Assembly (NCBI GenBank): GCA_963281255.1
Contig: OY725488.1
Coordinates: forward strand, 4,549,925-4,613,924
Length of the DNA: 64,000 nucleotides
Direction: 5' to 3'
Source: Aphrocallistes beatrix
Taxonomy: Eukaryota; Porifera; Hexactinellida; Sceptrulophora; Aphrocallistidae
Position numbers and translations under genes: made by a program. A model generated the notes under the pieces. That model searched no databases, had not been told where the DNA came from, and was given only the letters and a program-made list of their open reading frames with translations. Of this stretch, positions 1 through 64,000 are shown in pieces; within the stretch, counting starts at the first letter, position 1, and each line of letters starts with the position of its first letter.

Positions 1-895
1 ATAACTGTTTTGAAAATAATTTTAATAGAATTCGGTTTGTAATTTCAATCAAGGCTGGAAATAGATTTTGAAAAGAGAAATCATGTTTCAAAATACAATG
101 CTAGTTCAATGAAATTTCGATTGAATTTCGATCCGGCTTGAAATAGATTTCTAAAATTTAATTCAAAATTCAAATATTCGGAATGGGAAAACCTTAATGC
201 GAGCTCGAATTAAATTAATCGAAGTTTAAGGTAGGAATCATATACTCGTTAATCACTTCGGATCCCAAATAATACCTGGATTGTAGACTAAAATTCATTT
301 ATTTTGAGTCAAATTAGCTGTCCACTGATTGCCTTTTATGCTTATGGATATTTTTATAATGGAAATTATTAACTAAATAGTACATGATAATAGAACTCAC
401 ACTGATAGCATATATGAATAAATCTGTTCATTTAGAAACATCTATAAGCAATTGATATATGTTGTTACGACGAATGCAATGAGTTGTAATTATCATTTTA
501 GTAATCAATTGATCAGTAATATAGTAATTACATTTGGTGTCTTCCAATCGTGTCGAATGAGTTATTACGCGATGTCTTTGTACTATTTTAGAGGAAAGAA
601 TATATTAAATGGGTCATACTACTTTAATTAATAGTAGTACACCTATCAAATAGGAGATTTGTTGAGATAATTGTAGAGATGGTGGTAATTTCGCCATTTA
701 CAGTAGCTCAAAATAGAATCGGGGGGGCGCAAAGCAGCAACATATGACATAACATCAAGAAAGACACTACTTACAGGAAATCCCGCTATCCAGCTTTCAT
801 ATCCTGAATCCGTCTGCAAAAAATTCCTTTGAGCTACAGTAATAAAATGGATAGAAGTGGTATAGCATGTCGCTGTTGTCTAGTCGATGTACACT
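1..895. other. A+T-rich DNA, no gene recognised
   Basis: I see no credible reading frame, repeat boundary or RNA gene here. The only open frames are short and without recognisable motifs. A run of eight G lies near 721. Confidence 0.5.
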
Positions 896-1370
896 GCCTG
901 GCCATAAGTATTCCAACACCATATTGTTTCGCATCATAAATAGTACTAAAATGGGTCTACTAATGGAGGCCAATTCATTCAAACCACGACAGTTACTGAA
1001 GATCTAACATCAAATTCGAAATCTGCACACACGAATTACTCGGTTTAGAAGCTTTCCATATATTAATCCTTTCTAAAGCTCAATTCATACCAACGTTGTC
1101 ACCCTGTGACACTTTCCACTTGCCAGTACCATTATATAAAGTAAGAACAAGTGAATCAAGATGGCACAAACGATATAAATTTACTTTAAGGCATAATTGA
1201 TTAATAGAAATCTTCTAAACAGAGTAATTCTAGTGTGCAGATATCAAATTTGATATCAGATTTTTAGTAGTTGTCGTGGTTTGAATGAATTGGCCTCCAT
1301 GGGTAGACCCATTTTAGTATTATTTATGATGCAAATCAATATGATGTTCGAATGCTTATGGCCAGTGTAC
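896..1370. repeat. Inverted repeat (imperfect hairpin), arms about 175 bp
   Basis: The segment 896-1075 reappears in reverse complement at about 1196-1370. Both arms carry the same short peptide in opposite orientation (MNELAS...RPILVLFMM), which shows the match is close at the nucleotide level. The arms are separated by about 120 bp. The hairpin lies just beyond the 3' side of the minus-strand Helitron remnant, so it could be a subterminal structure of that element or an independent fold-back. I see no target duplication that would decide. Confidence 0.7.
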
Positions 1371-1488
1371 TATTACACCCAACCTCTGACCATTAAAAGT
1401 AGGGTCGCACAGGGAAAGAGTGGGTACAATATTGTATGCATAAATGGAATCCACTCTCCAAACTGGTGATCATTATTTGTTGCATTGA

Positions 1489-1779
1489 TCAAATATCTAG
1501 ATGCTCTAGAGCACCTAAAATAGCTAATTCAACATTTGTACCCCATTCGTTTGGCGTGTGAATTTGCTCAAAATGATCGTCCAACTCCTCTTCACTTGTA
1601 ATTCCTGACATGTGCATGACTTTTAAGGTGTGTTCTGGACTATTACGTAATTTTGTAATCAATTTTGATTTCAAATCGTCGTAATGTTTCTCAGTACAAA
1701 ATATTATATGAGATAAAGAGCGGTAAAGACAATTACCGTCCCCAATGACAGTACACAGATTTAAAGTGTCCCCAAACAC
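1489..1779 (-). pseudogene. OTU-type cysteine protease domain, Helitron-associated, partial
   Basis: The 96-residue frame starts at about the catalytic core of an OTU domain: VIGDGNCLYRSLS at residues 11-23 holds the expected Asp14 and Cys17. A WGTNVELAILG block near residues 79-89 matches the usual distal OTU motif. The C-terminal part with the catalytic His is absent, so this copy is partial. It lies immediately downstream, on the same strand, of the Helitron helicase C terminus, and the two frames are separated by stops and a shift. OTU domains are known passengers of animal Helentron/Helitron2 proteins, which fits this arrangement. A stand-alone deubiquitinase gene is unlikely because of the truncation. 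Confidence 0.7.
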
Positions 1780-1817
1780 TTGTGATAACCGTTTTCGTAG
1801 GGATCTATAATATAGTC

Positions 1818-3604
1818 CTAACAGCTATCAAAAATGTTCACATAAGTTTTCTCATAGGCTGCAATCAACTCAGGATCCAAGTCGATACTTATGCCTAACT
1901 GAGTTCTCATGTTCAATGAGAAGCGATTGACAGTACCTGTTAGGCATACTGCTGCTCTAATAGGAATTGAAGATTGACTGGAATCTGGATCCCAGTCATC
2001 TCTGTCAACCTCAGAGTGATACTTTAAGTCTGCTGTAGAAAATGAAATTTTACTCCATGATATATCCTTTTGAGAAAGATCCATGGTATCATTAAGGGAT
2101 GGAATGATATTATGGTTTTGGAATACCTCACGGTAGACCACATTCCTAATCCAAACGCCACCCGAATTAGAATAGTTTGCTCCGCAAACCATGACTTTCA
2201 AGCCCTTAGGGTTCTTAACTCGACTCAAGGCAACGTACAATTGCCCATGACTGAATATGGCATCAGGAGATGGTATAAATTTACCAACAGATTCTAGACT
2301 CTGCCCCTGACATTTGTTAATCGTTATACAATAGGCAGGGCAAATATGAAATTGCTTGCGTCTGAGAACAAATGGAAAATCTGTTTCAGATGGAGTCATT
2401 ATAATGCGAGGAATAAACACTCGTTCCACCACAATGGATATCTGTGCCATTTTCAGTATCAAAAACATTGTTTAAAAATGCTCTAATTAACAATCGCGTA
2501 TCATTATACATCTCATTTGTGGGATCAAGACTATGCAAAAGTATAATTGACGCATAAACCGTAAGGTAGTGCCGGTGTGGAGCCAAGTTAGTATGAGTAA
2601 TTAAATTAGGATATTCATAGGGGCGTAGCCAGTGGCGCCAACAAGGGCCTGCCAGGGGCTACGGTTCGTCTTAACTGGACCTGCAGAAACATTTTCTGGG
2701 CCTGCAGGATATTTAGTGGGCCTGCGGGCAGGCTCTGCAGGCCCATTGGCTACGCCTATGGATATTCAGTAAGATACATAGCTGCCTGATTGGTATCTAC
2801 TGAGTCTGCTCTCAGTAAAACCTTTGCTTCTCCAGGAAGTTGATCAATCACGTATTTATTTATCGTTTCAGCTGTCTCATTTTTAGGAGACATCATAATA
2901 CGCGGGGTGATGTAATCACGATCATTGAGGTATTCTTTAATGTTACCATATATAGCAGTGACTAAGTTAGCTCTGCAATAGACTCACCACGTTTACATAT
3001 TTGTGACCTAAATGAATCATGTAATTCTCATTATGAGGCTCAGTTCCTTCTCCTACCCTCAATAAAAGGTCAGAGTTTACTCACCTCTTCATGGTACTGA
3101 CATGAATCTATTCGAAGACGCATATTTATTGTCAATTTCATCACTTTGACATGGTGCCAAAGTGAAGATCGGTTAATGCAGGCTGATACGACCTCGGCCC
3201 TCGATCCACGCCCAAAGATGAGTAGGATTTGTCGGAAGCTACATCCAAATGCAATAACCTTGCCACCAAATGGTAGATCATTGGAGCAGAGATCTCTCAA
3301 ATGTCCAATATATACATTCAGCAGCATGTTTATGTATCATAGGAGCTTCATCCCAAGCTAAAAGCTTAGTACCCTGTATAGGTTTAGCTAAAGCACCCTA
3401 TTTAGTGATATTACATACAGATAGTTCATTTAATGTCATGAAAACTTTCAACCTTGAATTGACAGTTCTCCCGCCTTCTAGAGGAGAGCTGCTATTACTG
3501 ATGAAGCTATTGCTAGGGCAATTTCACCACGGGAGCGAATCTTAGCTAATATTGTATTGTACAAAAATGTTATGCCAGTCCACGGGGACCGTCAACAAAA
3601 AATG
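1818..3604 (-). pseudogene. Helitron (RepHel) PIF1-like helicase, C-terminal half, broken
   Basis: Read on the minus strand, fragments in different frames line up in the order of a Helitron helicase. A degenerate Walker A region (FFVDGPRG) sits near 3575-3604, a Walker B WDEAP at 3341-3355, and a FGGKVIAFG.SFRQ / GSRAEVV.ACI.RS.LW block at about 3150-3270. A MSPKNETAETIN segment lies near 2850-2900, a NLAPHRHYL..YASIILLHSLDP block at 2470-2586, and helicase motifs V/VI ([23 protein letters not shown]) at about 2215-2335. The frames are joined by shifts (one near 2440-2468) and stops, so it cannot encode a working RepHel protein. A small hAT-like element at 2618-2760 interrupts it, and its 5' side stops where the R repeat begins at about 3604. 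The Rep nuclease half is not in the window. Confidence 0.85.
2618..2760. mobile_element. Short hAT-like MITE inside the Helitron helicase
   Basis: GGGCGTAGCCAGTGG at the left end and CCATTGGCTACGCCTATG at the right end are inverted copies. The insert is flanked by an 8-bp direct repeat GATATTCA (2610-2617 and 2761-2768), the hAT-type duplication size. Removing it rejoins helicase-like sequence on both sides. The interior is GC-rich and non-coding, with repeats of a GGGCCTGC type. Confidence 0.7.
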
Positions 3605-4108
3605 CTTTGTTTTCAGCAGTACTGGCGGACGCAAAACGTCCGCCAGAGGCACTCTTTTGGCGCCTGGGCTCACATGGATTAATTATATGGTGGTACATCT
3701 CTAAATAGGTCTGTCATATAGTTATAGTCGATATCACTCGAAAAATCACCAAATTTATCAAATTTCATTTTTGCTGAGTAATGATGACGTAATAACAGAG
3801 CGATGTGTCATCATTTTTTATGATGGATGTATTATATGTGAGATATGTGAGATATGTATTATATGTGAGATATTAATATACACATTATATTAAAATTTCA
3901 GCCTTCTATCCACTAAAATGGCTGAGTTACTATAGTAAAAAAACTGAAATTTCTAAATAAAAAAAGGTAACAATGACGTCATACTTCCACGATGAGTCGA
4001 CATTTTCGTCTGAGATCAGAACTTAGTGGAGCCATAGCCAAAAGACTCTTACATGCAAAAATCAGCTTTCTGTGCCTGGAAGTTTCTTCAATCAATTCTT
4101 TGCAGATA
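3604..4108 (+). repeat. R-family dispersed repeat, copy A
   Basis: First of about ten copies of a repeat of roughly 0.5 kb. The family layout is a GC-rich head with a GGCGGAC...GTCCGCC hairpin, a block with a GATTAATTATA..GGTAGATAACATCTCTAAATA theme, a middle with TGACGTCA sites, a GGAGCCATAGCCAAAAGACTC block, a CAATCAATTCGTTACA block, often a TA microsatellite, and a tail of the type TTAATCGAGTTTTAATAGTAAGG. This copy lacks the extreme GC head and the TA tail. There is no coding capacity and the class is unresolved; the terminal hairpin plus TA tract resembles non-autonomous Helentron derivatives, but that is inference. Confidence 0.75.
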
Positions 4109-4424
4109 GCTTCCTTAAGATAACCATGAGCCTCTTTGCTATCCCCATAAGTACCGATATCTTGTTCGGCTCATAGACTATTGCAAGGATTAAAATGTTT
4201 AGCATGACTTTACTTGAAAAATTGAGTCATCCAGACCTCCTTTTTATAACAAATTAAGCTTTTAAAATGAACGGTTGCGCCTTCCCATTTTTAAATCAAA
4301 TTCTGCTAACTCTCAGGTTTAACAGTTCTGACTATTACGTGTTTGATTTGTTATCTACGTAGTAGTATTAAGGAGACAAATAATTTGTGAATACTTCTTT
4401 ATACATTGCTTATAGTACTGTTGT

Positions 4425-4580
4425 ATGACGGTTTACTTACCATGACCATTTACTTACCTCTATTACATGGACCAGGGATATATTCCAGCCATGACGGTTT
4501 ACATACCATCTTTGTTATGGCTTCATACTTTATACTTCCTATTACACAACTATATTTTATTAGTATTCACATCGGAAACA
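4425..4580 (+). repeat. Dispersed repeat, paired with 12085-12250 (inverted)
   Basis: This segment (ATGACGGTTTACTTACC... ...TTACACAACTATATTTTA) recurs in reverse complement at about 12085-12250 with only scattered differences. It is non-coding and probably a remnant of an unclassified element. The DNA between copy A and this repeat, and on to 4690, shows nothing else I recognise. Confidence 0.65.
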
Positions 4581-4698
4581 ATTAATTACTTAAACCCTTA
4601 GTTAAATTTTTTACTGTTAGCAAGATGCATTTGATTTAATTGAAATATAAATAATGAAAAGTCAAAAATAATCTAAAACATGGATTAAATAGGAACTA

Positions 4699-5345
4699 TT
4701 ATTCTATAACAATTGCATCACTAAAACTATATGAATTGTAAAAGGGAGAATATTGACAATGTATGAGGTCGATCACTGGCTCATAGTGATAATCAGAGTG
4801 GTTAGCTAAATAAAGAGCTGGATTGCTGTTCTTGCGGTAGTCGGAACAATATCTATACCACGTTGAATGACATTCTTTTCTTCTGGGATGAGATTGGAGA
4901 TTAGATACGAATATGACAATTCTAAGCATTTTAGATAAAGTTATTATCTCAACATCTGTACCCCAGATCTTATCCGAATGCATTTGAGAATTTTTCAAAT
5001 AGTCACTAGGTGTAGTAAGTTTTTCAAATTTTGTCTCCAAGTATCGGGAAACAAAACTTGCACCTTCTGTAACCATAAAGCGACAAATTTCCTCGCGAAT
5101 TATTGAATAATTATCTTGAGACCCTGTTAAGATGGCTGATAAGGCACGAAACAAACAATTGCCATCTCCAACAATTGGTAGCTTTGCCAACGGTATGACA
5201 TTCTTTAATTCTTCCCCCACATACGTGCTTGCTTGTATTAATGCGATTTCATGGGTTAAGCCAAGTTGAGCACACTTTGATCTTAACCAATTAAGTTGTG
5301 GTGGTGTATAGTGTGGCTCATCGCTTTGTGGATCTGGATGTAATA
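4699..5345 (-). CDS. OTU-domain cysteine protease, near complete
   Basis: From the methionine at 5220 the frame runs 173 residues and contains a full OTU core. IVGDGNCLFRALSAIL holds Asp19 and the nucleophile Cys22, WGTDVEI sits near residue 86-92, and LYLANHSDYHYEPVIDL supplies the catalytic His145. The frame stays open upstream to about 5345 without a methionine and shows ..YTPPQLNWLRSKCAQLGL.., so an upstream exon or start is likely and the true N terminus is not visible. OTU enzymes cleave ubiquitin chains. In this context (Helitron remnant 1 kb away, two further OTU copies in the window) it is more likely a transposon passenger than a host deubiquitinase. No inactivating change is visible in the part that can be read. 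Confidence 0.7.
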
Positions 5346-5796
5346 TTTTGTTGGGAGAGTATTATCTTTTAGATATTTTCCAAGGATCTTTTTCTCCAGA
5401 AACTCGATTATCTATAAATAAGAGATTAAAAAGTAAATATTTCTTATATATTAAATTGAAAGAAGTTATTCTTTTATGTGCACCTCCTATCTATCTATTA
5501 TGGGAGATGCCTTAAGGCATGGACGGCGTGTAACGTCCGTACGCGCGATCCAAAGAATCTAGTGGATCTGATTTGTACAACCACGGACTGAACATAACTT
5601 ACAAAATATAAGATGTACCTTGGTCCTAGGGTAACAATTGTTCATATTTTCTTTGGGTTTATGCATATTGTATGATAGAAAAGAGATTCCAACGACCTGT
5701 AGCTAATATGAATATTTAAATGTTTAATAGCATATCTCCCCGAGTCCTAATTAAACGGATTTGGTGGATTGAACAAGTCAACTGTATATTATAAGA

Positions 5797-6560
5797 TTGG
5801 CGGACATTTCGTATACGGACAATTCGTATACGGACATTTCGAATAACGGACATTTCGCATAACGGACATTTCGTATAATGGACATTTCGTATAATGGACA
5901 TTTCGTATACGGAAATTTCGTACAGTGGACAATTAGTCTAAATAGAATCGAATGTCACTCGACCCCCCCACACGCCAGACAAAATGCCCAAATTCACTGC
6001 CCATTTCACAGTGTTCACAACTGAAAATGCTCACTTTCACTTTGCTCTTACAACGTTTCTTACACAAAATGCCTACATTTCCGCTCTTTTGGCAGCATTA
6101 CTTTCTCAAAATGTCACTCGACCCCCCCACAAGCCAGACAAAATGCCCAAATTCACTGCCCATTTCACAGTGTTCACAACTGAAAATGCTCACTTTCACT
6201 TTGCTCTTACAACGTTTCTTACACAAAATGCCTACATTTCCGCTCTTTTGGCAGCATTACTTTCTCAAAATGTCACTCGACCCCCCCACAAGCCAGACAA
6301 AATGCCCAAATTCACTGCCCATTTCACAGTGTTCACAACTGAAAATGCTCACTTTCACTTTGCTCTTACAACGTTTCTTACACAAAATGCCTACATTTCC
6401 GCTCTTTTGGCAGCATTATACGAAATATCCGTATACGAAATGTCCATATACGAAATGTCCGTATACGAAGTGTCCATTATACGAAATGTCCATTATACGA
6501 AATATCCGTATACGAAATGTCCATATACGAAATGTCCGTATACGAAGTGTCCGATTACCA
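5797..6560. mobile_element. Fold-back-like element built of inverted short tandem arrays
   Basis: The left flank (5797-5930) is an array of about 14-bp units of the form GGACATTTCGTATAC/AAT. The right flank (6417-6560) is the same unit in inverted orientation (CGAAATGTCCGTATA). Between them are three 159-bp tandem units. Inverted arrays around a middle domain are the architecture of FB/Galileo-like fold-back elements. I see no convincing target duplication. Long open frames across it are a by-product of a repeat length divisible by three. Confidence 0.65.
5952..6417. repeat. Minisatellite, three units of 159 bp
   Basis: Units start at 5952, 6111 and 6270, each with ATGTCACTCGACCCCCC near its start. 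The third is cut at about 6417. The units differ at only one or a few bases (CACGCC against CAAGCC), so the amplification is recent. Because 159 is a multiple of three, two overlapping frames stay open, but neither resembles a protein family. Confidence 0.9.
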
Positions 6561-6599
6561 TATTATAATATGTACCGTTGCATATAGAACATGATTCAC

Positions 6600-8000
6600 A
6601 TAATCCACAGGATTAAGAGAGGGTGTTGTATCCAGAAAAGAATAAGCTGCTTTAGTCCATTCCAGTAAGTGTCCCCAAACTTCTTCTCGATGAATTTAAT
6701 TTTTATAAATGTAAAGATTGAATCAATTTATAAACCAAAAGAACAATACCATTTCTATTGGGGTGAAATCCTTCAGAACGTATGGTAGGATGGAGTTCGA
6801 CAACATAAGACATTTTCCCGGTGTGTTAGATAGCTCTTGGTGGAGGTCGGATAAGTATGTTTTCTGTTTGATACGTTTGATGACCATCATCCTATAATAT
6901 ACTATGCAGTGACACTGTTTTGTAACGATATTTTTTTCATTGATTCCTTAACTTTAAAATTAATAAAATCGTTCATGAAAGTTTTAAAAAAAATACCGTA
7001 TGTGTAATTGTTCTCATCTTCCTCAATCAAAATATATACATAATCTTTTAAAACCGAATTATCTTTCAATTTTACTTCAGGTTGCCTTAACTTCACGATT
7101 TTGTCGGGATTTCCCGACTTGAGTTTCCTAATTTGTGGCCAACAATAATCCTATTTTATTAGTAAAAATCAGAAAATATTTTCGCAAATAACAGAAATAA
7201 AAATGAGAATATCTGAATGGTCGTAGCCGTAACTTCCGATTGAGGTGATATCTAGTTTGAAAAGCAAAATATTTATTAGAAAAACCATACCTTTGAACGT
7301 TTCATATCATTTTTTACAATTTCAGCTTTTTGAGGAGCTCGTTGTCTTTTCCTCGTTTTATTTCCATCGTTTGGTTCTTCGCACATGTCTGGAACAGTTG
7401 GAGGAAAATCTTCCTATATTCAAAGTATGAAAATTGATCGTCGACACAATCGTTTAAATAGATATTAGCAGGCTCGGATTTAGGGGTGGGGCTGAAAATA
7501 CTTTGGCTAAATAAAGCGTTGCACAATATCCCCTTTAGACGTGCACCTCTCTAGCACCCCATAGGTCTCGATCTAATATTAAAGTAAGGTTGGATAAACC
7601 GATAGTGAGAATAACCCAGTGTAAAAAACAAACGGTTTCGACTGTATTTTAATTAAATATTCCAACAATTTTTCCTCTCCCAAAACACCCCTTTCCCTCG
7701 CTCTTTACGCTGCTGCTCCCACTGTGCATATCTACTGTATTTTCAATTCTATCAGCATATCATGCCACCCCCCAAAAAAGAAACTATATGGAAACTTGAA
7801 ACAATTTTAAATATGAAATTGATATTCAATGAGAACGAGTACATAGTTATCACTCCATGTCAGATCCCAGATCTAAGAAATCTCCTAAATTTCTTGATTT
7901 CAACGCACCTGAGCACCCATTCTAAAATTTGGCCCTTATTCGATGAGTAGTAGAGTTAAATATAACTAGCGTGATAATGTTCTAACAATTAATTACCTTT
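6600..8000. other. No recognisable gene
   Basis: Several open frames of 60-70 codons occur (for example 6902-7096 on the minus strand and 7762-7950 on the plus strand), but none has a motif or splice context I can support. The lysine/glutamate-rich peptide at 6902-7096 is unidentified. Confidence 0.4.
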
Positions 8001-8814
8001 GTTTCATATTAGTATTTTCTTGACAAGTGGATGGGGTATCTACTTAGTTTGCCTTTGATAAGAGTAACTAGATGACTGTCTGTAATGCTGGAGATTTTAT
8101 ACGGTCCTTTGTAGATTGGCTTGTCTTTCGTGCCAGGCATTTTCTTTTCTTTGGCCTTGTCTAAAACGAGGAACATGTCCCCTTCTTGAAACAAAGACCT
8201 GTTATATAAAGTATAAATTAAAATATTAATACATTATATAATTTTACAAAAGAATAATATCAGAGGACTTAATTAGTTGTTTGAACCTTTTTGTCATACG
8301 ACTTCTTCTGTTTAGTTTGTTCAATGATAATATTGCATCTTGCATCTTCTCGTTGCATGTTTCTGGTGTGCTCAAGGTTTGATGGCCAATCGGTTGTACA
8401 TTCTGTGTCGACAGTTAATTCATCATGAATATCATCAGCATTTTCATTAGGCTGTTCAGTCACATCTAGATTTAACCGGCGGAGGAGAGGCAAATGATCG
8501 AAATGACGACCGAACATGAGTTCGAAAGGGCTGTATTTAGTTGCTCGTTTCCTGTGTATATTTGCTGACAAACAAGCAGGTTGAAGCTTGCATGGCCACT
8601 CGAAATCTTTTTCATATATGAACTTGGCAAGTTTTCTAAATAATAACAATATCAAATTCGTTCGATCAAATAGCAGTTTTTCATTCATACATTTTAGTTA
8701 TTTTATAATGGGCTTCGACCAATCCATTCGACTGTGGGTAGTAGGCAGTAGTGGAGCTATCGTCAACATTCAGTCCATTATGGAATTGTTTGAATTCCTA
8801 TGAATAAATAATAG

Positions 8815-9047
8815 ACCGTATTTACTCGAATAATCACCCCACGAAAGATTTGGCTAAAAATGTATTAAACCCTCTTAGAATGAATATTTATAGCTAATTA
8901 TTTCTCCTTTCCACTATCCAATAATCGAATAACTTGGTTGATTAAATTCATTATAAAATCTCTTGTTTCCAAAATAATACTTCTCTATCAGGAAAGAGGG
9001 TAAAAATAATAATCGCCCCAGCCAAAATTCGAGTAAATATGGTTTAC
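8815..9047. mobile_element. MITE in an intron of the integrase gene
   Basis: The ends are inverted copies of ACCGTATTTACTCGAATAAT followed by a CGCCCC/CACCCC theme. The element is about 233 bp, non-coding, and lies wholly within the intron between the integrase Asp and Glu exons (8798-9131). TIRs of this ATTTACTCGAAT type are common in invertebrate MITEs. I cannot assign the superfamily. Confidence 0.7.
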
Positions 9048-9960
9048 GCGTATTCTAAAAAAAAGATTGTCACGATTTCTTGATTTGGCGAGAAAAGAGG
9101 TTTACTAACTGCTATCAATATATAGACTCACCTTACTCGTGAATTCTCTACCCTGATCATGCTGTATAATAGCAGGGACACCAAAAATGAGATAAGTCTC
9201 AGTCAGAACATCAATTACAGATTGTGTTGTCTTTGGTAAATAAAGGTCGAGCAACGACAAACTTACTTAAATAACAAACAGCAACTAATATATGTTTGTA
9301 GCCTTTGGAATTAGTTGGTAGATCAGTCACTAGGTCTACCCCTATGTGATGCCAAGGGAGTCTGGGAGTTGGGATGGGTTGCAATTTAAGCTTGCTTTTT
9401 GGTAGATTAGATGTAGCCATTTGACAGGAGTGACAACTATTACTCTACAAATAAATTCATAATACAGTGGATACCGGTTAAAAGAATACCGGATATAAAG
9501 TGCCGAAGTTGCGAATTATTGACCAATTTAGAAGAGTTTAGGAGCCTCAGATATAATTTTTTTATTGTGTCTATGGATCATCTTTGAATCCAGAGATGCT
9601 CGAGCCCACCCACCCCCTGGTTTCGGCGCCGATGGATATAAGAACTATATCCAACGAAACGGATTAATTAAGAATATGTTTTAGTAAAATACTTGGTTAT
9701 AAGAACTTTTTTAGCAAAATGACCATTGATAAAGAGAAAAGTGTTACTTGAGACATCCTCCAATGCTCAAAATGTTTTGACTTAATTCTATTTGATTTTC
9801 TTAAAATAAAAAAACGCAGGTTTCTACGTTCCATACACCATAGAATAGTTTAATATAGTTCAGGCACTGTCATAGTCAAGGATTAATAACTACTTAGCCA
9901 GTACTGATATAATAACATTTTCTCGACTCTCAGCGATGTTTGTATAGCCGGTATCAACTG

Positions 9961-10202
9961 AGCATGCCTAATTTCCGGGATGGGACGGGATGGGACCGTC
10001 CTGGAAAATCTAGATACCTAATTTCCGTGACTGGACGGGTTAAGATGCCTAATTCCGGGATGTGACGAGTCAAGATGCCTAATTTCGGGGACGGGACGGG
10101 TTAAGATACCTAATTTCCGGACGGGATGCTGTCCTGTCTCGGAAATTAGGTATCTAGATTTTCCGGGACGGTCCCGTCCCGTCCCGGAAATTAGGCATGC
10201 CC
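9961..10202. mobile_element. Mutator-like (MULE) MITE with 10-bp target duplication
   Basis: The element begins AGCATGCCTAATTTCCGGGA and ends with its inverted copy. Arms of about 65 bp contain GGGACGGGA repeats, and the middle repeats the CCTAATTTCCG unit. It is flanked by a perfect 10-bp direct repeat GTATCAACTG (9951-9960 and 10203-10212), in the 9-11 bp range typical of MULEs. It lies in the intron of the integrase gene between the two zinc-binding exons and is far more GC-rich than its surroundings. Confidence 0.8.
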
Positions 10203-10632
10203 GTATCAACTGTAGATATAATTCGTGTTTGAAAATATAAGATTATGAGAACTTACATATTTGCAAATACCTTTTGCATTCCTCTCCACACGTAGTCTTT
10301 CATAATCATATCGGTGGTAGCATTAATTTCACAATCTTCCGGGTAATGATACTGTTTGAGGATATTCGGCACCTCATCTGATGTTGGACAATGTAGCAAC
10401 CGATTTCTTCCATTTGAATTTGGATCTAATAGAGATATTCAAGAATTAAAGGGGAAGACAATAAATATTGACACTATAATACGCATAATATTTAGATAAC
10501 CTTGAATAACTTCTCCCCTTCACCAATCTTATAAGAAGAAGCTCGCGTCTTCCAAGTCTGTCCAAATCTTTTGGAATAATTCCATTCTTTAAGAATTGGA
10601 AAATGTTATTATAATCCAAAATATCCATACTA

Positions 10633-11957
10633 CTTAGGTCATTTCAAAAGTACTGATCACCCCCCACCAATTTGATATTAAGCAACGACTGATGTGTTAT
10701 TTAATTACATATTCTCGAAATAGTCTCCCTTGACGCGAATACACTCCTTTAGACGGTCTACCCAGCAGCGAAATGTCTTTTTATACTCCGTCTGTGGGAT
10801 CGATTTCAGGTACTTATGAACGGCGATTCCGATCTCCATTCGACTAGTGAACTCCTTATCAGAGAGATGACTTTTCAGCTTTGAAAACAACCAGAAGTCA
10901 CAAGGACTTAGGTCAGGGGAATAGGGAGGGTGATTCAGTGTTTTCATCCCTATATCCTTGATGTATGCGGTGACTTGTTTAGTTTTATGGCTACTGGCAT
11001 TGTCATGTAGAAGTTTTATTCCACGAGAACCAGTTCTCGGCCGACGCTCTGTGTAGTGTTTACTGATTTCTGCGAGCACATTAGTGCAATAAAAGTCTCC
11101 AGTAACATTCTAGCCCTTCGGAACGCAAACTTGAGCAACTGTAGGCGTCAAATGCAATTGCGGACATTACCTTCTTGGCACGGAAATCTGGACGCGGTCT
11201 TTTAGGTCGGGGTTCGCCCGGATGCAGCCAGCACTTAGATTTTTCCTTGGATTTAGGTTGTGAATAGTAAATCCAAGTTTAATCTATGGTTACTATCTCA
11301 TAGAGTCGCCTTGCATCAAATTTTTCGTAATGTAGAATATTTTCACAACATTCTACCCTCTATTTCATCCGGGCCTCTGACAGCAAATACGGCACCCACC
11401 GGGCGCAAATCTTTCTTACTCCGAGATCTTCCTTCAGAATGCGGTAAATACTTCCCGTTGAGATATCCGTATACTAAGAGATCTCTTCAATAGAGCAGCA
11501 ATGGTCATTTCGAAGAAATTCACCAACCAACTCAATTGAGGGTTCACAGGTTGCAGATTTAGGCCTACCAGTCCGAGGCTCATCTTCAATGCTGTCTCGT
11601 CACTCTCGAAATAGTCGAGCCCATCTTCTAATCGTGGAATAAGCAAGTGCTTGATCTCCACTAACTTCCACGAGATCATTGTGGATGTCCCTGTTCGAAT
11701 CTTTTAGCAGTGAACGAAACTTGATATACGCCCTTTGCTCTTGCTCAATAATTGACGATTTTGAAGCCATAAATGTATAAGTAGCCAAAACTGACAAGAT
11801 TGAAATGATGATTATAAGAAAAATACTTATGCTATCTTAAAAATTCTTTTAGATATTAGGAGGGAATGGGTAATGCTATCTGGATATTAATTGGTACATT
11901 CGATATACACTAGCTGTCAAAAATCAATAGTGATCAGTACTTTTGAAATGACCTAAG
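10633..11957 (-). mobile_element. mariner element, copy 1 (DD34D family)
   Basis: A 1325-bp element with terminal inverted repeats CTTAGGTCATTTCAAAAGTA at both ends. TA dinucleotides flank it at 10631-10632 and 11958-11959. It sits four bases upstream of the first recognisable exon of the integrase gene, so it may have separated that gene from its promoter or 5' exon. A second copy with the same ends lies at 21669-23000. Confidence 0.95.
10705..11797 (-). pseudogene. mariner transposase (DD34D), frameshifted
   Basis: The N-terminal part (11600-11797) holds the helix-turn-helix region ending in STIRRWARLFRE. The C-terminal part (10705-11079) holds LLHDNASSHKTK and NHPPYSPDLSPCDFWLF. The last two catalytic Asp residues are separated by 34 residues, the mariner signature. 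Between the parts the frame is broken: a stop follows FRE and the linker reads on in other frames up to about 11079. The protein would bind the element's terminal repeats and cut and paste it at TA sites. It is inactive as it stands. Confidence 0.9.
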
Positions 11958-12084
11958 TAATAATATTAGCGGAAAATATATAGAAATTATTCAATAGTAA
12001 ATCAATATAACAAAATTAATAAAGCATTATGATAATATCCGATGTCATGTTCCAGCATATTTTACCGAATGCACTTCATTTTCC

Positions 12085-12250
12085 TGAAATACATGTGAAT
12101 ACTAATAAAATGTAGTTGTGTAATAGGAAGTATAAAGTGTGAAGCCATAACAAAGATGGCAATTAAACCGCCATGGCTGGAATATATCCCTGGTCCATGT
12201 AATAGAGGTAAGTAAATGGTCATGGTAAGTAAACCGTCATACAACAATAC
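12085..12250 (-). repeat. Inverted partner of repeat 4425-4580
   Basis: Reverse-complement match to 4425-4580, including GTTTACTTACCATGACCATT and the CCAGGGATATATTCCAGCCA block. No terminal structure or duplication was identified. Confidence 0.65.
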
Positions 12251-12829
12251 TATATTATTATACCTCAATTGTTGTACGTATATGTGTTTGTGTTGTTTTC
12301 TTTGAGTACTATTAGCTTTTTGCACAATGTATCCTTTGGAGAGTCTATATAAGAGACTTTTCAACATAATCACATTATCCTTTTGAAACTGACAAATCAT
12401 TGGGTCATGGAAACTAATCAATTACCTAACTTTTTTATCATTTATAAATCTTGTATGGGATAAATTGAGTCTAATGATTTCATAACATCATGATAATCAT
12501 GTTAACGATCCAAAAGTCACTAAGATTATCGCGCCTTAATATATTTGTTTTGTCTGTATTATCTGAATATATGCTAACTATAGTCGTATTAGAATAGGTA
12601 TCTTGAGGGCGACTCACAGGAACACAGCGCTCGCAAGCATCGGAGCTCATTTAAGGGAAACACGCTTGTCTTATACAAGTATAAATAGGATGTTCTCGAC
12701 TTTTTATAGTCGCCAATTAACTTATTAATTTTTAAAATAATTTTAATATAGTTGCTTATTTACCAAACTCACTTCATCTACATATCCTCATATTAGCCAC
12801 AATGTTAAATTAATAATTATATTTTTTAG

Positions 12830-13360
12830 GCTTTTCTTAAACATTTCCAAAGTGCTGTTAATGATGATTTATTTACAGTTATACAAGCTTCATTTTATGC
12901 TTGGCATTTAAGAAACCCTTATTATTATTTTTCAAAAATGAAAAATGTCATTGACGAATATCTATATATTATAAACTACAATAGTATATCAAAGATACTA
13001 AAGTTTGACATCATCAATATAGCTGATGATAATTCTGAATTGAGCAACTTTTCAAATTATTGCCCCAGAGTTATATTTGCAAGATCTTTTCACAACCTAA
13101 CTGAGACAGATATTGATAAATATTCACAATTACACGATATACAACAAGATGTGACTGCGTTTCATCAGTATTTGAATAATTTTATATGGAAAGACAGAAT
13201 GTTAAGCTTTTTGAAATATTCTGAACGTTGCTTGTCCAATAATATATATCATCAAAATTTTTTTTACAGAAGCTTTTTCAGTCGTGAGACCAGGAGTAGT
13301 GATGTTGACTTAAAATATAGACGGAAGATTAGATTCAGCAATATTCTTCGTTTTCTCTAA
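12830..13360 (+). CDS. Candidate 3'-terminal exon of an unidentified gene
   Basis: A polypyrimidine-rich ATTTTTTAG acceptor at 12821-12829 is followed in frame by 176 codons ending in a stop. The sequence opens AFLKHFQSAVNDDLFTVIQA and ends KIRFSNILRFL. The composition looks like a real soluble, mostly helical protein with many Phe, Tyr and Ser residues. There are no transposase motifs and I recognise no family. Starting at the first methionine (12938) would drop 36 residues that read equally well, which is why I favour the spliced start. Upstream exons were not found. An ATTAAA at about 13465 could serve as polyadenylation signal. It could still be a chance open frame in A+T-rich DNA. Confidence 0.35.
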   Translation, partial: AFLKHFQSAVNDDLFTVIQASFYAWHLRNPYYYFSKMKNVIDEYLYIINYNSISKILKFDIINIADDNSELSNFSNYCPRVIFARSFHNLTETDIDKYSQLHDIQQDVTAFHQYLNNFIWKDRMLSFLKYSERCLSNNIYHQNFFYRSFFSRETRSSDVDLKYRRKIRFSNILRFL

Positions 13361-14940
13361 ACAACTAATAACAAATCTACTTGTTTACATTTATTATATT
13401 TATTTCTGGATAATTCTACATTTATCTGTACTATTAATTATGATTATGTTGAATTTAGAAATTATTAAATATACTTATTCTCATTAGAATTTTTCAGTAA
13501 CATACACTGCCGTGTATTACGTAGGCCATGTAATCATCATATGGCCACATAATGATTCAAGTATCCTCGACAATTCAAACTTTCGTGCTATTACACATGT
13601 CCCATCATAATGGAACATCGATAGCGATATGGTAGTAAGTTCCTAAGAAATTAGATCTTCAAATTAACTGCCCTTTGCCTAGAGACTACCAGTAGTCGAT
13701 GGAAAGGCACTTCAGAATCGAATTTGTTCTTTTCTGATGACTTATTGATCGATAATTGTTTCAGCTCAGCACACGTCAAAACATTTGTTCTAGCCTCTGT
13801 ATCCCAAATACTTTTCGTCCTGGTGAATTATACCAAACGATTAGTAACGAATGTTTTGCATTTAATATTATCAGGCTCTATAAAGCTTTTCAGACTATAG
13901 TATTACATTCCTTTTGCAGCTACTTGCCCAGTCAATATTGATGAACTCTGTGAGTGGAATTAAGAGATTAAATGGATTTTTGAAATGAGCGACAATTTCG
14001 CTCCCGACTAACCTCACCGAATTCTTTCATCACCATTGCTATTGTAAGGTTGTACTCAGGTTCTCAGTTTAAGTGCAGTAATCGCTGCCCCATTTGCTTT
14101 CTCGCCGTTCTTGTTTGCAAATGATTCTCACAATGCATGAAACTTCCTTGATCTTCGAAAAGCATGGTTTGATTATGTTTCTTTAGCAATGTATCTATTG
14201 CTTCGAAGAGATACTATACAAAGCCTCCTGAACTATTTTTCTACCACTTTCTACCATGTCTCGGAGCCATACAGTGTGCCTAGCCTGGTGATAAATGCCA
14301 TGATCATGTACATCCTCCTATGCGCATGGTTACTTTGGCATCTAAGTAGAAATTCTTTGTCCATAGTTGTTGGGCCTTCTCTATATCGCCATATAAACTA
14401 TGACTGGGTTATGTGGTTGGTTTAGAAATAAAACTAGATTACAATATATTTGGATTTGGCAATTTTTTTCTAAATTTGAGGGCCTTTTTTCAAAATTTGA
14501 GAGCCTGAGCACTACGATCGATCTTAAGTTCGATCTTAAGTTCTTAGTGAATTCGGCCGCTGGCCGTTGCTAGGCACAGACAGCCAAAAATTCTCCAAAT
14601 ATGGTCAATATATATATCTAATTGCTGGAAATTCATTGTCGGACACGAATTCAGAATTCAAATGATAATCTGTCATGATTCAAAGAAGTTATTGATCTGG
14701 GATTCTATCGGATACTTTCGAATGTGGTTATTACTGGGTAGCAAGTCATCAATGACCAGTTTTTCACACTTGATGGTGACAATTTTTGATATACCATATT
14801 TTGAATTTAAGTACTGCCATAAGTTGTCGAATAAGGATATTTGCATGTTGTTTAATATTCCAAAGTAATTAAAACTAATAGAAATTTTTGAGACATATAT
14901 AAATATTTTCTTAATCCTATTTTCTGAGAATTTTTTTTCA
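13361..14940. other. No confident gene; scattered remnants
   Basis: Nothing is clearly coding. On the minus strand around 14255-14290 a GTLYGSETW peptide resembles the YGSETW motif near the 3' end of some LINE reverse transcriptases, but the surrounding sequence does not hold up. From about 14560 the sequence matches, in inverted orientation, the interior of the TTAA element Z (see 16395-20202). Confidence 0.4.
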
Positions 14941-14942
14941 GT

Positions 14943-16048
14943 TGTTTGCTTTGTTTTGAGGTTAAAATCATGATGCAACTACGTCCCATCTAAATGTGGT
15001 TGTTGCATGTTTTCATTAGAAAGTTGACGATTTTTATTTTTAAGATACAAGTACAATATTTTCTGCTGTGGATAGAAAGGATTTGACTCAAAACAAATAT
15101 ATTTTAGCAATTTAAATAAGACAGGCGCGCTTCGCTTGCATGCGCTGCGCAGTTTGCGAACGCTGTGTCCGCAGAATAGTCCTGCGGGTGCCTGGGAATA
15201 TTTAAGAAACGGTCGATTTCTTATTCCTTACTAAAAAAATGTCGTTCATCTAGGGTAAATTAAAATCATGAAACTCAGAACTGGAGGAGATATCAATATT
15301 TGTCTCAAATTTTGTTAAAATTCTCATTCTACAGTATATACAACAAAATAATGTGAATTTTACGGAAAATGAAATAAAATATTAAACGTTTTCTACACAT
15401 TTTGAGCAGGGATCAGCTAATGTACATAAATTTCAAACCGAGATCGAATAATTTTCATTTTCAAATGAAATGGTTATATCACATTCGAAATTCCGGCATA
15501 AATTTTTTACAAAAATTGTTGTCGATATACTGATATGACATCTAAAAAATGATCAATCGTAGTCCTCGAAAATAAGATTCAGAATCTATTCGTTTGAAAA
15601 CCATTGCAACTTAATATATACAAGTACAAGGGTTTTATTCAAATATTTTTGTACTGATTTGCAAATAAAAAGGCACTGTTAAGCATTGGAGGATGAGTTA
15701 AAATGATTTTGCATCGATTCTCATGAATTTCCGTTTCCAAAGGTTGCCTCACTGCAACAATCATTTCTGACCAGTCCCTTAGGTGTCGTTATAAACATAT
15801 TTCATAAACTATAGAAATATACCACTGATAAAGTAATCTTATATCTTATATATTAAAAATGGTTTCTTTTTGTTGTTTTCTGTGTCCAGAATTGATTGAG
15901 GAACTTAAAGTAACCAAAATGCCCAAATTTGTTGAATAATATGTAACTTGCATTTGAAACATTGTGTCCAACATTTGAAAACATGCAATAACCACATTTA
16001 GATCAGAGAGGTAGTTGCATCATGATTTTAACCTCAAAACAAAGCAAA
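14943..16048. mobile_element. Non-autonomous element with TIRs of about 80 bp
   Basis: The left end (GTTTGCTTTGTTTTGAGG, then ATCATGATGCAACTAC) is repeated in inverted orientation at 15975-16048. The two arms match over about 80 bp. The interior is non-coding and carries a fragment of the R-repeat GC head at about 15119-15200. It splits an inverted, degraded copy of element Z (14560-14942 and 16290-16390). I could not identify the duplication. Confidence 0.65.
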
Positions 16049-17353
16049 CAGTGTTCGCATAGTATGCGGATAGCAAGGATATTGCATAACTCAATGATTA
16101 GTGCATAATTGGATTGGCTTCATTCACTATAACATGATTTTCTCATAGACTTTGGCTTATAACAGAAAAATCAGTGTAACTCGGTCAATTTTTGTCCGAT
16201 TTTGAAACTCTAGCTCATTCTTCATATCTCAACGAGCTCTATAAAGCTAGAACCACACCTTTATCCAAATCGGATAATAAAGGTTCCGGTCCAAAACTAT
16301 AGTTGTACCAAAATTTATCTGTTGAATTATTTCGATTATTAATGCAGTTTTGCAGATAACTCTGTGCGATTCAAATCTGCACTGAAAAAATTAAGGTTGG
16401 CCTTTCCTATAATAGCTAACTTTTGACTTTTTCGACCGATTCATTTTTTTTTTTCAGTGCAGATTTGAATCGCAGAATTATCTGCAAAACAGCATTAAAA
16501 ATTGAAATAATTAAAGAGATAAAAAATTTTTTAAAACAATTTGGTCATTTTACAAGTAAGAAATCGGAAACAATATGCTTACAATCCATTAGAAACTTTT
16601 CATATTCATTCATAAATCGATGATCTAACTAATGAACAGACAGATTTTTGAAATTTTGAAAATTGTTAAAAATTCACACCAAAACACCCGAGGAATTTTA
16701 TTTTTAGTAATTTTGAAACTAATTTTTTCTAAATTCTCTTTTTATTTGTAGTATTATCAAATTTCTATGTTCTACTCTTCGAGATCTATCAGAAACCGTT
16801 AAGTTTTCGTCCCTATGTTGAATTTGCAAAAAGTTATCACCTTTACAATTGCTGTAAAAAAAGTCTCAGAAAATAGGATTTAGAAAATATTTATATATGT
16901 CCTCAATTTCCATTAGTTTTAACTGTTTTGGAATATTTAATAATATGCAAATATCCTTATTCGACAACTTATAGCACTACTTAACTTCAAAATATGGTAT
17001 ATCAAATTTTTATCCATCAAAAGTGGGAAAAAATGTTCATTGCTGACTGGCCACCCAAAAATAACCACATTCGATAGTGTCGACCTGGAATTCGAGATCA
17101 ATAACTTCTTCGAACCATGTCAGATCATCATTTTAATACTAAATTCGTGCTCAGCACTAAATTTCTAGCAATTTGATATATATATTGACCATATTTTGAG
17201 AAGTTTTTGGATGTCCGTGCATAGCAACGGCCAGAAATTTTCACATTCCTGGCCGTTGTTAGGAACCCGCAGCCAAAGAATTTCTCCAAATATGTCCAAT
17301 ATATATATATCTAATTGCAGGAAATTTAGTGCTGAGCGCGAATTTTGCATTAA

Positions 17354-19973
17354 GGAGACAAAACCCCAAAAATCAAAGTCTTAATTCAACCATTGTTATA
17401 CTGTTTATGGATAGTACTAGTTAGTACAAGAATTAATGCATAGTATGAGTTGCGAACTAGGAATAAATATGAAGTTATAGTCACTCAAAGTCTAAATCCT
17501 ATACAATATCCGTGGTTGTGCCGTTCGTCATAACTAACTATTGACTAGGATCAGGTTGATTTAACCGTTCAAATATCATTATTAGCGAATGGTTGAGCTA
17601 GTAGCGAAGCTATTTTGTTCAATTTTAACTTTAATAATTTTTTATGTTGAAAAATGTTTTGTCGAGTCATTTGCTCAGGAATTTTTGGGACAAAATAATT
17701 TTCAGTTTTTAAACTTTTATTTTATTTGAAAATCGGGCTTCGCTACTAGCTTAATCAGAGGATTTAGCGAGTTAATTACAATAGGTTTGCATTTAAAATG
17801 TGAATATTTTTTGAGTTAGGGTAATCATACGGATGTGCGCCAATTGAAAATTTACAAAATTTAAATTAATAGATTTTGATTGAGAAAGGCCAGATTTTAC
17901 CTGCTACAAGTACATAAACAATCATCGGATTGACAAAATATCTGATTATCGGATTATTTAGACATCTTTGAATTAAGGATACCGCCCTCGAAAAATCTTG
18001 CCTGGCGTAAAAAAAAACTGCAAAAAGTTTTATTGCTAATTTAATTGTATTACTGATCGGTCTACCATCTGATAGCACTATTTGGACGGCATTTTTTTTT
18101 ATTTTTTGCGAAATAACCCCCTAAAGTTTAGCGTTAATAAAAATTGAAAAATTATTAGAGGATTTTAAATCATTTACCAATTAGTTTTTAACTTATTTGA
18201 TATTTTTTTAATGATATGAACCTTAACATTTTTTAGCACCTTTGGAGATTATAAAACAAAAAGATTTAAAAGAATGGGCAAATAAAATCCAAACAAAATA
18301 GCTCTATAAGGGAGTTCATTTATATAATCCTCGTGAAATCGCAAGTTTGATCTCAGATATTTAACGATCACTGGGTCAGAAATAAAATTCTGATCGCTTA
18401 AAAAAAATTTTTTTCGGATCCGACCATTTGTTATTGAGATATCGCATATTATAGGTAAAGTTCGGCCATATATTCTAAGGTCCCGAAAGAGGCTGATGTC
18501 ATATCTTAAAAACTATTGTAGATATATAATATATTATATCCTTAAATAAAAGGATATATGCGAAAATATATAGGTTCCTCGACCATTCCTTTGTCAAAAA
18601 ATAAATAATTCTCGACTTATCATTGATTTAATTGTAATACAAATTCTATGGAGAACTTTGAATCTGTTAGAAAATGGCGAATCTAATCATTAAATATGTG
18701 TCCAAATTTAGCTATTTTGCTAAATAGTGAATACAATTGCCGTTAATAATATGTACAGAAAAATTGGAGAACTTTTGATAATTATTTTGAAAGTTCTGGC
18801 CTTGGACCTCGCAGATTCGGTCAAAAACCCCCATTTAGGGTTCTAAAAGAGAAATCTCTCTATCTTTGTAAATACAAGTCCAAATTCATAGTTCTCACTT
18901 CCTAATATACTTTTTATGAGTGTACATATATGATTCTTTAATAATAATTGCACTACACCCTATGGAATGTTAAGTTTTAAATTTTTGTCATATATAGCAT
19001 TTTTCGAAAATCCTAACTTCGAAACTAAAAGTCGTAGACTTTCGCTCTAACTTCCTAATATACTTTTTGGAAGCTTTTTATTCATTCTAAACTGATAGAT
19101 TATACTTCGCAGTGCCAGGAATATGAAATATTATCTACAATTATCTCAAAATATTCGGAGTTAGGGGCCTCAAGGAAATTTGTGGATTTTCAGGGTACTT
19201 TTGCTATTTTTGGTAAATATTTGGCTTTAATATACCTAAATCAGCAGTATGGATGCGAATAAATGTCTGTGGATGCTTATGTGCATTATTAATAACTCAT
19301 TTTACATTCTTCTTAACACCTAAACTTAAAATCTCTATATCTCGGGACTTTAAAATTTCAAAATTGACCGTCTCTACAGAATTATTTCTCAAATTTGGTT
19401 TGAGATAGAAGTTTGAAAATTTCAAGAGTTGTTTCATATCATTAGGCGATGAACGTAGGACCACCATTTTTTGGATATATTCTAACTCGGTGATTTTATT
19501 CATGATTTCCCAAAAAAAACTGACATTTTTCGCCGTTTCTTGGCCCTTTTTTTTGGACTCCGATAAAATTTACAATATTTGTCATTTTAACTTTCTTCTG
19601 GTCCTATGAAGTTGCAAATATGGTAGACTATCTATGATTCGATTTTGGAAGCGTTTGATTCCTTGGTATGTCCTAAACAATTCACCGAGTGCCTAAATTT
19701 CTACCATTAACCTGTGCTAGCGGAAAATTTAAGAAACAGACTTTGAGACACTGTATCTTAAAATCTAGAAATGAGAATCAAAAACGGTTTGGAATGTGCC
19801 AGTATTTCTTGATGGAGATACCTCCCCACGCTTAACATCTCTTATAGCTCTACTTTCATCGTATGCTGTAATGCAAATCATATGTTTTTTCGAGGGCGGT
19901 ATCCTTAAATAAAAACTAAATTACAATATATCTGGTTCTGGCAATTTTTTTCAAAATTTGAGGGCCTGTCACC
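17354..19973. mobile_element. TTAA-site element X nested in Z
   Basis: TTAA at 17350-17353 and 19974-19977 flank the insert. The ends start GGAGACA and, in inverted form, GGTGACA. Z copy 2 is continuous across this point (GCATTAAAATAATGATCTGAC-like), which shows X is an insertion. X itself is about 690 bp once element Y is removed. A fragment of its right end (ACAATATATTTGGATTTGGC) is also seen near 14440. Confidence 0.7.
17977..19904. mobile_element. TTAA-site element Y, copy 1, nested in X
   Basis: TTAA|GGATACCGCCCTCGAAAAA on the left (TTAA at 17973-17976) and TTTTTTCGAGGGCGGTATCC|TTAA on the right (TTAA at 19905-19908) define a 1928-bp element. It has no recognisable coding sequence. Partial relatives occur at 36600-39112 and 50660-51520, so this is a family. 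It is the innermost of three TTAA insertions. Confidence 0.85.
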
Positions 19974-20206
19974 TTAAATGATGATCTGACATGGTTTAAA
20001 TAAGTTATGGATATGTGACAAAATATGTCCTTTTTTAGGCGACACCAGGTGGTACAAGTGGCTCTAGGTTGCGAAATATTAGCATTGAAATTCTAAAAAT
20101 CAAAATTATTGTTTAGAACCCCTTTAGTTATCCTAAAATGTTTAAAAAGGACTTTTGGCAAATTTTTGATAAAAAACAAAATGCCCATAGGAAAGGCCAA
20201 CCTTAA

Positions 20207-20456
20207 ATGAATCGGTTGAAAAAGTCAAAAGTTAGCTATTATAGGAAAGGCCAACCTTTAAAAGAAGTTATAGATGTGGGCCATTTCGCTTTAAAATGTG
20301 TAGTTTTAGTGCGACTCCAGGTGATACAAGTGGCTCTAAGTTGCGAAATATTTGCATTAGAGTTAAAATCGCTATTAATCTTTCGAACGCCTATAAAGAA
20401 CTAAAAAAAAGCACTTTGGGCGCATTTTTTATATAATTTCTCAGGGAAACTCCAAC
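20207..20456. repeat. Fragments of TTAA element Z
   Basis: The first 50 bp are an inverted copy of the Z left end (...AGCTATTATAGGAAAGGCC). The rest matches the Z right-hand part and ends in CCAACC|TTAA. Together they suggest an internally deleted or recombined Z abutting copy 1, ending about 140 bp before the WNK exon. Confidence 0.6.
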
Positions 20457-20596
20457 CTTAAGGTTTAATTCCTCTAATTCTATTAATATCGTTTGCAACT
20501 TCATCATTACAAATTTATGGCATCGTTAATGTATTTTCTAAACAATTTACTTCCTAGCTACCATGTTTAATAATATAAATTTACCCCCTGATTTAG

Positions 20597-21145
20597 ATGA
20601 CAGAACATTCATTTAATGGTCGTTTTCGCATAAATTCTGTCAGTGCTTCAGATCTTCGTCCTTATTGTAATGGGTGTACTAATATTAAACCTGAAAGCGA
20701 TTCACCTCTCGTTTTGATGAATTCTTGTGAGAAATCAAATCCCCGAAGATATTCTGGAAATAGTTATAATGAAACAAAGGGGGTTGATTTAAACTGTTTG
20801 TCTCATCTAAATCTAAATAAAAAGATCAATTGTCCAATCCTCGATTCTCAATTGCCCTTGGATAAAGGATTTTCTACCACTTCTGTTGGTAAAATAGTCT
20901 CTTCTGATTTTCATTCAACTACTAATTTGAAATTGCATTCTCCCTCACAAACTATTCATAAGCATATTGATGAATCGATGAATTCAAACAGAAAACTCGG
21001 GAAGAAGGAAGAAATAATTGTCGATACTGGGCCGAATGGTCGTTTTCTAAAATTCAGCAAAGAAATTGGCCGTGGTGCATTCAAAACAGTATATAAAGGA
21101 ATTGATACAGAAACTGGAGTTGCAATTGCTTGGTGTGAAATAAAC
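20597..21145 (+). CDS. WNK: WNK serine/threonine kinase, exon with kinase N lobe
   Basis: 183 codons end in a GTATGT donor at 21146. Residues 1-142 are Ser/Asn-rich and presumably disordered, as in the N-terminal region of WNK kinases. From residue 148 the kinase domain begins: [25 protein letters not shown]. The WNK hallmark is present: Lys163 sits in the glycine-rich loop (GAFKTV) and the usual subdomain II lysine is replaced by Cys180 in AWCEI. WNK kinases sense chloride and osmotic stress and phosphorylate SPAK/OSR1 kinases, which control cation-chloride cotransporters. The next exon is at 41199. A TAG lies directly before this ATG, so ATG at 20597 is the first possible in-frame start, although TTTAG|ATG could also be a splice acceptor. 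Confidence 0.92.
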
Positions 21146-21668
21146 GTATGTTTCTTATTTTAATGAATAAACTCAGTTATGTTACTAAAAGTAAAATTGA
21201 TCTGGAAAAGGGGTTTCTTCAATAATTTCGTGAGCCAAATTTACTAATTACAGAAAATAATGTATTATTAACTATTGCCACAGTTCATCATCGCCCAGCT
21301 ATTGATCGAAGTTTGTAGGTGCATGTTTTTTAATGGGGGCTTTTGACGATTTTGCAATAATAATCAATACAAGCGCGCTTCGCTTGCTTGTGCTGCGCGG
21401 CTGACGGACACAAAGTGTCCGCCTGAGGCGCCCTTTGGGCACCTGTGGTCACCATTGATTAATTATATGGGAAATAACATCTCTAAATACGTCTGTCCCA
21501 CTGTTATAATCAATATCGCACGAAAAATCACCGAATTTGTCAATTTTTAAAATTTTGATTTGTATTGATGAAGTCATAACAAAGTGATGAGTGATCATTT
21601 TTTGATGATATTTGCATCATATGTGAGGTATGTTAGTGTACAGATTCTATTAAAATTTCTGCCTTATA

Positions 21669-23000
21669 CTTAGGTCATTTCAAAAGTACTGATCACTATT
21701 GATTTTTGACAGCTAGTGGTTATCGAATGTACCAATTAATATAATCCAGATAGCATTACCCATTCTCTCCTAATATCTAAAAGAATTTTTAAGATAGCAT
21801 AAGTATTTTTCTTATAATCATCATTTCAATCTCGTCAGTTTTGGCTACTTATACATTTATGGCTTCAAAATCGTCTATTATTGAGCAAGAGCAAAGGGCG
21901 TATATCAAGTTTCGATCACTGCTAAAAGATTCGAACAGGTATACCCACAATGATCTCATGGAAGTTTGTGGAGATCAAACACTAGATTATTCCACGGTTA
22001 GAAGATGGGCTCGACTATTTAGAGAGTGAAGAGGCAGCATTGAAGATGAGCCTCGGACTGGTAGGCCTAAATCTGCAACCGGTGAACCCTCAATTGAGTT
22101 GGTTGGTGAATTTCTTCGAAATGACCCTTGCTGCTCTATTGAAGAGCTTTCTAAGTATACGGATATCTTAACGGGAAATATTTATCACATTCTGAATGAA
22201 GATCTCTGAGTAAAGAAGGTTTGCGCTCGGTGGGTGCCGTATTTGCTGTCAGAGGCCCGGATGAAACAGAGGGTAGAATGTTGTGAAAATATTCTACATT
22301 ACGAAAAATTTGATGCAAGGCGACTCTATGAGATAGTAACCATAGATTAAACTTGGATTTACTATTCACAACCTAAATCCAAGGAAAAATCTAAGTGTTG
22401 GCTGCATCCCGGCGAACCCCGACCTAAAAGACCGCGTCCAGATTTCCGTGCCAAGAAGGTAATATACGCAATTGCGTTTGACGGCTACGGTTCAGTTGCT
22501 CAGGTTTGCGTTCCGAAGGGCCAGAATGTTACTGGAGACTTTTATTGCACTCATGTGCTCGCAGAAGTCAGTAAACACTACACAGAGCGTCGGCCGAGAA
22601 CTGGTCCTCGTGGAATAAAACTTCTGCATGATAATGCCAGTAGCCATAAAACTAAACAAGTCACCGCATACATCAAGGATATATGGATGAAAACACTGAA
22701 TCACCCTCCCTATTCCCCTGACCTAAGTCCTTGTGACTTCTGGTTGTTTTAAAGCTGAAATGTCATCTCTCTGATAAGGAGTTCACTAGCCGAATGGAGA
22801 TCGAAATCGCCGTTCATAAGTACCTGAAATCGATCCCACAGACGGAGTATAAAAAGACATTTCGCTGCTGGGTAGACCGTCTAAAGGAGTGTATTCGCGT
22901 CAAGGGAGACTATTTCGAGAATATGTAATTAAATAACACATCAGTCGTTGCTTAATATCAAATTGGTGGGGGGTGATCAGTACTTTTGAAATGACCTAAG
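21669..23000 (+). mobile_element. mariner element, copy 2 (DD34D family)
   Basis: 1332 bp with the same terminal repeats as copy 1 (CTTAGGTCATTTCAAAAGTA). TA flanks it at 21667-21668 and 23001-23002. It is inserted in the body of an R repeat, so the R family predates this mariner wave. Confidence 0.95.
21841..22928 (+). pseudogene. mariner transposase (DD34D), degraded
   Basis: Closely similar to the transposase in copy 1. The N-terminal HTH part (TFMASKSSIIEQEQRAYIKF) ends at a stop after ARLFRE at 22029. The middle reads in more than one frame, and the first catalytic block has a stop where the Asp of DETWIYY is expected (near 22349). LLHDNASSHKTK and HPPYSPDLSPCDFWLF are intact near 22620-22750, but the frame is then lost by a short deletion just after DFWLF. 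The copies carry different additional lesions. Confidence 0.9.
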
Positions 23001-23604
23001 TATCTCGTATAATGACTGCGTTATGCTCGAATAACTATTGCTTAACTTTTAAAAATGTGACAATGACGTCATAATTCCATGATGAGTCTATATTTTCGTC
23101 TGAGCTCAGAACTTACTGGAGCCATAGCTAAAAGACTCCCACATGCCAAAAATCAGCTTTCTGCGCCATGCAGTTTCTTCAATTAATTCGTTACATAGAT
23201 ATATAGATATATATACACAAACATTAATTGAGTTTTAATAGTAAGGATGAGGGAGAGGGTGATGTTAATATTTTGGTTCTTAGTCACTTAGTTATTGAAT
23301 TTGTGCCTCCTATATACAAATACGTATCCTCAATTTGATTCGAAATTGGTACAAGTATAAGGAACTCGGATTATGAACAAATTGTCAAAAATTTCACAAT
23401 GCTGTTTCTTTGAGTTTAACCCTACTTGGACTCGGAATGTTGAAGTGAAAGTTAATTGAAAGTGAATTGGAAGTGAAAATGAAAGTGGGATTTTCTATTT
23501 ATACTTTATATCCCAAGTCCAAGTTGGGTTAATATATAAATTATTTTATATTGAAACGATTTAGACAAATTTTGTTCTTTTAGTTTAATTATTAATTATA
23601 GTGA

Positions 23605-24110
23605 ACAAGCGCGCTTCGCTTGCTTGCGCTGCGCGGCTGGCGGACACTTTGTGTCCGCCGGAGGCTCCCTTCGGTCGCCTGGAGGTGACACTGGTTAATT
23701 TTAAGGGAGATATCATCTCTAAATATGTCCATCTTAGTTTTAAAATCGACATCACTCGAAAAATCACCAAATTTGTCAATTTTTAAAATTTTGAAGAGTA
23801 ATGACGTCATAACAAAGTGATGAGTCATCATTTTTTGATGATAGTTGCATCATATGTGAGGCGTGTTAGTTTACAGATTCTATTAAAATTTCAGCCTTCT
23901 ATCTCCTATAATGGCTGAGTTATGCTCGAATAACTGTGTTGCTTAACTTTTAAAAATGTGACAATGACGTCATAATTCCATGATGAGTCGACATTTTGCT
24001 CTGAGCTCAAAACTTACTGGAGCCATAGCCAAAAGACTCCCACATGCCAAAAATCAGCCTTCTACACATGGCAGTTTCTTCAATCAATTCGTTACAGAGA
24101 TATACAGTGG
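23605..24110 (+). repeat. R-family repeat, copy C (most complete head)
   Basis: Begins CAAGCGCGCTTCGCTTGCTT, followed by the GGCGGACAC..GTGTCCGCC hairpin. It carries two TGACGTCA palindromes (about 23808 and 23970) and a TGAGTCA (about 23824). It is cut at about 24110 by a sequence starting CAGTGGAACCTGTATATAAC and faces copy D tail to tail. Confidence 0.9.
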
Positions 24111-24371
24111 AACCTGTATATAACGGCCACCCAAGGGACTGGACAAAATTGGCCGTTATGCACAGGTGACCGTTATATACAGGTGATTGTCTTAATCCCC
24201 AAAAGGTATCAACGTAAATGTCAAGTTTTTAGAAATCCATTACTTGAAGTAATTACATTAAACTTGTAACTTGTTTATCGTTCGTATCAGGTTATGCCTA
24301 GTAAATTTGAGAGGGCAATTTGTTGCATTCCTGCATTGCTTTAGGGAAAATTATCCTATATACGTTGAAAT
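24111..24371. other. Possible pogo/Tigger-like end between R copies
   Basis: CAGTGGAACCTGTATATAAC at 24114 and the following GGCCGTTATGCACAGG / GACCGTTATATACAGG units look like the CAGTGGAACC-type terminus of pogo/Tigger elements. No matching right end was found, so it is either a solo end or a deleted copy. Confidence 0.4.
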
Positions 24372-24930
24372 AATCCTTACTATTAAAACTCGATTAATAT
24401 TTGTACTATAGTATATATATATATATATATCTGTTACGAATTGATTGAAGAAACTGCCAGGCGCAGAAAGCTGATTTTTGGCATGTGGGAGTCTTTTGGC
24501 TATGGCTCCAGTAAGTTCTGAGCTCAGACGAAAATGTCGACTCATCATGGAATTATGACGTCATTGTCACATTTTTAAAAGTTAAGCAACACAGTTATTC
24601 GGGCATAACTCAGCCATTATAGGAGATAGAAGGCTGAAATTTTAATAGAATCTGTGTACTAACATACCTCACATATGATGCAACTATTATCAAAAAATGA
24701 TGACTCATCACTTTGTTATGACGTCATCATTACGCATCCAAAAATTTTAAATTCACAAATTTGGTGATTTTTCGAGTGATATCGATTAGCACAGTAGGAC
24801 AGACATATTTAGAGATGTTATCTCCCTTATAATTAACCAATGTGACTCCAGGCGACCGAAGGGAGCCTCAGGCGGACACAAAGTGTCCGCCAGCCGCGCA
24901 GCGCAAGCAAGCGCGAAGCGCGCTTGTAGA
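24372..24930 (-). repeat. R-family repeat, copy D (inverted)
   Basis: A full-length minus-strand copy: tail (CTTACTATTAAAACTCGATT), TA microsatellite, the CGAATTGATTGAAG block, two TGACGTCA sites, TGACTCA, then the GC head ending AAGCGCGCTTG. It is closely similar to copy C, which it faces. Confidence 0.9.
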
Positions 24931-25061
24931 AAATATTACTCGAATTCATATTTATCCATAATAAATATATCAACATCAGAAGATAGATTTTAGTTTGTAC
25001 AATGAATTTCAAGTAACTTTCTCTTTACTAGATTTAATACCCATTATATTCACTCACTCGT

Positions 25062-27330
25062 ATGGCGTATCAACCAAAGAGAACACGCTTGACTCAAATT
25101 AATTCTCTTTTTGGCTCTCTGGCTGAATTACCAATTAATCAGCTTCCATTAGGTAGAGATATATGTCAGTTTATTTCTAAGTGCAAGCAAGACCAAGAAA
25201 ATCAAGGTTGTATATACAATGGACAATTCTATTCTGTTTCAGACATTATCAATAAAGACGGTGGGGTCGCTGATCAGGTTGGTGGATGGGATTGGATAGA
25301 TAGCAATGGTATCACCCGAAATGGAATTTAGAAGCATGCATCTCTCCCTACTATATCTAAGAAAGGAGTCATTAAAGCTATAAACGTTCTTTATTCGGGT
25401 GCAAATAATATGATTCGTTCAATCCCTGAGGATCGAAGAAAAAGAAATAGAAAATATCAAGATTATGTGAGAAAGCACCTAGATACTCACTCTGTTTGAT
25501 ATTTGTTCTTGCAAATGCAAACGAGTTAGTTGCAATATGATGAAGTGTATTAAAACTGGTTGTGGCGAGATTCATCTCCTCTGTGAATGCATATGCAAAG
25601 TGGAAAAGAGAGAATTTTCATTTCTTTTTGACCAGAGAAGCAGCAGAGAGATGTTCATTGGTATTGATCCCCATATTTCCAACAAATTGCTAAAAATTGA
25701 ACGGAGGACTGTAGCCCTCGAAAAAAGAAGAGAAAATGAGGAAATTATGAAAATAAAGGAAGAGAGAGGTGAAGTGGAGTCTCATGAATACTCACTATCT
25801 GAAGACCTTGATCTTTACAATGATGTTGAAGATATGGAGCCATTCGCTAAACCTTATTTGCCTAATGCATTCTCTTTTCGAAATACTCAACCTATCCCAA
25901 ATATTGCAATTGCAGCAGATCGATATGGAGTCTCCAATCGAGATACAGCTGCTTTAATTGATTTTGGACTGATAACACCAGAGGAGAGGAGTCTTGTAAC
26001 TGACAAGAATAAAGTTGCGAGAGCACGAGAAAAATATTTACGACAGTTGCAAATGGAAGAGAGAATGGAAACAAATGATATTTTTGGTATCTATTTTGAT
26101 GGTAGACATGATTCCACATTATCAAAAGTGGAAATAAAAGGAAAATGGCATCCGAAAACTATAATGGAAGAACATTATGTTGTCATTTGCCAAAATGGCA
26201 CATATCTATTCTATACTAGTCCCGAATCTGGGTACGGGATCCAAATAGCTTCATCTATGTATGCTAATCTCGAAAAACTTGTTGGTTGCGATGGCTCTAA
26301 TGTAAATGTAAGTTGGAAGAATGGAACTATAGTTAACTTGGAGAAAAAGTTTGAAGAGAATTACAGTGCGCTATTTGTCTCTTACTTACTATTGAACTGC
26401 CTCTCAGACATCTTTTTGAATATTTCGATGGAAAAACTAGCGGACCAATATCTTTTAGTGGACCAAATGGTAAATTGCTTAAAGAGAAGCTATTATACAT
26501 GTCTGTAATAAACTTCGATCCAATTAGATCGGATGAATTTCCCAACATGATGAAATAATTGGTAGACAATTTTAATACTGACCAGTATTTTATCTACACG
26601 ATTTGCCAAGAATGTATTAAAGGTATCTGTGAGAAAGATCTTGTAGGACTCGAACCTAGTCCAATCTGTCATTCTAGGTGGCTGACACTAGCATGTAGAA
26701 TTGTCCGACTATATATGTCAACTGCTAATCCATCTTATGGGTTGAAGCGACTTACGATTATAGTACACGTAGTTAAGTTCTATGCACCTTGCTGGTTTTA
26801 TATTAATTAAAAGTCATTTAAAATTCACATATGGTCCAAAAACTATTTATGGATTTTCCACCACCTTACAAACTTGAGTTCTGATGAGCGAGATATCGCA
26901 AAGAAAACGTTACAAAGAAATGCTTTTTTTTCACACTCTGAAATAATTTTATTATCTATGTTATGTGTGAGGAACAAAGCATTCGTAGAGAGGCAGTTAA
27001 ACGTGAATTAGACCTGAGACGTAATAAACTAAATTTGGAAGAAGGATTATTAAGCCGTGATGAAGCATGTGGGAAAACAAGGAGCAATGATGAAAAATCA
27101 CTAGCGATTGGAATTAGGCCGTATAAACTTCCAATTGTGAACTTCTTAGCCGAATCATATACTGAATTTTTCGACTGAGACAGAACTATCGTCCGCATAC
27201 CCCCACTAATTCAAAAGAAATTACAATTACCAGGGAAATATTTTGTTGAGTATACACACTTCATTTGCCAGTGTTCTTACTGTGCTTCTATCAATGGGTA
27301 CATATCCTTCATGAAAGCTAATGTACCCTT
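25062..27330 (+). pseudogene. Transposase-like protein of an uncharacterised family (IYFDGR...GCDGS), broken
   Basis: Three open blocks in different frames read as one protein. Block 25062-25331 is N-terminal. In 25537-26508 the order is NIAIAADRYGVSNRDTAALI, FGIYFDGRHD, a KTIMEEHYVVI strand and VGCDGSNVN. Block 26559-26810 has SRWLTLACRIVRLYMST and KFYAPCWFYI. A further piece at 26963-27178 (RREAVKRELDLRRNKLN...) and degraded sequence to about 27330 continue it. I know this arrangement from multicopy uncharacterised arthropod and cnidarian proteins. The acidic FDGR and CDG residues and the distal RWLT segment suggest an RNase-H-like transposase. At least four frame breaks show it is dead. 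I cannot name a superfamily. Confidence 0.55.
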
Positions 27331-27599
27331 AAAACATAGGTTGAAACTAGCCATGCACACTTTAATACATCCAGTGAATTTATTTTTATGAATGTTGTTA
27401 TCCACAAACGTGTATACTGTTGTTCACTATACATAAACTTAAATGATTCTACAGATTCTAGGAACAGTGACAACTCAGTATTGATGTTGTAGGGTACTAG
27501 ATCATTTAAATGTCGAAAGACGCTTCACCCCCACAAGATTCCCACTTTCTCATTGCATATTAAGGTTCCACTCTGTTACTGGGGTCCTTCAGTTGACAT

Positions 27600-29150
27600 A
27601 TGATTAAGATTATCAAGTGTATTTGTTTTCAATGTGTTCGTTCCGTTGAGCTGTTTTAACACTTTTCATTGTTGAAAACAATATTTCCTTATGTGCACTG
27701 GATGCTGGAAGTACAGCAAGCCGAGCCAGTAAGTCAGAATTAAGAGAAAATGCACAAGTCATTGTTTCTTTGTTTGTAAGCCCTAAAACTGTTCTCACAA
27801 CCGCCAAATCTCCGGATACCGCTCAAAGAAATTTCGAATTCATGCACAATTTAATACTATCAATGCTCATAAGTTCTCCCAATTCAGCTATAGCTAATAG
27901 ATAAGTTTTATTCACATTCCTCGGATCACGGTAACCGAATAAGCCTGGTATCCTGACTTGTCTGAACCTGTCTTTGTTATTAGAGGTCAAAACATCAATG
28001 TATGATTGAACCTCTCCTCCTAAGTCCTTTGTTTCCAGTGGTTCTGAAATGTCGATATATTGTAGAGTTGTTTCAAGATTATTCAAGTATCCACTTTGTA
28101 AGGGATCCCTTTTCACGTTATCTAGAGCGGACAATTTATCCTGCATGATCCCTTCCACATCTAATAAGTTCAGTGTGGCTGCCTGCAATATCCTGGGAAG
28201 GTTTCCATTGATAGACAAGATGTCTGATAGCACAAGTAATGTCCCCACAAATTTAGGCTTAGACATTTGAAGTTTAAGTCCCAGAGCTATTACACTCCCT
28301 TCAACAGCATGCTGTTCGAGTGTGAGCTTTATAGACCTGAGATAACGTCTCAATGCATTTACAACACTCTGATGAGCCATCACGTTTCAGTCGGTCGTTG
28401 CTGGGGTTCATTTAGTACTTCTTCCATCTCTCTTAGTGCTGCTGTTCTTACGGTGCTTCTGGAGACCTGAACGATACTTCATTTAGACTACATACGCAGC
28501 TACACAGTGGGTAGCAATGAATTTGGGTACCAGTTCTTTGAGACGAGTTATTATGCCAGAGTGAGCACGAACCATGACGGAGGGCTCCATCTCAAACACC
28601 AACAGCAAGCTGAGATATATTTATACTATGGGTGCTTTGGCGGTCAGGTAGGTTACAATTGATTTTGTTATAACATCAGTAGTGCTCTGAGACATATCAA
28701 GATTTCTTGACATTTTCAATACTTTCTTTCCCACAGTGACTCCAATTTGCAAAAACATTTCAGTCATATCTGCGCAGATTGATAATTTGCATTCATACCC
28801 TTAAATAGCTCTGGCAATGTTGTATTACTAAGCTGAACGCATAGCTCCTTTAGATATGCGAATTTTGTTGTGTGTGGTATTTCCTTTTTTTGTCAGTCAA
28901 TGCACCGTTGAGCATTCCGAAAAGCAATTTCTCAAGTGTAAGAATGCTAGCATCTTCAATGATTTCCTTGACTATCTGTTTTATTGAAGCACGTACTATT
29001 CCCTCATTGTAGCAGGCAATTGCACTTGTAGAAGATAATCGGATCGGTGCTCCGTGAACGCCTCACTTACAAACACCTTTGTTTTGCTCCAGGTTTTCAG
29101 GTTCTCATGGGAGCAGTAGAGACAATATACCTCATCTTTTTTTAACACCC
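27600..29150 (-). pseudogene. hAT-like transposase (ZNF862-like), degraded
   Basis: On the minus strand, KDEVYCLYCSHENLKTWSKT near 29060-29120 looks like an N-terminal zinc-binding (BED/TTF-type) segment. A long open block (27823-28383) with FVGTLLVLSDILSINGNLPR resembles the helical insertion domain of ZNF862/C17orf113-like hAT proteins. A C-terminal block (27613-27807) with STMKSVKTAQRN matches the dimerisation end (..S.MKR.KT..RN..). Stops and shifts separate the blocks. No terminal repeats were identified. Confidence 0.55.
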
Positions 29151-29157
29151 AACAAAT

Positions 29158-29401
29158 TCTTTGGAGGATATTGATTATAACTTTAAGACAGAAGTATTTA
29201 GAGATGTTATCTACCTTATAATTAATCGCTCTGTGCCTATATACATACTATATACATACTGTGCCTATATACATACTCTGTGCTTATATACGTACATATA
29301 CATATACATATATGTATATAGGCACAGAACGATTAATTATAAGGTAGATAACATCTCTAAATACTTCTGTCTTAAAGTTATAATCAATATCTTCCAAAGA
29401 A
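29158..29401. repeat. Near-perfect palindrome inside an R-repeat context
   Basis: The segment 29158-29257 (TTCTTTGGAGGATATTGATT...) is repeated in inverted orientation at about 29300-29401, with a short TATACATA-rich loop. The arms contain the R-repeat module GTAGATAACATCTCTAAATA. This copy thus begins with a self-inverted duplication instead of the usual GC head. Confidence 0.85.
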
Positions 29402-29790
29402 TTTGTCAAATTCGATTTTTGATAAGTAATGATGACATGATAACAGTGATGAGTAATCATTTTTATAATAGCTGAATCATATTTGAGATATATCAATATG
29501 CACATTTTATTAAAATTTCAGCTAAAATAGCTGAGTTATAGTCGAAAAGCTAAAATTTCGAATTGTAAAAAGGTGACAGTGACGTCATAATCCCATGATG
29601 AGTCGAAATTTACGATGTTGATATATACAAGGTGGCTCATAAGTTCTGTGACATTTTTTCATACCCATTAATTTTAATTTTAATTTGGATAATAAGACAG
29701 TTAATCAAATTTATTTTATCACTAGATATTCAACATCAGTTTTTCATTAGTAATTTTCACATAAAATTTCATTTTAGTATTGTGTAGCTA

Positions 29791-30819
29791 ATGGAGCGTG
29801 ATCGATGTGCTGTAGTTGGATTATTTCAAGCGGGGTATAAACCGAAGGAAATTTCCAAAATGCTCAAAATGCCCAGGGAAAGAAGAATGTTTGTTGTTAG
29901 GGCCATTAAGAGATATCTGGAGACTGGAAATGTTGAGGATAGAGCCAGGAGTGGACGTCCGTGTACTGTTGTGACCCGAAAGGTGCGCAAGACGGTGCGG
30001 GAACAAATTCGAAGAAATCCCCGGCAATCTATGCGTAAAATGGCATCAGTCATTAAAATATCTCCCCAATCTGTTCAAAGGATCGTTAGGGACCATTTAG
30101 GAATGAAATCATTCAAAATGAAGAAGGTGCACTTCCTTACTGACAAGATCAAGGGAAAGAGACTGGTTAAGAGCAAGGGTCTGTTAAAGCAGCACGCTAT
30201 TCATGGAATGAACAACATTCTTTTTTCAGACGAGAAATTATTCACGATAGAAGAAGCTAGTAATGCTCAAAATGACAGAATTATATCATCTAGTGCTCAT
30301 TCAATCCCAGAAGAGTTGCATTACGTTGCGCGAGTTCAGAAACCACTCTATGTCATGGTTTCGGCTGGGGTTTCGGGCATTGGTCGGACATCCCTGGTTT
30401 TTGTTCCACCAGGAGCTAAAATCAATTCAATCTCGTATCGCGAGCTTATATTAGAGCCTGTACTGAAAGATCTAAGCCAGTCCATGTTCTCTGGGGAGTC
30501 TTTTTTATCTCAACAGGATGGTGCACCTGCCCACACCTCGAAACTCACCCAAGCATGGTTAAAGGAGAATATCCCCGATTTTATTACCAAGGAGGAATGG
30601 CCCCCCTACAGCCCCGATTTGAATCCAATGGATTACTCGATCTGGTCTATTTTGGAGACAAAGGCTTGTGCTAAAACCCACACCAATATAGAGTCTCTTA
30701 AGGCGTCGTTGAGGAGAGAATGGGATAAAATACCTCGGGAAAAACTGTGTGCTGCAGTAGAGGCCTTCCCTCGTAGATTAAATGCTGTAATTCAGAAGAA
30801 AGGAGGGTATATAGAATAG
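29791..30819 (+). CDS. Tc1/mariner transposase, DD37D (maT-like), intact
   Basis: 342 codons, the expected length, without a break. Residues 1-110 form the paired-type HTH DNA-binding region: a first HTH around AVVGLFQAGYKPKEIS, then a GRP-type hook in ARSGRP (residues 52-57). The catalytic domain has LFSDEK (first Asp), SQQDGAPAHTSK (second Asp) and WPPYSPDLNPMDYS (third Asp). Counting from the second to the third Asp gives 37 intervening residues, which defines DD37D/maT. It would bind the element's terminal repeats and move it to TA sites. This is the only full-length, undamaged transposase of the window, so the copy may be young. The Tc1 nested 80 bp after its stop separates it from the right end, which could reduce transposition of this copy. 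Confidence 0.93.
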   Translation: MERDRCAVVGLFQAGYKPKEISKMLKMPRERRMFVVRAIKRYLETGNVEDRARSGRPCTVVTRKVRKTVREQIRRNPRQSMRKMASVIKISPQSVQRIVRDHLGMKSFKMKKVHFLTDKIKGKRLVKSKGLLKQHAIHGMNNILFSDEKLFTIEEASNAQNDRIISSSAHSIPEELHYVARVQKPLYVMVSAGVSGIGRTSLVFVPPGAKINSISYRELILEPVLKDLSQSMFSGESFLSQQDGAPAHTSKLTQAWLKENIPDFITKEEWPPYSPDLNPMDYSIWSILETKACAKTHTNIESLKASLRREWDKIPREKLCAAVEAFPRRLNAVIQKKGGYIE

Positions 30820-31133
30820 TGATTATTTCTAGCATATTATTAGCAAAACATGCAAGTCTAGTGCAAATAGCAAGTAGGACCAGTGTATTTTAAATATACA
30901 CTCCCCCACCAAAAGTATTCGTCCACTATCTTTATCGGAATCCGGTTCTGATTATTTTAGGGAACTTCAACGTAACCCACTTCTTACACCTATGTATTAA
31001 TTGCTAAACACTCTGAAATAATATTGATTTAATATCACGTAAATATTTTTGAGGTTTGAAATATATATTAGACGTATACTATGGTGAAATTTGTACTCGC
31101 TGCATTTAAAACTGCTATCACACCGTGTAATAA

Positions 31134-32592
31134 CTAATCCTTGTACTTTCTTTGTAATCCCCCAACTAACTTTAGAGCTTGAAGTCGTTTGAGTAAACTT
31201 TCTACCAGTTTGCAAAGCGTTTGCGAAGGTAGTTCGTCCCATTCTTGTAATAGAGCTTCTTTGAGGTCTTTTAAATTCCTTGGACGGTTGCTTCTCGCAT
31301 TGATACATCTCTGGAGGATGTCCCAAAGAGACTCCATGGGGTTCATGTCCGGACTTTGAGGTGGCCATGTGAGAAGTTTAATGCAAGGTGCGTTGTACTG
31401 CATTAGAACAAGATTCGGCATTTCTCTTACTAAATTTGAATAAAATTTGCGATGAAAGGGTTTCAAAACATCATTGATATAAAGAGTGAAATTCAACCTT
31501 GAATCTACGACAATGCAAGGGTCCAGCTTACCATGACAAAAGCATCCCCATATTAATACAGATCCACCATCACCTTGCACTGTATTCACAATACAATCAG
31601 ATTTATAGGTTTCTCCCTTTTTTCTCCATACTCTAGGCCTCCCATCGGATTTAAACAGCTTGAACCTGCTCTCATCTGACCAAATGACATTTCTCCATTG
31701 GATAAACTCCACGCCTTATGAGTTTTATAAAAAACTAATCTTTTTTTCTTGTTCCTTGGTGAAATCAATGGTTTCGTTTGGCTACGCGAGCATAGTACCT
31801 CATCTCGTGCATCCGAAGCAGGGTTGGCAGGTTTTGTCCACTTGGACAAAACCTAGTGGTTTTAACCAGGTTAAAACCGTCCTGTCCAAAACCTCTTGGG
31901 TGGACAAAACTGGACAAAACCTCAAAATTTAATTTAATTCATAAATTCACAGTTATATCCAAGTTTTGTCCAAGTTTTGTCCAGGTTTTGTCCAAGTCTT
32001 GTCCAGGTTTTGTCCAAGTGTTGTTCGTGGCTTCCATGATAAATCGAATACAAAATATAGTTATGGTAATAAACAGGAGTTAGCAAGAAAATCCATTCAT
32101 TGTCCTCGCTCTCTTTCCATCCTAAACTGTTTCGTACCCACTGCAATGATTTAAATTTTCCATTAGGTTTTGTCCAGTTTTGTCCGGTTTTAACAGGTTA
32201 AAACCAGGTTTTGTCCACTGCCCTGTCCAAAACCTGTTTTGGACGGACAAAACCCAACTCTGATCCGAAGTCATGCTGTCTTAGGAAAAATTCGCATAGG
32301 AGCTAGTACATCATTATTAAATTGCTCAGTAATGGTGGATAAAGTAGACCATCTAATTTTCCTATATGTTTCTTCTCAGAGATCTCAAATTTATGTCTGT
32401 CAGTTTCTTCGGCCTTCCACTTCTTGCACGATTTTCCGTAGTGCCGTTGGCCAACCAACTTTTAAGAATCGATTGGATCGTGCTTCTAGGTACAGAAACT
32501 ATTTTAGAGATATCTCTTTGAGAATGTCCACACTTGTACAAACCAACAATCTGGTAACGTACATTAAGAGGAATCTCCATCTTCTTCACCAT
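31134..32592 (-). pseudogene. Tc1 transposase, interrupted and deleted
   Basis: The N-terminal block (32362-32592) carries the HTH and GRPKK hook (ENRARSGRPKKLTDINLRSL). The middle (31586-31849 and about 32275-32360) contains the remains of the second HTH and is split by the hAT MITE at 31819-32262. The C-terminal block (31134-31712) has IWSDESRF with the first catalytic Asp. Then LMQYNAPC has Tyr in place of the second Asp, followed at once by LTWPPQSPDMNPMESLWD, so about 20 residues before the final Glu are deleted. It is clearly inactive. Confidence 0.88.
31819..32262. mobile_element. hAT MITE, 444 bp, inside the Tc1 transposase
   Basis: Ends CAGGGTTGGCAGGTTTTGTC and, inverted, CAGAGTTGGGTTTTGTCCGT. 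A perfect 8-bp target duplication ATCCGAAG lies at 31811-31818 and 32263-32270. The interior is mostly repeats of a GGTTTTGTCCAAG unit in both orientations (for example 31957-32025) around a unique core. Non-coding. Confidence 0.92.
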
Positions 32593-33060
32593 ATTGTAGA
32601 AGCTAAAATATTGCTAAAAGATAAAATAATAAATTGAGGAATTTATAGTAGACATGAACATGAGTCTGAATTAGAACTGTGTCGAATATCGAGTCTATCA
32701 AAATATACAATAACATTGAAGGACTCTAAAGCCAATGATTATCACTAAATCCTAGATAGTTGATAGGCATGGAAGATAATTCAAAACTTAATTTGTCAAT
32801 CGAAAAGTACTGAATGCATTTTAAACTTGAACAATGAAAAATGTATTATGGTACTTTGATAAACGTAATTGTATTCCAGCTATTCATTACGCATGCTTAC
32901 TTAGTATATAGAAGGATGGACGAATACTTTTGGCCGGGCAGTGTATAAATGGGTTAATATAAATGTCACAGAACTTATGAGCCACCCTGTATCTCTCTGT
33001 AACGAATTGATTGAAGAAACTACCAGTCTCAGTAAGCTGATTTTTGACATGTAGGATGCA

Positions 33061-36000
33061 TGCTATATCATAAATCATGGAGATAGCCTTGCTGATTTTG
33101 GATTATCAGTTTGGTGCCCGGTCATTTTATGATCAGTTTAAAGCTGGAGCCGGTTAACTGGTTGACTTCCGTCAATCTCGGGTAACTGTTAAGAAAATCT
33201 TAGATCGGCTAGCTGATCTGCTTTATTTTCTAAATATTTACACTAATTTCATTGTTTTTCGACGGAGATTCATGAATATTACTTCTAAAAAATTGATAAT
33301 ACATTATAATTTCTATTTTTAATCATATAGTGTATTTCGAAACAACTGCAAATTATCAAATTAATCACTAGCAGGTTAAATCTTGGTCTAAAAATCCATA
33401 TTTCAACCAACTAATATTGACATCGTTTAACCGGTTAACTGCCCTAGATTAAACCAAATTACCGAGCCCTAAAATCGTTTAACCAACCCCTGCCCTGAGA
33501 TCCAGTTAAAAAGTCAATTCATATAATGCACCTTCAATCACAGCTGTTCAATTACTTCTAGATGTAAAATTGTGCCTTCTTGGTAACGAAAAACAGTGGC
33601 GTCATGCTCTATGGGCTTTGGAGGGCCCGGGGCTTCCCATGTATTTTTTTTGGCCCTCCCAGATATTTCTTGCTTGCCCACTTCCAGAAAGTTTAAACTT
33701 CTCTGGATATTTTCTGGCTCCCTCCCCTAGATTTTCTGATTTTCATTTGGGCTGACAACGACGCCCCTTGCACATTTTCCAACATTTGATAAATATCAAT
33801 CTTAGTTTACATGTATATCTCTAAAAAATAACTGCTCTAGAGAAGATAAATGACAATGAATAATTATAAGCAATTTACCTATTCTAATGGCGGAGAGGTT
33901 CAGTTTATCGATTTGCTTTTTAAAGTATCTTTATTTTCAATTATTGTTCAAAAATGAAAACATTGCATTAGATTTATTTTAGTGGTCTAAATTTCATGAA
34001 TTTTTCTTTAGATATAATGCGACAATATACATGCGATTGACGTAAGATTATTGTGCTCCAGATCTTAATCTAAATCGGGGATCAAGTAAAAGAATGATAG
34101 AATTTAGCTTGACGTGCAATCAATTGGAGGGTCTAGGAGCTTTCTCCCAGAAAAATATTTGCCTCTAACGAGCACCTTGAGGTAACTAGTTGCTTTTTTG
34201 GGTAGGAGTGCACATACTGTTCCAACTATTGATACGATCATTTTAATGGAAATATGAAATTATGGTCGAGAAATGTATAGTGGGATTTCCCATGACCCCC
34301 CCCTCATCTTTCCTTGATATTACGATATGATTTATATATATTACTACTACTTAATCATTTGGATGCTTCAAAAAGATTTCTGCCCTAGCAATATTATTTC
34401 AACATACACTACTTAAAAAGTTTCTGGCAACATTCCGACATACATCTCAGTACAACTTTGTTGCTTTAAACAATAATTTCCTTCGTGATTGATGGCCTCT
34501 TAGGAGTTGAGAGGGGCAATGTCAACTATACTTCAGTGAAACTTTGGAAATTATGCAGTCCAAATTCTTGATACTGAAGGAAGGAAGCGCGTCCTTTAAA
34601 ATAATGCCATTGTCGTTGTTTTCGATTACGAGAATTATCACGAGCAGCGAAACTAGTAGTTAGAGGAAACAAAGGGATTAAGTTCTTTGATTTAAGACCT
34701 GCATTGTACTATTATTAATAATTATCGCACGAATGGTCATAATTACTAGTATTGGAAAGAGCCTTAATGTTATTGCTATTATATAATTATTGTTCATTAT
34801 AACCAAAATATTCAAGGAAAAGTTAAATACGTGAACAGCAAGGACTTCATATATATTTAAAAAATTAACCATAGAATGAAAGCGAAAGTACTGAATCTCA
34901 GATTGTTATATAGTAACGAGCAACCTAGATTGTAGTTAGGAAAGTATAGCGAACTATTCCTATTGATATTTGAAGAAAATGAAATCGTATATTCAACGGA
35001 AAATGTGGAATTTATTCTTAAAATCAATAATAATGAGCTTTAACATCAATAATGAATCAACGTTTATTGTGACTCAACTCGGAAAAATATTTTTTTAAGA
35101 AATTTAAGAAAAATCTCAATTTCGGCGATTTTCTACTTTTGGCAAGGGCTATACCATCAATTTTAGTTTTAATATAGTCTATTTGAACGGATTCCCCGGT
35201 TTGAAAATCTTTTTTTCTATATGTATAGCTAGTTTTACATTCATTTTATTCGATTGTTATCAGTATCAAGCTGTGGTACAAATCTGAAGAAATTTGATAA
35301 AACATTTCCAATGTTCCTAAGGAGATCGTTGTTAGAAAAATTGGTAGCAAGACTCTAGAGAAATTAAAGAATGGAAAATATGAGCTCTCAATTCGTTAAA
35401 AATCATTGGGAGGCCATGGCCCCCGTAGATCTGATCCTGAGGACGTCGCAAGATTTTTCCCAAGGAGGATGAATCTTCAAAAATACTTTTTAATCGGAGC
35501 ACAACATCCAGTTTATTGACTGCGGACGCATCATTACCCAATTGGGATCCAGAAGATTTGCCCCAGGAACAGAGGTTTATCTTGGTGCTTTGCCTGCACT
35601 TATAGGTGCAAGTCTGGTATCGCCCGAGGAGCCAAGGTGCTTGCTGAGTGATTTAATTTTGGTGCCATCACCCCTGAATTACAAGATAAACCCCTGTTTG
35701 GGTGCCATATAACTTCTATCACCTTCAAAAAAGTGCCGGACTTTTGACTCCCGTGGCGATGTTTCTCTTCTGGGAGCATAGAGCCCCTTATTTTTTTTAT
35801 AATTGCTGTAACTGAAGACAAAATTGAAACTCTTTTGCTTTTGCCTCTATCCACTAACATAAAAGCACGGTCTTACTATAGTTCTCTATTTTATTTATCT
35901 CTAATGAAAAATTTCACTCTACCAGTTTGGGAGGTCCTCGGACCTCCAGAACTCCACCCTCTTCAAGCCAATGCGATCAACCATTCAGCATAAATCTATC

Positions 36001-36590
36001 AATTATATTAACTTGAGAAATATTATCTTGGTACTTGTAGTTTGAATCGTCTGCATTATAATTTGCATTTTAAAAGGTAACATTCAGGAAAATTGGACGA
36101 TTTTGAAACTTTCGTGATATTTGTTTTGGACAATGAACTATCTTTTTCTTCACATAACCTTCAAAATCCCAATTCGTAGGTTCCAATTTTTTTGCATAGA
36201 GCAATAAGCTGTAAGCAAAGGGATATTTTTCAAAATTTCCAGCCTCATTATTTCTCATGCATAGATCAAGACAATTTCATACTATCTTGTTTCTCTTAGG
36301 AAACGATGAAGAAATCTCTCACCCTTCTCCTCGGCTCCTCAAAATCGAGTTCCCATGCCGTTCTCGTGAGTTGGTTCTTAACGTTAAAGTAGCCGCCATA
36401 TTCGTGTTGTATGAACTTCAGAACAACATAACCTGGAAAAACGTATCACGATTCTGAGCAACTGAAGAAAGCTGACATAATCATTCATCGATTCCTTTCA
36501 AGAGAATCAAATTAGCATTAAACTCATGAGTTAAACGCCAGAAAGGAATTGGGTTTGCAATTTACAAGAAGATTTAAAACAATGTTTAAT
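33061..36590. other. No gene recognised; A+T-rich intron DNA
   Basis: This stretch of the WNK intron has no supported coding sequence. A GTTAACTGGTTGACTT / GTTTAACCGGTTAACTGCCC pair (about 33150 and 33425) and a CAGTGGCGTCATG...ACGACGCCCC segment (33593-33770) look like remnants of small hAT-like MITEs, but I could not fix their ends. Confidence 0.4.
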
Positions 36591-36599
36591 AGTAATCGA

Positions 36600-39112
36600 T
36601 GTATTTTATGATTAATTAATTATTCATTTAACATTGTTTATAATATTTACATTCAAATCCCTATATCTCTAGATTTTAAATTTGACTGTCATTAAAATAA
36701 AAAAAGTCAAATTGGTTTGAGATAGAGGGTTGAAAATTTCTTACGGAATCATAACAAGTTGACCACCATGTTGTTTTTTCAAAACAAATATAAAGGTCAC
36801 CGAGTGAGTAAATTATTCTCAATCACAGAAAATGAACAGTAAAAAGAAATGTAGACAATATAGTGCTGATTATATAAAATATGGTTTTGTTAAATCTCCA
36901 AGCAATGAACAACTCCCGATGTGCCTGCTTTGCGAACAAGTTTTTTCTAATGAAGGAATGGATCCATCAAGAATGATCGATCATTTGAAATCGCGTCACA
37001 GTGATAAGAAAGATAAAGATGTAGAATTTTTCATTAGCTTGAGAGACAATCGCAAAACGATTGGCAACATGTTCAGAAAAGTGGACTCACAAAACAATGA
37101 TGGCTTGATTGCATCGTATAACATTTCGCTACTAATTGCTAAAGCTGGAAAGTCACATACAATTGGTGAACAACTTATTCTGCCCGCAATCCAGGAAGCA
37201 CTTACCACTGTCATGCATACGGACGGGCGTAGTCTGATTAAGTCAATTCTATTGAGTGACGAGGCGAATACATAGTATGATGACTAATGACATCGAGAAA
37301 ACAATCTACGATATTCTTAAAACGACAGAATTTTCGCTCCAAATCGATGAATCCACAATACCAGGTAACGAAGCACTGGTCCTAGCATATGTCCGCTTTA
37401 TTCAGAAAGATAATTTGGTCGAAGAAATGTTGTTTGCTAGACCTCTTTTGACTGATTCAAAATGTGAATCCATTTTCAAAATTTTGTATAATTTCTTCAA
37501 AAAAAAGAAATCCCCTTTTGTAATATTATTGCGTGTGCCACAGATGGGGCTCCTGCTATGGTCGGCCGACATCGTGGATTTATTGCATACTTGAAAAATG
37601 CTGTTCCTAACATTTTCGCCGTACACTGCGTCGTTCATCGAGAACATTTAGTAGCAAAACACCTTAGTCATCGCCTACACAACTCTTTGCATATCGTCAT
37701 AACAGCTGTCAATAAAGTCTTCTGCACTCAAGGACAGAATATTTCGCCAACTCTGCCATACTAACGAAATGGAATTCGAACGTCTGCTTCTACACACCGA
37801 AGTGAGAAGGCTTTCAAAAGGAAAATGTCTCTGCCGATTTTACAGCTTATTTGACACAATTGTAGAAATCTTACAGGAAGACAATCTGGAGCTAATGCAG
37901 CTTGTTCTATCGACAAAATCTGATATTGCTTACATAGCTGACTTATATGAGAAGTTTGACACAATGAATCTGCAAATACAAAGCAACATGGTCACTCTAG
38001 TTAAATGCAAAACCATTGTTAGCTCCTTTATTGGGAAGCTAATGTTATTTAAACAAAACATTGGTCGACGGGATTATCAGTTTCCTCGTTTAGCAGAGCT
38101 CAATCTTACAAAGGATGACTTACTAGCTTACTGCGAACATCTCGAAGTCCTTAAAGAGGATATGATTAAGAGATTTACAGATTTGCTGGAACTTAAACCA
38201 CCTGATTGGATTATTGACCCATTTAGTGTGGACATTGATGAAGTTTCACTAAAATTGCAAGAAGAATTAAGCGATATGCATAACGACTAAAAAGATGGGT
38301 TATGAACGGTTTTGGTCGGAAATGTCAACACGAAGCAAGTTCCCAAATATGTGGAAGGTGGCGAAATTGCTGACTTGGGCGTTCCCTACATCATATCTCG
38401 TGGAGAGGGGTTTTAGCGCCGTTACCCAACTGTTAACAAAACAGAGAAACAGGCTGGATATTCCAAAGAGGTGATTTACGATTGCTTTTAACAGATAAAC
38501 GTGAAAAATTATTGAAGAGCATCACACACAAGTGCACCCCCTTCGCATTGATTTATAATTTATATTCTATAAACACACTTCTATAATTAAAATTAGTACA
38601 AAAATGACAAATTTTCGGTTAGGAGAAGGGGAGAGGGCGGTGTCGACAGTAAATCCTGATTAGGGGGCGGTGTGCTAAATTAGTTTGAGAAACACTGTCT
38701 TAGAACCTAGTGATTTTATTGATGATTTACCAAAAAAATGACTTTTTTCGGGGGTTTTGGTACTTTTCTTTTACATCACTATACAATTTTACATTTTTGT
38801 CATTTTTACTTTATTTTGGTCCGATGAAGTGGCAAATACGATCAACTATCTATGATTCTATTTTGGAAGCATTTGTTTCTATGGTATGTTCCAAACTCTA
38901 TTTGAAGTGGACGGTAGTCTATCTTTAGTATGTGCTTGGGAAAACGAAATCTCCCGACTTTGAGACGCTGTTTCTCAAAAACTAGACATGAGATTCAAAA
39001 ACTGTATGGAGTACTTAACTATTTAAAAGGAGATCCGTACCCACGCTTTATATCATAAAAAGCTCTCTTTATCATATACCAAATCAAGTGTTTTTTGCGG
39101 CGGTATCCTTAA
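36600..39112. mobile_element. TTAA element Y, copy 2, partial, split by a hAT
   Basis: Segments 36640-36810 and 38705-39112 match the interior and right end of Y copy 1 (for example ATCCCTATATCTC and TCTATGATTC.ATTTTGGAAGC). The right end reads GCGGCGGTATCC|TTAA. The left end was not found. A hAT element lies between the two parts. Confidence 0.65.
36832..38500 (+). pseudogene. BED-type hAT transposase (SCAND3/ZBED-like), frameshifted
   Basis: Blocks in several frames give a nearly complete protein. A BED zinc finger (MCLLCEQVFSNEGM...HLKSRHS) sits at residues 30-61 of the first block. Next come the LIAKAGKSHTIGEQLI segment, the RNase-H start FSLQIDESTIPGNEALVLAYVR with its Asp, and CATDGAPAMVGRHRGFIAYL (second Asp). 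Helical insertion sequence follows from 37769 to 38290. The hAT dimerisation end SYLVERGFSAVTQLLTKQRN is at about 38390-38460. Breaks occur near 37270, 37540, 37750 and 38290. The right terminus AGTTTGAGAAACACTG at 38682-38697 is the classic CAGTGTTTCTCAAACT hAT end in inverted form. The left end is not visible. Confidence 0.85.
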
Positions 39113-39447
39113 GAGTCGAAGTTACCTTAACAAGTAGATATTGTATAAAATTTTTATTTATCCTCTGTTGCTTAGATTTAAAAAGAATTATGTTTGTAGA
39201 TTATTACATACCCTAGTAAATTCCTTCTCTAGGTTTTACTCTTATATTTATACATTTGTTGAGTCGGGAATTGATGACTTTGCGGATGGGAAATATTTGC
39301 CCTGATCCAAGGAGGAGATTTCTGATATGAACTTATTAGACAATCGTAGTCGCGAAACTAGCCAGTAGTCTAGTCCAGTTAGTTCGATCTATCTGTATCG
39401 CATGACTTCTTTGTGAGTTCTAATTCATTTGTGCGAATAACTTACTT

Positions 39448-40866
39448 TTGCTCAGCACAACTAACGGAAGGTCCAATATCCTCATGGCAGCCCCTCTCTC
39501 AATTATTATCCCAACATTGGTTGAAAAACGAACAATTGAAGAGTACGAACCACTCGTTATAGCTGCAGTTAGTGCATATACCGTTACGGAGGAAGGGAAG
39601 CAAGCTATCATCAAGATGTTGCCCACGTATATTTCTGCGCAGCTACGCGGAACGGGCGTTCCCACTGGAAGCTTCCAAAAAGCCGACACTCGAAGGAGCT
39701 TTTACGCTTCTCAAGGTGAACCTGGATACTCTCCTCGACGTATATAGGAAGACTCGGCAATACTATGATATGAATTGGAATTGTGGAGATCAAGTCGATG
39801 ATTTATTCATTCGTATGTGGAGGACAGCGAAGCAATCTAAACACACAGCCAAATAGGCGTGTATCAATATGGTGTCTCAGTTACCAGAGAAGATAGATTG
39901 TCGGCAAGGTCCCGACTCAAATCCATGGGGCCATACCTCTCCGAAGAGGATGGCAGAGCATTCATGGTCAAAATAAGGACACTCTTGATATAAAAAGGTG
40001 TGCCTACAGATTGCGGATGGAGAGGGAGCGAACTCTTGAAGGTTAATCAACTAATGGAAACAATGAATCCCGATGAAGTCACTACTGAGAGAATTTCCCT
40101 TCGGTTACCTGCAACATCCACGGTGGAAGAAAGCGACGCAGAGGGGCCTGAACGTGACGGAATATATACGGCAAGATCTTGGGGACGGACAAGATATTTT
40201 AGATGCTACTTTGCAAGCAGGAAGAACACGGGTGGAAAAACTGTTCCCAAAGGACTTGTAATAAATACGGCGACCAAGGGCATGACCTTGGAGTTCGATG
40301 ATGCCGACCCGTGTGGGGAAGCATAGTAACAGAACAAATCAAGCGGCCTATTACACCAATCAGACTAGTGAAATCAAATCCAAGCTATTGGAGATGCAGA
40401 AGAGTCAGTCTCCTTGGAGATCGAAATCGCAGGACATATCACTACAGCAATACTTGATACTGGTACCTGCCCTTCCGTTATAGACATGAAGACATTAAAA
40501 CCATTAAGACTTTGAAGAAAAGGTGGTACGAAGGCACAACCAAGTATTTGGAATTTACAGAACTCCGGTAGACATAAAAGGCTATGTTAATGTCGAAATA
40601 CAAGTCGTAGGAGAGACTCCCAGGATAACGCGAATAGAGGTCCTGGACAGCGAAGAACCTACTTTATTACTGGAGCGGAAATTTCTAAATAAGTTTGGGC
40701 GAGTAACTCTTTATTTCCACCGGAATCGAATCGGACTAGGCACAACTTGGATCCCGATCACAACCACGGTGGTCGTTGGGGACCCTATATCTAGGGCAGA
40801 TACCGCTCTGAGAAGAGAGACCCCGATAGATCTAATTTCAGATTCTCTAGACCCTTTAAGATACTG
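39448..40866 (+). pseudogene. LTR-retroelement gag/protease remnant
   Basis: The clearest part is near 40440-40500, where TTAILDTGTCPSVID is a retropepsin-like DTG active site. In another frame TLLLERKFLNKFGRVTLYF (around 40655-40710) matches the ..LLGR.FL..FG.V.. end of the protease domain. Upstream frames (39448-39856) give a gag-like, charged protein without clear zinc knuckles. Shifts separate all blocks, and no reverse transcriptase or LTRs are visible. I would call it an old Gypsy-type fragment with modest confidence. Confidence 0.45.
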
Positions 40867-41198
40867 ACCGTGTGCAGGAGAATTAAAGAACAAAAATCGA
40901 TTTAGAGATGAAAGGGAAAGTAGATAATCTTCTCCTTGAATCGACCAATTTTAAATTGTGCAAATATAGCCTTTCCTTTGCAGCTTGCTAGTTCTTTAGT
41001 TCGGCTACTAAGTCTTGAAGTAAAAAATGATTTTAGCAATTAGACTTAAAAATTTAACCAATAAAAAAGGTAACAATGACGTCATAATTCCTTTAGACCT
41101 TTTTAATGTTTCAATGCAGGTTCTTTCCAAAGGCTTCTGAAACATTATTCCTTGTTTTCATAAATTTTTACCTCGTTTAAAGTCTATTATTTTTCTAG

Positions 41199-41365
41199 AA
41201 TAGAAGATGTACTCGTGATGAAACAGTTCGTTTTAAGCGTGAAGTCGAAATATTGAAAAAGCTTCAACACCCTAATATACTCAGATTTTATGATTTTTTT
41301 TCATTTACTAATCGTCGCGGATTTGTTCTTATTACTGAGTTAATGAATGCAGGAACCCTCAGAAC
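41199..41365 (+). CDS. WNK: WNK kinase, second recognisable exon
   Basis: A TTTTTCTAG acceptor (ends 41198) and a GTTAGT donor (starts 41366) bound 167 bp that continue the frame of the exon at 20597-21145 in phase 0. The peptide includes NRRCTRDETVRFKREVEIL, with the helix-C Glu, then LKKLQHPNILRFYDFF and GFVLITELMNAGTLRT, matching the WNK kinase N lobe and hinge in order and spacing. The exon ends in phase 2. The following exon (catalytic HRDLK loop) was not found in the remaining 22 kb, so the gene continues beyond the window or its exon is too short for me to see. Confidence 0.9.
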
Positions 41366-41542
41366 GTTAGTTTCAATTTAGTTTTTCTATTATTTTGCAT
41401 AGTGTTGATCAAATAGCACAGTTTGTTGTTTAATTCTTTTTTATAGTAAACATATTGCACAACAGAAATAAAAATTTTATTGTCTATGTACACTTCATTT
41501 GCATTAATAGTCAATATTCTTAAAAGAAATCATTACTATTAA

Positions 41543-43792
41543 GGTTGGCCCATAGCCTACTGTATATAAGGCCTCACAGTAACTTGCGGATTTGTGACTA
41601 GGGATGCGGTAGAAGATGGTTGAACAAATACATGAGCTGCCTTAAATTCATTAACAAAGCACAATACAGAATGTATAATGTACAGAATGTATTACCAGCA
41701 TATATAAATATGGTGTCAAAGTACCCATATCCGTTGTTAAAATTTTGGTTAGTCACCATATGGTAGTGCAATAGGTTATATTTGTGACAAATTTGGTGAT
41801 TTTCAGATGCCGTTTAGGGGCACTTCTAAGTGTTTTTATTGTAATTTTTGTAATTAAATTTTGGAATTTTTTCATGGAATGTTGCTACATTCCAGTGTTG
41901 CTATGGAAACGTGTTTTGGTCAGTTGGGGTTATATCTTGAAAACTGCGATAGCTAGACATTCAAATGTAATTCCATTTGATAGTTAAGCAATAATATAAT
42001 TTCGACGTCTAAATTCAATGGTTTACGAGATATTCGACAATTTGTCATATTGGTCACATTTTGTAATTTGTCGAATATCTCGTAAACCATTGAATTTAGA
42101 CGTCGAAATTATATTATCGCTTAATAGAAAGTAATATATTCGCTATCAAATGGAATTACATTTGAAAGTCTAGCTATTGCAGTTTCAAAGATATAATCCC
42201 AACTGACCAAAACACGTTTCCATAGCAACACTGGAATGTAGCAACATTCCATTAAAAATTCCAAATTTTTCGTATCAACCGATTCACATCTCTGTTCAAT
42301 GCTAAAAAAATTATAATAAAAACACTTAGAAGTGCCCCTAAAGCCCCTAAACGGCCTCTGAAAATCACCAAATTTGTCACAAATATAACCTATTGCGCAA
42401 CCATATGGTGACTAACCTAAATTTTAACAACGGATATGGGTACTTTGACACCATATTTATATATGCTGGTAATACATTCCTAAGCTCTATTGTGCTTTGT
42501 TTATTATTTAAGGCAGCTCATGTATCAGTTCAACCATCTTCTACCGCATCCTTAGTCCCAAATCCGAAAGTTACTGTGAGGCCTTATATACAGTAGGCTA
42601 TGGTTAGCCTTTCCTAAAATAGCTAACTAATGAATTTTTCAAACGATTCATTTAATTTTTTCAGTGCAGATTTGAATCGCATAGTTATCTGCAAAACTGC
42701 ATTAATAATCGAAATAATTCAACAGATAAAAATTTTTTCAAAAAAAATGGGTCAATTTACAAGAAAGAAATCGGGTACAATATGCTTACAATCCTTTAGA
42801 AACTTTTCAAATTCTTTCATAAATGGATGATCTATCTAATGAACAGACTTATTTTCGAAATTTTGAAAACTGTTAAAAATTCACACAAAAACACCAGGAA
42901 TTTTTTTTAGAAACTTTGACACAATTGCTTTCATGATTCTCTTTTTATTCGTAATATCAAAATTATGTTTGTTCATTATGTTCTACTCATCGAGATCTAT
43001 TAAAAACCGTTTTCGCTTCATGTTGAGTTTGCAAAAAGTTATCACATTTATAATTGCTTCAAAAAAGGCTCAGAAAATAGGATTAAGAAAATATTTATAT
43101 ACGTATATCCCACAGTTTCTAGCAGTTTTAGCTGCTTTGGAACATCAAATAACATGCAAATATCCTTATTCACTTATAGCAGTACTTAACTTCAAAATAT
43201 GGTATATCAGAAATTTCACCATCAAAAGTGTGATAAACTGGTCATTGATGACTGGTCGCCCAAAATAACCACATTCGATAGTACCCGCCGGAATTCCAGA
43301 TCAATAACTTCTTTGGACCATGTCAGATCACGATTTGAATTCTGAATTCGTGTCCTGCATTGAATTTCCAGGAATTTGATATATATATTAACCCTATTTG
43401 GAGAAATATTTGGTTGTCCGTGCCTAGCAACGGCCAGGAATTTGTTCACATTCCTGGCCGTTGCCAGGAACCCGCAGCCAAAGAATTCTCCAAATGTGTC
43501 CAATATATATATCAAATTGCTGGAAATTTAGTGCTGAGCACGAATTTAGCATTAAAATAATGATCTGACATGTTTCAAGGATGTTATGGATATGAGACAT
43601 TTCGCTTCAAAAATGTGTCCTTTTTTGGGTGACACCAGGTGGTACAAGTGGCTCTAAGTGGCGAAATATTAGCATTGAAATTCTAATAATCGAAATCACT
43701 GTTTAGAACCCCTTTAGGGAACGAAAAATGGTTAAAAAGGACTTTTGGAAAATTTCTGATAAAAAACAAAATGTCCATATAAAAGCCAACCT
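41543..43792. mobile_element. TTAA element Z, copy 2, split by a palindromic element
   Basis: The left end TTAA|GGTTGGCC starts at 41539. The interrupted end resumes at 42603 (GTTAGCCTTTCCTAAAATAG) and the right end is AAAAGCCAACCT at about 43781-43792. Without the insertion it is about 1.19 kb, like copy 1, with which it shares its whole length. The right-hand TTAA is mutated. Confidence 0.82.
41551..42602. mobile_element. P-like palindromic (fold-back) element
   Basis: The two halves are inverted copies of each other over almost the full 1.05 kb, with the turning point near 42055. Each half starts CATAGCCTACTGTATATAAG. The 8 bases beside each end (GTTGGCCC left, GTTAGCCT right) match 6 of 8, and both fit the Z target GTTGGCCT, so the duplication is 8 bp. 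The terminal motif CATAGCCTACT..A.ATAAGG is shared with the THAP-bearing element at 44168-46154, which points to one family. No coding sequence. Confidence 0.85.
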
Positions 43793-43807
43793 ACTAGCTC
43801 GATTCAA

Positions 43808-44035
43808 GTATATTTATATATATAAAAGCTCGCTTCGCTTGCTTACGTTGCGCGGCTGGCAAACAAAAAATGTTTACCAGATGCGTCCTGTGCGAGCAAA
43901 TACATACATTGATTAATTATAAGGGTAGATAACATCTCAGAATACTCGTACGTCTGTCTTACTGTTATAATCAGTATCACTCGAAAAGTCACGAAAACTT
44001 TCACTTTTTAAATTTTTGATGAGAGTTGCATCATA
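43808..44035 (+). repeat. R-family repeat, copy G1, partial
   Basis: GC head (AAGCTCGCTTCGCTTGCTTA) and the GATTAATTATAAGGGTAGAT block to about 44035, where a second copy begins. Diverged from the other copies. Confidence 0.75.
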
Positions 44036-44428
44036 TTTGTGGCGAGAGTTTTTCGCTTGTTTGCGCTGCGCGGCTGGCTTACACTGCGTCCGCCGGAGGC
44101 AACCTGCGGGCTCCTGGGGTGGCATTGATGAATAATAAGGGGATAACATCCCTAAATACGCTTGCCCATAACCTACTTAAGATAAGGCCTGATCACTGAG
44201 CAAATTTACTGTACCAGGGATAAAAGGAAGGGGATTTTACTATTCACCCATAATGTATATTTTTAGAATTATTATGATTACAATATTTGTTCTCAAATGT
44301 ATACCAACTAAATTCAACTTCTATTCCGCTTCTTAACTGATTTTCTTGCTGATTTTACTCCTAGTTTGTTCTTGTTTCGATTAATCTTGTTTGTTTTTAC
44401 TATTAGTATCGTAAATTTGGCATTGATT

Positions 44429-44565
44429 ATGCCAAACTCTTGTTCCGCACCTATGTGCCAGACTGGGTGCTATAATGACCACAGTGGTATATCTGTATTC
44501 AAGATGCCTCATTCGCCAGATATACAAGATAAGTTGATGCGTTTTCCAGCCGACCAGCTTCAAGC
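44429..44565 (+). pseudogene. THAP zinc-finger N terminus, truncated by 28S sequence
   Basis: From ATG at 44429 the frame reads MPNSCSAPMCQTGCYNDHSG and continues ISVFKMPHSPDIQDKLMRFP. This is the first half of a THAP domain: an N-terminal C-x4-C pair, then the (I/V)S.FK.P..P beta strand. The distal C-x2-H pair and the rest of the domain are missing because 28S rRNA sequence begins at about 44570. THAP domains are the DNA-binding heads of P transposases and related host proteins. The methionine chosen is the one that places the first Cys at position 5, as is usual; an upstream in-frame Met at 44366 only adds hydrophobic residues. Confidence 0.6.
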
Positions 44566-44569
44566 TGCG

Positions 44570-45803
44570 AGTGTCCACCCCGAGCCGTCAACTCCTCGCC
44601 CAACCGAGGCCCACCAACCCGTGAGGGCCGGCCAGCCCCAGTCGAGCAATCGGTCTCTTGCCCAGACGCTTCTTCCCGCAGCCCGACCTACTCAGCCCTT
44701 AGAGCCAATCCTTTTCCCGAAGTTACGGATCCATTTTGCCGACTTCCCTTACCTACATTGTTCTATCGGCCAGAGGCTTTGCACCTTGGAGACCTGTTGC
44801 GGTGATGGGTACGGCCAGACACGAGACTAACATGGTCCAGTACTAACTCAGCTTTTCAAGGGCTCTCGACAGCGCACTGGACGCGGCAATAAGTGCAGCG
44901 CTTTACCCGACCTCCAGCCCTCTCTCAAGGTAAACTGCTTCCAGGGCTGTGCACACGGTTGGTACGGTTAAGAAGAAAAGACAACTCTTCCCAGGGCTAT
45001 CGCAAGCGTCACCGAGTACTAGCATAAAGATATAGTATATACGTTACCGTGCCCCATGCGGCCCACCTCCGAGAAGGCAAGGCCACACGGCATCCAAGTG
45101 TCTGGTTCGGGAATATTAACACGATACCCTTTCGAGAGAAGGTGCCACTTATGGCTCGGTGAAGAACCAATCGGACATGCTCGCCCTTTTTGAGGGAGCG
45201 AGCACATCTGCACCCTTACTAACCAGGCTTTCGCCCATCTCTTAGGACCGACTCACCCACGTCCAAATGCTGTTCACGTGGAACCCTTCTCCACTTCGGC
45301 CTTCAAAGTAATACCTTCTCATTTGAATAATTGGTACTACCACCAAGATCTGCACCAGGGCCAGCTTCAGCTGAGCTCACGCTTCAGCCTGTACAGCTTG
45401 TAAAGAAACAGTATAGCCCTGCGCCCTCCTACACGCCGTGTCACCAGCACTGGTCGTATCTCCACACGGACGGCTGGGGATAGGTGCAACGCTTGAGCGC
45501 CATCCATTTTCATTCCAACTTCCATGGCCACCGTCCTGCTGTCTGTATCAACCAACACCGTTCCTGGGATCTCATGAGCGTTGACTTGGGCACCTTAACC
45601 CAGCGTTCGGTTCATCCCGCATCGCCAGTTCTGCTTACCAAAAATGGCCCACTAAGAGTATCTGTATTCGAACATAACTTGTAATTTCACACAAGTAAGC
45701 TGCACTTCTTACCCATTTAAAGTTTGAGAATAGGTTGAGGCCATTTCAACCCCAATACCTCTAATCATTCGCTTTACCTGATAAAACTACACACATAGCA
45801 CAG

Positions 45804-45839
<36 letters not shown>

Positions 45840-45915
45840 TGCTACTAGATGGTTCGATTAGTCTTTCGCTCCTATACCCAAATTGAACCTGGGAGAAAGA
45901 TCCTTAAACTTAGTT
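44570..45915 (-). pseudogene. 28S rRNA fragment (central domains), antisense
   Basis: About 1.34 kb is the reverse complement of animal 28S rRNA. Recognisable conserved stretches, read here on the plus strand, include AGCTATCCTGAGGGAAACTT at 45812, GGTTCGATTAGTCTTTCGCT at 45850, GGGATCTCATGAGCGTTGAC near 45567, CCACGTCCAAATGCTGTTCA near 45257 and CCCGAAGTTACGGATCCATT near 44715. The order is collinear with 28S from about the end of domain II to about domain IV. Substitutions and small indels (for example an added TATTAC-type change near 45310) show it is diverged and not a working rDNA repeat. It starts abruptly in the THAP frame and ends before the right TIR. Confidence 0.92.
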
Positions 45916-46435
45916 CAAAATAGTGTGTGTAAGTATTTTCAGAGAAATTTTGAAAGAAACAAATTACTATTATATTTAGAATAGTGCAGTCTCTATTAGT
46001 TGATTATGATGTACTAATAAAAAATCTTGTACTCATTTGACAATTGAATGAATCGAAAATACCCATTTTTATGGTATGTTAAATTATAGAAAACTCGACT
46101 TCCTGTTATCCCTGGTCCAAAGTAATGATCAGGCCTTATCTTTAGTAGGCTATGGCTTGCCCTACTGTTATAATCGATATCGCACGAAAAATCTCCAAAT
46201 TTGTCAATTTTTTAAATTTGATGCGTAAAGCCTTCTATCACCTAAAATGGCTGTGTTATAGTCAAAAACTGAAATATCTAATAATAAAAAAGGTGACAAT
46301 GATGCCATAATTCCATGATGACCCTTTATTTTCGCCTGAGCTCAGAACTTAGTGGAGCCATAGCCAAAAGACTCCCACATGTCAAAAATCAGCTTTCTGT
46401 GCCTCGCAGTTCCTTCAATCAATTCGTTACATATA

Positions 46436-47654
46436 CAGGGTGGGGCGCGGGAAGTGACCTGATTTAAATTCAAGGCTGACAACGGACGAACGGACGAAGC
46501 TAGTTTGGTGGTATTTTGAGAATCACAAGAGCGTTGTTAACACCCAACGCGCTTATAAAAGAAACTTCAAGACACGAGATGCTCCCACTTCCAGGACGAT
46601 AGGAGAAGTAGTGAAGAGGTTTCAGGAGAAGGGAACTGTGGCAGACAGGGAAAGATGTGGACCTCCAAAGTCGGTGAGGACACCTCAAAACATCGAGAAG
46701 TTGAGGAAATAAATACAAGATTCTCCCCGACGATCATCAAGAACACTGGCGAGACAGCTCAAATTTTCAAGGAGAACTGTACGGAGAATCCTCACAGAGG
46801 ATCTGAACTTGTATTCATACAAAATACAAATACTACAGGCACAGACAGTCGATCAGAAAAATAAGAGGCTAGAATTTGGAAATTGACATAACCCAAATTC
46901 ATTGGTCTGATGAGGCTCATTTCCACCTTTTAGGACATGTTAATACGCAGAACATGAGAATCTGGGCAGAGAAGCAGCCTTTTCCAGCCACTGACAAAGT
47001 CCTCAGCAGAGAAAAGGTGACTGTGTGGTGTGCTGTGGCCCACAATCGGATCATTGGCCCATATTTTTTCGAGGATCAAAATGGCTCGGCGCTGACCATT
47101 AACTCCGAAAGATACTTGGCTATGTTGAAGTCTTATTACATCCCAGCTTTGAAAAGACATGGCGAACTTGCTGATATAATCTTCCAGCAAGTTGGGGAAC
47201 CCCCACATTCAGCAAATATTGTTGTTGAGTGGTTACAAGAGAAGTTTGGTGATAGACTCATTTCACGACATTGTGAAAATTTTTGGCCCCCGTACTCTCC
47301 CGACTTAAATCCCTGTGATTTCTACCTCTGAGGGTATCTAAAGTCCAAAGTGTACTCATATCCTATCCCTAAGACATGCGAGGGGCTTAAGAGAAATATC
47401 AGACGTGAAATAAGGAAGATTAAACGCGAAACATTGGCTAAAGTATCTAATAACGTGCTGATCAGACTGCAAAAAGTGATCGCAAGTAAGGGAGCGTGGA
47501 TTGAGCATATAATCAACAGCTAGAACTTATCAGTGCACGAAATATTAAATATCTAGGCCCAGAGTATTATATACTTTTCACATATCTTAGTTATCTTTAT
47601 TCGTTTAAAAATGGGAACAAAATAAAATCAGGTCACTTCCTGTGCCCCACCCTG
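46436..47654 (+). mobile_element. mariner-like element, DD41D type
   Basis: 1219 bp. Ends CAGGGTGGGGCGCGGGAAGT and, inverted, CAGGGTGGGGCACAGGAAGT, followed on both sides by a GACCTGATTT motif. TA flanks it at 46434-46435 and 47655-47656. It sits at the TA-rich junction between two R copies that face each other. Confidence 0.93.
46480..47523 (+). pseudogene. mariner-like transposase (DD41D, rosa/VISITOR-like)
   Basis: The N-terminal part (46480-46860, in two frames) has an HTH and a GPPKSVRTP hook. The catalytic part from 46876 starts ITQIHWSDEAHFHL with the first Asp, then IIFQQVGEPPHSAN where the second Asp is replaced by Val. WPPYSPDLNPCDFYL follows with the third Asp 41 residues further. 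TGA at 47329-47331 interrupts YL.GYLKSKVY, where Trp is expected, after which the same frame runs to a natural end at about 47523. The loss of a catalytic Asp and the stop make it inactive. The 41-residue spacing is the mark of the DD41D clade. Confidence 0.88.
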
Positions 47655-47656
47655 TA

Positions 47657-48010
47657 TATATATACTATATATATAAAGAAACTGCCTGACACATGAACTG
47701 ATTTGTGCCATGTGAGGTTCTTTTGGCTATGGCTTCACTAAGTTCTGACCTCAGGCGAAAAAGTCCACTTATCTCTTGCAATTATGACGTGATTGTCACC
47801 TTTTATTTCAATTTTTCGACTATAACTTTGCAATTTAGATGATAGAAAGCTGAAATTTTAATCGATTGTGTAGATTAATATTTCTCACATATGATACAAC
47901 TACAGTGATCAAACAATGATGATTCATCATACTGTTATTAATGTCATCTTTATGCATCAAAAAATTGTTAAATTTCGTGATTTTTCAAGTGATATCTATG
48001 ATAACAGTAA
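47657..48010 (-). repeat. R-family repeat, copy H (inverted, partial)
   Basis: From about 47680 the sequence AAGAAACTGCCTGACACATG.. through GGTTCTTTTGGCTATGGCTT to the AATTTCGTGATTTTTCAAGT block at about 47990 matches R in reverse complement. The GC head is missing. It faces copy G2 tail to tail across the mariner. Confidence 0.75.
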
Positions 48011-49100
48011 GCCTCGAATAAAATTGTTAAGATGATTATTATATAAGGATTTGCTGTTCAAATTTTGCGAAATGCTCTAAAAGGTTTGTCAGGTGTGATC
48101 ATGGAAAGCTCCCAATGCTTGATTTGTGCTGGTATTCTCCGCATACTAGGTAATAATATCCGTAGCCACTACCAAACGCTCACGAGAGGTGTATACAAAA
48201 TATGCAGGTGAATGGATTTCCGAGACAGGTATTGTAAACTTTCTCTAGAAAATCCCTTGATCTCTACTGTGTCTAGACGAGGTGAAGAAATATAATAACA
48301 TAGTCTTGTCCTCAGTTCACTGACTGATATATTTGATAAATAATGAATACAAATTGTAATTGTGAATTTACCATCTTTATTAAAATGCTTAAAATAACTC
48401 ATTAATAAATTCAATTCAATTGAGGTTCTGAACTAAGCTATTGACTAATTAAAATATACAAGTACAGAGCCAGCGCCACTGCGGGTGTCCTGGGTGTCCA
48501 GACACCCACTGCGTCATGTTTTACCATATTGTACAATATATATCCCTCCATAAATGGACACCCACTTTCAGAGAAATCCCTCTTAGGACACCCACTGCCG
48601 ATAAAGCATGGCGCCGGCCATGAAGTATGGCACCCTGCCAGTATTGTTATTGGAATGCACTTCCATTTTGAGCGAGTAAATCGTCTAATTTCCCTTGATA
48701 GAAATCTGGAGTGCAATTACGTTTGCGTGGAATGCTTCTTTTGAATCACCATATGTTTGTTGGTTCCAAAATTCGGGCAAGGCAAATATTTGATATGGTA
48801 TAAATAGACTATGTTGATTTGTGAAAAATAGGAACTTCTTGTGTGGTACATTCTTTAGAAATATGTGCTTGACGCACTCTACACTTCCAGGTTATGACAA
48901 CAAATGAGAATGAGTTGATTGCATTTGATAAACAACACAAGTGCCATGAAGAGGTAAAAAGAAAAAAGAAAAACAACTTGAATACAAAATAAAAACAATA
49001 ACAATGACAACAACAGCACGGATACAAAATAAAATAAAGTCACATATAGAAGTTGGATCTATTTAATTGGCTTAATAATATGTAATTGGATGACATATTA
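48011..49100. other. No gene recognised
   Basis: A GC-richer patch at 48465-48660 has GGGTGTCCTGGGTGTCCAGA and repeated GGACACCCACT units and looks like a small MITE or minisatellite remnant. Otherwise A+T-rich, non-coding. Confidence 0.4.
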
Positions 49101-49114
49101 TTAACAGACAAAAC

Positions 49115-49878
49115 ATGTTCATAATGACAGCCAGTTTTTGTGGATATAATCTAAATATAGAGGGACAATCGAGAAATTCAGTTACTTTTTTCCCTTTACC
49201 AGAAAATCAAACCCAGCGTCTACCTCCAGATCCTAAATATACCTATATATCAGTTTCAAAAAGTAACGCTGTTGCAAATACTTCCAAATCCGTTGCCCAC
49301 TTCCCATTCTTATCCATCCCTGTCTTATTCACCCAATCCTTTACACTTCTGTAGTTACTTTGCTGGCAAACATATTTAGTCCTTAAAAAGGTGTCACAAC
49401 TATTTTTTAATCTACCGAACATGTTATTAACTATAATTGTGCGTAAATTAAAAATATTTTCCTGACTACCAGTAAGGATAGACAAAATAGCTCGAAAGTA
49501 ACAATTTCCATCACCCACTATTTTTTCAACAACACAAGGTTTACAATCTCTAAGATATTGTTGATCCAACTGAGGATCGATTTCATAATTAATATAACTA
49601 GAAACCAAAAGATTCCATTTACTACAAATACTTTTTTGACAGTCTTTATTTGGCGGGCGGAAGGGAGGCAACTTTAAACGTAAAATATCTTGTTAGACAA
49701 GATCTGAATCAGTGATAATATCGGCAGCGTCACTGTCGATATTATCACTGATTCGTGAGACAGAAAAGTAATGTTTTTTCAAATCAGATAATCTCTGACG
49801 CAACCTAGGTACAAATGTTAGCTTTGTTTTTTTCATTTTTATCTGCACGAATTTTACATTCCTTTTTTTCAGTTTCAT
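49115..49878 (-). pseudogene. OTU-type cysteine protease, third copy, degraded
   Basis: The frame 49243-49671 holds VEKIVGDGNCYFRAILSILT, with the catalytic Asp and Cys in GDGNC. The next block (TGSQENIFNLRTIIVNNMFG) is close in layout to the copy at 4699-5220, then WATDLEVFATALLF. It then meets a stop at about 49240, and the following codons (..VYLGSGGRRWV..) still look like OTU sequence but with further stops and without a clear catalytic His. The upstream frame 49693-49878 (lysine-rich, ending SDNIDSDAADIITDSDLV) may be the N-terminal part. Probably a dead paralogue of a transposon-borne OTU gene. Confidence 0.7.
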
Positions 49879-50134
49879 TTATGTCAATACTTGCAACTAA
49901 TTTTCTTTTATTTTGATTATTTACTAATGCTCTAACTTGAGAAAAACTCATTGATTTAGAGACTAAATAGCAATTACATTTCTTCTTACTTCTTCTCTGT
50001 CATTGCTCCTGACAATTCTCTTCCTCAGAAGGATCTCTTTTACGCTTATAACTTTTAAATATCTTCTTAGCTCTAGAATGAAAAGCTGCTAATCTTTTAA
50101 TTATGTTAGGATACATAATCATAAAAATCTCGAA

Positions 50135-50206
50135 TCTTAAAAACTATTGAATATATATATATATCCTTACTATTAAAACTCGATTAATGTTTGTTTGTGT
50201 GTACAG

Positions 50207-50238
<32 letters not shown>

Positions 50239-50655
50239 ACGAATTGATTGAAGAAACTGACAGGCTTAGAAGGCTGATTTTTGGCTATGGCTCCAGTAAG
50301 TTCTGAGCTCAGAGCAAAATGTCGACTCAGCATGGAATTATGACGTCATTGTCACATTTTTAAAAGTTAAGCAATACAGTTATTCGAGCATAACTCAGCC
50401 ATTATAGGAGATAGAAGGCTGAAATTTTAATCGAATCTGTATACTAACATATCTCACATATGATGCAACTATCATCAAAAAATGATGACTCATCACTTTG
50501 TTATGACGTCATCATTACTCATCAAAATTTAAATAATTGACAAATTTGGTAATTTTTCGAGTGATATCGATTTTAAGACTAAGATAGACATATTTAGAGA
50601 TGCTATCTCCCTTATAATTAACCAATGTGCCCCCAGGCAACCGAAGCGCGCTTGT
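50135..50655 (-). repeat. R-family repeat, copy I (inverted)
   Basis: Tail (CCTTACTATTAAAACTCGAT) at 50165, a TA microsatellite of about 28 bp at 50208-50235, the CGAATTGATTGAAGAAACTG block, two TGACGTCA sites (about 50341 and 50503) and TGACTCA, ending in a truncated head CGAAGCGCGCTTG near 50655. Confidence 0.88.
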
Positions 50656-50659
50656 AATC

Positions 50660-51520
50660 TTTTATAATCTTAAATGAAAGGCTATATATGATATATATAG
50701 GTTCCTCAAACATCTCTTTGTCGAAAAGTAAATATTTCTCGACTTATCATTGATTTTATTGTAATACAAATTCTATGGAGAACTTTGACTATATTAGAAA
50801 ATGGCGAATCTAGTCATGGAATATGTGCCCAAGCACAAATGTAGCTATGAAACTAAAAAATCAATGCAATTGTCACTCACAATGGGTACAGAAAAATTGG
50901 AGCACTTTCACTATTATTTTCGAAGCCTTATACCTCCCAGATTCGGTTAAAGCCCCCAAATTATGGTCCAAAAACAGATTTCTCCCTATCTCTGGAAATA
51001 TATACCCAAATTCTAGCTCTCAAACCCTAATATACTTTTTATAACAGTATATATATGATTCTTTGCTAATAAATGCACTACGTCCTATAGAATGCTAAGT
51101 TTTAAATTTTTATCACGTGATGACTTAGTATTTTTCGAAAATCCTAACTTTAAAACTAAAAGTCGTAGACTCTCGCCCTAACTTCCTATATACTTTCTAG
51201 AAGCTCTTTATTCATTCTAAACCGATGGATTATACTTTGCAATCCTAGGAGTATGAATTATATCGCCCAATTGGTTCAAATTATTCGGGGGTTAAGGGCA
51301 TCAAGAAAATTTGTGGATTTTAACTATGTTTTTGCTATTTTCACCAAAATATTTTGGCATATATCTAATTCATCTGTATAAATGCGATTAAATCCCCATT
51401 AATACTTTCATTTATCCTTAATAGCTCATTTTACATCGTTTTTTCATTAAAACTTTAAATCCCTATATCTCGGGACTTTATAATTTCAAAATTGACCGTC
51501 TTTAAATAAAAAAGACAATT
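50660..51520. repeat. TTAA element Y, copy 3, fragment
   Basis: Collinear match to about 18530-19400 of Y copy 1, including CGACTTATCATTGATTT and ATTCTATGGAGAACTTTGA. Both ends are missing; it directly abuts R copy I. Confidence 0.75.
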
Positions 51521-52519
51521 GGAAAACTTGCATTCTGCATGAGCAGTAATAGGCATGACTTCATACTAGTATCCAACTAGGATGTGATCTAGACAAACTT
51601 AGCTATTTATCCATAGTTATCTACGCTCTTGATGAATGTCACTAAATTTGTTTACACAATCGATGCATAATTCCTTGTCAATCCATAATTAATTAAATAT
51701 TCCTCATTTTTTCTAATTGATCCCAGCCTAATTAGTATACATATACATATGTTATTTTTGCTCCGAACTAACATTATTCAAACTTGACGTTTTCATACAT
51801 TTTTGTTTTTCGCATATATTCGCATTTCGCCTTTCTCTTTTTGCATTTCGTATTTTGCATTCCGCATTTACATATCGTTCGCTTTTATCTTCTCGATTTT
51901 TCCTCTGACTACTTCCATAATTCCAAGTCAGAAAAGATGAATAATACGGAGATTATTACTTTTTGTCAGGCCTTACTCCAATTAGGATACGATTCTTTTG
52001 AATCTTTAAATTCAGCATTAAATAAAGAAAACATTAAATAAAGAAAAAAGGAGAGGAAGCAATTCTCTTTGGGGAAAATTGTGCATATCGATGTACGGAG
52101 TCAACAGAGAGAGGAAACGCACGTTACTCTATACCAGGGTTTCTTTACCTGGGGTACGCTAGGTGTTTTTCGAGGAGTACGCTGAACCAACTTTAAATGT
52201 CTAGAAGTACGTACTATGAAATTATGTCTGGTAATTACTTCTGATTCGAAACCTGTCAAAAGTAAACCGTAATTATGACAGTACGTATTCTTTGGTTAAT
52301 TTTGTCAGTTTTCTAATTCCCAGTGTATATTTTGACACTAATTTCTGAATGGACAACTAAAAGCTAGGTGGATATTTATGAACTTCATTTGACTATACCA
52401 TTTAGGGTTTCAATTTATAGATATATATTCTAAAAATAAATTGTAAATTTGAACCGTTACTCAAATGACAAATTCATAACTAAGGAATCGGGGGAAAAAC
52501 GAAAATATATTGATAATTA

Positions 52520-55500
52520 CACAGTGGTTTAAAAACACAGTTAGTAAAGAATAGGTATATAGATGCACGTTAGCCCTATCAAATGTATTATATGCATATA
52601 GGTTATCCACCCTTGGAAAACGATTGGCATAATAAAAAATTTTATATGGCTTCAGCTGTGCAAGATATGGCTTCCCCATATTTTGCCGAAATTTGTTCTT
52701 TTGCTCATATTTCTTTCAGATTTTCTATTAGCTCCATGAAATGTATTAGATTCATATAGGTTATCAACCCCTAGAAAGCCATAGGTGCACTCAGAATTGT
52801 TATATGTCTTCGTTTTTTCGAGATATGGTTTACCTAGAATTTGGTGAATATATTTTATATTGCATTTTTCAAAAAAATTTTCCACATCTCAGAAAATCGT
52901 ATAAATATTATGAGATAAACTGTACATCAAAAGTGGGAAAACCCGCAGTACACGATAATTTGATTGTCAAATGAAGACACAATGGTTCTTAATGATGATG
53001 ACAACACACATACACAAATATTGTACTAATCCTATAAATCTAAGTGTTAATTATGAGTGTATCGACAATTGTATCTATTGATGAAAGTGATGAATTATTT
53101 CTGCAACACTTAGCTCTTTTTGTGTGCCCGTGTTCTCCACATCTTTCGCAAACTAACTTTGATCGGAATAGATTTAGTATGGGGTCACTTTCAGAAGCCA
53201 ATCTCACAAAAATGTCGACCACATTGTCTTCAAATGAACACTTCCTAGCGAGATTCTCCCTGTACTTTCTTATTAGCTTGTTACAAGCCTCGGAACCTTC
53301 CTCAGAGAAGCATTTCAAGCCGTGTCCGAAATTCAAGTCGTTCAAAATTTCTTCTGAGTGAGCTAATACGCGATGCAATGTCGGTGTAACGCCTGCCCAA
53401 GGAAACGAGTCCAGAATTAAGAGATAGGTGTTCGTGCATAGATCGCCAAATTCTTCGGTGTGTATCTTCCTGTCTGAATTTATTATTCTAAGAATAGCTG
53501 ACAATCGTGTATGTAATTGTGAAAGTGTCTCCCTGTACTCAATTGCAACACATGACGAAACGCAATCAATAAATTTTGACTCGGAGGAAAAAGCTCGACG
53601 CGCAACACCACCAGTAGAGGTAGTACCCCCCTTAGGATCAGGCTGGTCTATCTTCAAACCAGTCTTCTCTTGTCGAGAGTTCTGACAAAGACCATCGAAT
53701 TTTTAACTGCAGTCGATGTTGGTGACCATGTAAGTTTACCGCAGCTCAAATGATAAACTAGTAGAGTAAACCACCTGAAGATACAAGTGTATGAGTGTAG
53801 AGGAGATGCTGGAAGGATATTTATAGTGGAAGTTGGTTCGTGGGTGAGGTTATAACGTTCGTTTGAGGGTAGAGAAAAGAAAGAATCGTTATCTTCGATT
53901 TCTCCAAATAGTTGAATGGCGTCAGTAATGTGTCTATTGATAGGAAATCCCTGTATTATCAATTCACGATCTTTCAGTTCATCGTGAGTAGCGGTACATA
54001 ATTGGCAACTTGCCCCACCTGCTCCAGATAGAATTGCTGACATTTTCCCATCAAACATTGACCGAACAATGTCGATATGAACTTGTTGATTATCCCCAAG
54101 AGAAAATCCTTCATTCTTCATTAACTTAGTTTCCGGATTGATTAAATCGGTCATGAACTGCTTGATATTATTTTCATTTTCCTTCGCAGCGAGAAGGAAA
54201 ATGGGTCGCTGGGTGAAGGGAGAATTCGGACTGGTGTTTTTCCAGAGTTCTCGACCGCTGAAGGTTGTAATCTGCACTGCCTTAAAACAGAATAGGATGT
54301 ATGCTTTAGTCTCTGTATTCGTGCTAGACTGGTTGTAAATTCTGTGACTTCCGGAGCCATCTAGTCCATCTGCAATCTGAAATCGCAGAGGAAAGTCTTG
54401 AGCTGCAGGAGGAGGTATGGTGAACAAGATTCGGTCGAGTGTATGACGGACGTATTGTGCATATGGTACGTGCGCACCAACTGGAGTAGCAGGATTGGGA
54501 TATAATTGAATAATATTTCGTAAAATAATGCTGTTCCTTTGTTCCACAACCTTATGATATGCAGGGAAATAAATATCGCTAGATAGCAAGTGATGGCGTA
54601 GGTTCGTATACTTTCTCCTCCCAATCTCTAACATATCTACAAGGAATAACGCTTTGCTGACATCCAGTTCTTTCTTCAATATGTTCCCGAATTGACCGGG
54701 GAACTTATCATACACGATTGACTTTGAAACTTTTGCTATCCCACGATTCTCTGTTAGATTGGATAACAGTTGTAAGGCAAGCGCCGCGATTTTTATTTCA
54801 GAGGTATTCTCAATCAGTGAGAGTGACTTGATAGATTCCAGCACACTTGAGAGTCGAGAACGTTGCTGTTGCATGGAAAGATGATCAAGGGTCTTCCTAT
54901 GGGTCACAGAAAGTGTGGCTACTTCTGCTTCGTCGTCTGAAGGCAATTCAAGGGAGTCAGAAATGCGATTTCTTTTCACCTCTGGTTCAGTGGAAATGTT
55001 AGAGTGCCACCATTCTCCCTCTAAACAATCTAAAGATTTCTTTGCTTTCTTGACCCTATCTCGAATTCTGAATAGTATTGATTCCAAACTTTTCTTATCG
55101 AAATCTAATTCGAAGTTTTGTTGTAGGTAATTCACCGTTGTCAAGATACAATTGTTATTTTCTTTTAAGAGTCTTGCAAATTCAATACGGGAATTTGGGA
55201 AAGATAACTTCTCAGCCATGAGGAATGTGTCAATGAATAATGATTAAGAGATTCCAATACTGAAGCTTTTTACATCATCAGACATTTATTTATAATATCG
55301 GTATAGTGTTCATACTTTGAGTTGAAATACGATGAGTGTGGTTGTAAGAATAATATCTTATTTTGTTACATAGTTACAATATTTGACAATGGAATTTGCC
55401 TAACAACAAAAATATGACAATGGAATTCAATATAAAATCTTACTTTGCGCACTGTTTCGGGGCGTATCCGTTTAAACTATGAATTTAGATCTAGGTAGGG

Positions 55501-55942
55501 GTATATTGTATCAATATCTAATTGAAGTTTTGTGAAGTTTACTTTTGCGAGCACTTTTGAATTTTTTATCAAATAAATTTTGATTCTAAGTTAGCAACAA
55601 GTATAGAATTTAATTTCTCAACTGAAATATTGAAAATACTTGAATGAAAACAGGTTATTCGGTTTCAGCATACTTTAAATGTATAAACTAAACTGAATTT
55701 TTCGTCTTGTATTGTTAGAAAATGATTTTGCTTATATTTGAATTGAGGTTAAATTTAGAATTCCCCGGAACCACAATTTTAGCTAAAATGAACATGCATA
55801 TTTGTAAGTGTAATTGTACTGCTTCTAGGCACTCAATTGCTTAGAAAATTGAAACAAGTTTTATTCAAACAATAAGTAATCGAATAAAATCATAGGAAAG
55901 GAGATCTATTTTTTTCCTATTCTTTGGTTCTAAACCACTGTG
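52520..55942 (-). mobile_element. RAG1/Transib-type transposon, complete with both ends
   Basis: Both ends are CACAGTGGTTTA(A/G)AA in inverted orientation; an AAAGAATAGG motif follows further in on each side. Target duplication AATTA is perfect (52515-52519 and 55943-55947), the 5-bp size made by Transib and by RAG. The first seven bases CACAGTG equal the consensus heptamer of vertebrate recombination signals. It encodes one transposase on the minus strand (53040-55219). I find no RAG2-like gene in the 3.4 kb, so Transib is the conservative name. It is inserted in a hAT element, so it arrived later than that one. Confidence 0.93.
53040..55219 (-). pseudogene. RAG1-core-like (Transib) transposase, one frame break
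   Basis: The first frame (55219 to 53654, 521 residues) has no known N-terminal domain. It contains ADGLDGSGSHRIY, whose Asp284 aligns with RAG1 Asp600, and MFDGKMSAILSG, whose Asp390 aligns with Asp708. CQLC (405, 408) aligns with the zinc ligands Cys727/Cys730. The second frame (to 53040, 205 residues) opens GLKIDQPDPKGG..ARRAF as in Transib proteins. It then has HRVLAH (zinc His pair of RAG1 937/942) and FSEEGSEACNKLIRKYRENL, whose Glu aligns with Glu962. Last comes a CCHC zinc knuckle CERCGEHGHTKRAKC. All catalytic and zinc residues I can align are present. The two frames overlap near 53690 and join by a one- or two-base shift (or a tiny intron). Expected function: cut-and-paste at the CACAGTG ends. 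Confidence 0.9.
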
Positions 55943-55984
55943 AATTATATTCAACACACGGTTTCATACTTATGCTGAAAAATG

Positions 55985-56940
55985 GGCGCGAATTACCACA
56001 GTGCTTATTAAGGTCCTTTCTGATCAATCGATGAAGCCATGCTTACTCAATAGGCATCTTAGCGGATGTCATCCAGAGTTAGTAGATAAAGATGCTGCAT
56101 TCTTCAATCGAATGGAAATCGGAGTGAAGAGAGTGCGTTTAAATAAGAGTGGTCAGGTAAATCAAATAAATCAAGCAAGCCTTCGTGCCTCATACATGGT
56201 TGCTCTGAGAATCGCTCAAGAGAAAGCTCCACATACAATCGCTGAGAAGCTCATACTACCATGTTGCAAGGACATCGTTCGCTGTCTAATTGGAGATGAT
56301 GGAGAAAAGAAGATCAGTTATGTGCCTCTCTCCAACGATACAGTTTAACGGCGAATATGTGATATTGCAGAAGATATTGAGCAGCAGGTAGTAACAGAAA
56401 TATGTGGTGTACCTCTGAACAAATTTGCAATCCAGCTAGACGAGTCGATTGATGTATCTAGTTGCGCTCAGCTTCTTGTTTTCGCACGGTACATTAAGGA
56501 TGGAGACTTTAAGGAAGAATTCCTGTTTTGTCATTGTCTGGAATCCACTACAAAAGGGGAAGGATGTTTTCACGGAAGTTTCTGAATATTTTGAGAGAAG
56601 AGGACTTTCATGGAACAATGTAAGTGCGTGCACCACTGATGGGGCTCCTGCCATGCTTGGCAATCGTTTAGGATTTCGGGCACGAGTGAAAGCAGTCAAT
56701 CCTGATACTAAGCATATCCACTGGCCTGCATGATACACCGATATGCTCTGGCATCTAAGACGCAACCATCTGAGCTAAAAGCAACCTTTGACGATGTAAT
56801 CAATATGGTTAATTTCATCAAGTCAAGCGCTCTCAATACTCGTCTCTTCCGATTATTATGCCAAGAATTTGATGATGAACAAAATAGCTGCTCTTCACAC
56901 CGAGGTTCGTTGACTTTCTCGCGGAAACATGTTGTCTAGA
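55985..56940 (+). pseudogene. hAT transposase (SCAND3/ZBED-like), fragmentary
   Basis: The frame 56001-56348 (SDQSMKPCLLNRHLSGCHPE.., then MVALRIAQEKAPHTIAEKLI) is the end of a BED finger plus the following linker. Next RRICDIAEDIEQQVVTEICG and FAIQLDESIDVSSCAQLLVF give the RNase-H start with its Asp. 56449-56733 contains ACTTDGAPAMLGNRLGF (second Asp). A last recognisable block follows to 56939, overlapping in another frame. The C-terminal dimerisation domain is missing, in line with an internally deleted element. Not the same copy or lineage as 36832-38500, but the same protein family. Confidence 0.85.
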
Positions 56941-57613
56941 GTGCACTCTTTGAGAAAAGAGATATCGTGCTCGTTTATGCGTAGAGCCTGACCTCCGTGT
57001 AGCTTTATCTAAAACCGAACCAAGAATTTATGAACTTGTAAAAGTAAAGCAGGCCCGGCCATCATTAAACTTTGTCCTAATTATTTAACTTTTTCTAAAT
57101 ACGTAAATTATGTTGTGTTCATAATATTACAAATTATATCAACATATAATAATTTAGCGGAATCTTGCTAGATTTGAATCGAGGGTACCTGGACTTTTCC
57201 TTTCGCCTCAGGGGTACGCAGTTCGTTAAAGGTTGAGAACCCCTGCTCTATACTAATTGGGTGAAGAATCGCGGTCAGATAAAGGACTTAGTAGCTGCTG
57301 AGATGTCATCTAAGGGTGAGTTGAACAAGTCCGACGATAAGGTGGTATATCAAGGGAACACATATCTTGATAGGAGTGGTAAGATATCTAAGAGTGGAGA
57401 TAATGATAGTTGTTTTGAGTCAACCCCCATGTTAGATATTCCACAATCTAATCAAGAACTGGAACTTGATTGCTTAAACGTTGAAATAACTAATACTAAA
57501 AGTTACCAAACTACAGGGTGTAACGAAAGTGTTGATACCTCTGATCTTATAACGTAACTTGGCATATATTGATTAAATTGTCACTATTATTTATTTAGAT
57601 GCGAACCATTTCG

Positions 57614-57877
57614 TTATAATACAAGTCTGATTCGTTCAGGCATGCTAGCTACTAAATTCTCCAAAATATCAGAGCCAATACCTTCCCATGCAAATGTTAT
57701 TGATTTTATCAGTTCGTCCAGGGTAGAAATCTTATTATGCTTATGTGAACTCCACCATCGTTTTACTGAGGGAACTGATACTCCTAAGCACTGAGCAACC
57801 TCCTTCTGCATGGTACCACCTTCTAGCATGCCAATTGCTCGAGAACGAATCAAAATCCCGTGATCACGGACATCCAT
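57614..57877 (-). pseudogene. Tc1-like transposase, N and C ends fused by deletion
   Basis: MDVRDHGILIRSRAIGMLEG and KEVAQCLGVSVPSVKRWW form a Tc1-type first HTH. It is joined directly to the C-terminal tail theme (..AWEGIGSDILENLVASMPERI) without the catalytic domain. This is a deletion derivative (MITE-like). Its terminal repeats were not identified with certainty. The rest of the interval to 58870 shows no gene. Confidence 0.6.
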
Positions 57878-58871
57878 AATGAAGAATTCAAGGCAAAAGG
57901 ATTAAAAAGCTATAAAAAACATAAATTTTGACAATTGGAAAGAAAACTTGTACTAAACATAGTTATGTATACATAGTGTATCAATTATGTAGAGTTAGTT
58001 TAAATCTTTTGTGTTGTATGGTTCACTAAGAATGATACTTTTGAACTAGCAATACAAGGTTTCAACACTTTCAACACTTTCGTACTTTCGTAGTAAATAC
58101 AAATTTTGGCTCCCTGCCATTCAGCCAGTTTTACGATTTTAGTCTCAAAAATGGATTTCAGGGGTGCACCAAAGCTCATCTTCATGTGGTTAAAATGGCT
58201 AATTGCTACCATTCATAGTTACTGAGTTATTCTACCAGATATGTGACATAGACTAAAAGTGTCACTGCTTACTCATCATGCAGGATATTAAAATTTCACA
58301 TATCAAATATGAATGCACTAATGCTCCTCTACACAGTGGTGTAATTTTAGTAGATTTCATCTACGACATATGCTTGCTGAGTTATTCATGTTTGAACGTG
58401 ACATACGAATCCGCCGCTGAATCGGCTGCTAAGATACCAACACTCGTCTTCTTCATTGCCAATTAATGGGACAGTGTCATAATACGATCCTCATCGCCTG
58501 ATATCATGGCAACAAAAAGATGACGATTTGTAAACTATACCTACAGAACAAGAGACAATAGAATCTCTTTATACGGGGTTCATTTTGAAGTATAGCAAAA
58601 TAAGGAACAAATGGATGCTCTTATCAACTCATTATTGTAATTGTAAGTATTGCAAAAACTTAAGGTTTCTTTGTCGAAGATCATAAAAACATTGCCATTC
58701 AAAGTTTCTTTAATAGCGAACCTGTCGAATCAAGTCCTGCAATTCAGTTAGTGCTAGAATGGAATGGAAAAAGATAGAATATAATTATTTGTAGTTTAGA
58801 ATCTTTAGATGATAGCTATCAACTCACTATTTACACTTTTAAGCGTATATTATTATCGAGGCTTCTATGTA

Positions 58872-60184
58872 CAGGGTGTTTCAAAAGTCTTGGCCCCTCG
58901 AACATTTTAAATTATATACTACATAAGATACATTCACTCTAAATCTCATTCACCTTTCAATTCTAGTACTTTCTCAATTCGATTAAGCATACCACTCACT
59001 AAATTTTCTGATATCACAATCAATACTACTCCAGGCCAATTTCAAGTTCCGTATTAGGCTTTCCAAGGAGTTAACTTGCCCCAACTATCAGCTAATCAGC
59101 TAATATTGACCAGAGATTTTCGATAGGATTTAGGTCAGGAGAATTCGCCCGCCACTCGCCTTTCTTCCAATAGTGAGGAAAGTTGTTTCTACACCACTAC
59201 TGAGTAGATTTCGCCGTATGTGCTGGAGTTCCATCCTGCATGAATAAAAAATCGGACATGTTTGACAACCTCGATCTCTCCAATATATCTCCTGTTTTGC
59301 AAGAACGATTAACGGCAATAAGACAAGTGATACCCAATATATTGTCGCGATGATTTGTCGCGTTTACAGACTGCTTCTGTGGAATTATGTCCAGTTCTGA
59401 GAGAGCACGGTGTGACATCATGCCCCATACCATGCAGGAAATTTCACCTTGAGAACTGGGCTGATATATTTACCATTTTTGTTCCACACTCGATCGTTCT
59501 GTCGGTTTGTTGTTGAAAATAGTTCAAATGGTGACTCATCTGACCAGGAAACTTTTCTCCAATCTTCAACAGTCTAATTCTTATGATTACGGACGAAAGA
59601 AAGTCGATTCTCCTTGATCATATCTGTAATTCGTGGTTTGGGGCCGTTTGAATGCCCTAGCACCTAGAATTTGTGACAAATGCCGGTAAACAGTTGTTGA
59701 AGAAGTAGAATATCCTTTTTCAGCCAGGTTCTTGGTAATAATTCGTGTTGAATGTCTCCTTTTGTCTAAAGATTTTGATATTACTATTTTGGCGGCCCGA
59801 TTTAGAATTTTCGGACGCCCAGATCTTGACTTTGTTTCCATTGACTGACCACGTTTTGCTGCAGCCCACCATCTTTTTATGGAACGTAATTCGGCACCTA
59901 CCCTGTGAGCTACATCTTTCTGTTGTTTTCTTTAATGCCGATTGCTTTAGAACGGACTGAAATACCATAATTTCCGACATTCATTTTGATAGGATTGGTA
60001 AATGATCAGACAGGGTGAAATTTTTATAATAATCGAGAATAAATTATAGTAAATCGTTGTCGATATAGCGTAGAATACGAAAGCTGTGATTATATTATGA
60101 GAGGAGTGAGATCTAACTCTATGAATTTGATTTATAAGTTTGTTGGTTCTATTAGAATAGGTGCCAAGACTTTTGAAACACCCT
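58872..60184 (-). mobile_element. Tc1/mariner element, DD37E type
   Basis: Left end CAGGGTGTTTCAAAAGTCTT, right end the inverted TAGGGTGTTTCAAAAGTCTT. TA lies at 58870-58871. About 1.3 kb. Confidence 0.88.
59100..59980 (-). pseudogene. Tc1/mariner transposase, DD37E, frameshifted
   Basis: N-terminal HTH (MSEIMVFQSVLKQSALKKTT..) at 59980, the SRSGRPKIL hook at about 59820, then SKSLDKRRHSTRIITKNLAE. The catalytic part is at 59197-59433 (MVWGMMSHRALSELDIIP..., SDFLFMQDGTPAHTAK with an Asp) and around 59105-59150 (RANSPDLNPIENLWSIL, Glu). From the Asp of MQDG to the final Glu I count 37 intervening residues, one of them a stop codon after KSTQ. Frames shift at least three times. Confidence 0.85.
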
Positions 60185-61760
60185 AGGCTATCGCATGAAA
60201 AAGTGGTTTCGAGATTACAAATACCTAGGGTTGATGCTAGGGGAAAGTATATTCTTCCAATCGTGATGTAAAGTTTCCTTGGACTTATAATCAGTGTTTC
60301 GATACAAATAGATTAAAAGCTCTCCCCTAAAAATGTTCTTATGGCCAACCGACTACGATTATATAAACTGTATCTACTTGAATAGTAGCCGGGGCAACTA
60401 TTATTTTTCATTTACTATTTGAAGGTTTTCAATGAATTGTACCGTATAAGTGAATCAAGAATTAGTAGAATTTACTGTTACTCTTTTTTAACAGGTGCGA
60501 AAAATATTTAGCACACTTTTAGGGAGATTATTCGAGAGAGGGAATATTGAAGGCCGGCTACTGTTCGAGGTATATGATGTATTTTTCCTTTTTTCAGTTC
60601 TCTATTATCCAGTATCTTATGCTATAAAAGTCAATTCTTATAGTAATATGCTATTAACAGCCAATCTATTTAATTAATAATGCTTGGACAAAGGTTTTCA
60701 ACTAGAAATACTATTGATGTTTAAGATATAATTAGCACCACCTTGCATCAGTGTTTCACGAGTTAAATTAACCTACGACTCCAAATTCCAATGTATTAAA
60801 ACAATATAACATAGCAACTCAACAAATTGTGTAGGCTATGAATTTACTACATATGCATAATTATTATAGAAAAGACATCAGCGTTAATTTTCTAACAAGT
60901 TGCTAGCCTATTAGTGATTTTAGTAACCGAAATGCATGGTTAAATTCAATTTGCACTTGGACTAGTCCAAGTGCACTTGAATTGCAATATTAATATTTGT
61001 TTCATTATCATTGGTAAGTTTAACAATTACGAAGTATTTCCAGAAATTTTGGTACTTATTGAAAAATTTTTCATTCTATTAACATTGGTGAACCGGACGA
61101 TGACCTTCAGTTATAGTCATAAGCACCAATTTTTGAAAAGTAATGAAATCCTGGTGGGATCCAATGAGCAGGGCCTGTCCTTGAGGGAATTTAAAATAGC
61201 CGCCCTCGGCACATTTAATTTCGGCCCTCGTACTCTCCACTCGCTCCCTAATTATTCCTCAAGCAAGTTTATTTAGTCAATTTTAATTTCAGCTTCAAAA
61301 AATACTCTCCTCTTTTTTATTCTAATGATTCCTTGATTCAATCGACGAAAATATTTTAAAAACACATCCTCATTATTTATTATCACATTTTGAAGTTTAT
61401 GCTTATGATAGTTCTTTAGGCATCCGTTTTCTCTCTGCTATTCCCCAAAAGTCAACAAGTTATAGATAAATAGTACTTATCAATGAGATAGGAGAACACT
61501 TCACGGCAAATCAACTAAACTTTTAAAAACAGATCTAGTAAATTATGACAAAAATAGTATTGATATCCCGCTATACTATTAAATTTTCATATATATTTAC
61601 AAACTCTATAGAGTTAGGGTTATCCCATTTTCTACCGCTTCTAATTTGGTTAATAAATACATTAAAGTGCTATTTCCTTATTTCGAAATCATCATAAAAA
61701 GTTTGATATTTGCAATACGTATGATGACAACAATAAGGTTTCCCAATTTATACAGTATAT
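60185..61760. other. No confident gene; one possible internal exon
   Basis: At 60495-60570 a TTTTTTAACAG acceptor and a GTATAT donor bound 76 bp coding VRKIFSTLLGRLFERGNIEG with good splice context. There is no homology I recognise, so I do not call it a gene. The rest shows nothing. Confidence 0.3.
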
Positions 61761-61764
61761 CGCG

Positions 61765-62215
61765 TGCTTCGCTTCGCTTGCTTGCACTGCGCGGCTGGAA
61801 GAAAGAATGTATCTGCTAGAGGCGTCCTTAGGGGGCCTAGGCTCACATTGATTAATTATGAGAAAGATAACACCTCTAAATACGTCTGTATTACTGTTAT
61901 ATTCGATATCACTCAAAAATCATTAAATTTGAGTAATGATGACGTCCTAACAGAAGGTCGAGTCATCATTTTTGGATGAGAGTTGTAAATGAAATTTTTT
62001 AGAATACAAATGGTGAAAATGACGTCATAATTCCATGACGAGTCGACATTTTCGTCTAAGGTTAGAACTTATGGAGCCATAGCCAAAGACTCCAGTATCC
62101 AAAAATCAGTTTTCTTTGCCTAGCAATTTCTTCCATCAATTCGTTACAGATATTTATATATATGCGATACATACTAGATACATACACGTACAAACATTAA
62201 TCGAGTTTTAATAGA
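61765..62215 (+). repeat. R-family repeat, copy J
   Basis: GC head with CGCTTCGCTTGCTTGCACTG, GATTAATTATGAGAAAGATA block, a TGACGTCA at about 62020, the GGAGCCATAGCC block, CAATTCGTTACAGA, a short TA tract and the tail TTAATCGAGTTTTAATAGAA. Its middle is deleted relative to copy C. Confidence 0.85.
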
Positions 62216-62431
62216 AAGCATTTTTAAGTTTTTCGCTTTCTATGGATTTGCGCACTATAAAGAATCTCGAGATTCTAGAATGTGTTGTACATTCTAATGA
62301 CTGCCCAAATCCATAGAAGCCGCGGGACATTTGTAATATTTGCAATACTATGCAAAAGGAATAATAAACATCACCTAAATATAAATTTGCGCCTCTCTGG
62401 CCTGCTCTATTTTACCTACTGATAAACAATA

Positions 62432-63291
62432 TGCAGTAAAACCTCCAATTTGGGAACACTTTTGGGACTGCTGAAAAGTGTTCTTAATATGGAAGTGTTC
62501 CTTGTTAAGATGTCTGCCTTTTAGGGGCCTGTCATAAACTTTATGCGGTGTATGAATGTTTGTTTGTACACGTTTAACGAATCTGTATTATTAAATGTAT
62601 TAAGTAGTCCAATTGATTAAACTTTGAAAAAGTCTGTGAGACATTTCTGAGACATGTAGCAACGCTTTTCTACAATATGTCCATAAACAACACTCTCTGT
62701 ACTGATGATTGACCCTAGGACACTAGGATTGTGAATCGCATATAACTTGAGCACCTCTATAGCACTGATAACCTCCTTGTCAGAAGGCACTGAAGGTTCC
62801 GGTAAGTCCTGAGAAGTCTCATCTAGTGTGATGTCCTGATCATTGATACATGAGTGAAGTTCAGCTTCCCAGTCACAGTTGATTCCAAAGTATGAACATG
62901 GTTTCCACTGTCAATGTTACTAAACAATGGGAAATGGCTTCCTTTTCATATAAACAAGTGTCATTTCAATAATCAGTCATGCAAAGAACAAAACAAACAA
63001 CGAATACACTGATCCCCACAAACTGTGAACAAAATACGTACAGCCCACTGACTGTCATGTTGGTCCCCAGAAATTATGATAAACACTTTTGTTCCTTAAT
63101 GGGAGGTCCATATGAATGCTAAGTGACATTTGGGACACAAAAGAGTGTTCCCTGTTCACTAAATGGAGGTGTTCCTTAATGGGAGGTAGGTATCAATGTT
63201 AAAGGATAGGAGAAAATCTGGACTTCAAAATGGTGTCCCCTAAGCGGAGGTGTTCCTTAATCGGAGGTCTTCCCTAATGGAGGTTTACTAT
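62432..63291 (-). mobile_element. Tigger/pogo-like element, internally deleted
   Basis: Left end CAGTAAAACCTCCAATTTGG and right end the inverted TAGTAAACCTCCATTAGGG, with TA adjacent on the right. The internal repeats GTGTTCCTTAATGGGAGGT (63108, 63168, 63248) resemble the ends. It carries the last part of a transposase (62618-62910). Confidence 0.75.
62618..62910 (-). pseudogene. Tigger/pogo transposase, C-terminal 97 residues
   Basis: Open from 62910 to TAA at 62618-62620: QWKPCSYFGINCDWEAEL..., then VPSDKEVISAIEVLKLYAIH, and the terminal ..YMSQKCLTDFFKV. The pattern of an NC..EA segment followed by an acidic stretch, a helical EAI..L..Y.... block and a final TDFF(K) is what the C termini of Tigger/jerky-type transposases look like. 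The DDE domain is gone. Confidence 0.6.
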
Positions 63292-63749
63292 ACCTCTCCT
63301 TTCGTCTATTATCCTGCCTTTTTTAACATCTGAAATCTGCTCTTCATTAAAATTAATGCCGCTCCCAAAATTATGGATCCCAAGGATAAAATGATGTAAT
63401 TTTAAACCAAGTAAGAATAAACTGGTATCGATAGTAATACGTACGTATTGAATACAGACCTATAGAATATATTATTTACCTATGGGTTATCCATACCTAG
63501 TAATTAATTAGTGAATACTTGTATGCCTTCAGAGTTTTGAGTTATGACGTCATTTTATTTTTGACGCACCCATTTTTTTATTTTCACTTTTGCAATTCTT
63601 TGTATTATTTTACACACACATTTATAGATGATCAAAGTATGCTTCTAAATACATAGACATAACCTAAAGAACTAAATTACGACTTATAGGTGCCATACTA
63701 AGGTTTTACTTAAATTAAATATCAAGATTTTGGAGCATGAGAGAGTCAA
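63292..63749. other. No gene recognised
   Basis: Non-coding, A+T-rich. It lies in the position expected for the 3' non-coding part of the Transib-like element whose coding end is at 63750; no CACAGTG-like terminus was found. Confidence 0.4.
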
Positions 63750-63999
63750 CTAGTTTTCCTGCTCTAAAGATGGCACTCGGTTACCTTTACATTGCATATT
63801 CCTGATATGTCCTATTTGACCACAATGCTTACAAACTAAAGTTATTTTGTAGCTTGAGAGAAGCGGTTCGCTCTGGCTAGGGAGACGTATAAATATATAT
63901 TTAATGTTAGACGTGAAGGAATTTTTTCGGGAGAGATGCTCTCTGAATCGTCCAATTAGCTAATGACAAGCCTCTACCGATTCTTCTGAATATTCCTTT
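63750..63999 (-). pseudogene. RAG1/Transib-type transposase C terminus, second copy, cut by the window edge
   Basis: From the window edge on the minus strand: YSEESVEACH, a TAG, then LIGRFREHLSRKNSF..., IFIRLPSQSEPLL, and a zinc knuckle VCKHCGQIGHIRNMQC, ending at TAG 63750-63752. Compared with the element at 53040-55219 the order is identical: EEGSEACNKLIRKYRENL, IFVRLASESDPIL, VCERCGEHGHTKRAKC. The Glu that aligns with RAG1 Glu962 is kept. One in-frame stop replaces the Lys of ACNK. The rest of the gene lies outside the window, so completeness is unknown. Confidence 0.85.
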
Positions 64000-64000
64000 A

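Follow-up and report, generated by a model that had tools for sequence, protein, structure and literature searches.

Unequal bipartite ends in a Transib transposon family of the glass sponge Aphrocallistes beatrix

Transib transposons have been divided into two subgroups (Tao et al. 2022, PMC9435367). Those of Subgroup I have asymmetric ends and a CTT1 tail, keep the alpha11-alpha12 region and lie nearer to RAG1L; Subgroup II contains most previously identified sequences and has lost alpha11-alpha12. The main text of that paper lists bacteria, fungi, plants, ctenophores and 'other metazoans' as new Transib hosts and does not name sponges. The same study reports that the ends of AanRAGL, from Aureococcus anophagefferens, consist of a 13-bp and a 10-bp element with spacers of 4 and 13 bp, which by arithmetic places the second element from bases 18 and 27. 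Concerning the signals themselves, Transib heptamers and nonamers, some of them identical to the canonical vertebrate signals, have already been described in the available text of PMC8355894. Among invertebrate RAG1L proteins, a C-terminal knuckle termed CTT* is defined as Cx2Cx3GHx4C in the accessible portion of PMC7204232.

Our literature search, which covered mainly openly readable papers, showed no title on sponge Transibs among those listed. In the available parts of PMC13337447 and PMC8075586, Transib is treated only for vertebrates, deuterostomes or its general origin, and in those of PMC10282587 and PMC10280926, which deal with glass-sponge genomes, the word does not occur. The element described below belongs to a known type of transposon, and our searches found no report of this type for the glass-sponge host group. 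It lies in a stretch of 64,000 nucleotides from A. beatrix (contig OY725488.1), referred to here as the window.

A recently mobile element and its copies

The window contains 10 occurrences of CACAGTG and 2 of CACTGTG, which form 4 pairs spaced 1-8 kb apart. Only one of these pairs has a flanking repeat matching at 5/5 positions, and only this pair shares 12 identical terminal bases. It delimits a transposon of 3,423 bp with CACAGTG as its first and CACTGTG as its last bases (Table 1). An earlier note on this DNA had proposed a complete transposon with such ends and an AATTA duplication, and this was borne out.

Table 1. Features of the element, in window positions
Feature	Position	Strand	Basis or remark
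Whole Transib-type transposon	52520..55942	- (gene strand)	at least 5 full-length genome copies
Target-site duplication AATTA, left	52515..52519	.	read from sequence
Target-site duplication AATTA, right	55943..55947	.	read from sequence
Terminal 13 bp, gene 3' side, heptamer CACAGTG first	52520..52532	+	end comparison
Second end motif AAAGAATAGG, 3' side	52546..52555	+	bases 27-36, 13-bp spacer after 13-bp element
Subterminal direct repeat, copy 1	52570..52704	+	72% to copy 2, 136 aligned columns
Subterminal direct repeat, copy 2	52728..52863	+	72% to copy 1
Transposase gene, single exon, 726 aa in intact copies	53040..55219	-	one frame break near 53.67 kb
C-terminal zinc knuckle CX2CX3GHX5C, CTT1/CTT*-like	53106..53150	-	residues 691-705 of intact protein
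Catalytic Glu644 codon	53289..53291	-	alignment; codon read from sequence
Catalytic Asp390 codon	54050..54052	-	alignment; codon read from sequence
Catalytic Asp287 codon, first DDE residue, RAG1-type	54359..54361	-	invariant vs HzTransib and BbRAG1L
Second end motif AAAGAATAGG, 5' side	55916..55925	-	bases 18-27, 4-bp spacer
Terminal 13 bp, gene 5' side, heptamer CACAGTG first	55930..55942	-	end comparison

The genome was searched for further copies over 100.5 Mb in 28 contigs, the copy counts being lower bounds. At least five full-length copies of the window family (family A) were found, all five with CACAGTG at both ends. Exact 5-bp duplications flank four of them (AATTA, ATTTG, AATGG and TTTTC), and the fifth has the duplication GGATA plus one extra adjoining base; the earlier reading thus passed its own check on the termini and duplications of other copies. 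One copy, L003, sits inside a repeat of approximately 490 bp that is also present in the left flank of our element, at 51020-51509, and near the Transib copies L005, L008, L010 and L022. Five unoccupied relatives of this repeat, one with variant target letters, align across the joined flanks of L003 without the extra five bases, and the 5-bp duplication is thereby shown directly.

The copies differ from one another by 5-27 substitutions in 3.4 kb, which indicates recent movement. The 726-aa transposase frame is intact in three of the five and interrupted by a stop in a fourth. A frame break that is private to the window copy among the five has disabled it. The suggestion that the insertion was probably recent is accordingly well supported. 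An intron at the frame break was ruled out, since in three sister copies the frame continues across this point with no intron. Short non-autonomous copies were also considered and rejected; searches with the ends gave 28 and 15 places, which were compared by eye with the known copies, fragments and internal repeat.

Since an open frame has been kept in three copies, we considered whether this is a RAG1-like gene of the host, domesticated or fixed, and not a mobile element. Against this stand five copies at unrelated sites with differing duplications and near-identical ends, together with the unoccupied target repeats. The distinct insertion sites refute domestication for the window family, and we give this explanation practically no chance.

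Several other features were noted in the surroundings. The subterminal direct repeat sits in the 3' noncoding part of the element. As a portion of it can also be made out in L035, which represents a diverged family (73% over 55 bp), this repeat may serve as an additional binding site. Four neighbouring open reading frames to the right of the element gave no Pfam match at 0.01. A different family is represented by a second, fragmentary Transib at 63718-64000 on the minus strand, with 81-92% identity to P0042; it crosses the right edge of the window and runs on to G000:C1:4614525. Elsewhere (L029 and L024), a pair of window-family ends from the 5' side point towards each other across approximately 5.6 kb, at G000:C13:1098915-1104563. 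For at least 25 bases the flank of one is the exact reverse complement of the other's, which makes this a large inverted duplication with the flanks included.

The transposase and its relatives

In the window copy the minus strand encodes the transposase in two separate frames, stop-to-stop open reading frames of 529 and 220 aa. With the Pfam RAG1 model, the C-terminal frame remained below threshold (18.5 bits, cut-off 25) and the N-terminal frame gave no match. Profile searches recovered HzTransib (8e-48), BbRAG1L (1.3e-22) and mouse RAG1 (1.1e-20), and a comparison of the predicted structure retrieved the RAG1/HzTransib fold. Judged by profile, predicted fold and catalytic residues, the protein is a RAG1/Transib transposase, and the membership of this superfamily claimed earlier passed both the profile search and the fold comparison.

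The alignment places the CxxC and HxxxxH zinc ligands on a RAG1-core-like DDE transposase. The catalytic residues are Asp287, Asp390 and Glu644. The Asp284 listed earlier is the wrong Asp; position 284 aligns with Trp in HzTransib, and the first catalytic Asp is Asp287. The terminal CCHC knuckle that had been noticed is present, with its spacing corrected to CX2CX3GHX5C, one residue longer than the CTT* of invertebrate RAG1L in the available text of PMC7204232. A tail-length filter retained 51 of 151 proteins; 24 of these have a knuckle of the CTT1 type and 27 lack it. From CxxC to LH, the zinc domain spans 66 residues here, 60 in BbRAG1L and 30 in HzTransib. To judge from its place and length, the long insert probably corresponds to the alpha11-alpha12 region.

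HzTransib of Helicoverpa zea (PDB 6pqn/6pqx), with which the element shares the DDE core and the zinc ligands, is the nearest solved relative in sequence and, tied, in fold. It differs in having approximately 36 fewer residues between CxxC and the His of LH, and symmetric ends according to the available text of PMC8289069. ProtoRAG of amphioxus (BbRAGL) has the same fold, a CTT* knuckle, bipartite unequal ends and 5-bp duplications, but encodes RAG1L plus RAG2L and has CACTATG termini and 27/31 spacers, as given in that same portion of PMC8289069. With the Subgroup I Transibs of PMC9435367 the element shares unequal bipartite ends, a CTT1-type knuckle, a long zinc-domain insert and a single transposase gene. 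In three of these features, the ends, the knuckle and the insert, it fits Subgroup I of Tao et al. 2022 as a candidate member.

The zinc-domain insert and the CTT-like knuckle are also common to RAG1L, and the end spacing equals that of AanRAGL, which bears RAG2 (PMC9435367). These likenesses raised the possibility that the element is not a Transib but a RAGL transposon of the ProtoRAG type that has lost its RAG2-like gene. However, identity to HzTransib is 26%, against 20% to BbRAG1L, and the profile scores quoted above favour HzTransib in the same manner. An unrooted tree separated mouse RAG1 and BbRAG1L from the other 18 rows, HzTransib included, with support of 100/99, a split flagged for long branches and a possible false join. 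Apart from the transposase frames, the element contains no stop-to-stop open reading frame above 105 aa and no RAG2-like gene; RAG1L and RAG2L, which together mark a RAGL, do not occur together, as there is no second gene in the element. The six families for which both ends are available are only 2.9-3.6 kb long. A genome-wide search with PF03089 gave no RAG2 match, but 14 control genomes were silent as well, so that absence of RAG2 from the genome cannot be read from it. We regard descent from a RAGL transposon as very unlikely. We consider it highly probable that the window holds a disabled copy of an autonomous cut-and-paste Transib family, of the Subgroup I kind, that has been mobile recently in the glass sponge.

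In protein searches, each of which scored approximately 8,000 candidates, every named match among those listed came from Oopsacas minuta, most matches being unnamed; UniRef labels some of the Oopsacas proteins V(D)J recombination-activating protein. A scan of prokaryote genomes for bacterial relatives returned 69 pattern-matching stretches, of which one locus was kept (L040), on a 3.3-kb contig (JABAAK010000070.1) from a Candidatus Paceibacter MAG. It carries a Transib end 91% identical over 32 residues, and its positions 1-300 hold a sponge-type Transib 3' end with the heptamer CACAATG and AAAGAATAG from base 27. It was rejected as a bacterial relative, as it is probably misbinned sponge DNA. 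Among viral contigs, none of 23 pattern-matching stretches encoded a relative.

Unequal spacing at the two ends

The earlier note had laid weight on the CACAGTG termini. This emphasis could not be maintained, since Transib heptamers and nonamers, some identical to the vertebrate ones, have been described in the available text of PMC8355894, and CACAGTG alone is not new. The more interesting feature, and the one for specialists to follow, is that the ends are bipartite and unequal with an offset of 9 bp, which is new here and absent from the earlier note. Read inward, the end on the 5' side of the gene consists of CACAGTGGTTTAG, 4 bp and AAAGAATAGG, and that on the 3' side of CACAGTGGTTTAA, 13 bp and AAAGAATAGG. 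In the window family the second motif, starting at bases 18 and 27, matches at 10/10 positions, and +9 is the best offset.

The element has in common with vertebrate RAG1 and its recombination signals the CACAGTG heptamer, the core fold, the catalytic residues and two unlike ends. Vertebrate signals, however, have 12/23 spacers and the nonamer ACAAAAACC (consensus from the accessible part of PMC8289069), whereas the offset here is 9 and not 11. By eye, the nonamer matched at 4/9 positions on the 5' side (positions 20-28) and at 2/9 on the 3' side (31-39). Judged from their sequence, the ends are not vertebrate 12/23 signals. AanRAGL resembles the element in having a 13-bp element, 4/13-bp spacers, a 10-bp element and 5-bp duplications, hence the same register; AanRAGL differs in carrying a RAG2-like gene and in starting with CACACCC rather than CACAGTG.

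Other families from the same genome were then compared, their ends being paired by a script on the first bases, which left 14 of 23 loci without a pair. The pairs of L036 (0/5 flank match) and L038 (2/5) were dropped because better 3' ends exist elsewhere. L062 (family B2) was retained in the six-family score despite a 1/5 flank match, and the L064 pair (2/5) was kept outside this score and added to a later test. The second family C copy, L059, has an exact CCCCG duplication and received no separate score. For A2, the gene side was assigned by the resemblance between its end and that of the window family. Matches at 18/27, out of 10, were 10 in A, 6 in A2, 6 in B, 7 in B2, 9 in C and 3-4 in D, and +9 was the best offset in four of the six families (A, A2, B and C). 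Summed over the families, +9 scored 41 and the next offset 26; none of 20,000 shuffles reached 41. Without the close relatives A2 and B2, the score at +9 was 27, again reached by 0/20,000 shuffles.

As the pattern was first spotted in the window family, the test was repeated without family A, on those families whose duplications match at 4/5 or 5/5 positions (A2, B, C and D). Here +9 scored 24 and the next offset 13; the value of 24 was reached by 0/20,000 shuffles at +9 and by 3 when any offset was allowed. Restricted to B, C and D, the test gave 17, which 1 of 20,000 shuffles reached at +9 and 84 at any offset. In each family showing unequal ends, the long-spacer end lies on the 3' side of the gene. 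An intact family B element of 3,005 bp (L035, 1271-4275; 720-aa gene, duplication GGCTA) has no C-terminal knuckle, yet its ends are unequal. One of them starts with CACAATG and the other with CACAGTG.

The offset is not seen everywhere. It is hardly visible in D (3-4 at +9, 6 at -1) and absent from the doubtful L064 pair (2 at +9, 4 otherwise), and in B2, with 7 at +9 and 8 at -2, +9 is not the best. Taking into account D and L064, and the proposal in the available text of PMC7204232 that invertebrate RAGL leans on the terminal 15-17 bp or so and is relatively insensitive to asymmetry, the offset might reflect chance or shared ancestry without function, in which case the ends would in effect be symmetric and nothing beyond roughly the first 13 bp would matter. 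This seems unlikely to us, as none of 20,000 shuffles attained the score of A2, B, C and D at +9, and the register stays constant although the motif itself reads AAAGAATAGG in A, CATT/TATT in B and AGGGAGTTG in C.

By analogy with RAG, ProtoRAG and HzTransib, a transposase dimer would hold one 5'-side and one 3'-side end, with the CACAGTG heptamers read by the catalytic core. The second motif would be read by the N-terminal NBD-like region (approximately residues 106-182), the C-terminal knuckle, or both. As in RAG and HzTransib, nicking 5' of CAC would be followed by hairpin formation on the flanking DNA, and the blunt element would be pasted with a 5-bp stagger. The difference of 9 bp, near one helical turn, probably favours the pairing of unlike ends, the least certain of these steps.

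The origin of the 12/23 rule in antibody-gene assembly is the open question behind our interest in these ends. It is possible, though on balance doubtful, that the 18/27 arrangement common to the sponge Transibs and AanRAGL represents an ancient rule for functional end pairing in the RAG/Transib superfamily, under which the motif is free to change and the register is conserved, and that the vertebrate 12/23 rule is its modified inheritance. Our results indicate that glass sponges harbour RAG1-like transposons. In this compact animal genome several families have diverged, some of them retaining intact genes, both ends and clean duplications, and these provide a comparative set for the role of unequal ends without RAG2.
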